Origin: Acidobacteriota bacterium
GTDB lineage: Bacteria > Acidobacteriota > Terriglobia > Terriglobales > Acidobacteriaceae
Reading direction: 5' to 3'
NCBI GenBank assembly: GCA_021792135.1
Contig: JAJYVF010000016.1
Coordinates: forward strand, 1-64,000
DNA length: 64,000 bases
Shown: one piece after another, positions 1 to 64,000 of the stretch
How positions within the stretch are numbered: position 1 is the stretch's first letter
Layout: each line of letters begins with the position of its first letter
Translations under genes and position numbers: made by a program
Notes under the pieces: model-generated
Database searches by the model: none
The model's input: only the letters and a program-made list of their open reading frames with translations
Told to the model about the DNA's origin: nothing

Positions 1-102
1 GCGGTTCTGAATCCGGCATGGGCGGACAGGCTGGGTATACCCCGTCTCGGTTGACCTCAACTTCCTGAACCGCCCGCTGCGGACCCGCATGCCGGGTGGT
101 GT

Positions 103-137
103 GGCAGGGGAGAGCGGCCATCCGCTCCCCCTCTGCC
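103..137 (-). terminator. Hairpin downstream of the M13 peptidase gene
   Basis: An inverted repeat pairs 103-117 with 122-137 around the loop CCAT. On the minus strand the core is GGGGGAGCGG ATGG CCGCTCTCCCC, with one bulge. It begins just past the stop of the peptidase gene. There is no clear T tract, so it could be a weak terminator or a 3'-end stabilising hairpin. Confidence 0.45.
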
Positions 138-141
138 GATC

Positions 142-2238
142 CTACCAGATGCGGATCCGCTGGTCGGGAGGCAGGTAGAGCGTCTGGCCGGGCTGGACGT
201 CGAAGGCCTTGTACCAGGCGTCGGCGTTGCGGACCGTGTAGGCGCGGAACTGCGGGGGTGAGTGTGAATCCGTGAGAACCTGGCGGCGGAGTGTGGCTTC
301 GCGGGCCTTCGAGCCCCAGTCCTGCCCGTAGGCGATGTAGAACTGCTGATCGCCGGTGAAACCCTCCTGCACGGGCGCCGCTTTGCCGTGCAGCGAGGCG
401 TGAAAGGCGTCCCAGGCCGCGGCAATGCCGCCGAGGTCCGCAATGTTCTCGTCGATGGTCTGTTTGCCGTTGACGTGCACGCCGGCGATTTCGTAGGTGT
501 CGTATTGCATCTCCAGCTTCTCGGCCTGCTGCTCGAAGTGCGCGTGGTCGGCAGGCGTCCACCAGTTGCGAACGCGGCCCCTCGAGTCGAAGGCGCTGCC
601 CTCGGCGTCGAACGTGTGGCTGATCTCGTGGCCGATGATGGCGCCGATGGCTCCGTAGTTGGCGGCGGCGGGCGCTTTAGGATCGAAGAAGGGCGGCTGC
701 AGGATGGCGGCGGGGAAGCTGAGCGCGTTCTGCAGCGGCAGGTTCACCGCGTTGACGGTTTGTGGCTCCATCGTCCACGCGTGGCGATCGACGGGCTGCC
801 CGATGCGCGCGAGCCAGTAGTGGTATTTCCACAGACCAGCGCGCCAGGAGTTGCCGAAGGCGTCGCTGGGGCGAACTTCGTAACTGGAGTAGTCGTTCCA
901 GGTCTCCGGATAGCCGATGCCGATATAGAGCGAATCCAGCTTGGCCTGGGCTTCGGCGCGCGTAGAGGGCGCGAGCCAGGTGAGCGCAGCGAGGCGCTTG
1001 TGATAGGCGGTGACAAGGTTGGCGACCATCGCCTCTGCCTGTGCCTTCGCCTCCGGCGAGAAGTACTTCTGCGCGTAGATCTGGCCGACGGCATCGCCGA
1101 GATCGGAATTGACCCGAGCGACGGCGCGCTGCCAGCGCGGGCGCTGCTCCTTGACACCGGACATGACCGTGCCGAAGAAGGAGAACTGCTCGTCGGCGAC
1201 GGGGCGGCCGAGGACAGAGGCGTAATCCTCGACGAGGTGGTAGGCGAGCCAGTCCTTCCAGGTGTCGACCGGCGTGGAGGCAACGAGCGCGGACTCGCCT
1301 GTGAGCGCGGTGGGCGTCCACACCATGAACTCCTGCTGACTGCCGAGGCCGGCTGCTTCAAAATAGGCATCCCAGTCGAGGCCCGGAGCTTTGGCCGCGA
1401 AGTCGGCGCGATGCCAGAGATTGTTGGCTCTGGCGATGTCCTCGATATCTGCAAGCGAAACGTGGGTCTCGGCGATGGCATGCTCAAGAGCGACAACGCG
1501 GGCGGCGCGGGCCTCGGCATCGTTGAGGCCGGCGGAGCGAAGCATAGCCGCGACATGGGTCAGGTACTTCGCGCGGATCTCCTTCATGCGCCCCGTCTCA
1601 TCGAGGTAGTAGCCCTCGCTGGGCATCTCGAGACCGCCCTGGAGGAGGTAAGGCATGTAATGCGTGGAGTCGCTGAAGCCGGGCGCGACCCAGAGGCCGA
1701 AGAGGTTGGGCGTGGAGAAGATGGCGTTGTTCAGCATGTCGACGTCGGCGCGCAGCGTGCCGCCGAGGGCGACGGCGAGGTCGTGGCGGTTGTGAATCGC
1801 GGCAATGGCGGCCAGATGCGGCTGGAGCGGCTGGATACCGAGAGCATCGATGCGCGACTCGTCCATGAAGGCGTTGTAGAGGTCGGCGATTTTGCGGGCG
1901 TTCGAACCGGCGGGAGCATTGGATTTGGCGGCTTCCTGGATGATGGCGGCGACGTTTTTATTGCTGCGATCATCCAGGGAGGTGAAGACGCCGATGCCGG
2001 CGCGGTCGGCGGGGATTGGGGTGCGGGCGATCCATCCCCCGTTGGCATAGAGGTAGAAATTGTCGCCGGGTTTGACGGCGGGATCCATGCTGGCGACGCG
2101 AATGCCGTGGGCATCGTGGGGATGCCTAACCGCGTCTGCAGGATCCTGTGCGGCGGCGAGGGAGATGGCGAGCAGGGCGGACACAAAAAGAACGGCAGAC
2201 GCGCGCAAACGCGTCGCGAGAAGCGGGCGGGAGGGCAT
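142..2238 (-). CDS. M13 family zinc metallopeptidase (PepO/neprilysin-like), exported
   Basis: A 698-aa zinc endopeptidase of the neprilysin/PepO family, expected to cleave small peptides outside the cytoplasm. The zinc motif HEISH is at about residues 537-541 and the third-ligand motif ENIADLGG follows about 60 residues later. The NAVNLPLQNALSFPAAILQP stretch upstream is also typical, and the protein ends in Trp as the family does. An N-terminal hydrophobic segment ending in ALLAISLAAAQ looks like a signal peptide. I chose the ATG at 2238 because GGAG precedes it and the signal peptide starts there; the frame stays open upstream to 2601 but codes for nothing family-like. The length fits the family. 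It stands alone and is divergent from malic enzyme. Confidence 0.93.
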   Translation of the reverse strand: MPSRPLLATRLRASAVLFVSALLAISLAAAQDPADAVRHPHDAHGIRVASMDPAVKPGDNFYLYANGGWIARTPIPADRAGIGVFTSLDDRSNKNVAAIIQEAAKSNAPAGSNARKIADLYNAFMDESRIDALGIQPLQPHLAAIAAIHNRHDLAVALGGTLRADVDMLNNAIFSTPNLFGLWVAPGFSDSTHYMPYLLQGGLEMPSEGYYLDETGRMKEIRAKYLTHVAAMLRSAGLNDAEARAARVVALEHAIAETHVSLADIEDIARANNLWHRADFAAKAPGLDWDAYFEAAGLGSQQEFMVWTPTALTGESALVASTPVDTWKDWLAYHLVEDYASVLGRPVADEQFSFFGTVMSGVKEQRPRWQRAVARVNSDLGDAVGQIYAQKYFSPEAKAQAEAMVANLVTAYHKRLAALTWLAPSTRAEAQAKLDSLYIGIGYPETWNDYSSYEVRPSDAFGNSWRAGLWKYHYWLARIGQPVDRHAWTMEPQTVNAVNLPLQNALSFPAAILQPPFFDPKAPAAANYGAIGAIIGHEISHTFDAEGSAFDSRGRVRNWWTPADHAHFEQQAEKLEMQYDTYEIAGVHVNGKQTIDENIADLGGIAAAWDAFHASLHGKAAPVQEGFTGDQQFYIAYGQDWGSKAREATLRRQVLTDSHSPPQFRAYTVRNADAWYKAFDVQPGQTLYLPPDQRIRIW

Positions 2239-2578
2239 AGGAACGGCTCCGTTACGGAGGAGATGGGGCGCGGATGAGCGGCGCGAGCAACCCAGGATCA
2301 TAGCACGGAGATGAGGAACGAAAACGTCAGGCTGGCGCTGGACCAGAGAAGCAGAATCGCTCCGCAAAGGACCGGCCGGCCGGGCGAGCGGGACAAGGTT
2401 CCGCGCCTGACTGGTTTGGCGGAGTCTGTTCTCCCCCACGCGGAAGGACTTCGGTAACCGCCGGCGGGCGGTTCCGTGCCGGCATGCTCGATCGACAGGA
2501 GTAAACTGCAGGGTTTGCCGGGATCCTCCTTTCGTCCGGAGGTTCCCCGGCACTGCATCTTTTCTGCTGGAGGCGCCC

Positions 2579-4258
2579 ATGGCGGAGCCGGTGATCCGCA
2601 CCAGACTTTATGGTTTTACCCTGCTGAACCACCCCCGCCTGAACAAAGGCACCGCATTCACAGAAGCAGAGCGCGACGCCTTTGATCTGCACGGTCTCCT
2701 TCCCCCGCACGTGGGCACCATCGAGGAACAGATCGCCCGCCGCAAGAAGGTCTTCGATCAGATGAAGACCCCTTTTGAGAAGTACACCTTCATGCGCGAT
2801 CTGCAGGACACCAACGAAACCCTCTTCTACGCTCTGGTGACCTCGTATATCCGGGAGATGATGCCGATCGTCTACACGCCCACCGTCGGCGAAGGATGCC
2901 AGCGCTTCAGCGAAATCTGGCGCAAGCCGCGTGGACTCTTCCTGAGCTATCCCAACAAGGACCGCATGGAGAAGATCCTTTCTCATCAGCGCTACGACAA
3001 CGTGAAATGTATTGTGGTCAGCGACGGCGAGCGCATCCTCGGCCTCGGCGACCAGGGCGCAGGCGGCATGGGGATTCCCATCGGCAAGATGGCGCTGTAC
3101 ACCGCCCTGGGCGGCATCCATCACGAATACTGCCTGCCGCTGCTGCTCGACGTGGGCACCGACAACGAGGAGCGGCTCGCCGATCCCATCTACATCGGGT
3201 GGCGGCATAAGCGCGTGCGCGGGAAGGAGTATGACGAGTTCATCGCGAGCTTCGTCTCTGCGGTGGAGCGCCGCTGGCCCCATATCCTGCTGCAGTGGGA
3301 AGACTTTGCCGGAGCCAACGCCGCCCGCCTCCTGAAGCGCTACCGCGACCAGCTCTGCACCTTCAACGACGATATTCAGGGAACGGCGGCCGTGCTGCTG
3401 GCAACGCTGCTGGCGGCGGTGAAGTCGGCGGGCACACGACTGCGCGATCAGCGGATCGCGATCCTCGGCTTCGGTTCGGCCGGCATCGGCATCGCCAACC
3501 TGCTGATCAGAGCCCTCCAGGATGACGGGCTCAGCGAGCAGGAGGCCCGCGGGCGCATTTTTCCCATTGGCCGCCCCGGGTTGCTGATCGAGGGCTGTGA
3601 GGGCATCCACGAGGAGCAGCGCGAGTTTGTCCGGCCGCGCGGCAATGTCGACGGCTGGCAGGTGACGGACGTGAACCACATCGGCCTCGAAGAGGTGGTG
3701 CGCAACGGAAAGATCACTGTGCTGATCGGCGTCGCCGGCAAGGGGGGCATGTTCACCGAGGAAGCCGTGCGGGCGATGGCGAAAAATGCCGAGCGGCCGA
3801 TCATCTTCCCGCTCTCCAATCCCACCTCAAAGAGCGAAGCCACTCCGGAGGACCTGCTGAAGTGGACCGAGGGCAAGGCGCTGGTCGGAACGGGAAGCCC
3901 CTTCGAGCCGGTGAAATTCGATGGCCGCGAAATCTGCATCGATCAGACGAATAACTCCTATGTCTTCCCGGGGCTGGCGCTGGGTATCGTCGCCTGCCAG
4001 GCAAAGCGCGTTTCGGACGCGATGATCATGACGGCGGCGAAGGCGCTGGCAGGACTTTCCCCCGTCGAACAGGACCGGAACGGCAATCTGCTGCCTCCGA
4101 TGGCAAAGTCGCGGGAACTGAGCCGGGTGATTGCCGCGGCCGTGGCCCGGCAGGCCATTGTGGAGGGCCTGTCCGATCTCAGGGAGGATCAGGTCGCGGA
4201 TGCAATCGCGGCGAATGTCTGGGAGCCGAAGTATGTGCCGTACGAGCGGGAGTATTGA
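2579..4258 (+). CDS. maeA: NAD-dependent malic enzyme
   Basis: This 559-aa cytoplasmic enzyme oxidatively decarboxylates malate to pyruvate and links the TCA cycle to gluconeogenesis. The N-terminal malic domain shows YTPTVGEGCQRFSE near residue 98 and GLGDQGAGGMGIPIGKMALY. The metal-binding EDFAGANA is followed by FNDDIQGTAAV. The NAD-binding fold has ILGFGSAGIGIANLL and the late motif FPLSNPTSKSEATPED. The length matches the large E. coli MaeA/SfcA-type enzymes rather than the short bacterial form. The ATG at 2579 has TGGAGG a few bases upstream. NAD rather than NADP preference is inferred from the family. Confidence 0.95.
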   Translation: MAEPVIRTRLYGFTLLNHPRLNKGTAFTEAERDAFDLHGLLPPHVGTIEEQIARRKKVFDQMKTPFEKYTFMRDLQDTNETLFYALVTSYIREMMPIVYTPTVGEGCQRFSEIWRKPRGLFLSYPNKDRMEKILSHQRYDNVKCIVVSDGERILGLGDQGAGGMGIPIGKMALYTALGGIHHEYCLPLLLDVGTDNEERLADPIYIGWRHKRVRGKEYDEFIASFVSAVERRWPHILLQWEDFAGANAARLLKRYRDQLCTFNDDIQGTAAVLLATLLAAVKSAGTRLRDQRIAILGFGSAGIGIANLLIRALQDDGLSEQEARGRIFPIGRPGLLIEGCEGIHEEQREFVRPRGNVDGWQVTDVNHIGLEEVVRNGKITVLIGVAGKGGMFTEEAVRAMAKNAERPIIFPLSNPTSKSEATPEDLLKWTEGKALVGTGSPFEPVKFDGREICIDQTNNSYVFPGLALGIVACQAKRVSDAMIMTAAKALAGLSPVEQDRNGNLLPPMAKSRELSRVIAAAVARQAIVEGLSDLREDQVADAIAANVWEPKYVPYEREY

Positions 4259-4391
4259 AGCCCCGGGGCGAGAACCGTTCCTTGCTGAAGGAGTTTCCTG
4301 AAGGACAGCGGGACTCCTGACAGGTGGATTGCCGCACCTGTTCGCGGCGCGAGCGGTCCCCAGGCGGAAGACCCGGGGTGCGAAACCAGCC

Positions 4392-4829
4392 TTACGCAGT
4401 GGCCGCTGCGGCCAGCGATTCGCAGCGCGCCTTCAGGCTGCGGGCCTCGGTGCGGACATAATCCGCAATCCGCTTCGAGTAGAACTGGCCGAGAATCGCC
4501 CCCAGCGGGCCCTCGGTCGCGAAGGAGAGTTCAACCTCTGTTTCCGATCGATTGCCACTGAGGCGATGATCCGCAATCATCGTAGCGCCCGGAGCTTTCT
4601 GCACCCAGGTCAAGACCTCGTGGGGCGCACATTCGGTGACCTCGTAAACGCCCGGGCGAAGCTTCGGCTGGGTCACGCGATACCGCGCTCCGATCCTGAG
4701 CCCATCGGGCGTCAGCGGCTGCACGTGGAGGACCGTCGGCGTCCATGTGGGCCAGCGTTCGACGTCGGCGAGCAACTGCCAGATGGTTGCTGGGGCGGCT
4801 TTGACGATTACCCGTTCCACGATTTGCAT
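4392..4829 (-). CDS. SRPBCC family protein (polyketide cyclase/START-like)
   Basis: A 145-aa single-domain protein of the Bet v1-like SRPBCC superfamily. These proteins form a hydrophobic pocket for small lipophilic ligands, and no substrate can be named here. The start VERVIVKAAPATIWQLLADV and the following WPTWTPTVLHV are the typical first strand, helix and turn. A long C-terminal helix ends the chain. I chose the ATG at 4829 because AGGAG lies 8 bases upstream. An earlier in-frame start at 4871 would add a short charged leader without a ribosome site. It is followed at a distance by the peroxiredoxin-like gene on the same strand. Confidence 0.8.
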   Translation of the reverse strand: MQIVERVIVKAAPATIWQLLADVERWPTWTPTVLHVQPLTPDGLRIGARYRVTQPKLRPGVYEVTECAPHEVLTWVQKAPGATMIADHRLSGNRSETEVELSFATEGPLGAILGQFYSKRIADYVRTEARSLKARCESLAAAATA

Positions 4830-4923
4830 ATCGAGCGCTCCTGTTTTGCCCTTTCGGGAGGGCATTACCAAGCGATACGGCAGCAGGACGGCGGCGGTTC
4901 AGAAAATTTTCAGACGCCGAGGT

Positions 4924-5583
4924 TCATTCGGAGCGGGCGAAGGCCGGCAGACTGCGCAGCACCTCTTCCGGTTCGGGCCGAACCCGGAAATCGGCGTGCG
5001 CTTCGGCGTAAAGGATTCTCCCGCTGCCATCTACGACGTAGGTTGCAGGCAGAGGCAGTTTCCAGCTTTCATCGCCGTTGATGAAGGGGATGTTCAGCAG
5101 AATGCCGCGGTAGTAATTTCGCAGGTAAGGCGGAACGGTCCATACCAGCCCGAATTTCTCCGCAACCTCGCATCCGGCGTCGGCCAGCAGAGGGAAGGGA
5201 ATCGCATGCTGCCCGGCGGTAAAGTCGCTCTGGCGCTGGGTCTGGGGTGAAATGCCCACAACCAGGGCTCCGCGCTCGCGCAGCGCGGGATACAGATCGC
5301 GCCAGGCTTCCAGTTCGGTCACGCAATAGGGGCACCACCGCCCGCGGAAGAAGTTCACCACCAGCGGTCCCAGGGCCAGCAGGTCAGCCGAACGGACGGT
5401 CTTTCCGGAGAAGTCGGGCAGAGCGAACTGCGGCGCGATCGACCCTGCCTGGAGCATGCGGTTTTCAATCCCGCCGGCAAACAGTTCCTCGACGGCGCGT
5501 TCGGCGATCGCGAGCCGTTCGGGCTGCACGAGTGTGCGTGTCTGCGCGGTGATCTCGTCGAGCTGGTCCTGAAGATGAGCCAT
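4924..5583 (-). CDS. Peroxiredoxin-like family protein (AhpC/TSA fold)
   Basis: A 219-aa thioredoxin-fold protein, probably a thiol peroxidase or disulfide reductase of the cytoplasm. Residues 1-50 form a helical extension. The core begins at GSIAPQFALPDFSGKTV, and the active site is FFRGRWCPYC, a CxxC motif. That motif is typical of the PRX-like subgroup, whereas classical 2-Cys peroxiredoxins have one peroxidatic Cys after a Thr. Later segments LLADAGCEVAEKFGL and ATYVVDGSGRILYAEAHADF complete the fold. No signal peptide is seen. The chemistry, peroxide or other thiol exchange, is not decided by sequence. Confidence 0.85.
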   Translation of the reverse strand: MAHLQDQLDEITAQTRTLVQPERLAIAERAVEELFAGGIENRMLQAGSIAPQFALPDFSGKTVRSADLLALGPLVVNFFRGRWCPYCVTELEAWRDLYPALRERGALVVGISPQTQRQSDFTAGQHAIPFPLLADAGCEVAEKFGLVWTVPPYLRNYYRGILLNIPFINGDESWKLPLPATYVVDGSGRILYAEAHADFRVRPEPEEVLRSLPAFARSE

Positions 5584-5817
5584 CCGTTACCAGTTTAGAC
5601 GCGTTCGCGCCGCAGCCCGAAGTGGAAAGCTCCGCCTTCTGGTTACGATGGTGGGCTGCGGATGCGGCCTGGCCGACGACGGGAGGCACATGGTACCGTG
5701 GTCGACGGGCCAATGCAGATTGTCAACCCGCGTGCCGCGGAGTACTGAGGCTCCACTTCACAAAGGAAGAGTTGCCGGGAAAACACTCAAAAGCGCTCAT
5801 ACAGCGCAGGAGGAACT

Positions 5818-6471
5818 ATGCCCAATACCCCCCAGGAGGATCAGCTCGCAGTCACGGCGTTCCGTGAAATCAGCAGGCGGTACGCCGATCAGTTCAATAT
5901 GAATTCTTCAGTGAAGGGTTTCTGCCAGAGCATGATCACGGGAACGAACGTCGGGATCTATGTGAAGTTCATGGACCAGCAGCCATTCATGACGAACTTC
6001 AATATAGGCGGCAGCCAGAAACTGGGAAGCGCGTGCGCAGTGTGCGGCTTCACCGCGCCCAAAACGGGCAATAAGTACGACCGGGAGATGTACATCAACC
6101 GGCAACATGCCAATGCCAGCACGGTGATTCATGAGATGCTGCACTTCCTCACGCATCCGCAGTTCTGGATGTACATGTCGCCGCAGATCACGGAGGCGGT
6201 GACGGAGTACTTTACGCGCAAGGTGATCGGCAAGTCGAAGGAAGCGAGCTTCGATTTGTCGCAGCGCAGCGGCAGGTACGATCTCCATCACCAGTACCTC
6301 GGTCTGGGCCGGGCGGACATCAAGACGCGTAGCACCCAGGGAGCGGTGAACCCCGGCAAGGGTTACATGAAGAGGGCCTATTTCCAGGGCGATCAGTCGG
6401 CAATCGCTTTCATCAAGAAGGAGTTCCAGACGCTCGAGGAAATGCTGGGCGCCGATCCGGAAGAGAAGTAA
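5818..6471 (+). CDS. Putative zincin metallopeptidase, family not recognised
   Basis: A 217-aa soluble protein without signal peptide or membrane segment. The sequence IHEMLHFLTHPQF contains an HExxH zinc motif near residue 101. About 22 residues later ITEAVTEYFTRKV offers a Glu in the position expected for a gluzincin third ligand. A CAVCGF pair lies before the motif. The start is secure: AGGAGG stands just upstream of the ATG. It is monocistronic, between the peroxiredoxin-like and PagL-like genes, which both run the other way. It resembles stand-alone zincin domains found in some toxins and phage or secretion effectors, but I cannot place it in a family or name a substrate. Confidence 0.75.
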   Translation: MPNTPQEDQLAVTAFREISRRYADQFNMNSSVKGFCQSMITGTNVGIYVKFMDQQPFMTNFNIGGSQKLGSACAVCGFTAPKTGNKYDREMYINRQHANASTVIHEMLHFLTHPQFWMYMSPQITEAVTEYFTRKVIGKSKEASFDLSQRSGRYDLHHQYLGLGRADIKTRSTQGAVNPGKGYMKRAYFQGDQSAIAFIKKEFQTLEEMLGADPEEK

Positions 6472-6528
6472 CGCGGCCATGATTGAGGCCCGTGCAAGGA
6501 GCGGCTCCCGGCGATCGAGGGGACCGGT

Positions 6529-7317
6529 TCAGCGCCATCCCCACACATAGCTGAGCTGGATCAGCTGCGAGTCGATGCCCGGGTCGAGGGAGCCGATGCC
6601 GGCGTTCGAGAGATGATGGAAGCGGTACTCGATGCGCGTGGCATGGGTTGGATTCCGCCAGAGCTGAAAGCCGCCCCCGAAGGAGAAGGTGAAGTTGAAG
6701 GCGGAGGTGTCGAACATGGGGATGTCGCGGGGCGAGACGGCAAAGCCCGCATTCAGGCCGGCCAGGGGCTGCACGCGGGAGTGGGGCAGGAAGATCCAGC
6801 GAAACCCCAGCGGGCTGAACCCGCCCGCGTAGGTCCATCGCCGCGCATATTTGGCGGTTTCCACGACGTTAACGACGGGGCCGCCCTGCAGCTGGACCTG
6901 CCATGCCGCGACCGGGTTGACAGGGTCGAGAACCGGAATTCCGCGCCGCAGGTTATCCACCTGCGGACTCTGCCCGTCGGAGACCAGCAGAGTGGTCTGG
7001 GTCATCACGGGGTCGCTTTCCAGCATGAGCGGGCGGACCTCCGGGGACCAGTCCAGCTCGCCGAAGCGGTCCTGGTGCAGCCGCATGGAGAAGCCGCCGC
7101 CCAGGGCGAGCAGGATTCGCTTGTCCGAGTACCCCAGGAGGATGTGGCTGGAGTCCCCTGAATACTCCCCGAATGCCGACCAGGTATAAGGGGCGGACCA
7201 GACCGTCTGGCCGGGAATTTCCGCTGCATTCTGGGCGCCCGCCGCAAGGGCGGGCAGGAGGAGAGCCGTGAGCAGAAGCGCGAGCTCTGGAATGCGACGG
7301 CTTAGGAAGGGGAGCAC
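6529..7317 (-). CDS. Acyloxyacyl hydrolase / PagL-like lipid A 3-O-deacylase
   Basis: A 262-aa outer-membrane beta-barrel candidate. A signal peptide (LALLLTALLLPALAAGAQ) leads into alternating strands. Near the C terminus YRFHHLSNAG gives the His-x-Ser motif of the PagL active site, followed by DPGID, and the chain ends in an aromatic strand LIQLSYVWGWR as barrel proteins do. PagL removes the 3-O acyl chain of lipid A, remodelling LPS. The length is greater than Pseudomonas PagL because of an extended middle region. AT-rich sequence with TATATA lies just upstream of the start on the minus strand and may be its promoter. Confidence 0.8.
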   Translation of the reverse strand: MLPFLSRRIPELALLLTALLLPALAAGAQNAAEIPGQTVWSAPYTWSAFGEYSGDSSHILLGYSDKRILLALGGGFSMRLHQDRFGELDWSPEVRPLMLESDPVMTQTTLLVSDGQSPQVDNLRRGIPVLDPVNPVAAWQVQLQGGPVVNVVETAKYARRWTYAGGFSPLGFRWIFLPHSRVQPLAGLNAGFAVSPRDIPMFDTSAFNFTFSFGGGFQLWRNPTHATRIEYRFHHLSNAGIGSLDPGIDSQLIQLSYVWGWR

Positions 7318-7479
7318 GCGTCACTTCTGTCCTGAGTGGGATAGGTCTCCTCTTATATATCATTCTGCCGCCATGACGGGTTTTGTATTGGAGGCGGCGC
7401 CGGCGGAAAAAACATGAGGTGCGGGAAAAGCCGGTGATCTGTTTTCAGCGGGTTGCGAGAGGGCAGGTTCCGGCAGCGC

Positions 7480-7690
7480 TGCGGATGACTGAAAACAGGG
7501 CATCTGCGGGCCGGCCGGGATTGCAGCAGGCTGGGCCCTGTTTGCCGCAGACTCGGCCGGGATGGACGCAGATGACTGAAAGCGGATCATTTGCAGCTCA
7601 GCTGAGAGTGCCGCAGGCTCGGCTGAGATTGCAGGGGCTGCGGCCGAGATTGCGGCAGGCCCGGCCAGGATTGCGGCATCTCGGGCGGGA
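7480..7690. repeat. 21-bp imperfect tandem repeat block, copy 1
   Basis: Degenerate units of about 21 bp built around CGGCCGAGATTGCGGCAGG run through this stretch, clearest at 7595-7680. Within it 7552-7581 matches 55564-55593 with 27 of 30 identical bases. The order of the flanking units is the same in both places, so the two blocks are related copies. The 3' end of the Cys/His-protein gene on the minus strand runs into this block. I do not recognise a named element. Confidence 0.75.
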
Positions 7691-8087
7691 GGGTATCGCC
7701 GAGGAGGGTGGAGAGGAGCGAGACAAAGAGCTCGGGCTCGACGTTTTCGAGGTCCCACTGCTTTTGGGTGCGGTCAGCACGCAGGGAGGCGGCGAGGCGG
7801 AGGAGGAGTCCGCGGAGGAGGCGTCCGGCTTCGCGGTCGGAGATGCCGTTCTCGAGGAGGCTGAGGAGGATGTTCTGGAACTCGCTGGGGATCTCGGAAG
7901 GGGCGAGCCAGGGAAGCTGGCGGCTGAGACGGGCCCAGCGGCTGAGGCGGGAGTAGCGTTCGCGGCGGGGGAGGGGCGGCGGTCCGGAGAATTTCGGGCC
8001 GTGATGGCGGCAGAAGGGCTGGTTATGTACGGCGAGGCCACGGCATTTCCGGCCATTGGGCAGGGTATAGCGGCATTCGGGAGCCAT
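7587..8087 (-). CDS. Small Cys/His-motif hypothetical protein with repeat-derived tail
   Basis: A 166-aa protein whose N terminus MAPECRYTLPNGRKCRG and then FCRHHGPKF holds Cys and His spaced like a small zinc site (C-x7-8-C-x10-C-x2-HH). The middle, from about residue 50 to 130, is helical and charged. The last 30 residues are Pro/Gln/Ser heptads encoded by the 21-bp repeat block, so the stop codon lies inside the repeat. The ATG at 8087 is supported by CCGGAGGAACTGC directly upstream. Similar short proteins occur in acidobacteria as far as I recall. The function is unknown; zinc binding is inferred from residue pattern only. Confidence 0.6.
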   Translation of the reverse strand: MAPECRYTLPNGRKCRGLAVHNQPFCRHHGPKFSGPPPLPRRERYSRLSRWARLSRQLPWLAPSEIPSEFQNILLSLLENGISDREAGRLLRGLLLRLAASLRADRTQKQWDLENVEPELFVSLLSTLLGDTLPPEMPQSWPGLPQSRPQPLQSQPSLRHSQLSCK

Positions 8088-8269
8088 GCAGTTCCTCCGG
8101 TAAGGAGCGGTCCGTTGAGCGGTTAGAGGCGAGCGGATGGATCCGGTGCAGGCGTTCACCGGCCTCCGAGTTCGTTACTGCAATGCATTCGTCCTGTGGA
8201 TCGAGTTCATGGCAGGGGGAATTCCAGGCGGGTTCGAGATGCGGAGGCGGGCTACTGCGAGACGCCACA

Positions 8270-8330
8270 GGGGCTCAAGCCCGAATGTTTTTTGAAGCTT
8301 TTTCGGCATGACTGAAGTCATGCCGTGATA
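8270..8330. repeat. Dispersed palindromic intergenic repeat
   Basis: Two palindromes lie close together. GGGCTCAAGCCC is at 8271-8282. A hairpin at 8304-8325 has perfect 10-bp arms CGGCATGACT and AGTCATGCCG around GA. The pairing of a GGGCT-AGCCC box with a GGCATGACTGAAGTCATGCC box is one I recall as a frequent REP-like repeat in acidobacterial genomes. The structure is direct; the family assignment is from memory. Confidence 0.6.
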
Positions 8331-8397
8331 CAACAACAGCCACCTTCCTGCTGCTCCGCAACGTGTGAGGCCGTATCCCCTTCCTGGTGCCATGGAA

Positions 8398-8424
8398 AAA
8401 GCCTGGGACAGAATCCCAGGCTTT
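8398..8424. terminator. Strong bidirectional Rho-independent terminator without an obvious gene
   Basis: Perfect 11-bp arms AAAGCCTGGGA and TCCCAGGCTTT surround the loop CAGAA. The plus strand continues CTTTATTTC and the minus strand begins with a T run, so it could work both ways. No intact gene ends nearby: the small gene at 8087 and the permease at 8831 both point away from it. It may mark a lost gene or end an unannotated RNA. Confidence 0.8.
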
Positions 8425-8830
8425 CTTTATTTCCTATCTATATTCAGGATATCAGGTGGGGACTGAAAGTCGGCCAAATAAGATTGGCTATAAGTGGAAG
8501 ATAGCAGGGAAGATGAACTTCGGTAACTGGGCGAAAAGCTTGACAAGAAAACAGGGGATCGCTGGAAGCGGATGGCAGGTCAGCGGGTCAGCGAGGCAGC
8601 AGGTCGGCGAGTCAGGGGCGAAGCGAGCCATCCAAAGGGGGGTTCAGGAACTGAGGTGATCCGGGGCGCTTTTGCTGCGGATCAGCCGTCGGTGAGTGCA
8701 TTGGCGATTTAGCATCACGGCAGAAAACATCAGCTAAACTACTCCCGCTTCGGCCTGCACATGCCCATGAACTCTGCTAGCCATCGGCTTTGATCAGCCG
8801 ATACAATCTGTCCATCGAGGCTCAGGAGGC
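8425..8830. other. Intergenic region before the ADOP gene
   Basis: No convincing gene. The first 100 bases are less GC-rich than the surroundings. A short inverted repeat, ATCGGCT at 8783-8789 and AGCCGAT at 8796-8802, lies about 30 bases before the permease start and could be an operator or part of the leader. Nothing else recognised. Confidence 0.4.
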
Positions 8831-11269
8831 ATGTCAGCCGTGCGCGATCTTCAGCATGCTCTTCGAATGTTATGGCGAACTCCCGCTGTTACGGGAATTG
8901 CCCTGGTGTCGATCGCATTGAGCGTGGGAGCGACCGCTGTGGTCTTCACGGCGGTCAGAGCGGTGCTACTTGCGCCTTTGCCGTATGCCCACCCCTCTGA
9001 ACTTGTGCAGATCAGAACGGAGTTCCCCAAGTTTGAGCCGTCGCATTCCGACTGGGCCCTCTGGAGCGATGCGCAGGAGATTGCTCGACGAACCCGCACC
9101 CTTGCTTCGGTTGCTGTTTACCGCAACGAAATGTTCAATCTTGCGAGCAACGGCCCTACGCCTCCCGAAGCCCTCTACGGCTTGCGCGTAACCGCGAATC
9201 TCTTTCCCACTCTGGGTGCCTCGCCAATGCTCGGGCGCAACATTCTGCCTGACGAAGATCAGCCCGGCCATGCTAACGAGATGATCCTTAGCTATGGGCT
9301 TTGGGTTCGACGTTTCAACGCAGACCCGTCGATTGTTGGACACAGCGTCACGATTGACGGCCAAAACTGTCTCATTCTTGGCGTCATGCCTCGTGGATTT
9401 GATTTCCCTTTGCATCGCGCAGCAGTTCACACTCCTTCTCCCTATGTTGACTTCTGGGCACCTTATCGCAGCGGCAAGCCTCAAGCGCCATACGCGGCCG
9501 TCGGCGTTGTAGCCAGATTACGGCCAGGCGTCACGTTAAGCGAGGCTCAGCAAGACCTCGCAACTATCAGCACCGATCTCAGCCGTGAATTGCCCGCGAC
9601 GAATCGAGACCACATCTTACGCATGGGACTACTACGCGACCGGATGCTGGGAAATGTAAAGGATGCTCTGTGGATCCTTATGGCGGCAGCCGTCATGTTT
9701 CTTCTCATCGGCTGTGCGAATGTTGCGAACCTCTTGCTGGCGCGCGGGCTGGCGCGGCAGCGAGAGATTACGGTTCGTATGGCGCTGGGGGCGAGCCGGT
9801 CACGTATTGTTCGCCAACTGCTGACGGAGAGTTGTGTTCTGGCGGCTCTCGGGGGATTGGGGGGCTACGCTCTCACGGTTGTTGCCTGGAGAGCTTTGCG
9901 AGGCATTGCGCCGGTCAGTGTTCCTCGTCTGAACGCAGCACACGCAGACTTGGGAATTCTCGTTTTCTCCCTAGTTGTTGCACTAGCCAATGGTCTTCTA
10001 TTTGGGATGATTCCCGCCTTCAGAGCAGGTTGGACGCGAGCCAATGCGAATCAGGACCTTCGCTCGCACAGTGGAATTGTCGTAAGCAATCGAGTTCGTG
10101 GCGCTTTGGTTGCAATCGAAGTCGCATTGGCGTTAGCCCTTGTTGTGGTCGGAGGGCAACTGCTGGCAAATTTTGCCGCCCTGCTCCGGACCGATCCCGG
10201 TTTCGACGCCAAGCGCGTCACCGCATTCATAATCCTTCCGGACCGTGTGCGGTACCAGACTCCTGAAGAATGGGAAAAGTTCTACCGCAGCGCTTTGGAT
10301 TCGGTTCGCGCGCTTCCTGGCATCGAGAGTGCAGGCACTAACGATGCTCTTCCGTTTAGCGGAGAGAACACTGGCGGTCTGGTAGGCAGAAACGCGGGCG
10401 GATCGCAGCAAAGCGGCCAGATCACTGCGGAGATCGATGATGTGAGCGCTGGCTACCTCCAAACAATGGGGATTCGATTACTGCAGGGAAGATGGCTGAA
10501 TGAAGAAGACATGAATGACTCCAACGGCGCTGCTGTTGTGAGCGACGCTGTTGCAAAAAGTCTCTGGCCAGGCGAGAGCGCAGTCGGCAAGCCCGTCTGC
10601 GTCTTTTGCTCTCCGGAAAATCCGAATAACTGGAAGCGCGTTGTCGGTGTGGTATCGAGCAGCCGGCATCGGTCGATGGACGGGCCGCAGCAACAAGCAA
10701 CCGTCTATCTTTCCGCAGGTGCGTTGCACAAAGCCGTATTTCTTGTGGTAAGAAGCTCTCGGCCCGAGATCGATATCCAAAAGGCGGTCCGTCAGACCAT
10801 CGCTAGCATCGATCCGAATCAGCCGATCTTCCTGAGCGCGACGATGCAATCCCTCATTGACGACTCCCTTGCGGACCGGCGGTTCATAATGTTCCTACTG
10901 GCCCTAACCGGGTGCCTTGCCCTTGTCATGGCTGCCGCCGGCGTTTATGGTGTGGCAACGTACGTTACCTCGCGTCGGACACAGGAAATCGGGATTCGCA
11001 TGGCGCTCGGAGCCACTCGCAGCAATGTCGAAGTACTGATCTTTCGTCAGGGGTTTGTCACAGCGATCATTGGGCTGGTTTCCGGGCTCGCAATCACGCT
11101 GGCTTCTATGCGGACTCTGCGTGCGATGCTCCCTGGGTTCCAGTCCGGAGACTCCAGTGGTCTGTGGATTGAAATCGGCTTGGTTACATTGACTGCCGCC
11201 CTCAGTTGTTGGCTTCCAGCCCGACGTGCAGCAAGAATTGACCCTATGCTGGCCCTTCGGCAGGAGTGA
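8831..11269 (+). CDS. ADOP-type MacB/FtsX permease (orphan, no ATPase)
   Basis: An 812-aa membrane protein made of two MacB-like halves. Each half has a first transmembrane helix, a periplasmic MacB_PCD domain and an FtsX segment. The first helix is at about residues 18-45 (ALVSIALSVGATAVV). FtsX signatures are ARQREITVRMALGASRSRI in half one and TQEIGIRMALGATRSNVEV near the C terminus. This is the layout of the acidobacterial duplicated orphan permeases, which lack a linked ATP-binding gene, as here. The substrate is unknown; relatives move antibiotics, lipoproteins or peptides. AGGAGG sits almost against the ATG at 8831, so GTG at 8840 is a possible true start. By eye it uses more T-ending codons than its neighbours. 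Confidence 0.9.
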   Translation: MSAVRDLQHALRMLWRTPAVTGIALVSIALSVGATAVVFTAVRAVLLAPLPYAHPSELVQIRTEFPKFEPSHSDWALWSDAQEIARRTRTLASVAVYRNEMFNLASNGPTPPEALYGLRVTANLFPTLGASPMLGRNILPDEDQPGHANEMILSYGLWVRRFNADPSIVGHSVTIDGQNCLILGVMPRGFDFPLHRAAVHTPSPYVDFWAPYRSGKPQAPYAAVGVVARLRPGVTLSEAQQDLATISTDLSRELPATNRDHILRMGLLRDRMLGNVKDALWILMAAAVMFLLIGCANVANLLLARGLARQREITVRMALGASRSRIVRQLLTESCVLAALGGLGGYALTVVAWRALRGIAPVSVPRLNAAHADLGILVFSLVVALANGLLFGMIPAFRAGWTRANANQDLRSHSGIVVSNRVRGALVAIEVALALALVVVGGQLLANFAALLRTDPGFDAKRVTAFIILPDRVRYQTPEEWEKFYRSALDSVRALPGIESAGTNDALPFSGENTGGLVGRNAGGSQQSGQITAEIDDVSAGYLQTMGIRLLQGRWLNEEDMNDSNGAAVVSDAVAKSLWPGESAVGKPVCVFCSPENPNNWKRVVGVVSSSRHRSMDGPQQQATVYLSAGALHKAVFLVVRSSRPEIDIQKAVRQTIASIDPNQPIFLSATMQSLIDDSLADRRFIMFLLALTGCLALVMAAAGVYGVATYVTSRRTQEIGIRMALGATRSNVEVLIFRQGFVTAIIGLVSGLAITLASMRTLRAMLPGFQSGDSSGLWIEIGLVTLTAALSCWLPARRAARIDPMLALRQE

Positions 11270-11444
11270 ATTGCGGGGCTGGGAAGCAGTAGTCTTTTTC
11301 CCCTCCGTGTACGCATGCTCCAGATCGCGCAAGATCAATTAACGCCTCCAGGCCGATGCGCTCATCGAGGTCCCGCTTGGGGGGCTACCGTGCCTGAGAG
11401 GTTCGAGAAGGAGGTGCTCGGTGATCGAAACTGCGCGTGGCTGC

Positions 11445-11575
11445 TGGTGATTCGATCCCGAGTTTCTTAGAAAGGGCGTCGACGCTGGATTTGTTGGTGG
11501 CGTCCATGGCGATTTCGGCGCCCCGGGGGCGGCTGAATCCCTCTGTCGTTCCTTTGTGGGTGGCGTCGATGGCTG
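11445..11575 (-). pseudogene. Decayed 3' end of a ubiD-like gene
   Basis: Read on the minus strand from about 11575, one frame gives IDATHKGTTEGFSRPRGAEI, then AMDATNKSSVDAL and KKLGIES. The intact UbiD at 12842-14452 ends IDATRKWAAEGFTRPWPAEI, AMDPATKSRVDAL, RSLGIEE. The match covers the last 43 or so residues in order and in frame. Upstream (higher coordinates) the similarity stops abruptly where a degenerate palindrome-like stretch starts, and the frame runs past the normal stop. It is a relic of a second copy, not a gene. Confidence 0.85.
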
Positions 11576-11744
11576 CAAACCCACATCTGGCCCATTCCGG
11601 GCAGAGCCAATGGACTGGTTTGCGGCTTGCTCGGGCCCCGGCTGTGAAGACCGGCGCAAGAGAAAAAACAATCTCCTGCTCCGCGCATGATACAAAGCTG
11701 TTGAACCAGCCCCTGGGGCCTGTTCAGGAGGGCGAGCGGGCAGG

Positions 11745-12206
11745 ATGAGAAATCTCTTTGTTCCCGGGATAGCCGATGATGTGAAACAGCGCCTCCTGCG
11801 CCTCCAGCCCGAGAGTCAGCGGCAGTGGGGCAGGATGAACGTCGCCGAGACGCTGGCGCACTGCACCGCCGGGCTGGAGATGGCCATGGGCACCATCACC
11901 CCCCGGCGCGCGTCGTTTCCCGCCAATGTCCTCGGCCTGCTGATCAAGCCACTGGTCTTTCGCGATGACACGCCCATGCGGCGCAATGCGCCGTCGGCGC
12001 GGGAACTCTTCTCGCCGGAGGCTGCGCAAGGCGACTTCGACGGCGAGCGTGCGCGACTGATCGCCGCGATCGATCGCTTCACCCTGCAGGGGGCGGCATG
12101 CTGTTCCTCTCACCCCCATCCCTTCTTCGGCCGCCTCAGCCCGGAGCAGTGGGCAATTCTCATGTACAAGCACCTCGATCATCATCTGCGGCAGTTCGGG
12201 GCTTAA
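11745..12206 (+). CDS. DUF1569 family protein (DinB-like fold)
   Basis: A 153-aa cytoplasmic protein of the DUF1569 group, a branch of the DinB/YfiT four-helix fold. The segment WGRMNVAETLAHCTAGLEM gives the first conserved His, and HPFFGRLSPEQWAILMYKHL followed by DHHLRQFG is the characteristic C-terminal motif with clustered His. In DinB-like proteins three His bind a metal, and some members are thiol-dependent transferases. No partner gene is adjacent and no specific reaction can be given. The ATG at 11745 follows a GAGGGCGAGCGGGCAGG purine-rich stretch. Confidence 0.8.
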   Translation: MRNLFVPGIADDVKQRLLRLQPESQRQWGRMNVAETLAHCTAGLEMAMGTITPRRASFPANVLGLLIKPLVFRDDTPMRRNAPSARELFSPEAAQGDFDGERARLIAAIDRFTLQGAACCSSHPHPFFGRLSPEQWAILMYKHLDHHLRQFGA

Positions 12207-12274
12207 CGGGAATTCGTTCACGAGACGGCACAGACTCACCACAGAGGACGCAGAGAGTACAAGAACGGGCCAAT

Positions 12275-12305
12275 CCCACGTCTGGCGACTGCGGACAGAC
12301 ATGGG
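12275..12305. repeat. Palindromic intergenic repeat (CCCACGTCTG type)
   Basis: CCCACGTCTG at 12275-12284 faces CAGACATGGG at 12296-12305, a 10-bp stem with a single G-T type mismatch, followed by GCACCC. I recall this CCCA-TCTC/G-AGA-TGGGGCACCC unit as a common dispersed repeat in acidobacterial genomes. A degenerate relative may lie at about 11580-11615, next to the ubiD relic. Confidence 0.5.
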
Positions 12306-12415
12306 GCACCCAGCCCGTTACGTTCCTGCGCTTTCACGGCCTTGAAGTGATTGTTCTCCGGGAGTGCGAGATCCGCGACAACCGGAGAAGGTCCGGGCGC
12401 GGCTAAAGGAGCTGG

Positions 12416-12627
12416 TCAGTCCTTCTGCTCGAGGTTGCTGACCCTTTCCTCCAGCGAGATCATCCGCTCGTTGAAACCACCAATCAGCATCTCACAGCGC
12501 GAAAGCGTGACTCGAAGCTGACGGCCCATTTGCGAAACTCTCGCAAGAGGGTGGTTTCCGTCTTCTCGATGCGCTCCAGAAGCCGGGTCTCAAGGGCATC
12601 CAGATCGGTCTTGCTGACTTCGCTCAT
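12416..12627 (-). pseudogene. Small coiled-coil protein gene broken by a frameshift
   Basis: The ATG at 12627 starts MSEVSKTDLDALETRLLERI followed by EKTETTLLREFRKWAV, a charged helical sequence that stops at 12484 after 47 residues. Another frame overlapping it continues with EMLIGGFNERMISLEERVSN and LEQKD, ending at 12416. Together the two frames make one typical small coiled-coil protein of about 70 residues. The 212-base span is not a multiple of three, so a single-base change near 12490-12500 is enough to explain it. Real decay, a sequencing error and programmed slippage cannot be told apart here. Function unknown. Confidence 0.65.
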
Positions 12628-12635
12628 GAACCGAT

Positions 12636-12660
12636 TCTAACTGGAAAACTCGCAGTTAGA
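12636..12660. promoter_or_regulatory. Inverted repeat upstream of the frameshifted small gene
   Basis: Perfect 8-bp arms TCTAACTG (12636-12643) and CAGTTAGA (12653-12660) with a 9-base spacer, lying 9 bases upstream of the ATG of the broken small gene. It could be an operator or a leader hairpin. The rest of 12661-12841 shows nothing I recognise. Confidence 0.4.
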
Positions 12661-12841
12661 GATGTGCTCCGAACAGCCGTCAACACCAGGAGAATCATGT
12701 CCACGACCGCGTTGTTCACGCCCCGACACAGCTCAGGCAGCCGGTGTGCGCGCTCACCAGCGCGGGTGACTGCTCCTGACGGGCGGGGCTTATAGAACGA
12801 CATCGCTCAGCGGGCATCGGCTTATGCATCGCTGGGGCGTG

Positions 12842-14452
12842 TCACTCTTCAATCCCAAGGGATCTCCAGAGGGCATCGACGCGGGATTTGGTGGCGGGAT
12901 CCATGGCGATTTCGGCGGGCCAGGGGCGGGTGAAGCCCTCGGCGGCCCATTTGCGGGTGGCGTCGATGCCCATTTTGCTGCCGTAGTTGGGCAGGCGGGA
13001 GGAGTGGTCGAGGGAGTCGATGGGGCCGAGGGTGAACTGGATATCGCGCTCGGGGTCGATGTTGTTGGCGACGCGGAGGGTGACCTCGGCGAGGTCCTGC
13101 ACGTCGCAGTCTTCGTCGACGACGATGATGCACTTGGTGAACATGGCCTGGCCCATGGCCCAGATGCCGTTCATGACCCTGCGGGCGTGGCCGGCGTAGC
13201 TCTTGCGGATGGAGACGATCATGAGGTTGTGGAAGACCGCCTCCGGGGGCAGGTTGATGTCGACGATCTCGGGCAGGGTGAGGCGGAAGAGGGGCAGGAA
13301 GATGCGCTCCACGGCCTTGCCCATCCAGGCGTCCTCCATGGGCGGCTTGCCGACGATGGTGGCGGAGTAGATGGGGTCCTGGCGGTGGGTGATGCAGGCG
13401 ATGTGGAAGACGGGGTAGTCCTCTTCCATGGTGTAGAAGCCGGTGTGGTCGCCGAAGGGGCCTTCGCTGCGCAGCTCGTCGAGGCGGACGTAGCCTTCGA
13501 GGACGATCTCGGCGTGGGCGGGGACTTCGAGGTCGACGGTTTCGCACCTCACCAGCTCGAGCGGCTGCTGGCGGAGGAAGCCGGAGATGAGGAACTCCTC
13601 GACTTCGGGGGGAGCGGGGACGATGGCGGAGAAGGTGGTGGCGGGGTCGGTGCCGATGGCGACGGCGACTTCGAGGCGGGCTGCGGGGGAGCCGGGATCG
13701 AGGACGTTGCCGATGTGCGCGGTGGCTCCGGCGGTTTCGGCCATGGCGCGGACGCGGGCGGGGGCGTCGCCGGCGGCGGCGCGGAGGCGATCGCGGAGAT
13801 GCTCGGCGGCGTTTTTCTGGCGCTGCCAGTGCATGCCGGTGGTCTGGCCGTCGTAGACCTGCATGCGGTACATGCCCATGTTGCGTTTGCCGGTGCGGGG
13901 ATCGCGGGTGACGACGCAGGGCAGGGTGATGAAGCGGCCGCCGTCGAGGGGCCAGCACTGGAGAACGGGGAAGTCGAGGAGGCTGAAATTGTCGCGCAGG
14001 ATGACCTGCTTGCAGGGGGCGTCTTTGGCGGGGATGGTTTTGGGGAAGAGGCGGCCCATGTCGGCGAGTTTGGGGAGCATCTTCAGCTTTTCGAGGAGGC
14101 CCTCGGGGGATTTGACTTCGAGCAGGGCGCGGATGCGTCCGGCGATCTCGTCGAGGGAATCGACGCCGAGGGCGAGGCGCATGCGGCGTTCGCTGCCGAA
14201 CTGGTTCATGAGGACGCGGGCGCCGGGGTAGCCTTTGACGTTTTCGAAGAGCAGCGCGGGGCCGCCGGCGGTTGCAGGGATCCGGCCCGGAGCGTGGCCG
14301 GGGGCGCCGCGCAGCTTACTGGCGCGGTCGGTGATTTCGGCCATCTCGAGAATCGGGTCTACTTCTGCGCGGATCCGTTTCAGTTCGCCGGCTTTGTCGA
14401 GGATCTGGATCCAGTCTCTGAGGTCGTCGCAGGCCAGGGCTTTGTCTCCCAT
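12842..14452 (-). CDS. ubiD: UbiD family prenylated-FMN decarboxylase
   Basis: A 536-aa cytoplasmic decarboxylase of the UbiD family, which uses prenylated FMN made by UbiX to decarboxylate aromatic or unsaturated acids, in quinone biosynthesis or catabolism. The Arg of the catalytic triad lies in RNMGMYRMQVYD. The two catalytic acids lie in EIVLEGYVRLDELRSEGPFG, followed by DHTGFYT. The N terminus (DDLRDWIQILDKAGELKRI) and the C-terminal dimerisation segment are intact, and the length is usual. No ubiX is in the window. The substrate is unproven: ubiquinone-type 4-hydroxy-3-polyprenylbenzoate is only the default guess. A relic of a second copy lies at 11445-11575. Confidence 0.93.
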   Translation of the reverse strand: MGDKALACDDLRDWIQILDKAGELKRIRAEVDPILEMAEITDRASKLRGAPGHAPGRIPATAGGPALLFENVKGYPGARVLMNQFGSERRMRLALGVDSLDEIAGRIRALLEVKSPEGLLEKLKMLPKLADMGRLFPKTIPAKDAPCKQVILRDNFSLLDFPVLQCWPLDGGRFITLPCVVTRDPRTGKRNMGMYRMQVYDGQTTGMHWQRQKNAAEHLRDRLRAAAGDAPARVRAMAETAGATAHIGNVLDPGSPAARLEVAVAIGTDPATTFSAIVPAPPEVEEFLISGFLRQQPLELVRCETVDLEVPAHAEIVLEGYVRLDELRSEGPFGDHTGFYTMEEDYPVFHIACITHRQDPIYSATIVGKPPMEDAWMGKAVERIFLPLFRLTLPEIVDINLPPEAVFHNLMIVSIRKSYAGHARRVMNGIWAMGQAMFTKCIIVVDEDCDVQDLAEVTLRVANNIDPERDIQFTLGPIDSLDHSSRLPNYGSKMGIDATRKWAAEGFTRPWPAEIAMDPATKSRVDALWRSLGIEE

Positions 14453-14539
14453 GTAGTCTTTCGACTTCCACTATAGATGGTTGGGGGCGGGGCGCCGTGG
14501 TTCGAGGGCGTGGCGCGCTCTTCGGCGGCCGGCAGGGGT

Positions 14540-17500
14540 CTACTCGCGGGCAAGGAAATAGTAGACCGCGGGGGTAACGATGAGCGACAGGCCCATGGAG
14601 ATGAGCAGACCTCCGATGACCGCGATGGCCAGGGGCTGGAGCATCTGGGAGCCCGCGCCCAGCGCAAAGGCCAGCGGCAGCATGCCGCTGATGGCGGCCA
14701 GCGCCGTCATGACGATGGGACGCAGCCGGCGGTGCGCGGCCTGCAGCATGGCGTCCCGCGCATTCATGCCCGCGGCGCGGAAACGCTGATCCGCGTCGAG
14801 CAGGAGGATGCCGTTTTTGGCCACGATGCCGATGACCATAATCAGCCCCATGAACGAGGCCACGTTGAAGGTTGTGCCGGTGATGAGCAGGGCGAAAATG
14901 ACGCCCGCCGTGGACAGGACCGAGGACACCAGCACCGAGAGGGGCGCGGAAATGCTGCGGAATTCCGTCAGCAAGACGCCGAAGACCAGCACCAGAGCGA
15001 GCAGCAGGACCTGCACGAGTTCGGCGAACGACTGCTGCTGGGTCTGGTAGGTGCCGCCGTACTGCACGCGAATGCTGGAAGGCAGATGCAGCCCGGCAAT
15101 GGTCTGCTGTACGCGGTGAACGGCTCCGCCCAGATCGGAGCCCTCGAGCCGCCCGGTCACGGTGATCAGGTTCTGCAGGTTTTCGCGGAGAATCTCGTTT
15201 TGCGGAGGCAGCTCCTGGATGTGCGCCAGAGCGCCGAGGGTCGCCATTTTCCCGGTTGAGCTGAGGAAGACGGTGTTCTCAATGGCGTCGAGGCTGGAGC
15301 GGTGGGAATCGTCCAGGCGGACGCGGACGGTGTAGGGGCGGCCGTTGTCGATCAGCGGCTCGGTGGCAGGCACGCCATCGAGGATGGAGGTGGCGTCGGC
15401 GGCGACTTCCGAGGCGGTGAAGCCGAGCCGGGCTGCCAGGCCGGGATCGACCTGGAAGGTGGTGGCGGGACCGCTGACCGTGTTGTCGATTCCGTTCTCG
15501 ACATCGACGACCCCCGGCACCCTGGAGATTGCATCGCCGACGCGTGGTCCGAGCTGGTTCAGCAGATTCTGATCCGGCGAGAAGAGCTTGATCTGGATCG
15601 GCTCGGGCGCGTTGGAGAGGTCTCCGATCATGTCCTGCAGCGTCTGGGTGAACTCGATATCCAGTTCCGGCTCGGCGGCGTGGATCCGCTCGCGAGCGTC
15701 CTCCATGACGGCTTCAATGCCGCGGCTGCGGTGGCTGGTCAGCATGACGGTGAAGTCGCCGGTGTTGGATTCGGTGACGGCAGCGAGACCCAGCTGCAGA
15801 CCGGTGCGGCGGGAGGTGGTGGTGACTTCGGGGATCCGATGGAGGATGCGGTTCACATGTTCGAGCACGCGGTTGGTATCGGCGAGCGAGCTGCCGGGGG
15901 GCATGATGTAGTCCAGCACGAAGGCGCCTTCGTCCATCTCCGGCAGCAGGTCGGAGCCGAGCGCCTTGTAGGCGAAATAGGTTCCGACGACGAGGACCAG
16001 ACAGGCAGCGGCCAGCCACAGGGGCCGGGCCAGAGCCGTGCGCAGGATCCGCTCATGAATGCGGAGGACCGGCGCCATCAGCCCGCGGTGATGGACCGAT
16101 TCGGCCTCCAGCTTCTCAACACGATGCTCGAAATGTCTGCCGCGCAGCAGAGCGAGGCTGAGGGCGGGCGTCCATGTGAGGGCGAGAGCGAGGGAGGTCA
16201 GCAGCGCCACGGTCATGGTGAGAGCCAGGGCACGGAAGAAGGTGCCGGTCACGCCGGTGACGGAGATGAGCGGCAGAAAGACGACGATGGGGGTGATGGT
16301 GGAGCCGATGAGGGGCGGAGTAATTTCGTGGAGCGCCTTGCGAACCGCCTCCACGCGGGATTCGCCGCTTTCCCGGTGCAGGACGATGTTTTCGACGACG
16401 ACGATGGCGTCGTCGATGACCAGGCCCACGGCGGCGGCCAGTCCGCCCAGGGTCATCAGGTTGAAGCTCTGGCCCAGCGCCCAGAGCGCGATAAAGGTAA
16501 CCATGATGGTTACGGGAATGACGAGGCCGGCGACCACGGAGGACATCCAGTCGCGCAGGAACAGAACGAGGATGAGGGCCGCCAGGACCAGTCCGATGAG
16601 GATGGCGTCGCGGACGCTGGCGATGCTGTTGCGCACCAGGTGAGACTGGTCGTAAAAGGGTGCGATATCGACCCCGGGCGGAAGGGTCTTCCGCAGCTTC
16701 GCAAGTTCGGCGTTTTCCTCGTTGACCACCGCCACGGTGTTGCTGTCCGGCTGCCGGGAGATGTTCAGCAGAACGGCAGGCTTCCCGTTGGAGGTCACGG
16801 CGGTGTACACCGGTTCGACGCCGGGAAGCACCTGGGCCAGGTCGCGCAGATGCACCGGCACCCCGGCGGCGGTGGCCCTGACGGAAATCTGCGCGAGCTG
16901 TTCGAGATTGTGCGCCTGGTCGCCGACCAGCGCCAGGATCAGCTGGTGGTTGGCGTTATAGAGCCCCGGAGACTGCACCAGATTGGTCTGCTGGATGGCG
17001 TTCACCAGGTCGTTGATGGTGAGGCCGGCGGCCAGCATCTTCGCCATGTTGGGGACGATGTGGTACTCGGGCACCTCGCCGCCCTGCACCACCACGGTGC
17101 TGACGCCGGGCAGGCGATTCATGGGCGGCTTCAGATCATAGGTGGCCAGCTCCCAGAGCCGCGTCTGGGAGACGGTATTGGAGGTAAGGGCGTACCCGAG
17201 GACGGGGAAGCTGGCGAAGGTGAGCTTATTGGTGGCGATCTGCGCTGTCGCCGGGAGTGTCTGCTGCACGCGGGCGACAGCGGCATTGACCATCTCCAGG
17301 GTCTGGAACATGTCGACGTTCCAGTCGAAGAACAGGTCGATCTCCGCCGATCCGCGGCTGGTGATGGACTGCACATCGGCCAGTCCGGGCACGCTGTTCA
17401 CGGCGTCTTCGATGGGCCGGGTGATGGTGACTTCCATCTGTTCGATGGGGGTTACGCCGTTGTCCACCCCGATCACCACGCGGGGGAAATCGGTCTGCGG

Positions 17501-17653
17501 GAAAACAGCAATCGGGATGCGGAGCGCCAGGAAAGCTCCGGCAATGGCAAGGACAATGGCGAAGAAGAAGATGCTGCGCGACCAGCGCGGCAGCCAGAAG
17601 GGCCGCTGGTACGCTTCGGAAGACGCAGGGCGCGCTGCGGTGAGGTTGCTCAC
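14540..17653 (-). CDS. RND efflux transporter permease
   Basis: A 1037-aa inner-membrane proton-driven pump of the RND superfamily, third gene of a tripartite efflux operon. The first helix is near residues 28-45, then comes the large porter loop (NGVTPIEQMEVTITRPIEDAV). TM4 carries GGLAAAVGLVIDDAIVVVEN, with the paired Asp of the proton relay. A second porter loop and the C-terminal helix set (GLIMVIGIVAKNGILLLDAD) complete the duplicated architecture. It starts with GTG, overlapping the adaptor stop as GTGA. The substrate, drug, metal or envelope lipid, cannot be told; the HME/HAE assignment is ambiguous by eye. Confidence 0.93.
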   Translation of the reverse strand: MSNLTAARPASSEAYQRPFWLPRWSRSIFFFAIVLAIAGAFLALRIPIAVFPQTDFPRVVIGVDNGVTPIEQMEVTITRPIEDAVNSVPGLADVQSITSRGSAEIDLFFDWNVDMFQTLEMVNAAVARVQQTLPATAQIATNKLTFASFPVLGYALTSNTVSQTRLWELATYDLKPPMNRLPGVSTVVVQGGEVPEYHIVPNMAKMLAAGLTINDLVNAIQQTNLVQSPGLYNANHQLILALVGDQAHNLEQLAQISVRATAAGVPVHLRDLAQVLPGVEPVYTAVTSNGKPAVLLNISRQPDSNTVAVVNEENAELAKLRKTLPPGVDIAPFYDQSHLVRNSIASVRDAILIGLVLAALILVLFLRDWMSSVVAGLVIPVTIMVTFIALWALGQSFNLMTLGGLAAAVGLVIDDAIVVVENIVLHRESGESRVEAVRKALHEITPPLIGSTITPIVVFLPLISVTGVTGTFFRALALTMTVALLTSLALALTWTPALSLALLRGRHFEHRVEKLEAESVHHRGLMAPVLRIHERILRTALARPLWLAAACLVLVVGTYFAYKALGSDLLPEMDEGAFVLDYIMPPGSSLADTNRVLEHVNRILHRIPEVTTTSRRTGLQLGLAAVTESNTGDFTVMLTSHRSRGIEAVMEDARERIHAAEPELDIEFTQTLQDMIGDLSNAPEPIQIKLFSPDQNLLNQLGPRVGDAISRVPGVVDVENGIDNTVSGPATTFQVDPGLAARLGFTASEVAADATSILDGVPATEPLIDNGRPYTVRVRLDDSHRSSLDAIENTVFLSSTGKMATLGALAHIQELPPQNEILRENLQNLITVTGRLEGSDLGGAVHRVQQTIAGLHLPSSIRVQYGGTYQTQQQSFAELVQVLLLALVLVFGVLLTEFRSISAPLSVLVSSVLSTAGVIFALLITGTTFNVASFMGLIMVIGIVAKNGILLLDADQRFRAAGMNARDAMLQAAHRRLRPIVMTALAAISGMLPLAFALGAGSQMLQPLAIAVIGGLLISMGLSLIVTPAVYYFLARE

Positions 17654-18948
17654 TTCCCATCCTCGGCGGCGGCCTGCCCGGTTCCCTCGATGGACTTCAC
17701 CACCTTCACGCGGGTGCCGTCGTCGAGCCCGTAGGCTCCCACGGCGATCACCTGCTGGCCGGCGGAGACTCCGCTGAGAATCTGGGTTTCGCCGTCACCG
17801 GAGATGCCGGTTTCCACCGGCACCTGATGGGCGATGTTGTCGCTGCCCACCACCATCACGGTCTTGTTTCCGGCATCCGACAGCACGATCGATTCGGACG
17901 GAACCACCAGAGCCTGGGGCACCGTCCGTCCGGCCAGGTTCACGTGCACGGCGGTTCCGGCCCGCAGCTGGCCCTTTGGATTTTCAAGGCGGACCCACAC
18001 CTCGACGGTGGTGCTGCCGGGGTCGAGCGCCGGGCTGATCAGGGTGATTTTGCCGGGAACGGGATGAGGTATGCCGGGGATGTCCACGGCAGCGGCGCCG
18101 CCCTGCCGGAGCATTTGTGTCTGCGACTGCGACAAATGGATTTTGGCGATCAGCGCCGAGGTATCCATGACGGTGATCAGGGGTGTCCCGGGTGCGGCGG
18201 TTTCACCGGCGAAGAGGGGGCGGTCCGTCACCACGCCGCGGATGGGGCTGCGAATCTGCGAGTAACCGAACTGGGCTTCGGCGCCCTCGTATTTGCCGCG
18301 GGCCGATTCGAGCTGCCCCTGAGCGGCCTTCAGAGCGGCAGCGCGGCTCACCTTTTTCATCCCGGCCAGATGCTGGGCGGCGGTGTCATAAGCGGCCTGC
18401 GCCTGCACCAGGGCGGCCTCCGAGGTGTCGAGATCCCGGCCGGAGATCGCTCCCTGCGCAAAGAGATTCTTCCGGCTGGCGACGATCTTCCGGTTCAGGT
18501 CGAGAGTGGCGTGTGCCTGAGCCACATCGAGTTCAGCTTTGCGGTAATCCTCCGGGACCTGTGCCTGTACCGCCGTCTCATAGGCGGCGCTGGCAGCATC
18601 GAAGGCGCCGCGATTGTCCACCACGGCAGCCTCGAGGTCGCTGTTGTCCAGCAGCGCCAGCAACTGGCCGGCTTTTACGCGCGAGCCCCGCTGCACGAAG
18701 AGCTTCTTCACCGGCGCGGCGATCCTGGGCGAGATGGCCGCCTGGGCGAGCGGCGCGAGCACCGCGTCGGCTCTCACGTGCTGGGTGAGGGGCGCAAAGC
18801 GCACGGCCGCCGCCTGAACCTCCACCGCGGTCTGCGGAGGCTGTTCATTCTTCGAGCAGCCGGCAAGCCAGGGGGCGAGCAGGGCGGGCAGCAATGCGGG
18901 CACAGCCATCCTCAGGAGGCGCGCGCGGAGGAGGAACAGGGCATTCAT
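17650..18948 (-). CDS. RND periplasmic adaptor (membrane fusion protein)
   Basis: A 432-aa periplasmic adaptor linking the RND pump to the TolC-like channel. An N-terminal hydrophobic segment ends in LAPWLAGCSKNEQ, where the Cys suits a lipoprotein site. A first barrel-sandwich half follows (VKKLFVQRGSRVKAGQLLALL), then a helical hairpin with ALVQAQAAYDTAAQHLAGMK. The second half is SQIRSPIRGVVTDRPLFAGE, and a beta-barrel and membrane-proximal domain complete the MFP plan. It lies 3 bases after the TolC-like gene and overlaps the pump by 4 bases, so the three are one transcript. Confidence 0.92.
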   Translation of the reverse strand: MNALFLLRARLLRMAVPALLPALLAPWLAGCSKNEQPPQTAVEVQAAAVRFAPLTQHVRADAVLAPLAQAAISPRIAAPVKKLFVQRGSRVKAGQLLALLDNSDLEAAVVDNRGAFDAASAAYETAVQAQVPEDYRKAELDVAQAHATLDLNRKIVASRKNLFAQGAISGRDLDTSEAALVQAQAAYDTAAQHLAGMKKVSRAAALKAAQGQLESARGKYEGAEAQFGYSQIRSPIRGVVTDRPLFAGETAAPGTPLITVMDTSALIAKIHLSQSQTQMLRQGGAAAVDIPGIPHPVPGKITLISPALDPGSTTVEVWVRLENPKGQLRAGTAVHVNLAGRTVPQALVVPSESIVLSDAGNKTVMVVGSDNIAHQVPVETGISGDGETQILSGVSAGQQVIAVGAYGLDDGTRVKVVKSIEGTGQAAAEDGK

Positions 18949-18951
18949 CGT

Positions 18952-20340
18952 TCAGAGCACTCCGGTAAGAGTCTGCAGGTTGGCGCGAGCCACGCGGCTG
19001 CGCAGCCTGCCATCGGCCAGCGCCGTTTCGGCCTGGGCCAGTGCGGTTTCAGCGTCGACCACCTCAAGAGCAAGGGCCTCTCCCGCCTGGTAGCGGAGGC
19101 GGGTGAGGCGCAGGCTTTCGCGCGCGGTGTCCACGCTGATCCGCAGCGACTGGAGCTGATCGCTGGCCACGCGGGCTTCGCTGTAATACTCATTGAGCTG
19201 CGCGATCAGCTGCCGCTGGGTGGTGGTCAGGTTTGCCTGCGCGGCCTTTTGCTTCATCTGGTTCTGCCGCAGGCGGTCGGCGGTGGCAAACCAGTCCCAG
19301 ATGGGAAAGTCGATCGAGACCGAAGCGGAGTACGCCAGGTTCCGGAGACCACCACGGCCATTCACGGCCAGCTCGGGAGCATTGATGCCGTAGGTGTAGT
19401 TCAGCCCGATGCTCGGGAAAAATGCCGCCTCCGAGGCCTGGACGGCGCGATGGGCTGCGTGCAGAGCGGCCAGCGCACTGCGCAGGTCCGGATTATTGTG
19501 CGAAGCAGTTGCTGCCACAGCCGAGCGGTCCGGGAGGGGAGCCGGGGCCTGATTTTCGTCCGCCAGCCTGTAGGGGGTCCGCGGATCGGGGAAGAGCAGC
19601 ACGCCCAGATCGAGGCGGGCCCTTTCGGCGGCCAGTTGCGCATCAGCCCAGGCTCGCTGGCGCTGCTGATATTCGAGCTGAGCCTTGACCACATCCGCGC
19701 GGGCGACTTCCCGCCCGGCCTGCAGTTCCTGGGTAAGCTTCAGGAAACCGGCAGATTCATCGAGCGCGCTTTTCGCCACCCGCTCCTTTTCCGCGGTATC
19801 GACGACGCCGAAATAAGCAGCGACGACGCGGGCCACCAGGTCGCGCCGCGCCGATTCCAGATCGGCGCCGGCCTGTTCGGAGAGGGAGCGCGCGCGGCGA
19901 TAATTGGCCACATTGACGGCGCTGATGCTCTGGTTGACGAGAATCTGCGCCCAGTATTCATGAATGGAGTCGTTGGCCACGAAGGCCGGCAGGATCTGCA
20001 GGCCGGGAGGAGCGTCTTTGCTGACGAAGCCGCTGGGCTGGGTATAGACGTAGATCCCGCTGGCGGTTGCGTTTGGCAGCAGCGCGCCGCGCGCAATCGA
20101 AGCATCGAGCCGCGCCGATCCTCGATTCGCTACCGCCGTGGCAAAGAGCGGGTCGTTGCGCACAGCCGCCGCAATCGCCTGCTGCAGGGTGAAGGCGGTG
20201 GCGGCGGAGGCCGGTTGGGCAGCCGGCGCCGTGGCTGGAGCCGGGGCATCCGGCAGTGCATCCGCGCGGGCGGCGCAGAGGAACAGGAACACGGCGCAAG
20301 AGCAGACCGCGGTCTTCGCCGAAAGGCCGAACAGAGCCAT
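18952..20340 (-). CDS. TolC family outer membrane efflux channel
   Basis: A 462-aa outer-membrane channel, first gene of the efflux operon. After a signal peptide (CSCAVFLFLCAARADA) come two similar helical repeats with heptad patterns, including FTLQQAIAAAVRNDPLFATA and LRLTRLRYQAGEALALEVVD, which are typical of TolC/CusC-like proteins. I placed the start at the ATG 20340; a TTG six codons earlier (20358) is possible, and neither has a strong ribosome site. The adaptor gene follows after 3 bases. Export of an unknown compound from the cell is inferred from the complete tripartite set. Confidence 0.9.
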   Translation of the reverse strand: MALFGLSAKTAVCSCAVFLFLCAARADALPDAPAPATAPAAQPASAATAFTLQQAIAAAVRNDPLFATAVANRGSARLDASIARGALLPNATASGIYVYTQPSGFVSKDAPPGLQILPAFVANDSIHEYWAQILVNQSISAVNVANYRRARSLSEQAGADLESARRDLVARVVAAYFGVVDTAEKERVAKSALDESAGFLKLTQELQAGREVARADVVKAQLEYQQRQRAWADAQLAAERARLDLGVLLFPDPRTPYRLADENQAPAPLPDRSAVAATASHNNPDLRSALAALHAAHRAVQASEAAFFPSIGLNYTYGINAPELAVNGRGGLRNLAYSASVSIDFPIWDWFATADRLRQNQMKQKAAQANLTTTQRQLIAQLNEYYSEARVASDQLQSLRISVDTARESLRLTRLRYQAGEALALEVVDAETALAQAETALADGRLRSRVARANLQTLTGVL

Positions 20341-20401
20341 ACCCAAGCAGGATAACAATGGGAAAATGAAGAGTCCCTGAAGGCGGGAATCCCGCGCCGG
20401 C

Positions 20402-21169
20402 TCAGCGCAGCTTCTGCTCGCTCATCAGCTGGGCAAAGCCGGGGCTGGCGCGCAGGGAAGCGAGGGTCCGATCCTCCATCAGCTTCTTCCTGTCAACGAA
20501 GCCTTCGTTCAGCGCCTTGCGCAGATAGTCGAGAGCCACGTCGATATGGCCTGTCTGCGCAAAGAGTTTGGCGAGGCAGAAATCCTGCTGGGCGCGCTCG
20601 CTGGCGGGCAGATCCTCGCTCACCAGCTGCAGCGAGTCGGCGGTAAAGACTCTGGGGTCCAGCATGAAGGCGGTCCGATAGGCCTCGATGCCCTGCTCCG
20701 GCTTGTGCTCGGCGAAATAAGCTGTTCCGAGGTTGCTGAAGATGGCCGCCGATCCGGGATTGAGCTTGATGGCCTTGCGGTAGAGCTTCACCGCCTTGCG
20801 ATAATTCTTCTTTGCATAGAAGACCGCGCCCAGGTTATTCAGGGCTTCAGGGAATTTGGGCCGGAGACGCAGTGCGCGTTCATAATCACGTTTCGCCACA
20901 TTCATCGCGAACATGTGATGGTAGGCGAGGCCGATCTTGTTCCAGATGACGGCCGACCCTGGGGCTTCCTGGTAGGCTTCGATGGCGGCGATATATTGCT
21001 GGCGGGCCATGAGGAGATCGCCGCGGACCTCCGGCGAGAGCGGCTTCTCCGCGGAAGCAGAGGATGCGGAAGGAAGCTGGGCAGGGAGGGCAAGCGCAGG
21101 GATTCCCACGAAGGCGGCCAGGGCCGCCGCGAGAGCAATTCGCCATGCCTGGGGAGACCAGCGAATCAT
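20402..21169 (-). CDS. TPR-repeat protein, probably exported
   Basis: A 255-aa protein with a signal peptide or anchor (IALAAALAAFVGIPALALPA) and at least three tetratricopeptide repeats at about residues 80-190. These are seen as WNKIGLAYHHMFAMNVAKRD, ALNNLGAVFYAKKNYRKAVK and IFSNLGTAYFAEHKPEQGIE. TPRs mediate protein contacts in the periplasm or at the membrane; no enzymatic domain is present. The ATG at 21169 has GGGAGG five bases upstream; a GTG five codons earlier is less likely. It reads in the same direction as the efflux operon, with 61 bases before the TolC-like start, so cotranscription is possible. Confidence 0.8.
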   Translation of the reverse strand: MIRWSPQAWRIALAAALAAFVGIPALALPAQLPSASSASAEKPLSPEVRGDLLMARQQYIAAIEAYQEAPGSAVIWNKIGLAYHHMFAMNVAKRDYERALRLRPKFPEALNNLGAVFYAKKNYRKAVKLYRKAIKLNPGSAAIFSNLGTAYFAEHKPEQGIEAYRTAFMLDPRVFTADSLQLVSEDLPASERAQQDFCLAKLFAQTGHIDVALDYLRKALNEGFVDRKKLMEDRTLASLRASPGFAQLMSEQKLR

Positions 21170-21266
21170 AACGCCTCCCGCCACGGAGGACTAAGTGCCC
21201 TACATCATGACTCCAAATGCCCCTGAAAGGAAAGGGGAGAATTTGACGCAGCTAAAAGGTCGCGCC

Positions 21267-22391
21267 TCACCAGACCGGCGGCGGCTGCGGCAGCAGGGGA
21301 GGAACCACGGGCGCCAGAGGAGCGGCCGCGGTCTGTTCCGGAGGCTCAAGACGGTTCCCAAGCTCCTGATAATACGAACCATAGAAATAGATGGCATAGC
21401 ACTGTCTGAAGATGGCCAGGACCCCACAGGCGGCGATCATGGCCAGCAGCCAGAGGCCCAGCAGGAGCGTGGCGGCAGCCGCGCAATACAGGATGAAAGC
21501 GAGCGCCGCGGCGCCGCCGAGGTGCCACAGCGCGCCGTACAGGATGAATCCAAGGCCGGCAGCGGCAGCGGCGGCAGCGCCGAGAAGCAGCAGCACGGCG
21601 AGCATCCCGGCGCAGGTCAGCCCGATCTCCAGCGCGAAGCGCAGGAGCAGGTAGCCCACGACGCTCCAGAACCGGTCGCGCAGCAGACGGAACAGGTGAC
21701 CAAAAGCCGACTGCAGGGGAGCGTCATCCAGCGCCATCGGCGGCAGCAGGAAGTCCTGGGCGATGGCATCGGCAAAGGTTGCCGTCCCTTCGAGGACGAA
21801 GAGAATCCCGTAAACGGGCAGGATGTGCGCGAAGACCACCGCGGGACTGGCATTGATCTGCTGGAGTGTCATGCCCCGGATGGCGGCGATGAAGCGCAGG
21901 AACAGCGGCCCGGCCGTGGAAGCCGCCAGCAGCAGGAGCGCCAGGGTGACCAGCACCATCAGGCCCAGATAGCGCCAGGACTGGGCGCCGTAAGCCGACC
22001 ATGCCGCGGCCACCTGCCCTCGCCGGCCGACGACCAGATCGAAGAGCGTAAAGCGCAGCCGGCACCACAGCCAGGCCAGCAGGAGCGAAAGCGCCAGGGC
22101 GGCCACCGCGGCCATCACAGACGCCGTCAGCAGGAGCGCCCCCGCTGCCGGCGCAGCCATCCACTCCGAATGCCAGATGCGCCCGGTGAGCGCCAGCATC
22201 GTGAAACTCAGCCCCAGCCCGGCGCAGGCCAGGGTGGATCCATAGAAACCAGGATTGGTGAACGCGCCAACGGCAGCCATCTTCAGGAAGAATCCGAAGC
22301 GGAACGTCCCCGGCTGGGCCGGTGGGGTCAGGACGGTGGGGATACGGCTGAAGGCCGGGACAACAGCATCGACCGGCGACAGGGGTTTCAT
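21267..22391 (-). CDS. Polytopic membrane protein, unknown function
   Basis: A 374-aa integral membrane protein with about six to eight hydrophobic segments, for example LLLTASVMAAVAALALSLLL, LGLMVLVTLALLLLAAS and ALAFILYCAAAATLLLGLWL. A late YFYGSYYQELGNRLEPPEQT leads to a proline-rich cytoplasmic or periplasmic tail ending PPLLPQPPPVW. The layout resembles uncharacterised membrane proteins that sit with TPR or secretion genes, and it follows the TPR gene's upstream region on the same strand. I do not recognise a family with a known role. Confidence 0.75.
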   Translation of the reverse strand: MKPLSPVDAVVPAFSRIPTVLTPPAQPGTFRFGFFLKMAAVGAFTNPGFYGSTLACAGLGLSFTMLALTGRIWHSEWMAAPAAGALLLTASVMAAVAALALSLLLAWLWCRLRFTLFDLVVGRRGQVAAAWSAYGAQSWRYLGLMVLVTLALLLLAASTAGPLFLRFIAAIRGMTLQQINASPAVVFAHILPVYGILFVLEGTATFADAIAQDFLLPPMALDDAPLQSAFGHLFRLLRDRFWSVVGYLLLRFALEIGLTCAGMLAVLLLLGAAAAAAAGLGFILYGALWHLGGAAALAFILYCAAAATLLLGLWLLAMIAACGVLAIFRQCYAIYFYGSYYQELGNRLEPPEQTAAAPLAPVVPPLLPQPPPVW

Positions 22392-22555
22392 GGCGGCGCG
22401 GACCTCGACCCCGGAAGTTGCGAACGAGCATACACCAATCTATGTCCGCGGCATCCCGCCACTTAACGATCGGGGGGCGTGCCGAAAGGGAGGAGCCTTC
22501 TGTTTAGAGGTGGGGCGACCTCATTAAGATGGATCGTTGTCCCGGGAGATTCTCC

Positions 22556-23647
22556 ATGCCACGACTCCTGTGCTGTCTGCTCCCTGTCTTGCTCGCCTCG
22601 ATTGCCGGGGCGGGCGCCCAAACCTACCCGCCCATGCACTGGCCCGTCCGGGACGGCATGTACACGATCCGGAATTTTCGTTTCGACACGGGCGAAGTTC
22701 TGCCCGATTTGCGGCTCCATTACCTGGTGCTGGGGCAGCCGCACCGCGATGCTGCCGGGCACACCGACAATGCCGTTCTGCTCCTGCACGGAACCGGGGG
22801 CAACGCACATTCTCTGCTGAACCCGGTCTTCTCCGAGGTGCTTTTCGGTCCGGGGCAGCCGCTGGATATCACGAAGTACTTCATCATCCTTCCCGACGAT
22901 ATCGGCCACGGCGAATCCTCGAAGCCGTCGGACGGGATGCGGATGCGCTTTCCCCACTACGATTACGACGACATGGTGCGTTCGCAGCACACGATGCTGA
23001 CGGAGGGGTTGCACGTGGATCATCTGCGGCTGATCCTCGGGACGTCGATGGGCTGCATGCAGACCTTTCTGTGGGGCGAGACGTACGCGCATTTTTCCGA
23101 TGCGCTGATGCCCCTCGCCTGCCTGCCGGTGGAGATTGCCGGCCGGAACCGGATGTGGCGGTATATGGCGATGCAGATGATCCGGGACGATCCGGCCTGG
23201 GAAAACGGCAACTACAGCGCGGAACCGGTGGAGGGGCTGCGGGGCGCCAACGATCTGCTGATCATTGCGGGATCGGCACCGCTCCACATGCAGCAGGATT
23301 TCCCGACGCGGACGCAGGCCGAGAGCTGGGTGAACAAGACGCTCGACCGGATGATCGCGCACACGGACGCCGACGACTTCCTTTATTACTTCGACGCGTC
23401 GCGCAACTACAATCCCGAGCCGAAACTGTCGGGCATTACGGCGCCGGTGCTGTGGATCAACTCCGCCGACGATTTCATCAATCCGCCGGAGCTGGGGATC
23501 GCTCAGAAGCTGGTGACGCGGATGCGTCACGGGAGATTCGTTCTTCTGCCCATTTCCGAACAGACGTACGGCCACGGCACACACACGCACGCCGCCGCCT
23601 GGAAGAATTACATGGTTGAATTTCTGCAGGAGACGGAAAGGAAATAG
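22556..23647 (+). CDS. Secreted alpha/beta-fold hydrolase (homoserine acetyltransferase-like)
   Basis: A 363-aa alpha/beta hydrolase with a signal peptide (LLCCLLPVLLASIAGAGAQ). The oxyanion region is LLLHGTGGNAHS and the nucleophile elbow is LILGTSMGCMQ with Ser. The catalytic Asp is likely in LWINSADDFINPPE, and the His is in the late TYGHGTHTHAA segment. The family is that of MetX-like acyltransferases and hydrolases; the signal peptide argues against homoserine acetylation and for an envelope esterase or peptidase. The ATG at 22556 is preceded by GGGAG; an in-frame ATG at 22529 would spoil the signal peptide. Confidence 0.85.
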   Translation: MPRLLCCLLPVLLASIAGAGAQTYPPMHWPVRDGMYTIRNFRFDTGEVLPDLRLHYLVLGQPHRDAAGHTDNAVLLLHGTGGNAHSLLNPVFSEVLFGPGQPLDITKYFIILPDDIGHGESSKPSDGMRMRFPHYDYDDMVRSQHTMLTEGLHVDHLRLILGTSMGCMQTFLWGETYAHFSDALMPLACLPVEIAGRNRMWRYMAMQMIRDDPAWENGNYSAEPVEGLRGANDLLIIAGSAPLHMQQDFPTRTQAESWVNKTLDRMIAHTDADDFLYYFDASRNYNPEPKLSGITAPVLWINSADDFINPPELGIAQKLVTRMRHGRFVLLPISEQTYGHGTHTHAAAWKNYMVEFLQETERK

Positions 23648-23762
23648 CGGGCGGGCCGGGAGGGGCTGCTGCGGGGCCTGGCGGCGAGAGGCGGGAGCGA
23701 CTGCGCCGGCTGGGGGGAGCAGCGTGGTATTGTCTCCTTATTCGAAAAGCGGGGAGGGCGGA

Positions 23763-25277
23763 ATGCGGGTTGCGCTTCGGCATCTGATGGGGGCGGCATG
23801 GGTCCTGGCAGGCAGCATGGTCTGGGGTCAGGCCGGGGGAGCGCATGGGCAAGATCCGCGTCTGGCGGGCGCCTATAGCTTTCAGCGCGGTGGCTGGACC
23901 TATGTTCACCTGCAGGGGTCGCCGGAGCAGGTCGGCTTTCAGCACGGCTATCTGCTGGGGCCGGAGATCGCCGATGCCATTCACGTCTTCGAGGTCGAGG
24001 ATCTTCACTCGACCCACCGCGACTGGCAGTTCTTCCGGGACGCGGCGAAGAACATGTTCTGGCCTCATATCGATGCTGAATACCGGGCGGAGCTGAAGGG
24101 GATTGCCGAGGGGGCGCAGGCGCGCGGGGTCCACGTGGACGTCTGGGATATCGTGGCCGAAAACGGGACGATGGAGCTTTCGGAATATTACGTGCCGTGG
24201 CTGAACAAGAAGCAGCACGCGGAGAATGCGCCCGTCATTCATGCGCCGGGCCGGTGCAGTGCGTTCATCGCGACAGGCAGCTACACGAAGGGCGGGCAAA
24301 TCGTGATTGCCCACAATAACTGGTCGTCGTATGCCGAGGGCTCACGGTGGACCATCATGTTCGATATCGAGCCCGCAGAAGGGCACCGCATCCTGCAGGA
24401 CGGCGTGCCGGGGATGATCACCAGCAATGACGACTTTGGGATCAACGACGCCGGCATCATGGTGACGGAGACGACGATGAGCGGCTTCGAGGGCTGGAAT
24501 CCGAACGGGGTTCCGGAGTTCGTTCGCTCGCGGCGCGCGCTGCAGTACGCCAGCAGCATCGACGAATACGTCGCCAGCATGATCCGCGGCGATAACGGGG
24601 GCTACGCCAACGACTGGCTCATCGGCGATCGCAAGACGGGAGAAATCGCCTACCTCGAGCTGGGTCTCAGGCATACGCCGGTGTGGCGCAAGAAGGACGG
24701 CTACTTTGCGAGCTCGAATTTCCCGCGCGATCCGGCGGTGATCAAGGATGAGACGGAGGGCTACAGCTCGAAGGACCTGGCCAGTTCTCCGAACGCGCGC
24801 CGCATTCGCTGGGACGAGCTGATGAAGGAGTACAAGGGGCGCATTGACGTTGAACTCGCGGAGCAGTTTCTCGCCGATCACGAAGATACCTGGACGCATC
24901 AGGTGAATGCGGATCAGCGAACGCTGTGCGGGCACGTGGACACGGCCAGGGCCGGCGTTCCCATCTGGGACTGGGGCCCGTACTATCCGGGCGGAGCGGT
25001 GCAGGGCAAAGTGACCGACAGCGAGCTGGCCGCGCACATGACCATCGTTGCCCGCGCCGGGCATCCGTGCGGCGAGGACTTTCTGGCGAAGCCGTTTCTG
25101 GCGGCCCACCCGGAATACTCGTGGCAGGCCCCGATTCTGCGGGATATGAAATCGGGCCCGTGGACGAAATTCTTCTCGGGTGAAACGGCCCAGCGGGCAA
25201 GCATGGCCGCGGCGGAGCAGGGCCGCCAGGGCGGCCGGGGTTCCATCCGGACGGGAGTGTTGCCAGGCGAAGAATAG
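23763..25277 (+). CDS. Secreted Ntn-hydrolase, C45/phospholipase B-like
   Basis: A 504-aa exported protein of the C45/LAMA-like N-terminal nucleophile hydrolases, which cleave amide bonds of acyl-amino compounds or phospholipids. The leader ends at VWGQAGGAHGQD. The sequence GRCSAFIATGSYTKGGQIV, with IAHNNW following, supplies the probable nucleophile Cys about 160 residues in, freed by self-cleavage in relatives. Later motifs NDDFGINDAGIMVTETTM and NDWLIGDRKTGEIAYLELG match the family core. The start at 23763 has GGGGAGGGCGGA directly upstream. It follows the alpha/beta hydrolase by 115 bases on the same strand. The substrate is unknown. Confidence 0.82.
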   Translation: MRVALRHLMGAAWVLAGSMVWGQAGGAHGQDPRLAGAYSFQRGGWTYVHLQGSPEQVGFQHGYLLGPEIADAIHVFEVEDLHSTHRDWQFFRDAAKNMFWPHIDAEYRAELKGIAEGAQARGVHVDVWDIVAENGTMELSEYYVPWLNKKQHAENAPVIHAPGRCSAFIATGSYTKGGQIVIAHNNWSSYAEGSRWTIMFDIEPAEGHRILQDGVPGMITSNDDFGINDAGIMVTETTMSGFEGWNPNGVPEFVRSRRALQYASSIDEYVASMIRGDNGGYANDWLIGDRKTGEIAYLELGLRHTPVWRKKDGYFASSNFPRDPAVIKDETEGYSSKDLASSPNARRIRWDELMKEYKGRIDVELAEQFLADHEDTWTHQVNADQRTLCGHVDTARAGVPIWDWGPYYPGGAVQGKVTDSELAAHMTIVARAGHPCGEDFLAKPFLAAHPEYSWQAPILRDMKSGPWTKFFSGETAQRASMAAAEQGRQGGRGSIRTGVLPGEE

Positions 25278-25970
25278 GCATCGGTCCGATGATTCCGCGG
25301 ACATGAAACCGCAATCCTCGGCGCGGAGGGCCTTCGCCGGTTCATTCTGCGCCGAGGCGCGACGGTTCCTCGTGCATCGCCGATACGCCACGCGGCATCA
25401 TGGACCGACGCCGGGCGTGCGTTCTCTTCTTGACTCGGGACGTCAGGACAGGGATACTTCGTTTAACGAGGATCCGACAGATCGCCAGTCGGATCCGCAG
25501 CTCCGGTTTTTCCCCAATGTTGCGCGATGGAACCGTACGCCCGTCGGGCTGCGCTGGACATATTGCCGGTACGATGCTGGCGTTCGGCTGCAGGGAAAGG
25601 CGAGTGCGGGAGCCCTCCCCCATAGACGCAGTCGCTACCTTTCCGTAATCTCTGCCGGGCGTACGGTTCCGCAGAGCGGGTTGATTTCCGAGGGGTGACC
25701 AATGGTGACGAGCTGGGCCAGTTCCCTCCGCAATAAGCTTCTCGATGATTGGGGCGGGAGTCATGCCTGCGGATTCGCGATGATGGCGGAAGAGGCCGAC
25801 GGGAGTGGGCATTTTCAACCGGCCCTGCGCCTCGCCGGCTGTGCCGCGTCTGTTTGCGGGCGTATGACTCCGGGGCGGGACGTACGGGGAGCCCAAGCTG
25901 TCTCCAAACGGCTGCCGGTCCGCGAATTCGCGGAGAGGACGACGAGCAGGAGAGGGCTGGGATCCTGCAG
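25278..25970. other. Gene-free region with a 15-bp perfect inverted repeat
   Basis: No reading frame here looks like a known protein. The arms GGAACCGTACGCCCG (25529-25543) and CGGGCGTACGGTTCC (25656-25670) are exact reverse complements separated by 112 bases. No transposase-like translation lies between them. The rest up to the receiver-GGDEF gene is unassigned and probably contains its promoter. Confidence 0.55.
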
Positions 25971-27089
25971 ATGAGTATCGGGCAGCAGCCTCCGATTCCA
26001 CTCCCGCCTGCTCCTTATGCCAGCGAAGCAGAGAAGCAGGTCGTTTCGATTGCCCCTGGAGTCGAAGAGGGGCGACGTCCACGGGTGCTCCTTGTGGAGG
26101 ATGACCCGGTAAGCCGAAATCTACTGGACCACCTGCTGAAGGACTGGGGCTATTCCACCATCCTGGCCGCTGACGGCGGGGAAGCGTGGGAGATTCTGGC
26201 CGGAGACCGCAGTCCTGAGATCGTCATCACCGACTGGATGATGCCGGGCATGGACGGGATCGAGTTGTGTCGAAGGCTGCGCGAATCTTCACGCTATTGC
26301 TATCACTATCTGCTGATCATCTCCAGCCGCGGAGAAAGGGAAGATATCGCGCAGGCCCTGGCTTCGGGAGCGGATGGCTATCTGACCAAACCCGTGGACC
26401 CCGGGGAACTGGAGGCACGGCTGACGGCGGCAAGCCGGATGCTGCGGTTTCAGAATGAGCTCATCCATGCGCGGGAGCAGCTTCGAGTGCAGGCTACCCG
26501 AGACGCCCTCACCGGGCTCTGGAATCGTACAGCTTTCCTCGATCTGCTGGAGGTGGAACTCGAGCGTGCCGAACGCTCGCAGCTGGAAACCGGCCTGCTG
26601 CTGGTGGATGTGGATCACTTCAAATCGATCAACGATACGCTGGGGCATCCTGCGGGCGACGTCGTTCTGCAGGAGACGTCGCGGCGGCTCAGGCATGCGG
26701 TCCGCAGCTGCGATTTCGCCGGGCGATTTGGAGGGGACGAATTCTGTATTGCGCTGCCGCAGTTTCACTCCCGGCAACTGCGCAGGCGGGTGGAGGCCAT
26801 TCGCCTGGCGGTCACCCGCGAGCCGATGCGGGTGGGCAATACGTCCATCAGCGTGACGCTCAGCATCGGCGCGATCGTGGCAGAAGGCCACCGGCGGTCC
26901 ACGTCACAGCTCATCGCCGCTGCCGATGTGGCGCTTTACAGCGCCAAGAATGCCGGCCGGGACCGCAGCGTCTGCTGCATCCCGCCGCACATTGAAGGGA
27001 CACAACCAGGCACGGTGCCGCGCCAGTGTGCTGAGCGCTGCAACCCTGGTCCGACGACCCTTTGCATCCTGCCCGATCAGAAGACATAA
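25971..27089 (+). CDS. PleD-like response regulator with GGDEF diguanylate cyclase domain
   Basis: A 372-aa cytoplasmic protein that should make cyclic di-GMP when phosphorylated. A CheY-like receiver (about residues 35-155) has VLLVEDDPVSRN, the phospho-acceptor Asp in ITDWMMPGMDG, and the switch Lys in GYLTKPVDP. A short helix joins it to the GGDEF domain (about 175-340) with DALTGLWNRTAF, LLLVDVDHFKSIND and an intact FGGDEF. RSCD five residues before GGDEF is a product-inhibition I-site. The ATG at 25971 begins a low-complexity Pro-rich leader; its ribosome site is weak. No partner kinase is adjacent. Confidence 0.92.
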   Translation: MSIGQQPPIPLPPAPYASEAEKQVVSIAPGVEEGRRPRVLLVEDDPVSRNLLDHLLKDWGYSTILAADGGEAWEILAGDRSPEIVITDWMMPGMDGIELCRRLRESSRYCYHYLLIISSRGEREDIAQALASGADGYLTKPVDPGELEARLTAASRMLRFQNELIHAREQLRVQATRDALTGLWNRTAFLDLLEVELERAERSQLETGLLLVDVDHFKSINDTLGHPAGDVVLQETSRRLRHAVRSCDFAGRFGGDEFCIALPQFHSRQLRRRVEAIRLAVTREPMRVGNTSISVTLSIGAIVAEGHRRSTSQLIAAADVALYSAKNAGRDRSVCCIPPHIEGTQPGTVPRQCAERCNPGPTTLCILPDQKT

Positions 27090-27367
27090 ACGATGGGCGG
27101 AGGCCTGCGGAAGCCGGCCAGGAAACGGCAGCCTGGCGGAGTTGGGCAACCCGCCGGGATGGCGTCGAGGGAGTGGAGCCGGCTCCTGCAAACGCCGGGT
27201 GTGCGGCCAGGGGCATCCGCAGCAACTGGATGGGACGGGGCAGGTTCGCCGGGAGGAACGGGAAGAGCCGCTCCGGCGGATGAGGCAGCTCGGGCGCGAA
27301 TTCCGCAGCTTGCAGAGGACCCGGATGGGGAGAGTTGAGGCGCGGCATATCCGCATCCCGACCCGGT

Positions 27368-28597
27368 TCAGCCGGGCTGATCCGGTTGCAGCACGGCGCA
27401 GATCGTCTCCACTCCGAGGCGAAAATCCGTCTCCGGCGCCAGCAGGCTGAGGACCAGCCAGCCGCTGGCCGCGAAGCCAAAGAAATATCCGGGGTGCACG
27501 GAAACCCCGCGTTCGACCAGGCGGAGGGCAAGATCCTCATCCGCTTCGAGGGCCGGAACCCGGAGGATGGCATACCATCCAGCCTCCACTGCGAGGCGGG
27601 TGAGGGCCGGATGGGGGCGAAGGACCCGATCGAGAGTGCGCAGATTCGCGGCAGTGCGGTTGCGAATCTGTGTCTGCAGGCCGTGGCACTGCGCCAGCCA
27701 GGCCGGCAGGGCCCACTGCACGGGAGCATTCATGGAGAGAAAGGTGTCGGCGACCACTTCCAGGCGAGCCAGGGCAGCGGAGAGCTCCGGTTCGGGGCCG
27801 AAGGCTGCGATCCACGCGGCTTTCATCTGGGGGAGAGCGGCGATCTTACTGATGCCGCTCAGGACAAAGGTGAGGGTGGGAGGCCGCGGCGGCGCAGGTT
27901 CAGCGGAGCCGGGGAGCGGGGGCAGGGCTGCAGCGAAGCTCCTCGCCTCGTGTCCCGCAAAGGGGAAATCGAGAAAGACCTCGTCGACAATCAGCGCCAG
28001 GCCGTGTTCTGCGCAAATCCGCTCAAGCTCACGCCGTTCGCCGTCAGGGGTGAAGTGGCCGGTGGGATTATTGGGATGGACCAGAGCAATGGCACGGGTG
28101 CGCCGGGAAATTCGCCGGCGCAGGGCCTCAAAATCAATCTGCCATGCGTGGTCATAAAGGAGCGGCCAGGGAACCAGGCGCACATCCTCGATCTGCGCGA
28201 GAAAGTCGAAGAGGGGATAGCTGGGCTGTGCGATGAGCACTTCGTCACCTGCATCGCAGAGGAGCCGAAAGAGCCAGCTATAGGCCTCGCTGGTGCTGGT
28301 GGCAAGGAGAACCCGGTCGGGTGAGACGGGCGCGCCGCGGGCTGCGTAGTATTCGCAGACGGCCTGCCGTGCCTGGAGAATGCCGCGGGGCTCGGGATCG
28401 TAGCGAAGGGCGCGCTCATCGGCGAGGGCAGCGAGGATCCCGGCCGCATCGTATTCGAACCCGCAATGCGTGGGATTGGAAGCCGTCAGATCGAATATGG
28501 GCCTGCCGGCGGCGCGCCGCCGGCGCAACGCCTGGGCCAGCGGGGTCTCTGCCAGATCCCACTGGGTCCTCGCGGAAAACCGCACGTTATCTGCCAT
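27368..28597 (-). CDS. PLP-dependent class I/II aminotransferase
   Basis: A 409-aa fold-type I aminotransferase. DLTASNPTHCGFEYD, RALRYDPEPRGI and the cofactor loop LLATSTSEAYSWLFRLL open the protein. ALVHPNNPTGHF holds the conserved Asn that contacts PLP, and LIVDEVFLDFPF the Asp. The Schiff-base Lys is in LSGISKIAALPQMKAAW. The amino donor is unknown; such proteins range from alanine to aromatic aminotransferases. The ATG at 28597 overlaps the MarR gene by 11 bases, with GGAG ten bases upstream, so it is the last gene of an ICMT-MarR-aminotransferase operon. Confidence 0.88.
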   Translation of the reverse strand: MADNVRFSARTQWDLAETPLAQALRRRRAAGRPIFDLTASNPTHCGFEYDAAGILAALADERALRYDPEPRGILQARQAVCEYYAARGAPVSPDRVLLATSTSEAYSWLFRLLCDAGDEVLIAQPSYPLFDFLAQIEDVRLVPWPLLYDHAWQIDFEALRRRISRRTRAIALVHPNNPTGHFTPDGERRELERICAEHGLALIVDEVFLDFPFAGHEARSFAAALPPLPGSAEPAPPRPPTLTFVLSGISKIAALPQMKAAWIAAFGPEPELSAALARLEVVADTFLSMNAPVQWALPAWLAQCHGLQTQIRNRTAANLRTLDRVLRPHPALTRLAVEAGWYAILRVPALEADEDLALRLVERGVSVHPGYFFGFAASGWLVLSLLAPETDFRLGVETICAVLQPDQPG

Positions 28598-29072
28598 CCA
28601 GCAGCTTCTCCAGCGTATCCAGACCGATACGCGCCGCCCTGCGCTCCTCGGGAGATGCGCGGCGGAGGGCATCCACGAGAGGGTGGAGCGTCATCTCGGG
28701 CACGCGTCTCCGCATAAAGTCGCGCACCGCGCCGGAGACGCGCACCTGGGTCACGCGCCGATCTTCCCTGAGCGTATGCCGTTCCACCAGACCGCGCTTC
28801 TGCAGGCGGTCCACGATGCCCGAGACGGTGCTGTGCGCCAGGCTTACGGCCGCGCTGAGCTCTTTCAGGCTCATCCCCTGCGACCGGATGAGAGCCTCCA
28901 TCACCAGCCGCTGCGGTCCGGTGATTTCGCCCTTCGCGTATTCGGCCTCCAGTTGCCGCTGCAGAATGCGACGGATTCCGTTGAGCTGGGCCTCGAAGCG
29001 CCGGGCGAGAGCGCGCAGGGGTTCGTCATCGGCGTGTGCGTGTCCGCGGGTGCGCAGTGTGTCAGAAGACAT
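28587..29072 (-). CDS. MarR family transcriptional regulator
   Basis: A 161-aa winged-helix dimeric regulator. An N-terminal dimerisation helix precedes the DNA-binding domain with LVMEALIRSQGMSLKELSAA and VSLAHSTVSGIVDRLQKRGL (recognition helix), then the wing VERHTLREDRRVTQVRVS. The C-terminal helices complete the dimer interface. It is the middle gene of a three-gene operon, overlapping both neighbours by 11 bases. MarR proteins usually repress their own operon and let go on binding a phenolic or lipophilic ligand; the 28-bp palindrome at 29665-29692 is the obvious candidate operator. Confidence 0.93.
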   Translation of the reverse strand: MSSDTLRTRGHAHADDEPLRALARRFEAQLNGIRRILQRQLEAEYAKGEITGPQRLVMEALIRSQGMSLKELSAAVSLAHSTVSGIVDRLQKRGLVERHTLREDRRVTQVRVSGAVRDFMRRRVPEMTLHPLVDALRRASPEERRAARIGLDTLEKLLDGR

Positions 29073-29640
29073 AGGGAACCAGGGCCCGGACTTCCCTGCG
29101 ATAGCGCAAATACTCTTCGCCGAACTGGTCGAACATGAACTGCTCCTCGGTGCACAGCTTCAGCCAGAAGCCGAAGGCGCAGACCGGGATCGCGATGAAG
29201 CTGTGCAAGAACCCGCGGGTAAGCGCCGATCCCGCCAGCCCAAGGAGAATTCCGGTATAGATGGGGTGGCGCACGATGCGATAGGGGCCTCGCCGTACGA
29301 GGGTATGCCCCTCCTTGACGGTGACGGTCCCGCTCCAGTTGCCCCCCAGGGTCAGCCGCGCCCAGACAGCAAAAGCCAGGCCCGCGGCCAGAGCGGCGAA
29401 ACCGGAGATCGCTACGGCGGGCGTCACCGGCACCAGGGTTCCGTCGAGCCACGGATACCCGGTAGCTGTGCCGAACAGCAGCCATATACCGAGGCCAATC
29501 ACGCCGGCCTGCCAGAAGCGGGAACTGAGGGTCTGCCGGCGCAGAGTTCGCCGGGTCAGGAACATGCCCACAATCCAGATCAGCAGCATGGCGTCCCACA
29601 GGTACAGCGACCAGAGCCGCATTTCGCTGACAGTGTTCAT
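29062..29640 (-). CDS. Isoprenylcysteine carboxyl methyltransferase-like membrane protein
   Basis: A 192-aa polytopic membrane protein of the ICMT/PEMT-like methyltransferase group. Four to five hydrophobic segments precede the SAM-binding signature RRGPYRIVRHPIYTGILLGL, then EEQFMFDQFGEEYLRYRREV closes the C-terminal half as in the family. Members methylate a carboxyl, lipid head group or small lipophilic molecule at the membrane; bacterial substrates are mostly unknown. The ATG at 29640 has GGAG nine bases upstream. It is the first gene of the MarR operon, about 25 bases below the palindromic operator. Confidence 0.87.
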   Translation of the reverse strand: MNTVSEMRLWSLYLWDAMLLIWIVGMFLTRRTLRRQTLSSRFWQAGVIGLGIWLLFGTATGYPWLDGTLVPVTPAVAISGFAALAAGLAFAVWARLTLGGNWSGTVTVKEGHTLVRRGPYRIVRHPIYTGILLGLAGSALTRGFLHSFIAIPVCAFGFWLKLCTEEQFMFDQFGEEYLRYRREVRALVPYVF

Positions 29641-29664
29641 GAAGGGGATCTCCGCCGGGCAATA

Positions 29665-29692
29665 TGTCGTATACGACGCGTCGTATACGACA
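29665..29692. promoter_or_regulatory. Perfect 28-bp palindrome, probable MarR operator
   Basis: Two copies of the self-complementary GTCGTATACGAC are separated by GC and flanked by T and A, so the whole 28 bp is also a perfect palindrome. It ends 24 bases before the ICMT-like start, where it would overlap or abut the promoter. The size and double-dyad layout suit binding by two stacked MarR dimers encoded two genes down. The regulation is inferred, the symmetry is exact. Confidence 0.88.
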
Positions 29693-29730
29693 ATGGTAAC
29701 GCCATCCGTCCGGCCCCGCAAGCCCGCTCC

Positions 29731-29744
29731 CGGGAAAATTCCCG
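29731..29744. promoter_or_regulatory. Second inverted repeat upstream of the MarR operon
   Basis: CGGGAA and TTCCCG flank AA, a 14-base inverted repeat lying 38 bases beyond the large palindrome, between the operon and the divergent HAD gene. It could be another protein site. Its base composition differs from the MarR palindrome, so a different regulator would be needed. Confidence 0.35.
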
Positions 29745-29812
29745 AAATCCGCGCGGGCACCAGCGACACCGGACGCCCTGGTCTCCGATAATGGATGGAG
29801 GGGGATCTTCAC

Positions 29813-30457
29813 GTGCCGATTCGCGCCGTTATCTTCGACTACGGTATGGTCCTGAGCAACCCACAGGATCCCGTTGCGCACCGCGACCTCGTCGCGATCA
29901 CCGGTCTGGCGCCGGATGCTTTCGAGCGCTTCTACTGGGTGCACCGGCACGAGTACGACCTCGGCAATCTCACCGGTGCGAGCTACTGGGCGCAGTTTGC
30001 CCGTGACGCGGGAATCTCCTTTACGCCGCGGCAGATCGAGGCACTGATCGAAAGCGATGTCATCATGTGGGCCTCGATCAACGAGCGGATGCTGGCCTGG
30101 GCCGCGGCTCTGCAGGACGCGGGCCTGGCCACGGCCATTCTTTCCAATATGGGAGCCGAGCTGCTGAGCTACATGCGGCAGGAGTTCGCGTGGCTGGGGC
30201 ACTTCACGCATCACACGTGGTCGTGCGAACTGGGGATCGCCAAGCCCGATCCGGCGATCTACACCTGGACGTGCGAGCAGCTGGGCGTTTGCCCCGAAGA
30301 GGCCTTGTTTCTGGACGACAAGCCCGAGAATATTCGGGCCGCGGAAGAAGTAGGGCTGCAAGCCATCCAGTTCCGCAATGTCGATCAGCTGCGGGCCGAG
30401 CTGCAGTCGAGGGCGCTGCTCCCGAATCTGCCGTTGCCCGAGGCGCTGACCGCCTGA
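29813..30457 (+). CDS. HAD-superfamily hydrolase, YihX-like
   Basis: A 214-aa cytoplasmic phosphatase-like protein of HAD subfamily IA. Motif I is VIFDYGMVLS, with the nucleophile Asp but Gly at the usual second Asp, as in the YihX/epoxide-hydrolase-like branch. Motif II is TAILSNMG, the Lys of motif III is in GIAKPDPAIY, and motif IV is LFLDDKPENI. Sugar phosphates are frequent substrates in the subgroup. I chose GTG 29813 because GGAGGGGG lies 8 bases upstream; the ATG at 29795 would fall before that site and only add MEGDLH. Confidence 0.85.
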   Translation: MPIRAVIFDYGMVLSNPQDPVAHRDLVAITGLAPDAFERFYWVHRHEYDLGNLTGASYWAQFARDAGISFTPRQIEALIESDVIMWASINERMLAWAAALQDAGLATAILSNMGAELLSYMRQEFAWLGHFTHHTWSCELGIAKPDPAIYTWTCEQLGVCPEEALFLDDKPENIRAAEEVGLQAIQFRNVDQLRAELQSRALLPNLPLPEALTA

Positions 30458-30503
30458 TCGGACTTCCCGGCTCTGTGCGACGGGAGTGAACGGCGGCTCA
30501 CTT

Positions 30504-30521
30504 CTGTGACACGAATCACAG
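30504..30521. promoter_or_regulatory. CRP-type palindrome before rubrerythrin
   Basis: CTGTGA-CACGAA-TCACAG matches the TGTGA-N6-TCACA consensus of CRP-family sites exactly, with arms one base longer. It lies about 100 bases before the rubrerythrin start. A second, more symmetrical site occurs at 45281-45296. No CRP-family gene is in the window. Confidence 0.6.
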
Positions 30522-30621
30522 TGTACCCGGCGGATTTGTGTGATCCTGCACGCCACGAGCAGGCGGCGCGGAGCCCTTCCAGGGGCTCGCATGGGTTTCC
30601 TGTCTGCTCACGGAGGACACC

Positions 30622-31119
30622 ATGAAAAGCAAGTTTGTCCTGCTGATCCTGCCTCTTGCCGCTCTTACTTTTTTCGTCATCGGCCGAATGACGGCCGAAA
30701 ACGACGCTCCGCTGAACGCTCAGACGGCCCAGAACCTCTCCAGCGCCATGCACGGAGAGGCGTTTGCTTACGCCAAATACACGCTGTTCGCGGAGCATGC
30801 GCGGAAGAGCGGCCACAAGGAGCTGGCCGATCTGTTTGAGAAGAACGCGCGCACGGAGCGTTTCGAGCACTTTGCCGAAGAGGCGCGGCTTGCGGGTCTG
30901 GTCGGCTCCGATGAAGACAATCTGCGCGATGCGATCAAGGGTGAAAGCTGGGAGTTCGATCACATGTATCCGGATTTCGCCACCCAGGCGACGGCAGCGG
31001 GCGATTCGGCCGCAGCGGCTCGCTTCCAGGAGATCCGCCAGGACGAGGGGCGGCATCGGGACGCATTCCAGGCGGCTCTGGATAAGCTGCAGACGAAGTC
31101 TGCAACCCCCGGGAACTGA
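30622..31119 (+). CDS. Rubrerythrin-like diiron protein with N-terminal anchor or signal
   Basis: A 165-aa ferritin-like protein. After a hydrophobic leader (FVLLILPLAALTFFVIG) comes a four-helix diiron domain. It has Glu in MHGEAFAYAKYTLFAEHA, E and H in RTERFEHFAEEARLAG, Glu in IKGESWEFDHMYPDFA and the last E-x2-H in IRQDEGRHRDAF. There is no rubredoxin-like C-terminal domain, so it is an erythrin-only form. Rubrerythrins reduce hydrogen peroxide; the leader puts this one at or outside the membrane, which is less usual. The ATG follows a GGAGG at the proper distance, and a CRP-like site lies upstream. Confidence 0.87.
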   Translation: MKSKFVLLILPLAALTFFVIGRMTAENDAPLNAQTAQNLSSAMHGEAFAYAKYTLFAEHARKSGHKELADLFEKNARTERFEHFAEEARLAGLVGSDEDNLRDAIKGESWEFDHMYPDFATQATAAGDSAAAARFQEIRQDEGRHRDAFQAALDKLQTKSATPGN

Positions 31120-31215
31120 GATTTTCCCAGCCCTGCGCGTCATCTGCCGAGAGGAAGGGGCGCAGCTGTGCCGCCGCTCCGGCGAGGGGCGGGCGGTCCG
31201 GTAGCAGAGCCAGGG

Positions 31216-32436
31216 TTACCCGCGCTGATGCGCAGGCGCGGGCGTGGACGGTTCGGGAGCCGCTTGGCTGCCGCTGAGGGGCGGGATGCCGACCTGCTCC
31301 ACGATCTGGACGCTGAAGCCCTCGAGGGCGGGCACATGGGTCGGGGTGTTGCTGAGCAGCCGGATGCGGTGAATTCCGAGGTCGGCGAGAATCTGTCCGC
31401 CAAGCCCCACCTCGCGCAGGATGCGCTGATGACGTTCTTCGTGGCGCTCGCGTGCGCGGGCTTCGCGGTGGAAGACGATCCGGTTCGGCTCGGCCGCGCG
31501 ATCCACCTCAAAGCCGCGGCTGGCGTTGTGGAGATAGACGAGCGCTCCGCGGCCGGCGTCGGCAATCATGCGGAGCGACTCCTGCATGGTGCGGTAGCAA
31601 TCGCAGAGGGTGGTGCCGAAGACATCCCCCGCCAGGCAATGCGAATGCACCCGCACGAGGACGGGGTCCGGATCGGAGGCAGGGACGTCCTGGCGGACGT
31701 CCCCGCGCACGAGGGCGATGTGACTTTCCCCGCCATGGACCTCGCTTTCGTAGGCGATCATCCGGAAGTTGCCCCACTCGGTGGGCATGGTGCTTTCGGC
31801 GACCCGCACGACGTAGCGCTCGTGCTGGAGCCGGTAACGGATCAGCTCCGCCACGGTCAGCATCTTCAGCCCATGTTCTCTGCAGAACTCGATGAGGTCC
31901 GGGACCCGCGCCATGGTGCCGTCGTCCTTCATCACCTCGCAGATGACGCCGGCGGGAATCAGGCCGGCCAGGCGCGCCAGGTCCACGGATGCCTCGGTTT
32001 GGCCGGCGCGCACCAGGACGCCACCCTTGCGCGCGCGGAGGGGAAACACGTGGCCGGGACGGGCGAGATCATGGGCTGTGGAGCGGGGGTCGATGGCGAC
32101 GCAGATGGTGTGCGCACGGTCATAGGCGGAGATGCCGGTGGTGACGCCCTCGCGGGCCTCAATGGTCTCAGTAAAGGCCGTTCCGAAGCGCGAGGAGTTC
32201 TCCTGGGTCATGGGCCCGAGCCGCAGGTAGTCGGCGCGTTCTTCGGTCAGGGTGAGGCAGATCAGCCCTCGTCCGTAACGCGCCATAAAGTTGATGGCTT
32301 CCGGGGTGACGTGCTCGGCGGCCAGGGTCAGGTCACCCTCGTTTTCGCGGTCCTCGTCGTCGACCACGACGATCATGCGACCCGCCTTAATTTCCCCGAT
32401 CGCTCCCGGGACATCGATCATGACTGGATCGTGCAT
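31216..32436 (-). CDS. ribBA: RibBA-type protein: DHBP synthase with degenerate GTP cyclohydrolase II domain
   Basis: A 406-aa riboflavin-pathway protein. The N-terminal half is 3,4-dihydroxy-2-butanone-4-phosphate synthase, with [24 protein letters not shown] and [20 protein letters not shown], then [13 protein letters not shown]. The metal-ligand His of E. coli RibB (His153, in GHTEA) is Gln here. The C-terminal half keeps the RibA zinc Cys cluster ([17 protein letters not shown]), but the usual RQEGRGIGL substrate segment reads [13 protein letters not shown]. The stretch holding the catalytic Asp and Arg in E. coli RibA is shortened, and the chain ends early in a Pro/Ala tail. The RibA half is therefore probably inactive. 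The ATG at 32436 precedes family homology. No FMN riboswitch is seen upstream. Confidence 0.85.
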
Positions 32437-32585
32437 AGTCCTATTTTCCGCCAATCCCGCTTCCTTTATCAGGCCGGTGCGCCGGGCGGGGTAACCGAAG
32501 GGTAGATGGCACATTACGAACGCAGGCCGGTGCGGCGGAGGCAGGCAGGGCGCAAGGGACGCGGATGCCGGAATGGTTGCGGGGG

Positions 32586-33077
32586 TCACATATTCCTGAG
32601 GTAATTCAGGATCTCCGGGCTCGTCCAGTCCTGCGGGCCGATGAACTTTCGGCGGATGATGCCGCGCCGGTCGATGAGGTAGGTTTCCGGCGGCCGGGTG
32701 GTATTGAAGGCGAGATTGGATTTCTGCGATGGATCGACGGCCGTCGTGATTCCCACGATGTGGTTGTCCAGCAGATATTGCCGGTAGGCGGAGGCGTCGG
32801 TATCGAAGCTGACGGCCAGCACCACGATGTTGGGCATCTGCCGCTGGAGCTGCATCAGGGAGGGGAATTCTTCGAGGCAGGGGGGACACCAGCTTGCCCA
32901 GAAATTCAGGATGACGATTCTGCCCCGGTATTGGCGAAGGCTGACGCTCTGCGCCCCGTCATGGATGGTGATATTGGGCGCTATTTCGCCCACCTGCGCA
33001 GGATGGCCGCCGCGGTTGCACCCCGTACCGGGAAGGAAGAGAAGCAGGGCAAGGCAAAGAGAGGCGCAACGGATCAC
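32586..33077 (-). CDS. TlpA-like thioredoxin-fold protein, exported
   Basis: A 163-aa extracytoplasmic thiol-disulfide protein. A hydrophobic leader ends at LPGTGC, where Cys20 could be a lipoprotein site although the lipobox is weak. VGEIAPNITIHDG starts the fold and the active site is ILNFWASWCPPCLEE. PETYLIDRRGIIRRKFIG contains the cis-Pro region. Proteins of this kind reduce cytochrome c maturation partners or protect secreted thiols. The start is GTG at 33077. It stands 32 bases from the divergent glycosyltransferase gene. Confidence 0.87.
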   Translation of the reverse strand: MIRCASLCLALLLFLPGTGCNRGGHPAQVGEIAPNITIHDGAQSVSLRQYRGRIVILNFWASWCPPCLEEFPSLMQLQRQMPNIVVLAVSFDTDASAYRQYLLDNHIVGITTAVDPSQKSNLAFNTTRPPETYLIDRRGIIRRKFIGPQDWTSPEILNYLRNM

Positions 33078-33109
33078 ACTCTTATAATAGTGAAAGAGCT
33101 TCCATTTCT

Positions 33110-34198
33110 GTGTACGATACCGGCCCGCTCCTTACTCTTTCCGTCATTGTCCCGGCCCGCAACGAGGAGGATTGCCTGGGCGACTGCCTGGGTTCGCTGG
33201 TGGGCCAGCAGGAGGACGGATGGAGACTCGGGATGGACTGGGAGATCCTGGTGGTCAACGACAACTCGACGGACCGGACGCGGGAGATTGCGGCAGGTTT
33301 TGCGGGCGTGACGGTTCTCGATGCTCCGGCGCTGCCGAAGGGCTGGACGGGGAAGGCCAACGCCGCCTGGACGGGGGCCAAGGCCGGAGGCGGGGAGTGG
33401 CTGCTTTTCACGGACGCCGATACGATTCACCAGCCCGGCCATCTGCGCCTGGCAATGATTGAAGCCGATCGCCACAAGGCCGGGATGCTTTCCTACTCGC
33501 CGCGGCAGCTGGTGAGCGGGATTCTGCAGCGCGCGGTGATGCCGCTGGTTTTCGGCGATCTGGCGGCGACCTACACGCCGGCCAGGGTTAACGATCCAGC
33601 CCGGCGGGTGGCAGCCGCCAATGGGCAGTTTCTTCTGGTGCGGCGTGATGTCTACGAGAAACTGGGCGGCCACGAGGTGGTGAAGGGCGCGATTCTGGAG
33701 GATGTGGAACTGGCCTCGATGGCCAAGCGCCGCCACCTCGGGCTGCGCTTCCGGTATGCTCCGGAGGCGGTTTCGGCGCGCATGTACCGCAGCTTTGGGG
33801 CGATGTGGCAGGGCTGGACCAAGAACCTGGCGCTGCTGTTCGGAAACGCTCCGGCTCTGGCCGGGATGCGACTGCTGCAGCTGGCGGTGCTGGTGGGGAT
33901 ACCGCTGCTGACCTGGTTCCTTGCCTGGGAGATGTACCGGCCGGAGCACGCGGCTGGGGGCGTGGTGGGGCCACCGATCGCTATTGCCGCGCTGGCGCTG
34001 GTGTGGCTGCGGGCGCTGTGGGGCTTCTACAGCCGGGTGGCGAAATCGAACTTCCCCTTGCGCGACTATGTTCTGGCACCTTTGGGCATCCCTCTTTACG
34101 CGGTGATGCTGTGGCAGAGCTGGTTTCGCCACCGGGTGGTGAAGCAGGTAGTCTGGAAGGGCCGGGAAATCCGGACGGAGCACCGGCTCAGGACTTGA
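33110..34198 (+). CDS. Family 2 glycosyltransferase with C-terminal membrane segments
   Basis: A 362-aa GT-A fold glycosyltransferase. LSVIVPARNEEDCLG opens the nucleotide-binding fold, then VVNDNSTDRTREI, WLLFTDADT (the DxD-type metal site) and ILEDVELASMAKR. The C-terminal third has three hydrophobic segments, such as LLQLAVLVGIPLLTWFLAWE, placing it at the inner membrane. It resembles the carotenoid/hopanoid-associated GT2 group, but the acceptor is not determined. The start is GTG at 33110, the only one close to the fold; a TATAAT box lies at 33083-33088. It leads a run ending with truB. Confidence 0.85.
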   Translation: MYDTGPLLTLSVIVPARNEEDCLGDCLGSLVGQQEDGWRLGMDWEILVVNDNSTDRTREIAAGFAGVTVLDAPALPKGWTGKANAAWTGAKAGGGEWLLFTDADTIHQPGHLRLAMIEADRHKAGMLSYSPRQLVSGILQRAVMPLVFGDLAATYTPARVNDPARRVAAANGQFLLVRRDVYEKLGGHEVVKGAILEDVELASMAKRRHLGLRFRYAPEAVSARMYRSFGAMWQGWTKNLALLFGNAPALAGMRLLQLAVLVGIPLLTWFLAWEMYRPEHAAGGVVGPPIAIAALALVWLRALWGFYSRVAKSNFPLRDYVLAPLGIPLYAVMLWQSWFRHRVVKQVVWKGREIRTEHRLRT

Positions 34199-34206
34199 AG
34201 AGGACC

Positions 34207-34617
34207 ATGATTCTGCTGACCCGAAAGGCGGAGTTTTCCGCTTCGCACTACTACTGGAACGACGCCTGGAGCGCTGAAGAGAATGCGCGGGTCTTCGGCA
34301 AATGCGCGAACCGTAACGGCCACGGTCACAATTACACGCTGGAAGTGACGGTTGCGGGCGAGGTCGATGCGGTGACGGGCTTCGTTGTGGACCTGAAGCG
34401 GCTGAAGGAGACCATGGAAAGGGAAGTGATCGCGGTCTACGACCACCGGCACCTGAACCTCGAAGTCGCGGAGTTCGGCAGGGTGGTTCCGACAACGGAG
34501 AACATCGCAGTCGCCATCTGGCGCCGTCTCGACGGCAAGATTCCGGGAGCCCGCCTGCACCGGGTGCGCGTCTATGAGATGCCGGACCTGTTTGCCGACT
34601 ACTACGGTGAAGCATGA
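34207..34617 (+). CDS. 6-pyruvoyl-tetrahydropterin synthase family protein, copy 1
   Basis: A 136-aa T-fold enzyme of the PTPS/QueD family acting on dihydroneopterin triphosphate. Zinc ligands are His in FSASHYY and the HxH of NGHGHNYTL; the catalytic Cys lies in FGKCANRN. VVDLKRLKETMEREVIAVYD carries the catalytic-triad region and VPTTENIAVAI the pterin-anchoring Glu. The CANxNGHGHNY form resembles the biopterin-making enzymes more than QueD. It starts 8 bases after the glycosyltransferase gene with AGAGGA upstream, and overlaps the next paralogue as ATGA. Confidence 0.88.
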   Translation: MILLTRKAEFSASHYYWNDAWSAEENARVFGKCANRNGHGHNYTLEVTVAGEVDAVTGFVVDLKRLKETMEREVIAVYDHRHLNLEVAEFGRVVPTTENIAVAIWRRLDGKIPGARLHRVRVYEMPDLFADYYGEA

Positions 34618-35063
34618 AGGCCTGTCTGGGACGCCGTTACAGGCTGAGTGCGTCGCACCGGCTCCATGCTGAGTCTTTTACCGAGGCGGAGAATCAGTTG
34701 GTTTATGGCAAGTGCGCCAACCCCCATGGCCACGGGCACAACTACACCGTGGAAGTACTGGTTCGGGGCGAAATCGATGCCGGGACGGGTATGGTGTGCA
34801 ACCTCGCCGATCTGGATGCGTGCGTGGAGAGGGAAGTGATCGAGCCCTTCGACCATACCAATCTGAATACGCTGCCCTGTTTCCGGCAGAGGGTTCCGAC
34901 GACCGAGAACCTGTGCGTGGAGATCGAGGGGCGGCTGCGCGGTGCCCTCACGCAGGCTGAGGTGGTGGGGGTGCGCATCGAGGAAACCTCGAACAACTTT
35001 TTCGAAGCCAGCAGCCGGGAAGTGCCTTGGCCTTCAAGGCAACATCCAACAGGCAGAACGTAA
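34614..35063 (+). CDS. 6-pyruvoyl-tetrahydropterin synthase family protein, copy 2
   Basis: A 149-aa paralogue of the gene just upstream, sharing its start by a 4-base overlap. It keeps all key residues: LSASHRLH, the Cys in YGKCANPHGHGHNY, FDHTNLN and VPTTENLCVEI with the Glu. The C-terminal 20 residues (EASSREVPWPSRQHPTGRT) are an unrelated tail. Two intact PTPS genes in tandem suggest either a hetero-oligomer or two products, such as a biopterin and a queuosine precursor. FolE, which makes the substrate, begins 12 bases later. Confidence 0.88.
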   Translation: MKACLGRRYRLSASHRLHAESFTEAENQLVYGKCANPHGHGHNYTVEVLVRGEIDAGTGMVCNLADLDACVEREVIEPFDHTNLNTLPCFRQRVPTTENLCVEIEGRLRGALTQAEVVGVRIEETSNNFFEASSREVPWPSRQHPTGRT

Positions 35064-35075
35064 AGGGTTCAACGC

Positions 35076-35726
35076 ATGGCAAGAGCAACGGCGCATGCGG
35101 CAGAGATGCCGACAAGAGAAAAGCTGGACGCAGAGATCATCGGCAGGACCGGCCTCGAGCACCTGTCGACGCAGGATATCTATCGGGAGATCATCCGCCG
35201 CTACGATGCCGATCCCACGCGCGACGGGCTGGCGCGGACGCCGGAGCGCATGGAGAAGGCGCTTGAGTTCCTCACCAAGGGCTACCGGGAGGATCCGACG
35301 GCGATCCTGCGCGGCGCGATGTTCGAGGTTGCCTACGATGAGATGGTGATCGTGAAGGACATCGAGATGTTCTCGCTGTGCGAGCACCACATGCTGCCCT
35401 TTTTCGGCAAGGTACACGTGGCGTATATCCCTGACGGCAAGGTGATTGGGCTGAGCAAGGTGCCGCGCCTGGTGGAGGTGTTTGCGCGGCGGCTGCAGGT
35501 TCAGGAGCGCCTGACGCGGCAGATCGCGGAGGCCATTCAGGAGGCAATCCGTCCTCAGGGCGTGGGGGTGGTGGTGGAAGCACGCCATCTGTGCATGATG
35601 ATGCGTGGGGTGGAGAAGCAGAACTCCTCCACGGTCACCTCGGCGATGCTGGGCGTTTTTCAGAAGCAGAACACCCGCGCCGAATTCCTGTCGCTCATCC
35701 GCGAGCGGGTGCACGCGCAGTTGTGA
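35076..35726 (+). CDS. folE: GTP cyclohydrolase I
   Basis: A 216-aa cytoplasmic enzyme that converts GTP to dihydroneopterin triphosphate, the first step of folate and tetrahydrobiopterin synthesis. The zinc and active-site motif [20 protein letters not shown] is complete, [20 protein letters not shown] follows, and [19 protein letters not shown] holds the second zinc Cys. The length is usual for type I. It follows the PTPS pair, whose substrate it makes, and overlaps truB by 4 bases (GTGA). Confidence 0.97.
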
Positions 35727-36598
35727 ACGGGCTCCTGGTCCTCGACAAGCCGGGCGGCATGACCTCGCACGACGTCGTGGCGAGGGTGCGCCGCGCCACG
35801 GGAGAGCAGTCGGTGGGCCACCTGGGCACGCTCGATCCAATGGCTACGGGGGTGCTGCCGCTGCTGCTGGGCCGGTACACGCGGCTGGCACAGTTCTTCA
35901 GTGCCGCCGGGAAGGCCTATACCGGGACGATCCGCTTCGGGTTTGCCACGGATACATGGGATGCCGAGGGGCAGCCGGTGGGGGCAGCGGGCGCGGCGAC
36001 GCCGGCGCTTGAGACCGTGCAGGCCGCCGCACTGCGGTTCGTGGGCAGGATCGAACAGATACCTCCGCCGTTCTCGGCGAAGAAAGTGCAGGGGAAGCCC
36101 GCCTACAAGCTGGCACGGCAGGGCAAAACGCCGGAACTGAAGCCGGTGCCGATCCTGGTGGACGAGTTCACCATCGAAGCGCTCGATGGTGACCTGGCGC
36201 GCTTCAGGGCGCGGATTTCCGCAGGCGGCTATGTGCGGTCGATTGCTCATGAACTCGGCCGGGCGCTGGGATGCGGAGCGCACCTGGCCAGCCTGCGGCG
36301 CACAGCGGCCGGGCCTTTCACGCTGGACCGGGCGCTGACGCTCGAAGAGGTTGAGGCGCTGGCCCGGGGCGGTGAGCTGGAGGCCCGTATGCCGCAACCG
36401 CGGACGCTGCTGCCCGAGATGCCTGCCGTCACCGCAGACGAGGTTACGCTGGGCCGCATTCGCAGGGGAATGCAGGTCAATCTGCCGGAGTACTCCGGAG
36501 CGCCGCTGGTGAAGATCTTCGAGGGGCAGCGGGAGGTGGCGGCAATCGGGAGGCGTATCGCGGGTACGCTGTTCCAGCCGTTTGTGGTATTGCTGTGA
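35723..36598 (+). CDS. truB: tRNA pseudouridine-55 synthase
   Basis: A 291-aa enzyme that makes pseudouridine 55 in the T loop of tRNA. It begins [20 protein letters not shown]; the catalytic Asp is in [38 protein letters not shown] and [14 protein letters not shown] are the other family motifs, and a short C-terminal PUA-like domain ends the chain. I chose the GTG at 35723, which overlaps the folE stop as GTGA and starts just before the family homology; the earlier ATG at 35591 lies inside folE. Confidence 0.95.
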
Positions 36599-36662
36599 GC
36601 GCTGGAAGGGAAGCAGCCGCCACCGGATGCGGGGCAACGGCTGCTCATGGCGCGGTAAGCGG

Positions 36663-36980
36663 TTATCTCACCGCGGCGTTGTGCTTGTCGCGGTAGATGG
36701 AGCGCGAGACGCGATTCTGGCGGCGGGTCAGAGCGGCACGATCGGCGCGGGTCAGGTGGCCGTTGTTGGCCCGGCGCATCCTGCGTTCCTGGCGATTGAT
36801 GGAAACTTCGCGGTTTTCGAGGTTGCGGGTCTCATGCGCGGTGAGCTGGCCGCTTCTTACACCCTGGGCGATGCGCTGCTGCTGATTCACCTTGCGCTGG
36901 TGAATGGCAGCCGCGGTTTGGCTGAGGGCGACGGTGCTGGAAAGGGCAAGCAGGGCAGTTGCCAGCAACGAGAGCTTCAT
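36663..36980 (-). CDS. Small basic exported protein, unknown
   Basis: A 105-aa protein with a clean signal peptide (LSLLATALLALSSTVALSQ) and a mature part of about 85 residues rich in Arg, Asn and Gln. It holds similar short helices such as QQQRIAQGVRSGQLTAHETR and HLTRADRAALTRRQNRVSRS. No Cys or catalytic motif is seen. It might bind nucleic acid, anionic polymer or metal outside the cytoplasm, but this is a guess. The ATG at 36980 has AGGAG nine bases upstream. It precedes nothing obviously linked. Confidence 0.7.
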   Translation of the reverse strand: MKLSLLATALLALSSTVALSQTAAAIHQRKVNQQQRIAQGVRSGQLTAHETRNLENREVSINRQERRMRRANNGHLTRADRAALTRRQNRVSRSIYRDKHNAAVR

Positions 36981-37081
36981 GACGTGGGTCTCCTGGCTGC
37001 GAATGACTTGCTGCGATCCTGCTTCTGCCATTCGCTTTGAAGGGAACAAACCCAAGCCGGGAAAGAGAGTTTCCCGATTTC

Positions 37082-37711
37082 TTAGTTTTTGTGCAGCATG
37101 GGGAGGAGCAGAGGCAGGAAATTGCGGGCGATGAGCTCGGCGCCCGTTGCGGTGGGGTGAATTCCGTCCTGCTGAATGGCGCCGGGGACGTTGTAGACGC
37201 CGTCGTACAGCATCGGCAGCAGGGGGACACGATATTTCGCCGCGACGAGCCGGTACATGTCATCAAACTGGTGAATATAGTCGGCGCCGTAATTCGGGGG
37301 CAGGGTGATGCCGGCGAGCAGGACCCTGCTGCCGGAGCGCAGCAGCGTGGAGACGATGATGCCCAGGTTGCGGCGGGTCACATCGATGGGGATGCCGCGC
37401 AGGCCGTCGTTGCCGCCGAATTCCACGATAGCCACGGCCGGATGCAGGCGGAGGACGTCTTTCAGCCGCTCGACTCCGTCTTTCGTAGTATTGCCGCTGA
37501 TCCCGGAGTTTACGACGCGGTAATGGTAGCCGCGGCTGTCGAGGGCGGATTGCAGATCGTCGGGATAGCTGTGGCCGGGCGCCACGCCATAGCCGGCCGT
37601 GATGCTGTCGCCGAAGCAGTCGATGACGGGAACGGGGGGGGCGGAGGCAGGGTAACAGACCGGGGGCAGCCAGAAAAGCACGGCGGCCACAATCGCAAAT
37701 CGGCGCGGCAC
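37082..37711 (-). CDS. Arylesterase / SGNH-family lysophospholipase, exported
   Basis: A 209-aa SGNH hydrolase of the TesA/arylesterase type. A signal peptide (FAIVAAVLFWLPPVCYPASA) is followed by block I CFGDSITAGYG with the nucleophile Ser, VNSGISGNTT (Gly block), VEFGGNDGLRG (Asn block) and DGIHPTATGAEL with the Asp and His. It should hydrolyse short-chain or lyso-lipid esters in the periplasm. The start is GTG at 37711, the only one ahead of the signal peptide. In many genomes such an esterase lies divergent from a LolD-like ABC pair, exactly as here. Confidence 0.9.
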   Translation of the reverse strand: MPRRFAIVAAVLFWLPPVCYPASAPPVPVIDCFGDSITAGYGVAPGHSYPDDLQSALDSRGYHYRVVNSGISGNTTKDGVERLKDVLRLHPAVAIVEFGGNDGLRGIPIDVTRRNLGIIVSTLLRSGSRVLLAGITLPPNYGADYIHQFDDMYRLVAAKYRVPLLPMLYDGVYNVPGAIQQDGIHPTATGAELIARNFLPLLLPMLHKN

Positions 37712-37750
37712 AAATTCAGTCTAGCAATGGCTGAGAGGTGGGGAGAGCGG

Positions 37751-38458
37751 ATGATCGAAGTGCGGGGGCTGAAGAAGTCCATACGAAACGGGGCGAGGAG
37801 GATCGAGATCCTGCGGGGGATCGACCTCACCATACCGCGCGGGCAGTTCGCCGCCATCATGGGGGCCAGCGGGAGCGGAAAGAGCACGCTGCTGGGGCTG
37901 CTGGCGGGGCTGGATTCTCCTAGCGAAGGCGAGGTGATGGTGGACGGCATCGCCATCAGCCGGCTCGAAGAGAACAAGCTGGCGGAGGTGCGGGGCAGCC
38001 GGATCGGGTTTGTCTTCCAGTCGTATCAGCTGATTCCGACGCTCACGGCACTGGAAAATGTCATGCTGCCGTGGGAGCTGAATGCACGGGGCGACGCAAG
38101 AAGGAAGGCGCAGGGGCTGCTGGAGACGGTCGGCCTTGGCGATCGCCTGCACCATTATCCCGTGCAGCTGTCCGGAGGCGAGCAGCAGCGCGTGGCGCTG
38201 GCGCGGGCCTTTGTGATGGAGCCGCCCATTGTGCTGGCGGATGAGCCGACGGGGAATCTTGATTCGAAGAATGGGCAGCACGTGCTGGAACTGCTGACGG
38301 AGCGGCAGCGTGAATCGCAGACCACGCTGGTGATGGTGACGCACGATCCGCAGATCGCGGAGCATGCCGACCGGCGCATCCATCTGCGCGACGGGCTGGT
38401 GGTGGCGGATGAATTGCGCTCGACCAGGGAAGCCGCGGTTGCGGAGGGCGCGCGATGA
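37751..38458 (+). CDS. ABC transporter ATP-binding protein (LolD/YbbA-like)
   Basis: A 235-aa cytoplasmic ATPase driving the permease encoded next. Walker A is MGASGSGKSTLL, the Q-loop is FVFQSYQLIPTLTALENVML, the signature is LSGGEQQRVALARA, Walker B is PIVLADEPTGNLDS and the switch His is in MVTHDP. The group handles lipoproteins, antimicrobial peptides or envelope stress (MacB/LolD/FtsE-like). ATG 37751 has GGGGAG at the right distance; an ATG at 37727 is possible. The stop overlaps the permease start as ATGA. Confidence 0.94.
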   Translation: MIEVRGLKKSIRNGARRIEILRGIDLTIPRGQFAAIMGASGSGKSTLLGLLAGLDSPSEGEVMVDGIAISRLEENKLAEVRGSRIGFVFQSYQLIPTLTALENVMLPWELNARGDARRKAQGLLETVGLGDRLHHYPVQLSGGEQQRVALARAFVMEPPIVLADEPTGNLDSKNGQHVLELLTERQRESQTTLVMVTHDPQIAEHADRRIHLRDGLVVADELRSTREAAVAEGAR

Positions 38459-41121
38459 CGATGCGGGGCGACGGTCCGCACGACGGGGACGGAAGGGGGG
38501 AGAAAGGAGCGACGGCCTCCGGGGGGATGAGTGCGGCAGGAAGCAAGCCGGCGCTGCCCTGGTCCACGGCATGGCGGGTTGCGTGGCGGGAACTGCGCGC
38601 AGGCCGAGCCAAATTTCTCTTCGTACTGCTCTCGGTCGCAGTTGGGGTGGCGGCGCTCACCGGGGTGCGCGGCTTCAGCCAGTCCTTCCAGCACGCGCTG
38701 CTGCTGCAGGCGCGGAGCATCATGGCAGGGGATCTGTCGGCGCGCATGTTCCGTCAGGCCACGGCGCAGGAGTTGCAGCAGCTGGACGCCCTCAGGCGCC
38801 AGGGCGTGCGCTCGACGGTGGTGACGGAGACGGTTTCGATGGCCATGGTCAAGGGTGACCCGGTGCCGCTGCTGGTCACGCTGAAGGCCGTCGACCCGTC
38901 AAAGTACCCCTTCTATGGCTCTGTGCTGCTGTCGCCGGGCGGTACTCTGCGCGATGCGCTGAATGACTCGACGGTGGTGGTGGACGACAACCTGCTGGTG
39001 CGGCTGCGGACGAACGTGGGAGCCGAGCTGAAGCTGGGCGAGCGCTGGTTCCGCATCGCCGCGGTGATCGAACGCGAGCCGGATCGGATGACGGCGGGCG
39101 TGGGCCTGGGTCCGCGTGTGATGATGACGCACCGCGCGATGGAGGCAAGCGGGCTTCTGCAACCCGGAAGCCGCGCCACCGAGCGCTATCTTTTCGCCAT
39201 CGACAACAAGCAGACGGTGGCCGATGTGCGCGCGCAGATCGAGAAGATCCTGCCGGATGCGCAGGTGACGGACTTCAGAGAAACCAGCCCGACACTCACG
39301 GAAGGAGTGGATCGCGCCACGGGGCTGCTGAGCCTGATCTGTCTGGTGGCGATGGTGCTGGGGGCGATTGGCGTAGCGATGGCGATGCGCGCCCACCTGC
39401 AGCAGCGGATCGAGATTCTGGCCATCATGAAGTCCATCGGCGCCCGCTCGGCGGACATTCTGCGTATCTATTTGTTACAGACGCTGTTTCTTGGCATCGC
39501 GGGTGCGCTGATCGGCATTGGGCTTGGCCTGGGGGTGGAGTATGCGCTGCCTGCGGCGCTGGGAAAGCTTCTTCCGCTGCGTCCGGACATTGGTCTGCCG
39601 CTGAACCCGGCGCTGGCTGCGCTGGGGACGGGGGTGCTGACCACGGTGCTGTTCTGTCTGCCGCCACTGCTGGACGTACGCAGGGTGCGGCCGAATCTGG
39701 TGCTGCGCAAGATGGTGGAGACGGGCGAGACGGGCGGCTGGCGCGGGTGGCTGCGGGAGCAGAAGCTGCAACTGGGCGCCATCGCCGCGATTGTCGCGGG
39801 GCTGGGTGGCATCGCGGCGGCCCTCTCGGATTCGGTTCTGGTCGGCAAGTGGTTTGCGGCGTGCCTGGCCGCTCTGCTGATCCTCATCCTGGGTCTGTCG
39901 TACGTTGCGCTGCGGGGGCTGCGGGCGTTTCTGTCGCGGACCCGCCTGCAGCTGCCTTCCGCGCTGCGCCACGGGCTCGCCAATTTATATCGGCCCGGGA
40001 ACCAGTCGGCAGCCGTGCTGGCGGCGCTGGGCGCGGGCGTGATGCTGATCCTCAGTGTGTTTCTCATGCAGCGGTCGATCATCGGCGCGCTGCATCAGGA
40101 TGTGAAGCCGGAGACGCCGAACGTATTTCTCATCGATATGAGCGTGGATGAGCTACCCGGTATTCGGGCGCTGCTGGAGAAGCAGCCCGGCGTGGTCCAC
40201 GCTCTGGAGACGGTGCCTATTGTCTCGGCGCGTATTGCCTCGATTGACGGCACGCCGGTGGATCAGCTGCGGGTGAGGAACTATCCGAAGAGGCTTCTGC
40301 GCTCGGTTTCGGTGACCTGGTCGGAGGAGCCTCCGGTGGGAACCAAAGTTGCAGAAGGGAAGTGGTGGAGCAGCCCGGAGGGTGTGCATGCAGGGCAGGG
40401 AGCGCCCGCGCCTGCCGACCTTGCAGTGGTGGAACGTGTGGCGAAGCGGCTGCATCTGAAGCCGGGATCGCAAGTCACTTTCGTTGCCGGAGAGAAGCAG
40501 ATCCCGGTTAAGGTTGCGGCGATTTACAGGATTGTCGGCGAACACGCCTTTGCCCGCAGCGAATTCATCCTGCCGCCCGCGCTGCTCGCCGATCAGCCAA
40601 CGATCTGGTACGGGGACGTTCACGCGAGGCCGGATGCGATTCCGGATATCGAGCGGGTCCTGTTTGCCGCGTATCCGACGGTGACGGTGATCAACATTGC
40701 CGACATTCTGGAACCCATCCAGGGGGTGGTGAATCAGATCACGATCGTGATCCGCTTCCTGGCGGCATTTTCGATCCTCTCCGGTCTCATCATCCTGGCA
40801 TCGAGCGTTGCAAGCACCCGCTTCCGCCGGATCCGGGAGGTTGTGGTGCTGAAGACCCTGGGCGCAACACGTCCCCGCATAGCGGCGGTGTTTAGTGTGG
40901 AGTTTCTGGTGCTGGGCCTGCTGGCGGGCGGCGTGGGTGTGGCCTTTGCCAATGTTCTGACGCGCATCCTGCTGCACAGGATGGATGTGGCTTTTCACCG
41001 CGATATCCCCGGATCGCTCATTGCGGTTGGGGGGACCGCCGTGCTGGCCGTCGCCACCGGATGGATCGCCAGCTTTCACATCCTCGGGCAGAAACCCCTG
41101 GAGGTTCTGCGCGAGGAGTGA
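38455..41121 (+). CDS. FtsX-family ABC transporter permease (YbbP-like)
   Basis: An 888-aa inner-membrane permease with two FtsX domains. The first helix is near residue 50-75 (FLFVLLSVAVGVAALTG). A large periplasmic domain follows, then helices with EILAIMKSIGARSADILRIY. The second half ends with IREVVVLKTLGATRPRIAAV and FSVEFLVLGLLAGGVGVAF. This is the YbbP plan, usually paired with YbbA and a TesA-like esterase, as seen upstream. The first 35 residues are polar and could begin later, at ATG 38527. Envelope lipid or peptide export is likely. Confidence 0.9.
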   Translation: MTMRGDGPHDGDGRGEKGATASGGMSAAGSKPALPWSTAWRVAWRELRAGRAKFLFVLLSVAVGVAALTGVRGFSQSFQHALLLQARSIMAGDLSARMFRQATAQELQQLDALRRQGVRSTVVTETVSMAMVKGDPVPLLVTLKAVDPSKYPFYGSVLLSPGGTLRDALNDSTVVVDDNLLVRLRTNVGAELKLGERWFRIAAVIEREPDRMTAGVGLGPRVMMTHRAMEASGLLQPGSRATERYLFAIDNKQTVADVRAQIEKILPDAQVTDFRETSPTLTEGVDRATGLLSLICLVAMVLGAIGVAMAMRAHLQQRIEILAIMKSIGARSADILRIYLLQTLFLGIAGALIGIGLGLGVEYALPAALGKLLPLRPDIGLPLNPALAALGTGVLTTVLFCLPPLLDVRRVRPNLVLRKMVETGETGGWRGWLREQKLQLGAIAAIVAGLGGIAAALSDSVLVGKWFAACLAALLILILGLSYVALRGLRAFLSRTRLQLPSALRHGLANLYRPGNQSAAVLAALGAGVMLILSVFLMQRSIIGALHQDVKPETPNVFLIDMSVDELPGIRALLEKQPGVVHALETVPIVSARIASIDGTPVDQLRVRNYPKRLLRSVSVTWSEEPPVGTKVAEGKWWSSPEGVHAGQGAPAPADLAVVERVAKRLHLKPGSQVTFVAGEKQIPVKVAAIYRIVGEHAFARSEFILPPALLADQPTIWYGDVHARPDAIPDIERVLFAAYPTVTVINIADILEPIQGVVNQITIVIRFLAAFSILSGLIILASSVASTRFRRIREVVVLKTLGATRPRIAAVFSVEFLVLGLLAGGVGVAFANVLTRILLHRMDVAFHRDIPGSLIAVGGTAVLAVATGWIASFHILGQKPLEVLREE

Positions 41122-41310
41122 GGGTTCGACGGGTGGGGCGGTGGGGATCCCTCTCTGCGGGAGGTGCAGCGGGGGCAGAACGCCGGCGCCATCGGGTTCC
41201 GGCCTTTGAGCGAGCGTGAATCGGAGGCGGCGAAGGCTGTCCCTGGTCAGGGCAGTTGCATTTGAAATCGGGCTGAACCCGAGTTGGCATCGCCTGCCGT
41301 CGTACCCATA

Positions 41311-42309
41311 TCAGTGCAGGTAATGCATCAGACTCCCCGCCGCAAAAGGCTGCGGGGTGAAGGTCAGCAGGAAGAGCGCGAATCCGGCCAGCGCCAGCCA
41401 GGGCCGCCAGCCCACGAGGGGTGGATCGGCGGGCACGCGCGGGTGGCGCAGGTTCGAGACCAGCAGGAAGCACCCCCAGACCAGCCAGCCGATCCAGAGC
41501 ATGGTTCCGGCGAAGAACAGCAGGAAGGTAATCGCGTCCGTAGCCCAGCGGTGCAGCCGCGGCGAGAGGGCGTAGAGGATGTGTCCGCCGTCGAGCTGTC
41601 CGGCGGGGATGAGGTTGACCGAGGTGATAAACAGGCCGATCCAGGCGGCCACCAGCACCGGATGGGGGTTCAGGGAAGCGTCGAGCGGCGGCAGGGACGG
41701 ATGGAAGTGGCGCAGCAGGCTGTGCGCGAGGGAAAGTCCCAGGGGCACGCTGACGCTGATACTTGTGGATGACCGAAAGCCTGCGACCGATTGTGAGAGG
41801 AGCAGTCCGGCAATCAGCGCCGGCACAGCAGCCACCATGCCGGCGAGCGGTCCGGAGATGCCGATGTCCAGCAGAGCCGTGCGCGAGGGCACCCGCGAAC
41901 GCAGCCGGATGAAAGCGCCGAAGGTCCCGATCAGAGTAGGAGCGGGCAGCACCCAGGGCAGCGAGGAGCGGACGCGGTGGCGGCGGCAGGCGTAGTAGTG
42001 GCCGATCTCGTGCGCGGTGAGGATGCCGAGGAGCGTGAGGGAAAACGGCCACCCCCCGGACACCCGGTCCGGGTGGCGAACGATCCAGGCGAGAGGGAAG
42101 AGGCCCGCGTCCGAGGAGAAGGGCGGTACCCCGCGGCGGAAGTTGTCCATGAGCACCGCGCCGGTGCTCACCGTAGTCAGGACGCTGAGAACCAGAAGGG
42201 AGACAGCAATGCCCGCCTGCTCGAAGCGAGAGGCGGTGGCGGGGTGGACGCCGCGCTTTCTGACGCTCCCGGCGGGCCGGGGGCGCACCTCCAAACTGGG
42301 CTGGCCCAT
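41311..42309 (-). CDS. Site-2 protease family (M50) membrane metalloprotease
   Basis: A 332-aa polytopic membrane protease. The zinc motif HEIGHYYACR lies in a transmembrane helix near residue 100, and NLIPAGQLDGGHILYAL near residue 235 supplies the Asp ligand. About seven hydrophobic segments are present, and the first 30 residues are cytoplasmic and basic. There is no PDZ domain. Such enzymes cut membrane-anchored regulators within the bilayer. No anti-sigma factor is adjacent, so the target is unknown. It lies downstream of HU on the same strand. Confidence 0.92.
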   Translation of the reverse strand: MGQPSLEVRPRPAGSVRKRGVHPATASRFEQAGIAVSLLVLSVLTTVSTGAVLMDNFRRGVPPFSSDAGLFPLAWIVRHPDRVSGGWPFSLTLLGILTAHEIGHYYACRRHRVRSSLPWVLPAPTLIGTFGAFIRLRSRVPSRTALLDIGISGPLAGMVAAVPALIAGLLLSQSVAGFRSSTSISVSVPLGLSLAHSLLRHFHPSLPPLDASLNPHPVLVAAWIGLFITSVNLIPAGQLDGGHILYALSPRLHRWATDAITFLLFFAGTMLWIGWLVWGCFLLVSNLRHPRVPADPPLVGWRPWLALAGFALFLLTFTPQPFAAGSLMHYLH

Positions 42310-42367
42310 CTTCTGCCGTATCCGGACCGCACCAGTTTACCCACGCACAGCGGTTTCCCCGCAGAAA

Positions 42368-42643
42368 TTATTGCCCTTCGGGCAGGTGCAGCTCCTTGCC
42401 GGGCTTGAAGCGGACGGCTTTGCCGGGGGTGATGCTGACCTCGGCGCCCGTCCTCGGGTTGCGGCCGATGCCGGTCTTGCGTGGACGCACATTAAAGACC
42501 CCGAAGCCGCGCAGCTCGATGCGCTGGCCCTCGGCGAGGGCGCGCTTCAGGCTCTCGAATACGGTATCCACCGCGGCTTCGGCCTTGTTCCGCTGCAGAC
42601 CGGTTCGCTCAATCACCTGGTGAATGATGTCCTGTTTTATCAA
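42368..42643 (-). CDS. HU/IHF family DNA-binding protein
   Basis: A 91-aa nucleoid protein that bends DNA as a dimer. MIKQDIIHQVIERTGLQRNK and AEAAVDTVFESLKRALAEG are the helical body, IELRGFGVFNVRPRKTGIGR and NPRTGAEVSITPGKAVRFKP form the DNA-clasping arm. The length is the standard 90 residues. A good sigma-70-type promoter precedes it at 42682-42710. HU and IHF subunits cannot be separated securely from sequence alone. Confidence 0.95.
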   Translation of the reverse strand: MIKQDIIHQVIERTGLQRNKAEAAVDTVFESLKRALAEGQRIELRGFGVFNVRPRKTGIGRNPRTGAEVSITPGKAVRFKPGKELHLPEGQ

Positions 42644-42681
42644 GGTCTTCCCCTTTCGGCAGATGGTCCGATTCAGAGCTG

Positions 42682-42710
42682 ATCGTAGAAATGTTCTGGA
42701 GCATTGTCAA
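42682..42710 (-). promoter_or_regulatory. Sigma-70-type promoter of the HU gene
   Basis: On the minus strand TTGACA (42710-42705) is a perfect -35 box and TACGAT (42687-42682) a good -10 box, separated by exactly 17 bases. Transcription should begin near 42675, about 30 bases before the HU ATG. Confidence 0.8.
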
Positions 42711-42858
42711 TGCGCGGGACCCTCCCGTAAGATGCAATTTCCATCTGAATCGGAATCCGGCATGCCCCCGGGGACTCTTTCGCGGGGCGTGCGCGGGCCG
42801 GATGATCAGAGAGCACACGAAGGCGCCGGGGTGACAACCCGGACGGTGAGGAGGTTCA

Positions 42859-43410
42859 TTGTCGATCAAGAGCGACCGCTGGATCCGCGAACAGGCCCTG
42901 AAAGGCATGATTGAGCCGTTCAGCGAAAAGCAGGTGCGGGAGGGCGTGGTGTCCTATGGGCTCTCCTCCTATGGCTACGATCTGCGGGTTTCCGACGAGT
43001 TCCGCATTTTCACCAACGTCAACAGCGCTATCGTCGATCCCAAACGCTTCGACGAGCGCTCTTTTGTCGAGGTGCGGGCGGAATCGGTGCTGATTCCTCC
43101 GAATAGCTTTGCTTTGGCGCGTTCTGTGGAGTATTTTCGGATTCCACGGGATGTTTTGACGATTTGTGTGGGGAAATCCACCTACGCACGGTGCGGCATC
43201 ATCGTGAACGTAACGCCGTTCGAGCCTGAATGGGAGGGGTTTGTGACGCTGGAGATCTCGAACACCACTCCTCTGCCTGCGCGTGTGTACGCCAACGAAG
43301 GCCTGTGCCAGATTGTGTTCTTCCAGTCGGATGAACCGTGCCAGATCAGCTATGCCGACAGGCGCGGAAAATACCAGAAACAACAGGGGATCGTGCTGCC
43401 CAAACTGTAG
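42859..43410 (+). CDS. dcd: dCTP deaminase
   Basis: A 183-aa enzyme that deaminates dCTP to dUTP for thymidylate synthesis. [20 protein letters not shown] and [18 protein letters not shown] open the jelly-roll fold. [20 protein letters not shown] has the Ser and Arg contacts, and [20 protein letters not shown] the catalytic Glu. [14 protein letters not shown] is the C-terminal lid. The start is TTG at 42859, decided by GAGGAGG just upstream; no ATG exists near the N terminus of the family. The regulator gene follows within 6 bases. Confidence 0.96.
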
Positions 43411-43416
43411 GTGCCA

Positions 43417-44079
43417 ATGGAAACGATGGAACGGGCCAAAGGAGCAAATCGGATCGGACTGCTGGACTTCGAGCCCTTGCGGGTAACGGGGCTGCGGGAA
43501 ATCTTCGCCGCACGGCCCGATCTCGCGGTCATTCCCACCGACCTGACTGAGGTCCTGGGCAGCGGTTCGTTCGACGTGATCGCCTATGCCATGCGGGACC
43601 AGGGTTTGACCCTGGCGCTGCTCAACCGGCTGCGGACACGTCAGCCGGGCCTCAGGACCATCGTGATTGGCTCGGGAGCCGACGAGGATCGCATCACGGA
43701 AATGATTGCTGCGGGCGCCCGCGGGTGGCTGGAGGAAACAGCCTCGCCGGAGCAGGTGCTGCAGGCGGTCGACGTCGTCTTCAGCGGTTCTATCTGGGCT
43801 CCGCGGCGGGTGCTTTCGCTCTTTGTAGACCGCACGCTGGGCGGCTCGCCTTCGCACCCTCCGCTGCATCATCTCCGCCTGACCGAGCGCGAAGAGCAGG
43901 TGCTGCGGCAGCTGGTGCTGGCCCGCTCCAATCGCGAAATCGCCGAGGCGCTGAGCATTCGCGAGCAGACCGTCAAATCCTACGTGGCGCGGCTCATGCG
44001 CAAGGTGGGCGTGGGCAATCGCATCGCGCTGTCGATGCAGGCCGCCACGGGAGAATGGCTGGGCAGAAGGGAATCCTGA
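43417..44079 (+). CDS. LuxR/NarL-type regulator with atypical receiver
   Basis: A 220-aa DNA-binding protein. The C-terminal HTH is typical (LTEREEQVLRQLVLARSNRE, IAEALSIREQTVKSYVARLM). The N-terminal receiver-like domain keeps the fold but lacks the usual residues. IGLLDFEPLRV has one acidic residue instead of the acidic pair, and the expected phospho-acceptor strand reads SFDVIAYAMRD without the DLxMP motif. Phosphorylation control is therefore doubtful. I chose ATG 43417, 6 bases after the dcd stop; a GTG at 43411 abuts the stop. Likely cotranscribed with dcd. Confidence 0.85.
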   Translation: METMERAKGANRIGLLDFEPLRVTGLREIFAARPDLAVIPTDLTEVLGSGSFDVIAYAMRDQGLTLALLNRLRTRQPGLRTIVIGSGADEDRITEMIAAGARGWLEETASPEQVLQAVDVVFSGSIWAPRRVLSLFVDRTLGGSPSHPPLHHLRLTEREEQVLRQLVLARSNREIAEALSIREQTVKSYVARLMRKVGVGNRIALSMQAATGEWLGRRES

Positions 44080-44107
44080 GGCAACCGGCCCACGGGGGCC
44101 GGCTGCC
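44080..44107 (+). terminator. Hairpin after the LuxR-type gene
   Basis: GGCAACCGGCCC (44080-44091) pairs with GGGCCGGCTGCC (44096-44107), 12 bp with one mismatch and a 4-base loop, starting just past the stop. No T tract follows, but it lies between convergent genes where a two-way terminator is expected. Confidence 0.55.
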
Positions 44108-44152
44108 TGACGCTGTCCGGAGCGAGTCGCTCTGAGCGTCCCAGGACAATCC

Positions 44153-45190
44153 TCAGAACCGCGGCACATCCGCCAGCCGATTGATGTTCTGGAAGGGAAC
44201 CATCCAGCCCGGATATTCCGGCGGCAGCGCGCTCACTTCATCGAGCCTCTTCGTTTCTTCCTCGCCGAGCCGCAGATCGGCGGCGGCAAGATTCTGCTCC
44301 AGCTGATCGAGCCGCTTCGCGCCGATGATCACGGACGTGACAAAGGGTTTGGCCAGAATCCACGCCAGAGCCACGGCAGCCACGTTGGTCCGGTGCTCCT
44401 GGGCGATGGGCCGGAGCACGTCGAGGATGCGCCAGGTGCGTTCCTTATCCACCAGCGGGAAATCAAAGGCGGAGCGCCGCGAGTCCTCCGGCCTCTGGTT
44501 CTCGCGGGAAAACTTGCCCGAAAGCAGACCGCCCGCCAGGGGACTCCAGACCAGCAGACCCGTTCCCTGGTCCTTCAGCAGTGGCACAATCTCGCGTTCC
44601 AGATCGCGGCCGGCAATTGAGTAATAAGCCTGCAGCGTGTCGACCTTCGCCAGATTCTTCGCCTCGGAGATGCCGATGGCTTTCATGATCTGCCAGGCGT
44701 ACCAGTTGGAGCAGCCAATGTAACGAACCTTGCCCTGCGAGACGAGGGTGTCGAGTGCGCGCAGCGTCTCCTCGATCGGCGTGACGGAGTCCGACGCGTG
44801 GATCTGGTAAAGGTCGATATAGTCCGTTCTCAGCCGCTTGAGCGAAGCCTCGACGGCATCCATGATGTGGCCGCGCGAGGCGCCTACGTCGTTGCGGCCA
44901 GGGCCGGTGCGGCCGAAAACCTTTGTGGCAATCACGAGATTCTTACGAGCAATGCCGAGATTGGCAATAGCCTGGGCGAGCGTCTTTTCCGACTCGCCGC
45001 TCGTGTACACATCCGCTGTGTCGACAAAATTGACCCCGGCGTCGATCGAGCGCCGGAGAAGGCCCTCGGCAAGTTTCTGATCGACTCCGGCAATCGGTTT
45101 CCACATCCCTTCGCCCGCGGCGAAGGTCATCGTGCCCAGGCACAGTTCGGACACGAGCAGGCCGGTAGGCCCGAGGGTGTTGTATTTCAT
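44153..45190 (-). CDS. Aldo/keto reductase
   Basis: A 345-aa TIM-barrel NADPH-dependent oxidoreductase of the AKR superfamily. LGPTGLLVSELCLGTMTFA opens the barrel, FVDTADVYTSGESEKTLAQA has the catalytic Asp and Tyr, and VIATKVFGRTG the Lys. YIDLYQIHASD has the His, and SVIIGAKRLDQLEQNL the NADP site. No signal peptide, so it is cytoplasmic, unlike its neighbours. The ATG at 45190 has AGAGGTAGCT before it. It is divergent from the Tat-exported DUF362 gene, with a CRP-like palindrome between. Confidence 0.93.
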   Translation of the reverse strand: MKYNTLGPTGLLVSELCLGTMTFAAGEGMWKPIAGVDQKLAEGLLRRSIDAGVNFVDTADVYTSGESEKTLAQAIANLGIARKNLVIATKVFGRTGPGRNDVGASRGHIMDAVEASLKRLRTDYIDLYQIHASDSVTPIEETLRALDTLVSQGKVRYIGCSNWYAWQIMKAIGISEAKNLAKVDTLQAYYSIAGRDLEREIVPLLKDQGTGLLVWSPLAGGLLSGKFSRENQRPEDSRRSAFDFPLVDKERTWRILDVLRPIAQEHRTNVAAVALAWILAKPFVTSVIIGAKRLDQLEQNLAAADLRLGEEETKRLDEVSALPPEYPGWMVPFQNINRLADVPRF

Positions 45191-45280
45191 AGCTACCTCT
45201 GCGTACTGGAATAGCGGCACTATCAGATTACCCTCACGGCCGCGTGGACTGGGATGCAACGGGATGTGTGCGATTTTTCC

Positions 45281-45296
45281 TGTGACCGCGGTCACA
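45281..45296. promoter_or_regulatory. Perfect CRP-type palindrome between divergent genes
   Basis: TGTGACCGCGGTCACA is a perfect 16-bp palindrome and an exact TGTGA-N6-TCACA. It lies about 90 bases from the aldo/keto reductase start and about 97 from the DUF362 start, so one regulator could act on both. The match is direct; the factor is unknown. Confidence 0.65.
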
Positions 45297-45392
45297 TCAC
45301 CGCCGTCCCCGCCGGACCTATACGTTATGGGTGCCATCAGGCACTGCCGCGCCCGCGCTGCAAGCGGCGCTGCACCGAAAGGCGGGTGACCC

Positions 45393-46496
45393 ATGAGCGT
45401 ATCGCGCAGAGGCTTTGTGCAGCTTGCAGGAAGCGGGCTGCTGCTGCAGTCCCGGCTGCTGAAGGCGCAGCCGGCTGTGAGCCACAGTTTGACCGAAGCC
45501 CAGGCGTCCGCAGGACCGGCACGCGTCTCCCTGGTGCACGGCGAAGATCGCCGGAAGAATGTCCACGACGCGCTGGAGGCGATCGACGACCAGATCAAGG
45601 CCGGCCTGCGCCACAGGAAATACGTGGTCATCAAGCCCAACAATGTGTCGACGACCCGGCAGCTCGCGGCCACCCACGTCGACGCTCTCAACGGCATCCT
45701 CGATTATCTGGAGCCGCGTTTTCATGGCCCGGTGGTCATCGCCGAATCGTCGGCGGGCGATACGCTGGAGGGCTTCGAGAATTTCAGGTACACCCAGCTC
45801 CCCACCGAGCGCCGTTCGCAGAAGATCTCCTTAGTCGATCTGAACCGGGAGGGGAAATACGAAACGATTCCTCTCCTCGACTACGACCTGCACATCACCC
45901 CGGTCCGGCTGGCGGCGCGCGTTCTCGATCCCGACGCCTATGTCATCAGCAGCGCGATGCTCAAGACGCACAACACCGTGGTGGCGACGCTCTCGGTAAA
46001 GAATATGGTGCTGGGCTCGCCTCTCCACAGCATCCCCGGCCAAACCACGTGGAGCGACAAGCGCAAATACCACGTGGGCCTGCGCCAGACCCATTACAAC
46101 ATGCTCATCACGGCCCAGAAGCTGCGGACGAACTGGGGCGTCGCCCTCATCGACGGTTATGAAGGAATGGAAGGAAACGGACCTTCCTCCGGCACCCCGG
46201 TGGATTCCCGGATCGCCATCGCGTCGACGGATTTCATCGCGGCGGACCGCGTCGGCATCGAAGCCATGGGCATCAATCCCGACTGGATTGGCTATCTGAA
46301 CTACTGCGGGCAGGCGGGTCTCGGCCAGTTCGATCTCTCGAAAATTGAGGTCATCGGACCCGGTATCGCGTCGATCCGGAAGAAATACCAGCTGCACAAA
46401 GATATCCAGGAAGAGCTGGAATGGATGGGACCGCTGAACGAGTTGCCCCCGCGCGTTGGCAGCCTCCTTCAGCCGCATGAATTTATCTACGGATAG
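45393..46496 (+). CDS. DUF362 domain protein, Tat-exported, copy 1
   Basis: A 367-aa protein with a twin-arginine leader (SRRGFVQLAGSGLLLQSRLL). The DUF362 core has VVIKPNNVSTTRQLAATHVD, VIAESSAGDTLEGFENF and ISSAMLKTHNTVVATLSVKN near the middle, then VALIDGYEGMEGNGPSSG. DUF362 proteins are often found with iron-sulfur or sugar-catabolism genes, but no chemistry is established. No Fe-S Cys motif is seen here. It is the first gene of the exported cluster; a second copy lies at 49481-50656. A short hairpin follows the stop. Confidence 0.85.
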   Translation: MSVSRRGFVQLAGSGLLLQSRLLKAQPAVSHSLTEAQASAGPARVSLVHGEDRRKNVHDALEAIDDQIKAGLRHRKYVVIKPNNVSTTRQLAATHVDALNGILDYLEPRFHGPVVIAESSAGDTLEGFENFRYTQLPTERRSQKISLVDLNREGKYETIPLLDYDLHITPVRLAARVLDPDAYVISSAMLKTHNTVVATLSVKNMVLGSPLHSIPGQTTWSDKRKYHVGLRQTHYNMLITAQKLRTNWGVALIDGYEGMEGNGPSSGTPVDSRIAIASTDFIAADRVGIEAMGINPDWIGYLNYCGQAGLGQFDLSKIEVIGPGIASIRKKYQLHKDIQEELEWMGPLNELPPRVGSLLQPHEFIYG

Positions 46497-46503
46497 CCGT
46501 CTT

Positions 46504-46525
46504 CGTAATCCGCCGCTCGATTACG
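46504..46525 (+). terminator. Hairpin after DUF362 copy 1
   Basis: CGTAATC and GATTACG flank an 8-base loop, beginning 8 bases past the stop codon. There is no T tract. The following 190 bases up to the UxuA-like gene contain nothing else I recognise. Confidence 0.4.
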
Positions 46526-46715
46526 GCTGATTGTCCTGAACTTAGGTGAGTGATGCTGTCCTCTGCTAAGTGCCGGTGGCTCACTTACGACGTACTAAGC
46601 CCTCTTCCAGTCTGGGTTCGCCGAACTTGACACCTCCGAGTTGCCAGGACTAGCCTGGTTGCTTCGCGCGCACGTCTTTTGTGCGTCAACTCGGGGAGTT
46701 TGGGGAAGACAGATC

Positions 46716-47909
46716 ATGAGTGCAGGATTTTCGAGAAGAAGTCTCATCCGGGGAGCGGCATCGAGCGCGCTGCTGCCGGCGCTGGGGAAGGGGATCGCTG
46801 CGCAGGTCCGCGGCCCTGAAACGGAACAGCAGATTGAAGCGCAAAATCCCGATCCTAATCCCGGGGGACGCCCGTGGTGGCTGGGCCACGGTATGCCCCA
46901 GGAAGGGCCGGACACGCCTAGAATCGCGGCTCCCATCGACGCTCGTCCTGGCACCGATCTGAGGCCGCAGATCCGCCGCGTGAAGCAGCTCGGTGTCACG
47001 CATGTTCTCGGCGGCGGTCCGCGCATGCCCTGGACTGCGGAGGAGCTTCAGCCCATGGTGGACCAGCTGAGGGCCCACGGTATGGTCCTCGGCAATCTGA
47101 TGATCGACGGCTTTCCCAACACCGTGTATGGCCGCCCCGGACGCGATCAGGAGATCGAGAAAGTAAAGCAGTCGATCGAGGCCGCCGGTAAGGTGGGCAT
47201 TCCGGTGGTCGAGTACAACTTCTATGCGCATCGAGCCATCGAGGGCTATTTCGGCGAGATCGGCCGAGGCGGCGCCGGCCTCACAGGCATGAACTACGAC
47301 CGGATTAAGAGTCTCCCGCCGCTGCCGGATGAAGGCACTCACACCCTCGACGACATGTGGGCGAACATTACTTACTTTCTGAAAGCTGTCATCCCAACCG
47401 CGGAGCGGGCGAACGTTCGTCTTGCCCTTCACCCCAACGATCCGCCGGTGCCGCTCAGCCGCGGCTCGCAGCAGATCATGGCCACCGTCGATGGCTGGAA
47501 GCATCTGATTTCCATCGTCGACAGTCCCGCCAACGGCATCACCTTCGACTGCGGCGTTACGCGCGAGACGGGCGCCGATCCGGTCGAGGTCTGCCGCTAT
47601 TTCGGCACACGCGACCGCATCAATCACATGCATTACCGCAATCCCACGGTCTTCAGGCCCTACGTCGATTATGTCGAAGGCTTCATCGACGAAGGCGATG
47701 TGAACATGCTGGCGGTGATGCGGGAGCTGGTCCGCGTGGGATACACGCGCGAAATCTATCCGGAGCACGAGCGCGCGCTCGATGCGGACAGGGAAGTCGG
47801 CATCCAGAACCAGTATCCGCAGGGAGGCGGATACACCGGCATGGTCTTCGACATTGGTTATGCCCGCGCCATGCTGCAGGCCTCGCTGCTTCTGAAGCAG
47901 CAGGCCTGA
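46716..47909 (+). CDS. Mannonate dehydratase-like (UxuA family) TIM-barrel protein, Tat-exported
   Basis: A 397-aa protein with a twin-arginine leader (FSRRSLIRGAASSALLPALG). The body follows the UxuA TIM-barrel plan. VRLALHPNDPPVPLSRGSQQ holds a metal His, GITFDCGVTRETGADPVEVC the conserved Cys strand, and RINHMHYRNPTVF a further His. DEGDVNMLAVMRELVRVGYT and EIYPEHERALD close the site. UxuA dehydrates mannonate to 2-keto-3-deoxygluconate, normally in the cytoplasm; export is unusual. It could also be a relative acting on another sugar acid. ATG 46716 follows GGGGAAG. It converges on the ManD-like gene, 24 bases away. Confidence 0.75.
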   Translation: MSAGFSRRSLIRGAASSALLPALGKGIAAQVRGPETEQQIEAQNPDPNPGGRPWWLGHGMPQEGPDTPRIAAPIDARPGTDLRPQIRRVKQLGVTHVLGGGPRMPWTAEELQPMVDQLRAHGMVLGNLMIDGFPNTVYGRPGRDQEIEKVKQSIEAAGKVGIPVVEYNFYAHRAIEGYFGEIGRGGAGLTGMNYDRIKSLPPLPDEGTHTLDDMWANITYFLKAVIPTAERANVRLALHPNDPPVPLSRGSQQIMATVDGWKHLISIVDSPANGITFDCGVTRETGADPVEVCRYFGTRDRINHMHYRNPTVFRPYVDYVEGFIDEGDVNMLAVMRELVRVGYTREIYPEHERALDADREVGIQNQYPQGGGYTGMVFDIGYARAMLQASLLLKQQA

Positions 47910-47933
47910 ACATCCTCCGGCACCCGCCTGTGA

Positions 47934-49268
47934 CTACTGTTTAATGACCGTGCCATCGAGACGCCGGATCTCGCCCCATCCACCGTTCAGCGGGCTGGGG
48001 ATGAACGGCGCCTTCGCCGCTTCCTTCTCGTCGATCTCAATACCCCAGCCGGGATTTTCATTCACCCACAGATAGCCGTCCTTCATCACCGGGCAACCGT
48101 GGAAGATGGCCTGCGTCCGCTCATTGAATGGGGTATATTCCTGGATTCCGAAGTTATAGCTCACGATATCCAGCGTGACATTGGCCATATGTCCCACGGG
48201 AGAGAGATCTCCGGGACCATGCCACGCCGTTCTGACGCCGAACTGCTCGGCGAGGATGGCAATCTTGCGCGAGGGGCTGAAGCCGCCCGCCTGCGACAGA
48301 TGGACGCGGATATAGTCGATGAGCTGCTCTTCGATCAGCGGCTGCCATTCATGCGGGCTGTTGAAGAGCTCTCCCATGGCGATAGGGGTCGCGCAGTTCT
48401 CGCGGATCTGCCGGAAATAGCCCAGATCCTCGGGCGACAGCGGATCCTCGAGGAAAAACATGTGGTACTGCTCGGCCTGCTTGCAGAACTGGACCGCTTC
48501 ATTCGGCGTGAAGCGCTCGTGCATGTCGTGCAGCAGCTGTACTTCGTCGCCCAGCTCGCGGCGGCAGATATCGAGCAGCTTCAGCGAGCGGCGGAAATCA
48601 TATTCTGGTTCATAGAGCGGGCTGTTGTGGAGCGGCTTGAAGCTGTTTGTCTCCTGGTGCGACGACCCATAGCCTGCCATGCCCGGAATCCCCACCTGCA
48701 CGCGGACGTTGCGGAAGCCCTGGGCCATATACTGCCTTGCATTGTCGACAACCTCCTCGAAGTCGGACCCGCTGGCGTGCGCGTAAGTATCGACGGCTTC
48801 GCGGCACTTGCCGCCAGCCAGCTGATAAACCGGCATTCCGGCCTGTCGGCCCTTGATGTCCCACAGAGCTTCGTCAATGCCGCTGATGGCATTGTTCAGC
48901 ACCGGGCCATTGCGCCAGTAGGAGCTGTCGTAACAGGACTGCCAGATATCCTCGATGCGGTCGGTCGTCCTGCCCAGCAGAAAAGGTTTGAGATACTTCT
49001 CGACGGCAGGCCTGACCAGATCGGCTCGCTGTGTGAAGGTAGCGCAGCCATAGCCGTGCAGCCCGTCCTGATCGGTGGTGATCTTCACCACCGTCAGCCG
49101 TACTCCATCGGGCTCGCACTCAATTACGCTGATATCCCTGATCCGCGGCTGAGGCATGCCCCGCGTACTGCGAGCAATTTGCTCTTCCGCTGCCGCAAAG
49201 CGTGGAGCAAGGGCCAGCATGCCTGCTCCCGCAAAGGTCTTCAGAAATCCACGCCGTTGAACAGACAC
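47934..49268 (-). CDS. ManD/RspA-like mannonate dehydratase (enolase superfamily), exported
   Basis: A 444-aa enolase-superfamily enzyme with a twin-arginine leader (QRRGFLKTFAGAGMLALAPR). Family features include LWDIKGRQAGMPVYQLAGGK, LLHDMHERFTPNEAVQFCKQ and MFFLEDPLSPEDLGYF, which carry the metal acids. AMGELFNSPHEWQPLI, RTAWHGPGDLSPVGHMANVT and FGIQEYTPFNERTQ close the active site. ManD dehydrates D-mannonate or a related acid to the 2-keto-3-deoxy product. The start is GTG 49268 with GGGAGG eight bases upstream. It does the same type of reaction as the unrelated UxuA-like neighbour. Confidence 0.85.
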   Translation of the reverse strand: MSVQRRGFLKTFAGAGMLALAPRFAAAEEQIARSTRGMPQPRIRDISVIECEPDGVRLTVVKITTDQDGLHGYGCATFTQRADLVRPAVEKYLKPFLLGRTTDRIEDIWQSCYDSSYWRNGPVLNNAISGIDEALWDIKGRQAGMPVYQLAGGKCREAVDTYAHASGSDFEEVVDNARQYMAQGFRNVRVQVGIPGMAGYGSSHQETNSFKPLHNSPLYEPEYDFRRSLKLLDICRRELGDEVQLLHDMHERFTPNEAVQFCKQAEQYHMFFLEDPLSPEDLGYFRQIRENCATPIAMGELFNSPHEWQPLIEEQLIDYIRVHLSQAGGFSPSRKIAILAEQFGVRTAWHGPGDLSPVGHMANVTLDIVSYNFGIQEYTPFNERTQAIFHGCPVMKDGYLWVNENPGWGIEIDEKEAAKAPFIPSPLNGGWGEIRRLDGTVIKQ

Positions 49269-49426
49269 TCTTCGAGCCTCCCTTTGCTTTCCATGCAACC
49301 GGGTGCTGAATGGAAACGCCAATTCTACCCGAATCAGTGAACGTTCTTGCGGGATGGAGCGACGAAGTAAAGATGAACACCGCCGGCGCGAATGCTCCTG
49401 CGTTCCTGCGGTTGAGCGTAGACAAC

Positions 49427-49451
49427 AGGAGCCAGCAACAAGCTGGCTCCT
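49427..49451 (-). terminator. Perfect hairpin after DUF362 copy 2
   Basis: Arms AGGAGCCAGC and GCTGGCTCCT pair perfectly over 10 bp around AACAA, about 30 bases past the DUF362 stop on the minus strand and before the ManD-like gene. It should end the DUF362 transcript; the T tract is short. Confidence 0.65.
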
Positions 49452-49480
49452 TAGCAAAGCAGATTCCCGGGTCGAGACTC

Positions 49481-50656
49481 TCAGGCCATCAACTTCGAGA
49501 GCGGCGGGAAGCGGTAGCGGGCCTTTGCGATCGGCGCACCCATGACCTCGATTCGGTTCAGGTCGGGCGTGCCTACCCCCTTGTGCTCGGCCAGGCGCAG
49601 CGTGCTGTCGCAGGTTTCGAAGGGAGGCGTACCGCGGTCCGCCATGGGATCGAAACCCATGACGGCTACGGCGACGGCGTCAGTCGAGACGCAGTTTCTG
49701 CCGGCGATCAGGACGCCCGGGTGAATGGGATAATGCAGCGTGCCGCCGCCCTGGTTGGGCAACTCGCCGCCGTCCATGGTGTAAATGCCGTCGATGACCG
49801 CCAGATGAACCGGCCTCGAGGCCACCAGATCCGTGACGATGCGCGGCACACGATAGCCGGGATCCTTCGACCAGTTCACATCCACGGGCTGCGGGGCGCT
49901 CTTCGGGGGGACGCGCGAGCCGGAGTGCATCGGGCTGCGATAGCCGGTGGGCACGATCGACGGTTCGTCCTCGGGCGCGTTCTGGCTGTAGATGGTGCAG
50001 GGGGTGATCCCGAAGCAGTTCTTCATGGAAAGGGTCACGCCCGCGGTCCTGTGCTCCTTGAGCTTGGCCAGCGAGATGAAGACATCGCAGTCGCGGTAGG
50101 AGTGGTTGAGGTCGTAGCCGCGATACATGAGGCCGCCGCCGGGTACCATGAAGCGCGCATAGGTCTTGCCGCTGCCCAGGTAATTGGTGTTCTCAAATTC
50201 CACATGGCGAGCGGCATTTTCGAATTCCTGCGGCTTCCAGCCTGCGGAAATCATGAAGTCCTGGAGGGGTTTGGTGCCGATGGGCGCGCTCTCCAGCAGG
50301 CGAACGCGCTGCGCGCCGGCCTGGCCGAGCAGCGAGACCAGGGAGCCAATCACCTGCGGGTGGACCCAGTGGGTCATCTCCACCGGCATGCCGTTCAGCC
50401 GGTCGTTGGCCGGGCCGGTCATGTTCAGCTTGATGGCGACGGTCTTCCCATGCACCAGGCTGTTGAGGCCGCCGAGCTGATCGAACATCGTCGACAGTAC
50501 CTCGGTCACTCTGCGGTCATACTCAGGGCAGAGACCGATGGCCACCCGGGTGTCATGTGTGCGCTGCGCCGACAGGAGAGCCGGACCGGCAAGATATGCG
50601 CCGGCGGCCATTCCCATGGCGCCAATAAAATCTCTGCGGGAGCAGTGTCTTTTCAT
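49481..50656 (-). CDS. DUF362 domain protein, Tat-exported, copy 2
   Basis: A 391-aa protein with a twin-arginine leader (CSRRDFIGAMGMAAGAYLAG). The DUF362 core is clear: VAIKLNMTGPANDRLNGMPV, VRLLESAPIGTKPLQDFM, CDVFISLAKLKEHRTAGVTL and MKNCFGITP, then LAVIDGIYTMDGGELPNQGG. It is more than a close copy of the gene at 45393: the order of motifs is the same but identity is low by eye, so the duplication is old or independent. I chose ATG 50656, the start of the Tat motif; an ATG 7 codons earlier (50677) lacks a ribosome site. Divergent from the RraA-like gene. Confidence 0.85.
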   Translation of the reverse strand: MKRHCSRRDFIGAMGMAAGAYLAGPALLSAQRTHDTRVAIGLCPEYDRRVTEVLSTMFDQLGGLNSLVHGKTVAIKLNMTGPANDRLNGMPVEMTHWVHPQVIGSLVSLLGQAGAQRVRLLESAPIGTKPLQDFMISAGWKPQEFENAARHVEFENTNYLGSGKTYARFMVPGGGLMYRGYDLNHSYRDCDVFISLAKLKEHRTAGVTLSMKNCFGITPCTIYSQNAPEDEPSIVPTGYRSPMHSGSRVPPKSAPQPVDVNWSKDPGYRVPRIVTDLVASRPVHLAVIDGIYTMDGGELPNQGGGTLHYPIHPGVLIAGRNCVSTDAVAVAVMGFDPMADRGTPPFETCDSTLRLAEHKGVGTPDLNRIEVMGAPIAKARYRFPPLSKLMA

Positions 50657-50914
50657 GGTCAGGGCCGACCTCTCCATCTCCGCGGCGGGCCTGCGTTCGG
50701 AGCAGTTCGATTGGGGACCCCGCCGGCGGGGGAATAACTTGTGAGCGATTGTACTCTCCCTTTCCTGTTCCCGGCTTGAAAGTCGCGTCCCCCGGAAGGA
50801 CGCCGGCCGCGGATCGGCATCCCGCACATCGAGGTCCGGCGGCGTTGCTGCTATGTATAATCTCTTCCGCATCAACCAGGCGGGTCCCGCACAGCGGATC
50901 GCGCAGAGAGGGTC

Positions 50915-51856
50915 ATGAAAAAGTCGATTGCCGTCCTCGTCCTCGCCCTGGCTGCAGGTTTTGCCGCCGGACAGGTGAAGCAGACCAAAGCGCAGATCAT
51001 GTTCTATACCGCCGACTGGCACGGCGATCGCTTTCCCGATGGGCGCCCGAAGATTCCCGATGACCTGCTGAAGCGCGCCCTTGATGTTTCCACGGAAGAT
51101 ATCTGGGACTATCTTCGCGAACACGGCTACCGGAACCAGTTTGAAGGGAACTGGCAGGCTCTCCATATCGACAAGCCTTTCAGCGGTCGCGCGCTGACGG
51201 CTCAGTACATGCCATCCCGCCCCGATGTCGCCAAGGCCGAAGCCGCTGAAGGCAAGGCCGAGGGCCGCATTCCCTGGGACAACAACAACAGCTGGCCTAT
51301 CGAAGAGCTGACGCAGGGCGATGTCTACGTCGCCGACGGCTACGGCAAAATCGTCGACGGTACCCTGATCGGCTCGAACCTTGGAAACGGGATTGCTGCC
51401 CACACCCATAACGGTTTCGTGTTCTACGGCGGCATCCGGGACGAGGCGGAAAACCGCGAGATCCCGGACTTCAACGGCTTCTATAAGGGCTACGATCCTT
51501 CTTACTGGCAGCAGGAGGAGCTGACCTGCATCAACTGCTCTATCCGCATCGGCCGGGCGGTGGTGGTGCCCGGCGATCTGGTGATCGCGAACCGCGAGGG
51601 GGTGATCTTCGTGCCGGCCATCCTGGCCGAGGACGCCATCAGCTCCGCCGAGTTTGAAAGCCTCATGGATGCCTATAATTTCGAGCTCAACCAGGAAGGA
51701 AAGAACGGAGCGCAGTTCGAGGGCGGCTGGAATGCCGAAAAGTTCGCCGGCTTTAAGAAGTGGGTCTACGCACATCCCGACAAACTGAAGATGTCCCGCG
51801 CCGAGTTCGAATCCATGTACAAGGCCAGAGTGGAGGCAATGAGTCACCCGAAGTAA
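50915..51856 (+). CDS. RraA-fold protein (aldolase/demethylmenaquinone methyltransferase-like), exported
   Basis: A 313-aa protein with a signal peptide (SIAVLVLALAAGFAAGQ). The RraA fold is seen in GDVYVADGYGKIVDGTLIGS, then NLGNGIAAHTHNGFVFYGGI followed by RD, and GRAVVVPGDLVIANREGVIF. Cytoplasmic relatives are 4-hydroxy-4-methyl-2-oxoglutarate aldolases that split 2-keto acids, or the RNase E inhibitor RraA. The active-site Arg of aldolases should be the R in GGIRD and the Asp follows it. About 80 residues extend the C terminus. A TATAAT box lies at 50856-50861. An exported aldolase beside two exported dehydratases is suggestive. Confidence 0.82.
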   Translation: MKKSIAVLVLALAAGFAAGQVKQTKAQIMFYTADWHGDRFPDGRPKIPDDLLKRALDVSTEDIWDYLREHGYRNQFEGNWQALHIDKPFSGRALTAQYMPSRPDVAKAEAAEGKAEGRIPWDNNNSWPIEELTQGDVYVADGYGKIVDGTLIGSNLGNGIAAHTHNGFVFYGGIRDEAENREIPDFNGFYKGYDPSYWQQEELTCINCSIRIGRAVVVPGDLVIANREGVIFVPAILAEDAISSAEFESLMDAYNFELNQEGKNGAQFEGGWNAEKFAGFKKWVYAHPDKLKMSRAEFESMYKARVEAMSHPK

Positions 51857-52146
51857 ACGCTCCTGCGAGCCGGCTGCCCTCGTCGCCCCAAAGGCGAGGA
51901 CTCCGGGTTATCCCATTCTCCGCAAGAGCGCCGGAAATGCGCCGCGACTCCAGTCCCCGGCTCGGCTGCCATCCTCCAATGGTCTTGACGGCGCCCACGG
52001 GCCCGCGCCATCATGGGTACCCAGTCGAGAGGGGCCCACGACCTCCGCGGTTTTCCGGCAGATCTCACCGGCGCCGAAAGACCGCGCTACAAATGCCGGG
52101 ATTGCGGGTTTAACTAAAGAACCTGTGTCACAGGAGGCGTGCCCCT

Positions 52147-53004
52147 ATGAAGAGCGCTTCTCTTGCCCTCTTCTCTCTTCTGCTCGCCGGGCCCTTAAGC
52201 TGTTATGCCGCCGAGCAGTTGATCCCAGCGGGTTCTCTGATCGGATGTACCGTCTCAGAGCCTAAACTCAACTCCAAAACCGCAGCCGTCGGCGATCCGA
52301 TCCTCTGCAAAGTCAGCTACAGCGAGCAATACGGGCGCTCCCTGCTGCCGTACGACAGTTACCTTGAAGGCCGCTTCGAGGACTTCAAGGACCCTGGCCA
52401 CCTGGTCGGAAAGGGGTGGATGGAACTCAAGTTCGACCGTATGGTGATCGAACCGGACACCATCGTCCCCATCGATGCCAAAGTCGTCGGCGTACCCGGC
52501 TATAACGTCGACAAGTATGGCCGAATCCTTGGCAAAGGCCATGCTGTCCGCGATACGGTCACCTGGATGATTCCCATCCTCTGGCCCATCGACCTGCTCA
52601 ACCTGCCACGCCGCGGGCCCCGTCCGACTCTGAAGGGTGAAACCCGTCTGACCCTCAAGATCATGGACGACCTCGGCATCCCCGAAACGCAACCGCTGCC
52701 GCAGGAGCCCTCCGGGCTGTACCGGCGGCCTGCTCCCAGCGAATACAACTCTCCCCCGCCTGTTCCGGAACAGGAGCCCATAGCCCAGGCTGTGCCGCCT
52801 CCGGACGAGGAACAGGAGCAGCCTTCCTATACGTCCGCTCCGCAGCCGGTGATGATGTATGCGCCGCCGCCCGTCGTAACCTATGCACCGCCGCCACTGC
52901 GATACTACGTGGTAGCCCCACCGCCGCCGGTCTACTGGTATGGTCCGCCCCGCACGGTCGTTTTGTGGCGGAACGGCTATATGTACCGTGTAGCCGTTTA
53001 TTGA
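52147..53004 (+). CDS. Exported protein with Pro-rich C terminus, unknown
   Basis: A 285-aa protein with a signal peptide (LALFSLLLAGPLSCYAAEQ). Residues 25-175 form a beta-rich domain opening LIPAGSLIGCTVSEPKLNSK, with a second Cys in DPILCKVSYSE, and containing MIPILWPIDLLNLPRRGPRP. The last 90 residues are repetitive Pro/Tyr/Val (APPPVVTYAPPP, VAPPPPVYWYGPP), resembling cell-wall-binding or surface tails. The front domain has the look of conjugation/type IV secretion TrbI-like beta domains, but this is weak. It is monocistronic with a terminator behind it. Confidence 0.7.
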   Translation: MKSASLALFSLLLAGPLSCYAAEQLIPAGSLIGCTVSEPKLNSKTAAVGDPILCKVSYSEQYGRSLLPYDSYLEGRFEDFKDPGHLVGKGWMELKFDRMVIEPDTIVPIDAKVVGVPGYNVDKYGRILGKGHAVRDTVTWMIPILWPIDLLNLPRRGPRPTLKGETRLTLKIMDDLGIPETQPLPQEPSGLYRRPAPSEYNSPPPVPEQEPIAQAVPPPDEEQEQPSYTSAPQPVMMYAPPPVVTYAPPPLRYYVVAPPPPVYWYGPPRTVVLWRNGYMYRVAVY

Positions 53005-53030
53005 GCACGCTCTTCTGGAGATAGTCTGTG

Positions 53031-53064
53031 GCGCCGGGGAGACTGAACTCCGGCGCTATCTCTT
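53031..53064 (+). terminator. Rho-independent terminator of the Pro-rich protein gene
   Basis: GCGCCGG (53031-53037) pairs with CCGGCGC (53050-53056), a 7-bp GC stem around a 12-base loop, followed by TATCTCTTTT. It starts 27 bases past the stop codon. Confidence 0.65.
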
Positions 53065-53230
53065 TTCCTGGCGTCTCAGGTCTTTGGGGGGACCAGCAGG
53101 CCCTGTACTTTGGGCCCATCTCCCGAAAGTGCTGCCAGCATCCGGGGCAATGGCAATGGCCGGAGCGCCATCGGATGGCTGAGGCCTTCCGCGCGCATCG
53201 CCGGCGGACGCCGCTCGCTGAAGGACTCGG

Positions 53231-53500
53231 CTAGATCGCGCGCGATTCCCCGGCCCTCGCTTCGTCGATGCTGGCAAGGATGGAGGTGATCTGGGCGAAA
53301 GGGATAAAGATGGCCGCAGGCCCCGCAGGCTTCAGGCGCAGCTTATCGGCGATGCGGTTCGCGGCCTGTTCGCTGTCGATCCAGATTCCGGTTTCCTCCA
53401 CGCCCAGCAGGGTGACGGGTTCGAGCTGTTCCTGATCGAGCAGTTGCGGCCCAAGCACAACGATCCTGTGGTGCACCAGCTTGGAGAGCTGCATTTCCAT
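53231..53500 (-). CDS. Conserved small hypothetical protein
   Basis: An 89-aa soluble protein with no signal peptide. LSKLVHHRIVVLGPQLLDQE and PVTLLGVEETGIWIDSEQAA give a compact beta-alpha pattern, followed by GPAAIFIPFAQITSILASID. The hydrophobic pattern and codon use look real. I chose the ATG at 53500, the in-frame start nearest a purine-rich GGAG; one at 53494 is also possible. It lies 78 bases downstream of the DUF5715-like gene on the same strand and may be cotranscribed. Function unknown. Confidence 0.6.
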   Translation of the reverse strand: MEMQLSKLVHHRIVVLGPQLLDQEQLEPVTLLGVEETGIWIDSEQAANRIADKLRLKPAGPAAIFIPFAQITSILASIDEARAGESRAI

Positions 53501-53578
53501 GGCGTGTTCCAGACTCCGCCCGGCAGGCGGGCTTGTCAAACGGGGGTTGGGCGGGATGCGGAAGGGAACGGAATCAGA

Positions 53579-54388
53579 TCAGCGGATTCGCGCAGCCAGC
53601 AGCGTGGTGCTCGTATGCCGGCGGCCCGCAACCAGCCGCGGAGGCGCCGGCGGCACATAGGTTCGATAGACGGTGATGTGGAAGCAGGACTGGTAGAACT
53701 CCTCCTCGACATCGATCTTGCCGGCGGTCTGCAGGGGCAGCAGCCAGGCGCGCATCCAGGCCAGCTCGGAGAAGGTCAGGCCGTGCTTGCCGATGTCGAT
53801 GGCGGCTCCGGTCAGGTGCGGGGAGGCCACATCGCCGTCGGCCGGCGCGGCGTTGCCGTTGATCGCAAGCAGCGCACGCTGGAAGGCGACGGTGCGCACG
53901 GCGGAGTTGATCTGCAACGGCCGATGGAAGCGCGCGTAGTGGACACGAGCCAGATCCGCCAGGAAGCGCGCCGTCCAGGGGCGGCAAAAGCGCCGGTTCG
54001 CGGGCAGGTCAGGATTCACGCGGAGCGCAAAGCTCGCCGGCAGCGGCAGCAGTTCGCGGTCCGCTTCGAGCTGCTCGAGCTGGGCGTCGTTCTCAATCCG
54101 CACCAGACCTTCGGCGGCGTCGCGCTGATTCTGGCGGAGAAGGGATTCATAGGATCCGCGGAGCGGGGGAAGGTAGCGCACGCGGCGGGAGCGAGCGGCG
54201 GCGCTGGTCCGGACCACCCTGGCCGGGGACGCGGCGCGACGACGCACAACCCGATGGATGCGGCGGTGCGCGGCGCGATGAGGATGGCGAACCGCCGCTT
54301 CCGTTCCGTTCCGGGCCGCAGCCAGAGCAGCCGGGGGAAGAGCCGCCGCGAGGGCGACCACAACGACAAACAGGGACCGAATACGCAT
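53579..54388 (-). CDS. DUF5715 family protein (M15-like peptidase fold), exported
   Basis: A 269-aa protein with a signal peptide (LFVVVVALAAALPPAALAA), a basic Arg/His-rich linker, and a C-terminal domain with SPHLTGAAIDIGKHGL and CFHITVYRTY. The His-x6-Asp and the later H-x-T-V are the zinc-binding arrangement of M15 D-Ala-D-Ala or L,D carboxypeptidases, here in the DUF5715 variant. NSAVRTVAFQRALLAING is the Arg motif ahead of it. It probably works on peptidoglycan. Activity is inferred from fold only. Confidence 0.78.
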   Translation of the reverse strand: MRIRSLFVVVVALAAALPPAALAAARNGTEAAVRHPHRAAHRRIHRVVRRRAASPARVVRTSAAARSRRVRYLPPLRGSYESLLRQNQRDAAEGLVRIENDAQLEQLEADRELLPLPASFALRVNPDLPANRRFCRPWTARFLADLARVHYARFHRPLQINSAVRTVAFQRALLAINGNAAPADGDVASPHLTGAAIDIGKHGLTFSELAWMRAWLLPLQTAGKIDVEEEFYQSCFHITVYRTYVPPAPPRLVAGRRHTSTTLLAARIR

Positions 54389-54619
54389 TCCAGAGACCGC
54401 GAAGAATCGTTAGGAGCAGTTCCAGAGTACCGTGACCCCTATGGGCGGAAGAAGTAGCAATCCGGGTTCCCGCCGAAAAATCCGAGTGGATCGCCGAGGA
54501 CCTGGACGAGGGCGATGGGGCGGGCTGAGGGCTTTTCACTTCCCGCGGCCGGAGCGGGGAGTACAATTCCGGAAACTCTCCCGCCCAACGAGCCGCAGCC
54601 AGCTATCCAGGAGGTACTT

Positions 54620-55375
54620 ATGTCTGAAGCCGCCGTTCAGCCCGGAGCGCCCGCCGAGCCGCTCAGCCAGGTGCAGCGCGTGGTCGACACCTTTGTCGCT
54701 CCCTCCAGGACGTTCACCGACATCCTGCGCAGCGCCAGCTGGTGGCTGCCCTGGCTGCTTGCCGCCGTGGTGACCCTGGCCCTGGGGGTGGCGATTCAGC
54801 AGAAGATCGGCTGGGACAAGACCTACGACAATATGCTGCGCCAGCAGAGCGCCGCAGCCCAGCAGCGCATGGAGCAGATGCCGGCTGAACAGCAGGCGCA
54901 TATCCGGGCGGTGAGCGTGAAGGCGACGCAGGGGATCTTCTGGGCGACGCCGCTGATCGGCCTGATCGTTGCCGTCGTGGCCGCGGCCATTCTGCTGGCC
55001 AGCGTCAATTTCGGCTTCGGGGGCCGGGCGAAGTTCGGCCAGATGTTTGCAGTGTGGATTTACGGAACGCTGCCGTGGGCGATCCAGGGGCTGCTGGGAA
55101 TCATCACGATCTATGCCGGTGTCGATAGGGACTCGTTCGATCTGAAGAATTTCGTGGGGACGAACATTGGCTACTTCCTGCCCACCGACCTGCCCCGGTG
55201 GTTGATCACGCTGGGCACCTCGATCGATATTTTCACCATCTGGGCGCTCATCCTGCTTACCATCGGCTGCTCCATCGCAGGCAGGATCAGGCGCGGCCAG
55301 GCGGCCGCGGTGGTATGGGGATGGTGGGCGCTGATTACTCTGATCAAGGTCGGGGCAGCGGGGATTGCCGGATGA
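54620..55375 (+). CDS. Yip1 family membrane protein
   Basis: A 251-aa integral membrane protein of the bacterial Yip1 domain group. A polar N terminus (residues 1-25) with VVDTFVAPSRTFTDILRSAS precedes five hydrophobic segments, including WWLPWLLAAVVTLALGVAI, ATPLIGLIVAVVAAAILLA and IFTIWALILLTIGCSIAG. The segment WGWWALITLIKVG closes the chain. The bacterial role is unknown; the eukaryotic relatives act in membrane trafficking. The ATG is set by AGGAGG seven bases upstream. Confidence 0.85.
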   Translation: MSEAAVQPGAPAEPLSQVQRVVDTFVAPSRTFTDILRSASWWLPWLLAAVVTLALGVAIQQKIGWDKTYDNMLRQQSAAAQQRMEQMPAEQQAHIRAVSVKATQGIFWATPLIGLIVAVVAAAILLASVNFGFGGRAKFGQMFAVWIYGTLPWAIQGLLGIITIYAGVDRDSFDLKNFVGTNIGYFLPTDLPRWLITLGTSIDIFTIWALILLTIGCSIAGRIRRGQAAAVVWGWWALITLIKVGAAGIAG

Positions 55376-55499
55376 TGGGAAAGGGGAGAAGCGGGCAGGA
55401 GAAGAGCAGCCCGCGGGATTTTTTTTCCAAGAGCAAAATCGCCCGTGATTTCGTTGCAACAACTTAGCGGGGCTCAGCCGGGTGAGGGGCTCCTGTGTG

Positions 55500-55720
55500 A
55501 CGCAAAACAAGTCAGATGGAGCGTGGCCGAGCTTGCCCCAGTCCCGGCCGGGTTTGCGTCAACCTCGGCCGCGATGAACGCAGTTGACTGAAAAGAAGTC
55601 AGATCCGGGACGGCCGAGGCTGCGGCCATCGCGGCCGTGCCGGGCTGGATCTCGGCCGAGGCTGCGGTCATCCCGGCTGAGATTGCGGCACTCTCGTCCG
55701 TGCCTGCGGGCTTCCGGAGG
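55500..55720. repeat. 21-bp imperfect tandem repeat block, copy 2
   Basis: Units like CGGCCGAGGCTGCGG and CGGCTGAGATTGCGGCA repeat at about 21-bp spacing, and the order of units matches copy 1 at 7480-7690. Best identity is 55564-55593 against 7552-7581. No gene is associated here. The gene-free region 55376-56035 otherwise holds only the hairpin at 55813-55834 and unassigned sequence. Confidence 0.75.
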
Positions 55721-55812
55721 GTATCAGGGCATCGCCGTCCTGCGTGTCTGGAGGCTGCGGGAATCTCAAAGATCGTCACGCTGTCCGGCCTGGGCCGGAG
55801 CGTGCAACAAAA

Positions 55813-55834
55813 GAGCCCGCACGTAGGCGGGCTC
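55813..55834. terminator. GC-rich hairpin in the gene-free region
   Basis: Perfect 8-bp arms GAGCCCGC and GCGGGCTC flank ACGTAG, preceded by AAAA on the plus strand, so a minus-strand reading would give a short T tract. No nearby gene end explains it. Confidence 0.5.
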
Positions 55835-56035
55835 GATACACGACTGCTCAATGATCTCAGGGTAGCGGGGCTGGAGCGGGGAGGCAAGGAGAATCGGCGG
55901 GGCGGCGTTACGGAGGTAAGGGGCTGGGGGCACGGCCTGCCGAGGCAGTGCCGCAGAGACACAGCACTGCCTCAGAGACACAAAGGATGACATTTTCAGG
56001 CAGCTTATTTCGGAGCGACCCGTTTAGCTGGCCGG

Positions 56036-57463
56036 TCAGTCTTCCATCGCAAATTCGCGTGCGGCTTCGAGAAGGGTGGTGACGGACTGCTTCGAGCAGG
56101 ATTCGGAGTAGATGCGGAGCAGCGGCTCGGTGCCGGAGGCGCGCAGCAGCAGCCAGGTTCTGGCGGCATTGGGTTTGGATCGGGCTTCGGGGTTGTCGAG
56201 CCAGAACTTGATGCCGTCGAGGGTTTCGACTTTTTCGACGCGCATACCGGCAAAATCGTGTACGCCTCTCCTGGCGCGGGCGATGGCGGCGTCCTTCCGC
56301 GCGTCGGGGATGTGGAGGTCGATGCGTCCGTAGTGGTGCTCGCCGTATTCGCGCTGCAGGCGGTCGACGAGCTGGCCGAGGGTCTTCTTCTCGTCGGCCA
56401 TGACGTTGGCGAGGAGCAGGGAATTGAGCAGGCCGTCGCGCTCGGGCAGATGACGGCGGATGCCGATGCCGCCGGATTCTTCGCCGCCGATGAGGATGTC
56501 CTCGGTGAGCATGAGATCGCAGACGAATTTGAAGCCGATGCCGTGCTCGTGGAGACGGCGGCCGTAGCGGGCGGCGATGCGGTCGAGCATGGAGGTGGTG
56601 TTAAAGGCGCGGGTGACGTCGCCGGGCCACTGGCGGCGTTCGAGAAGCCACTGGAGGATGACGGAGTAGATCTTGTGGGGGTCGACGAAGTTGCCGTGCT
56701 CGTCGACGGCTCCGATGCGGTCGGCGTCGCCGTCGGTGACGAGGCCGGCGTGGCAGCCGCGTTCGACGACGATGTCCTGGCAGGCGCGGATGTGGGGCTC
56801 GATGGGCTCGGGGTTGACTCCGCCGAAGAGGGGATCGTGGCTGGCGCGAATCTCGACGTAATCGACGCCGATGTGGGAGAAGATGCCTGCGAGGATGCCG
56901 GCACCGGCTCCGTACATGCAGTCGATGGCGAAGCGGAAGCCCGATTGGGCGATGGCATCGAGATCGACGAAGCGCTGGATGGCTTCGATGTAGGGCGGGA
57001 GGAAATCGACCTTTTCAATGGCGGCCGGTTTGCCGGCGGGGAGCGGCTGGCCGAGGAGGCTTTCGATTTCCGCCATGATGGAGGGGCTGCCGGATCCTCC
57101 GTAGGACGCCTTGTACTTCACGCCGTTCCAATGGGGGGGGTTGTGGCTGGAGGTGATCATGACGCCGCCGGCCGCGCCCGTATGCTTGACGGCCCAGGAA
57201 AGGGCCGGCGTGGGCGTGATGCGATCCGCCAGGCGGACGGGAATGCCGGCAGCGGCGATGACCTCGGCGGCCGCGGCGGCAAAGGCGGGGGAGCCGAAGC
57301 GGGTGTCGTAGCCGATGCAGACGCCGCGGGCGGGGTCTTCTTCGCGGAGAACATAGGAGGCGATGGCCGCGGCGGCGGCGCGGACATTCTCGAAGGTGAA
57401 ATCGTCGGCGATGATGCCGCGCCAGCCGTCCGTTCCAAACTTAACCGGAGATTTCTTACTCAT
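56036..57463 (-). CDS. Phosphomannomutase/phosphoglucomutase
   Basis: A 475-aa alpha-D-phosphohexomutase interconverting mannose-6-phosphate and mannose-1-phosphate (and probably the glucose pair). Domain 1 begins KFGTDGWRGIIADDFTFENV; the phosphoserine loop is MITSSHNPPHWNGVKYK; the metal loop is DGDADRIGAVDE; sugar specificity is GGEESGGIGIRRHLPERDG; the phosphate loop is LLRASGTEPLLRIYSES. The GGEESGG form is typical of dual PMM/PGM enzymes. It is the last gene of the ManA/GMP/PMM operon, 41 bases after the previous one. Confidence 0.93.
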   Translation of the reverse strand: MSKKSPVKFGTDGWRGIIADDFTFENVRAAAAAIASYVLREEDPARGVCIGYDTRFGSPAFAAAAAEVIAAAGIPVRLADRITPTPALSWAVKHTGAAGGVMITSSHNPPHWNGVKYKASYGGSGSPSIMAEIESLLGQPLPAGKPAAIEKVDFLPPYIEAIQRFVDLDAIAQSGFRFAIDCMYGAGAGILAGIFSHIGVDYVEIRASHDPLFGGVNPEPIEPHIRACQDIVVERGCHAGLVTDGDADRIGAVDEHGNFVDPHKIYSVILQWLLERRQWPGDVTRAFNTTSMLDRIAARYGRRLHEHGIGFKFVCDLMLTEDILIGGEESGGIGIRRHLPERDGLLNSLLLANVMADEKKTLGQLVDRLQREYGEHHYGRIDLHIPDARKDAAIARARRGVHDFAGMRVEKVETLDGIKFWLDNPEARSKPNAARTWLLLRASGTEPLLRIYSESCSKQSVTTLLEAAREFAMED

Positions 57464-57504
57464 TTTCTCCTTCAGGGTGCGAGGGCGAACCTCGCCACAG
57501 CCTC

Positions 57505-58635
57505 CTAGACCAGTTCGTCGTGCCCGCGCGCGAGCAGTTCCTTCACTACCTTGCCGACGTCCTGGGAGTGGTGGCGGGTGGTGATGAGCAGAGCGTCCGG
57601 CGTCTCGACTACCACCAGATCGTTCACGCCGACGAGCGCGACGAAGCGCTCAGGGCAGAAGACGTAGTTGCCGGCGGCGTTCATCACCAGCGTGCCGGCG
57701 CTTTCGACGACATTGGCGTCTTCATCGGCAGCCCCGCGCTCGAGCTGGAATTCGTGGAGCGCCGCCCAGGAGCCGAGGTCGTTCCAGCCAAAGCGCGCGG
57801 GCAGGCAATAGAGGCTGGAATGATGCTCGCCGCGGGCCGAACGTGGTTCCAGCACAGCGTAATCGACGCTGATGTTCTCGCACTTGGGATAGAGCTCGGC
57901 AAAGGCCTTCTCAAACTGAGGCGTCTCCCAGGCGGCGGCAATTTCCTCCAGCAGCGGTGCGGTGTCGGGCATGAGCTCGCGGACGGCGTTGGCCAGGGTG
58001 CGGGCGCTCCAGACAAAGATGCCGCTGTTCCAGAAGTAATTGCCCGCGGCCAGGAATTCCTCGGCGCGCTTGAGGCTGGGTTTTTCGGTGAAGCGGCGCA
58101 CCCGCAGGATGCCCTCGGCGTAGCTGGATCCGGTTTCGATGTAGCCATAGCCGGTTTCGGGGCGGGTGGGCTCGATGCCGAGGACGACCATGTTGTCGCC
58201 GGCAGCGGCCAGCGCGGCGGCAGCGCGGATGGTGGCGGCGAAGGCGTCTTCGTCGGTGATCACATGGTCGGCGGGGAAGATGCCGAGCACGGCCTCGGGG
58301 GCGGTTCGCTCGATGAGGAAGGCGGCCAGACCAGCCGCGGGGGCGGTGTTGCGGGCGGCCGGCTCGCAGATCACCTGTCTTGCGGGGACGCAGTCGAGCT
58401 GGGTGCAGACGGCTGGGGAGAGGCGCGTGTTGGTGATGACCCAGACGTGCTCGGGGGTGGCGAGCGGGGCGGGCTGGCCGGGGGAGGTGAGGCGGTCCAT
58501 GGTTTGCTGGATCATGGTGCGCTCGCCGTCGAGAGCCAGCACCTGTTTGGCGCGGGCGCGGCGGCTTCTGGGCCAGAAGCGGGTGCCGCTGCCTCCGGCC
58601 AGGATGACGGGACGAAAGTCGATGGGCATGGTCAT
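57505..58635 (-). CDS. Mannose-1-phosphate guanylyltransferase
   Basis: A 376-aa nucleotidyltransferase making GDP-mannose from mannose-1-phosphate and GTP. PVILAGGSGTRFWPRSRR and AKQVLALDGE are the nucleotide signature; LGIFPADHVITDEDAF and GYGYIETGSSYAEG follow, and RFTEKPSLKRAEEFLAAGNY with FWNSGIFVW is typical of the ManC/GMP group. It lacks the C-terminal isomerase cupin domain, which is a separate gene here. ATG 58635 has AGG upstream; a TTG overlapping the manA stop as TTGA is an alternative. Second gene of the GDP-mannose operon. Confidence 0.92.
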   Translation of the reverse strand: MTMPIDFRPVILAGGSGTRFWPRSRRARAKQVLALDGERTMIQQTMDRLTSPGQPAPLATPEHVWVITNTRLSPAVCTQLDCVPARQVICEPAARNTAPAAGLAAFLIERTAPEAVLGIFPADHVITDEDAFAATIRAAAALAAAGDNMVVLGIEPTRPETGYGYIETGSSYAEGILRVRRFTEKPSLKRAEEFLAAGNYFWNSGIFVWSARTLANAVRELMPDTAPLLEEIAAAWETPQFEKAFAELYPKCENISVDYAVLEPRSARGEHHSSLYCLPARFGWNDLGSWAALHEFQLERGAADEDANVVESAGTLVMNAAGNYVFCPERFVALVGVNDLVVVETPDALLITTRHHSQDVGKVVKELLARGHDELV

Positions 58636-58664
58636 GCTTTGCCTGAAGGCCAGCTTCGGTTCAT

Positions 58665-59609
58665 TCAACCCTCCGCGGGTAAGATGCGGATCAGCTCGGA
58701 GGAAGCGTCGGCGACCAGGGTCCAGCGCCTGGCAGCGGCGGGGATGACAGCGATCTGGTTGCGTTCGAGGGAGAAGGGTTCAAAGCCATCGCCGGAAATG
58801 CGCAGGGCTCCCTGGAGGACAAAGAGCAGCTGAAGGGTGGGCACGGGGGCCAGGAGCGAAGGCAGGGTGGCGGGGCGGACGGGCCAGCGCTCGATGCGGA
58901 AGTAGCGCTCGTCGATGAGGATGCTGTGGCCGTCCACCGGGCGGGGAGGGACCTTGCCGGCTCGCGTTTTCAGGCGCATGGCGGCGAAGGATTTTTCGAT
59001 GTGCAGTTCGCGCGGGCTGCCGTAGTCGTAGAGGCGGTAGGTGAGGTCGCTGGTCTGCTGGGTTTCGAGCATCACGACGCCAGGAGCCATGGCATGTACG
59101 GTACCGGCATCGACGAAGAGCATGTCGCCTTTGGCGACGGGGATCATTTCGAGGAGGGATTCGAGGGAGTGGTCGTGGAGGGCGGCGCGGACCTGTTCGG
59201 CGATGACGCCGGGACGGAGGCCGAGGGCGACCTGGGCACCGGGTTGGGCGTCGAGGGTGTACCAGCACTCGGTCTTGCCGCGGGGTTCGCCGTATTGCTG
59301 CGCGAGGGCGTCGTCCGGGTGAACCTGGACGCTGAGTTTTTCCTTTGGAAAGAGCAGCTTGATGAGCAGGGGGAAGTCCTGTGCGGCGAGCTCCAGGCCG
59401 AGGAGCGGGGCGTGGTACTGGCGGGTAATCTCATCGAGGCGCAGGCCCTTCAGCGGGCCGGTATCGGCGGTGCACATTTCGCCGGTGAGCCAGACTTCTC
59501 CGATGGGTTCGCCTTCGGTCCTGAAGTCGAACCAGGGGGAGAGGTCGTGAAAGCCCCAGGGGCGGGGGCGAAACCAGGGCGCAAGTCGAAAGGGCGCTAG
59601 CGTTTCCAT
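58665..59609 (-). CDS. manA: Type I mannose-6-phosphate isomerase
   Basis: A 314-aa zinc cupin enzyme converting fructose-6-phosphate to mannose-6-phosphate. PLLIKLLFPKEKLSVQVHPD gives the Gln/His ligands, then PRGKTECWYTLDAQPG the Glu, and MLFVDAGTVHAM the last His. The short length (about 310 against 390 in E. coli) is that of the Bacillus-like class without the inserted helical domain. It is first in the operon with GDP-mannose pyrophosphorylase and phosphohexomutase, completing the path from fructose-6-phosphate to GDP-mannose. Confidence 0.92.
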   Translation of the reverse strand: METLAPFRLAPWFRPRPWGFHDLSPWFDFRTEGEPIGEVWLTGEMCTADTGPLKGLRLDEITRQYHAPLLGLELAAQDFPLLIKLLFPKEKLSVQVHPDDALAQQYGEPRGKTECWYTLDAQPGAQVALGLRPGVIAEQVRAALHDHSLESLLEMIPVAKGDMLFVDAGTVHAMAPGVVMLETQQTSDLTYRLYDYGSPRELHIEKSFAAMRLKTRAGKVPPRPVDGHSILIDERYFRIERWPVRPATLPSLLAPVPTLQLLFVLQGALRISGDGFEPFSLERNQIAVIPAAARRWTLVADASSELIRILPAEG

Positions 59610-59681
59610 GTGTCATTAGTATGCCCCAGAGGACCATGCTTCGCGGGGTGGGGAGAGCTTCTCGGGTAGGATAGGCTCTGT

Positions 59682-60638
59682 ATGGCTCGATATCTGGTTA
59701 CCGGCTGTGCCGGGTTTATCGGCTCCTGGATCACCCAGGCCCTCATTGAGCGCGGCGAGACGGTGCGCGGGCTCGACAACTTTGAAACCGGCAAGCGCGA
59801 GAACCTCGAGCACCTTTACGGGAAATTCGAATTTGTTCCCTGCGATCTGCGCGATCCGGAGGCGACGATCCGGGCGTGCGAGGGGGTGGATTTCATCCTG
59901 CACGAGGCGGCGCGGCCATCGGTTTTCCGCTCGCTGGCCGATCCGCGGACCAGTCACACGGCCAACATCGACGGCACTTTTAACCTGCTGGAAGGCGCGC
60001 GGCTGGCCGGGGTGAAGCGGATTGTCTATGCGGCGTCGTCGTCGGCGTACGGGAATCAGCCGGGGTTTCCGCGGCGGGAGAGCATGGTTCCGATGCCGAT
60101 TGCGCCGTATCCGGTGCAGAAGCTGACGGGCGAGTTCTACATGAAGAGCTACTGGCAGATTTATGGGATCGAGACGGTCAGCCTGCGCTACTTCAATATA
60201 TTCGGGCCACGGCAGGTGCCGAATTCGCCGTACAGCGCGGTGATGGCGAAGTTCATTTTCCAGATGATGCGGGGGGAGCGGCCCACGATCTTTGGGAGCG
60301 GGGAGCACAGCCGGGACTTCACCTACATCGAGAACGCCGTTGCGGCCAATCTGCAGGCGCTCGAGGCGGCGGCGGAGAAGGTGGCCGGGCGGGTGTTCAA
60401 TGTGGCGTGCGGGGAGCGACATTCGCTGAACGAGACGTTCCGGATCCTGGCGGAGCTGCTCGATTTCCACGAGCCGCCGATCTATGCGGAGGCGCGCAAG
60501 GGGGACATTGAGACATCGGAGGCGGATATTTCGGCAGCGCGGGAGGCCTTCGGGTACGATCCGGGCGTGAGCTTTGAGGAAGGGCTGCGGCGCACGGTGG
60601 AGTGGTATAAGGCGCAGTACGCGGCCGTGGCGGCCTGA
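59682..60638 (+). CDS. NAD-dependent sugar-nucleotide epimerase/dehydratase
   Basis: A 318-aa extended short-chain dehydrogenase. RYLVTGCAGFIGSWITQALI is the NAD fold (GxxGxxG), NFETGKRENLEHL follows, IVYAASSSAYGNQ supplies the Ser, and IAPYPVQKLTGEFY the YxxxK pair. SLRYFNIFGPRQVPNSPYSA and FTYIENAVAANLQA continue the WbpP/UDP-GlcNAc 4-epimerase-like pattern. The sugar cannot be fixed: UDP-GlcNAc, UDP-glucose or GDP-mannose products are candidates, and the divergent GDP-mannose operon makes surface glycan synthesis likely. Confidence 0.88.
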   Translation: MARYLVTGCAGFIGSWITQALIERGETVRGLDNFETGKRENLEHLYGKFEFVPCDLRDPEATIRACEGVDFILHEAARPSVFRSLADPRTSHTANIDGTFNLLEGARLAGVKRIVYAASSSAYGNQPGFPRRESMVPMPIAPYPVQKLTGEFYMKSYWQIYGIETVSLRYFNIFGPRQVPNSPYSAVMAKFIFQMMRGERPTIFGSGEHSRDFTYIENAVAANLQALEAAAEKVAGRVFNVACGERHSLNETFRILAELLDFHEPPIYAEARKGDIETSEADISAAREAFGYDPGVSFEEGLRRTVEWYKAQYAAVAA

Positions 60639-60745
60639 GGGCGGCGGGAAAAGGGAACGGGGGCGCCGAAATGTGCGTAGACTGGAGGGAGCCCCTTGTA
60701 CCATCGCCGCATGCCGTTTCGGGATGACCGGGCCGTCTTCCATCG

Positions 60746-61972
60746 ATGCAATTCGGCGAAGCCATCAAAGTCGCGCTGCAGTCGCTCTGGGCGAACAAGA
60801 TGCGGACGGTGCTCACCATCATCGGGGTGGTGATCGGCGTCGCATCGGTGATCGCGGTGATCACGCTTTCCAACGGGGCGAAGATGTTCGTGGTGCGGAA
60901 GATCGCGAACCACGGCTCGGATACGCTGACGGTCACGCGCATGAACGCGGTAATCTTCAGCGGCGACGAATATCTCAAGGAAACAAAGCGCAAGAACATC
61001 GTCTACGACGATTACTTCTATCTGCAGCGGACCTGCACGCGGTGCCTGGCGCTGGGGGCGTCGCTCGGCTCGACGGGCAAAGTCGTCAGCGGGAAGCAGT
61101 CCTCGGACAATACCCAGATCTCCGGCTGGACCTCCAGCATGTTCGACATCAACGACGAGAACATCGCCGAGGGGCGGGCGCTCACGCCCATGGATGACCG
61201 GCTGGCCACGCACGACATCGTCGTCGGCTACGACATCGTGGATAACCTGCTGCCGAATATCGATCCGATCGGGCAGGAGATCCGGGTGGATGGCGAAGTC
61301 TACACGATTGTGGGGGTGGGGGAGCGGAAGGGCGCGGTCTTCGGGCAGAGCGAAGACAACTACGTGGTGATGCCGCTGAGCACCTACCTGCACACGCATG
61401 GGGAGCACGAGAGCCTGGATATCTCAGCCAAAGCCGGGATGGCAGCGGGGGCTCTGGATAACCTTGAGGATCAGGTTCGGGCGCTGATGCGCGCACGGCG
61501 GCACGACCGGCCGGGCGAGGAGGACGATTTCGCGATCCAGACCAACGACACCTTTATCAGCCTGTTCAAGCAGATCACCGGCATGTTCGCGGGAATCATC
61601 ATCGGGATTGCGGCGATCTCGCTGGTGGTGGGCGGGGTGGTGATCATGAACATCATGCTGGTGTCGGTCACGGAACGGACGCGGGAGATCGGCATCCGCA
61701 AGGCGCTGGGGGCCAAACGGCGCGATGTGATGCTGCAGTTTCTGATCGAGTCGGCCACCATGGCGCTGATGGGAGGATTCTTCGGGGTCGTGGGCGGCAT
61801 TACGGTGGCGAAAGCTGTGACTCTGGTGGTGGGGTTTCCGTCCGCCATTGCGGTATGGGCGGTGTTTCTGGGGCTGTTCGTGGCCACCAGTGTGGGGATT
61901 TTTTTCGGCGTATATCCGGCGCATAAGGCAGCCAGCCTGGACCCGATCGTGGCCCTTCGGGCGGAGTTATAG
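60746..61972 (+). CDS. MacB-like ABC transporter permease, tandem copy 1
   Basis: A 408-aa inner-membrane permease. The first helix is near residues 20-45 (VLTIIGVVIGVASVIAVITL). A periplasmic MacB_PCD domain with VYTIVGVGERKGAVFG follows, then an FtsX domain with VVIMNIMLVSVTERTREIGI and RKALGAKRRDVMLQF, and three C-terminal helices. There is no ATPase in the pair. The start has no strong ribosome site. The stop is 3 bases before a second such gene, so the two should act together, perhaps as a heterodimer with a distant ATPase. Confidence 0.9.
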   Translation: MQFGEAIKVALQSLWANKMRTVLTIIGVVIGVASVIAVITLSNGAKMFVVRKIANHGSDTLTVTRMNAVIFSGDEYLKETKRKNIVYDDYFYLQRTCTRCLALGASLGSTGKVVSGKQSSDNTQISGWTSSMFDINDENIAEGRALTPMDDRLATHDIVVGYDIVDNLLPNIDPIGQEIRVDGEVYTIVGVGERKGAVFGQSEDNYVVMPLSTYLHTHGEHESLDISAKAGMAAGALDNLEDQVRALMRARRHDRPGEEDDFAIQTNDTFISLFKQITGMFAGIIIGIAAISLVVGGVVIMNIMLVSVTERTREIGIRKALGAKRRDVMLQFLIESATMALMGGFFGVVGGITVAKAVTLVVGFPSAIAVWAVFLGLFVATSVGIFFGVYPAHKAASLDPIVALRAEL

Positions 61973-61975
61973 CAG

Positions 61976-63229
61976 ATGGCCGTCAACGATTCCCGCGAAT
62001 CGATCCGCATGGCGATGGAAACCCTGCGGGTGAACAAGCTGCGCTCGGGGCTTACGATTCTGGGCATCGTGATCGGCGTAGCCACGGTTATTTCGATTTC
62101 GTCGCTGATCAACGGGGTCAACAACCGGGTCGCGGAGATAGCGAGCCAGTTCGGAACCAACGTTCTCTGGGTGTTTCGCTGGAACTTCATCGGGATCCGT
62201 CCGACGGCGGAGATGCTGGCGCGCAAGCAGCTGACCCTGGATGACGCGGCAGCCATCGCGAAGCTGCCGCATGTGGTGGCGGTGGATGCAGGGCGGCAGT
62301 ACAACAACTGGGAGCTGGGTGTGGGCTACGTCGCGGTCCGCTACAAGGACAAGAAGATCCAGAACACGATTCTGAACGGGAGCCTTCCCACCTTTGCCGC
62401 CGTGAGCAACCTGAGCTTCTCCGCGGGGCGGCCGTTTACGGAAGACGAAGAGTTTCGGGCAGCCGATGTGACCGTCCTCGGGCACGATACGGCGCAGAAG
62501 CTCTTCGGCACGGAGAATCCGATCGGGAAGCAGGTGATCATCGGGGGCGACGTTTTTACGGTGATCGGGGTGCTCGACAAATACAAGCAGCTGTTCGGCG
62601 GCGGAGACAATCCGAACGACAATGTCGCCATCTTCCCGATGAGCACGTTTCACAAGATCCATCCGGAAATTGAAGACACCATCATCCAGATCAAATACGA
62701 CAAGCCGGAGAACAAATCGATCGTGACCGAAGAGGTGCGGATGCTGCTGCGCGAGCGGCGGCGGGTGCGCACGGAGAAGAACGACGACTTCTCGATCTTC
62801 GGTCCCGACTACATCCTTTCTTTCTGGTCGCAGATCACCGAGGGGCTGGTGATCTTCATGTTCGCGGTGTCGAGCGTGGGACTGATGGTGGGCGGGGTGG
62901 GCGTGATGAACATCATGCTGGTGTCGGTGACGGAGCGCACGCGCGAGATCGGCGTGCGGAAGGCGATTGGCGCAACGAAGAGGAATGTTCTGATCCAGTT
63001 CACGGTGGAAGCGATGACACTGTGCGCTCTGGGCGGTATTGTCGGGATTCTGCTGGGGACGGTCATCACACTTGCTATCCGCTACGGGTTTTCCTTCCCG
63101 GCCAGCATGTCGACGACGTGGACGATCATCGCCTTTGTTGTCTCCGGCATGATCGGGCTGGTGTTTGGCATATACCCGGCATGGAAGGCGGCTACCCTGG
63201 ACCCGATCGAAGCTCTGCGTTACGAGTAG
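61976..63229 (+). CDS. MacB-like ABC transporter permease, tandem copy 2
   Basis: A 417-aa paralogue of the preceding permease: LRSGLTILGIVIGVATVISI is the first helix, VFTVIGVLDKYKQLFGGG lies in the periplasmic domain, and VGVMNIMLVSVTERTREIGV then RKAIGATKRNVLIQF is the FtsX signature. It is most like MacB without its ATPase domain. The 3-base gap indicates translational coupling. It is followed within 10 bases by a truncated fucosidase relic. Confidence 0.9.
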   Translation: MAVNDSRESIRMAMETLRVNKLRSGLTILGIVIGVATVISISSLINGVNNRVAEIASQFGTNVLWVFRWNFIGIRPTAEMLARKQLTLDDAAAIAKLPHVVAVDAGRQYNNWELGVGYVAVRYKDKKIQNTILNGSLPTFAAVSNLSFSAGRPFTEDEEFRAADVTVLGHDTAQKLFGTENPIGKQVIIGGDVFTVIGVLDKYKQLFGGGDNPNDNVAIFPMSTFHKIHPEIEDTIIQIKYDKPENKSIVTEEVRMLLRERRRVRTEKNDDFSIFGPDYILSFWSQITEGLVIFMFAVSSVGLMVGGVGVMNIMLVSVTERTREIGVRKAIGATKRNVLIQFTVEAMTLCALGGIVGILLGTVITLAIRYGFSFPASMSTTWTIIAFVVSGMIGLVFGIYPAWKAATLDPIEALRYE

Positions 63230-63236
63230 AAGATCC

Positions 63237-63506
63237 ATGTCACTGAACCGCCGCGATCTGGTGAAGGCTGCGCTGGCAGCGTCCGCGCTTTCGCTGGGGC
63301 GGGCCGCTGCCGCCCCGGTCAGCTCTGAGGGTCCGTACGAAGCAAGCTGGGATTCGCTGGCCCGGCACCCGTGCCCGGAGTGGTTTCGCGATGCGCTCCT
63401 GAAATGCCTTCAGGGGCTGAAGTTCATCCTGATTTCCGGCTTTTATGGCATCGCCGGACCGTTTTCGGGTCGTGGAGGCCCCTGGCGGCGCTGCTCCCCG
63501 GCCTGA
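63237..63506 (+). pseudogene. Truncated Tat-tagged alpha-L-fucosidase (GH29) N terminus
   Basis: The reading frame starts with a Tat leader (MSLNRRDLVKAALAASALSL) and continues PYEASWDSLARHPCPEWFRD, which is the opening of GH29 alpha-L-fucosidases just before their KFGIFxHWG motif. It then breaks at about 63391 into unrelated LLKCLQGLKFIL-type sequence and stops after 89 residues, where a complete enzyme would have about 450. The break coincides with CAGGGGCTGAAG (63411-63422) and a CTGAA-TTCAG hairpin, similar to the intergenic repeat at 8270. Probably an insertion or deletion relic. Confidence 0.75.
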
Positions 63507-63583
63507 TGAATAACCTCCGGCGCCGAAGATCATCTAAGGTATCATAGGGAGTACCAGGCAGGTCGTCTTCCGTCTAAACCGTT

Positions 63584-64000
63584 ATGTCCAGAGCTTTCCG
63601 GCACACTATCCTCGGCATCTCCATTGTCATCATCCTCGTAGTTCTGCTCGGGGGCTTCGGCCCGGCGGGCGTGAACGCCAGCCAGAGCGACGGCGCTTAC
63701 CGGCAGATGGGCGTGTATGAGGAGGTTCTGCACAAGATCCAGACCGACTACGTCACGGATCCCAATATCGAGGCTGTAACCACGGGCGCGCTGCACGGGC
63801 TGCTGGAGTCGCTGGACGCGGATTCGAGCTATCTGACGAAGTCGGAATATGCGACCTATCTGGCGCATCAGCATGAAGGCCAGGCGCAGGTGGGGATGGA
63901 AGTTTCCAAGCGCTACGGGTACGGGAGCGTGGTGGCGGTGATCCCCGGCAGCCCGGCGGACAAGGCCCATATCCAGGACGGCGACCTGATCGACGCGATT
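63584..64000 (+). CDS. S41 family C-terminal processing peptidase (partial, runs off the window)
   Basis: The gene starts at ATG 63584 and is open to the window end (139 codons seen). A signal anchor (ILGISIVIILVVLLGG) is followed by YRQMGVYEEVLHKIQTDYVT, the helical N-terminal domain of Ctp/Prc proteases. LHGLLESLDADSSYLTKSEY is the conserved segment before the PDZ domain, which begins near VGMEVSKRYGYGSVVAVI with PGSPADKAHIQDGDLID. The Ser/Lys dyad lies beyond the window. It should cut C termini of envelope proteins. Confidence 0.92.
   Translation, partial: MSRAFRHTILGISIVIILVVLLGGFGPAGVNASQSDGAYRQMGVYEEVLHKIQTDYVTDPNIEAVTTGALHGLLESLDADSSYLTKSEYATYLAHQHEGQAQVGMEVSKRYGYGSVVAVIPGSPADKAHIQDGDLIDAI

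Follow-up and report, generated by a model that had tools for sequence, protein, structure and literature searches.

The perfect 28-bp palindrome at positions 29665-29692 of the window, the 64,000-nucleotide stretch of acidobacterial DNA analysed here, is very probably the operator of a MarR-family protein whose gene is co-transcribed with the one directly downstream of the palindrome. In the full reading, which we hold with the same high confidence, the operator would consist of two adjoining dimer sites, each GTCG-N4-CGAC and spaced by 14 bp, placed just downstream of the promoter of a gene for an ICMT-like membrane methyltransferase. When ligand is lacking, the start site would be occupied by MarR dimers, which would keep both the methyltransferase gene and marR from being transcribed. 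MarR would be released by a small ligand, one that is probably lipophilic or aromatic and no thiol oxidant, and the membrane methyltransferase would then, with about even odds, methylate this ligand or its product. Operator, methyltransferase gene and marR together make up a two-gene cassette that takes up different sites in different genomes, and the promoter of which, in the lineage of the window, probably now reads into an aminotransferase gene.

The palindrome and its neighbouring genes

The first-pass annotation had described a perfect 28-bp double palindrome ahead of three genes that overlap one another by 11 bases, and both descriptions are exact. The palindrome, TGTCGTATACGACGCGTCGTATACGACA, is made of two 12-bp palindromes GTCGTATACGAC, taken on the minus strand as a promoter-proximal dyad at 29680-29691 and a promoter-distal dyad at 29666-29677, 14 bp apart from centre to centre, both of which align with 10 other loci. 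No perfect palindrome in the window is longer (the runner-up has 20 bp), and a random 5.1 Mb genome with 60% GC should hold about 0.03 palindromes of this length, the window itself having 64% GC. The exact 12-mer occurs twice in the 5.1 Mb genome, both times within 29665-29692. With up to one mismatch it is found at 11 places in the whole genome, the two exact copies included, against 21 for the reversed pattern used as control, which gives no hint of a larger regulon in this genome; within the window, up to two mismatches give 4 matches against 0.89 expected.

On the minus strand the palindrome is followed, after 24 bp, by the ATG (29640) of a gene for a 192-aa membrane methyltransferase of the ICMT/PEMT superfamily (29062-29640), then by genes for a predicted MarR-family repressor of 161 aa (28587-29072) and a class I/II aminotransferase of 409 aa (27368-28597; PF00155, 111 bits). 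On the other flank lies a divergent resident gene for a HAD-family hydrolase (29795-30457, plus strand; PF00702, 45.7 bits). The ICMT/MarR and MarR/aminotransferase overlaps, at 29062-29072 and 28587-28597, are 11 bp each. The first is not generally conserved: at other loci the likely starts leave 0-54 bp between the two genes or make them share 1 bp, and G179 may have a 13-bp overlap if a particular start is taken. A perfect 20-bp GC palindrome, GCCGGCGGCGCGCCGCCGGC, lies at 28505-28524, within the aminotransferase reading frame. An Rfam scan of the window gave a single match, Vibrio AS9 RNA at 32231-32330, which is barely over its threshold (50.6 against 50 bits), lies opposite a ribBA-like reading frame and is probably spurious.

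Conservation of the probable operator

Searches with the MarR protein led to ICMT-MarR pairs in G008, G028 and a Centralia MAG, and in all three the double dyad stands directly before the ICMT start. A profile, A1, was then built from eight MarR proteins, including four that had been found via the DNA pattern described below. In an even draw of 399 genomes of the class, a set without G008, it matched 9 genomes at E <=1e-20. New among these were G179 and G309, whose ICMT-MarR pairs have, in the same place after a TTGACA, double dyads in degenerate form (mismatched at 5 and 7 of 24 positions, respectively), and G300, which carries a MarR of the group with neither ICMT nor dyad; an operator of the same kind was sought at the G300 locus and not found. 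In a 396-genome draw of the phylum, the profile matched G000, G130 and G767. Thus seven further loci were found by protein alone, namely five ICMT-MarR pairs (G008, G028, the Centralia MAG, G179 and G309), G767 and G300, and the double dyad is present in six of the seven, in two of them in degenerate form.

The reverse route gives the same picture. The DNA pattern GTCGTATACGAYRCGTCGTATACGAC, with up to 3 mismatches, matched 6 of the 399 class genomes, and the reversed control matched none. Since G000 and G028 had served in designing the pattern, the independent matches are G366, G130, G061 and G186, and ICMT-MarR lies directly downstream in all four. Slightly relaxed, the pattern picked out of the 396 phylum genomes the same three as the MarR profile. 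Both routes together place dyads at 10/10 ICMT-MarR pairs and at 11 of the 12 loci of the MarR group, G300 being the one without; four of these 11 came to light by way of the DNA pattern. The hypergeometric p for the overlap of profile and pattern in the class, 3e-8, is a guide only and not independent, because profile A1 includes four proteins found via the pattern. Lack of the dyad next to homologous operons had been named in the first-pass annotation as one of two findings that would tell against its reading, and the comparison did not refute it. A search of viral contigs for the exact operator pattern gave no match.

At the G300 locus (L095 6230-7660), a different palindrome, TGCTCTGCAGAGCA, stands ahead of a YceI gene, and the MarR gene comes after this gene and a frame that appears aldo/keto-reductase-like.

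The aminotransferase and the limits of the cassette

The first-pass annotation took the aminotransferase, a PLP enzyme, to be the third member of a functional trio, and this part of its claim is not supported. That methyltransferase, MarR and aminotransferase form a true three-gene system acting jointly on one inducer is in our view highly unlikely. Such a system is favoured by the two 11-bp overlaps of the window and by the identical MarR/aminotransferase overlap in G008, a genome listed in the window's own genus. However, among the ten ICMT-MarR loci, the aminotransferase is near the cassette only in the window and G008, the only two that have the HAD and aminotransferase flanks in common; at the other eight, tblastn did not find it within the stretch searched. 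The aminotransferase is also widespread, with matches at E <=1e-40 in 53 of 61 genomes (36-100% identity, not all of them necessarily orthologues).

In all six same-genus loci examined that have no cassette, the HAD and aminotransferase genes lie next to each other in divergent orientation, with 28-117 bp between them at five loci and 606 bp in G003. Among four genomes outside the genus, HAD lies beside the aminotransferase in G028 and G030 and not in G019 and G029, and in G028 the cassette and the aminotransferase are 0.95 Mb apart. Because HAD and aminotransferase adjoin each other in the sister genomes that have no cassette, and because of the distance in G028, the aminotransferase is probably a captured resident gene outside the conserved cassette. 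The conserved unit is operator, ICMT and MarR. The simplest history is that the cassette arrived between HAD and aminotransferase in the lineage of the window and G008; this direction of change is one that we infer, and we prefer it to loss of the cassette from the other lineages. Among 28 selected neighbouring proteins, the identified families vary between genomes, and several proteins have no Pfam match.

The junction itself may have received other DNA too, as G003 carries a different open frame there (L106, about 2700-3306), which presumably encodes a SnoaL/NTF2-like protein. The sequence TGTGAAAAGATG is found at the aminotransferase start in five of the six cassette-free sister loci (L102-L107), further upstream in L106, and is missing at the junction in the window and G008.

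The tie between operator and MarR

The dyad follows MarR, as seen in G767, a genome outside the class that has no ICMT within 12 kb of its MarR gene. There a double dyad with one mismatch sits between MarR and a divergent gene for an FtsX/MacB-type permease, with a soluble SAM methyltransferase gene 8 bp after the permease (L098 4203-6560). Controls agree with this. In a set of 30 ICMT loci, one per genome and drawn from a longer list, the three with MarR have 0-1 mismatches of 24 upstream, while the dyad is absent at all 27 that have no MarR match (9-14 mismatches of 24; three of the 27 offered only 141-279 bp to search). Likewise it is absent at 27/27 distant MarR loci, where the best match over about 2-3 kb each has 8-11 mismatches, and from 500/500 random 360-bp windows clear of operators (9-14 mismatches). 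The earlier suggestion that the palindrome is MarR's own operator is thus borne out as far as comparison of loci can carry it: the dyad is kept before ICMT-MarR pairs and beside the ICMT-less MarR of G767, and both control groups of 27 loci lack it.

One could instead suppose that the operator is bound by another regulator that controls such operons, MarR being merely a target gene. We consider this very improbable, given that the dyad lies beside MarR even without ICMT, is missing from the 27 MarR-less ICMT loci, and no further sites are indicated in the genome of the window.

Predicted promoter and repression

In 7 of the 11 loci, TTGACA lies 31-32 bp ahead of the operator, and a start site is for this reason predicted within the first dyad, which should allow simple steric repression; bound repressor would probably cover the start site. 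By comparison with these loci, the window has a weak -35-like TTGCGG (29716-29721, minus strand) and, 17 bp from it and 1 bp before the first dyad, a putative -10-like TACCAT (29693-29698, minus strand). This best promoter pair of the window, TTGCGG-N17-TACCAT, is itself weak, departing from the consensus at 5 of 12 positions. Across the loci the -10 hexamers are weak, and G008 and G130 are without a clear -35. The gap between promoter and operator is 0-4 bp in 10/11 loci and 7 bp in G130, values that are partly built in, as the scan was restricted to pairs whose end lies 0-8 bp upstream of the operator.

In layout, GTCG-N4-CGAC is similar to TTGA-N4-TCAA, which is our own reading of the consensus TTnAAnnnTCAA given for SCO3205 (PMC3737563), and this resemblance favours one MarR dimer per 12-bp dyad. 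Conservation alone fits two unit dyads and a dyad bridging them alike.

Several points count against the operator reading. G300 has no dyad, the dyads of G179 and G309 are degenerate, and the promoter of the window is weak. MarR footprints are about 20 bp, and at a spacing of 14 bp two of them would overlap.

It is likewise very improbable, in our view, that the palindrome acts as RNA, by forming a hairpin in the 5' leader, or that a mobile element has its end or its target there. In favour, a 28-nt palindrome could fold as RNA, and the site of the cassette varies between genomes. Against this, the conserved form resembles a tandem repeat of short dyads (with three 14-bp units in tandem in G186), and the two pairs nearest the centre of the 28-bp dyad are complementary in just 7/11 and 6/11 loci (G-T pairs, possible in RNA, being left uncounted). 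The predicted start falls inside the first dyad, and the exact 12-mers occur nowhere else in the genome, so that a second copy at the other end is lacking.

The MarR protein and its ligand

The winged-helix domain of the MarR protein scores above the Pfam cut-offs (PF01047, 41.8 against 24.6 bits; PF12802, 42.7 against 27 bits), and its best PDB profile match is 2rdp (E 3.2e-15). An AlphaFold monomer has a MarR-like fold (mean pLDDT 79, pTM 0.51). Among the 50 structure matches shown for this model, TM is <=0.53 and rmsd 7-17 A, and for this reason we draw no binding geometry from it. The closest named match to the protein is in an Acidobacteriaceae MAG (JASHNW010000090.1, isolate JOPF007), and in a search of plasmids two Cupriavidus records matched it, with 32.7% identity across 70% of its length.

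For the MarR family, the default inducer is a small molecule. The group was also held against the OhrR-type redox sensors, which have a conserved sensing cysteine. Nine of the 12 proteins, that of the window included, have no cysteine at all, and the remaining three have 1-2 at differing positions; as the proteins share no cysteine, an OhrR-type redox switch is unlikely.

The ICMT-like methyltransferase

Pfam scores above the cut-offs (PF04140, 47.6 against 24 bits; PF04191, 47 against 25 bits) place the methyltransferase in the ICMT/PEMT superfamily. It has a PDB profile match to 4a2n (E 2.4e-23), which we take to be the Methanosarcina ICMT, and shares the PF04140/PF04191 core with the superfamily structures 4a2n and 5vg9; the invariant positions GPY, RHPIY and E are kept in 8/8 aligned ICMT-like proteins. 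It differs from the isoprenylcysteine enzymes of this superfamily in scoring 87.1 bits against an equivalog cut-off of 160 for protein-S-isoprenylcysteine O-methyltransferase (NF040696). Neither is it a member of the MddA methanethiol S-methyltransferases (NF045656; 31.1 bits against 270), to which it is a distant ICMT-like relative.

A likeness to the window is offered by bpsA-bpsB of Bacillus and by srsB of Streptomyces, with presumably ICMT-like methyltransferases whose presumed substrates are small lipophilic polyketides. As a difference, bpsB adjoins a type III polyketide synthase gene (PMC5686519), a family not found among the 28 neighbouring proteins scanned here. That the ICMT-like enzyme methylates a lipophilic inducer or its product seems to us an even chance. 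A membrane role instead of small-molecule methylation is left open by pC12 orf2, an ICMT-family gene with its closest sequence in Acidobacteria, reported to confer cold tolerance on its cloning host; the available portion of that report (PMC9717686) mentions neither MarR nor operator, which sets it apart from the window.

In a tree of 10 cassette ICMT proteins and 27 others, it takes 4 label changes to account for the cassette proteins, and the hypothesis that they form one clade is weakly rejected (p-AU 0.043); ICMT genes may possibly have gained or lost the MarR partner repeatedly. G179, of another family, clusters with G366 and G309 (100/98), and this grouping suggests transfer between families.

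A probable case of a known form of regulation, with an apparently new partner

That MarR proteins control their own genes by way of a promoter palindrome is textbook knowledge, and that part of the proposed system is ordinary. The apparently new part is the ICMT partner: a search of the open-access literature found no description of an ICMT-MarR operon or of a GTCGTATACGAC operator. A close likeness is SCO3205 of Streptomyces coelicolor (PMC3737563), which is also of the MarR family and has a pseudopalindromic 12-bp consensus and two operator sites upstream of its own gene. The sites of the window differ from these in being contiguous 14-bp units fused into a 28-bp palindrome, in an operon that encodes an ICMT-like methyltransferase.

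A wider idea, which we put forward tentatively and think somewhat doubtful, is that MarR and its tandem operator form a portable ligand-responsive switch. Such a switch would move across sites in the Acidobacteriota and be joined to different genes for methylation or export, all answering one membrane-active compound, and would capture resident genes downstream. The partners so far are the ICMT-like enzyme in ten loci and, in G767, the FtsX/MacB-type permease followed by the soluble methyltransferase, a single case with a gene set that would suit the methylation or the export of a compound acting as toxin or signal.

The window also illustrates how gene overlap in a single genome can mislead, the aminotransferase looking like a resident beside a newly arrived cassette. 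For the bacterial ICMT-like enzyme, the cassette provides a testable regulator-operator pair with a 26-bp consensus, and the compound that releases MarR, once known, would point to the substrate of this enzyme.
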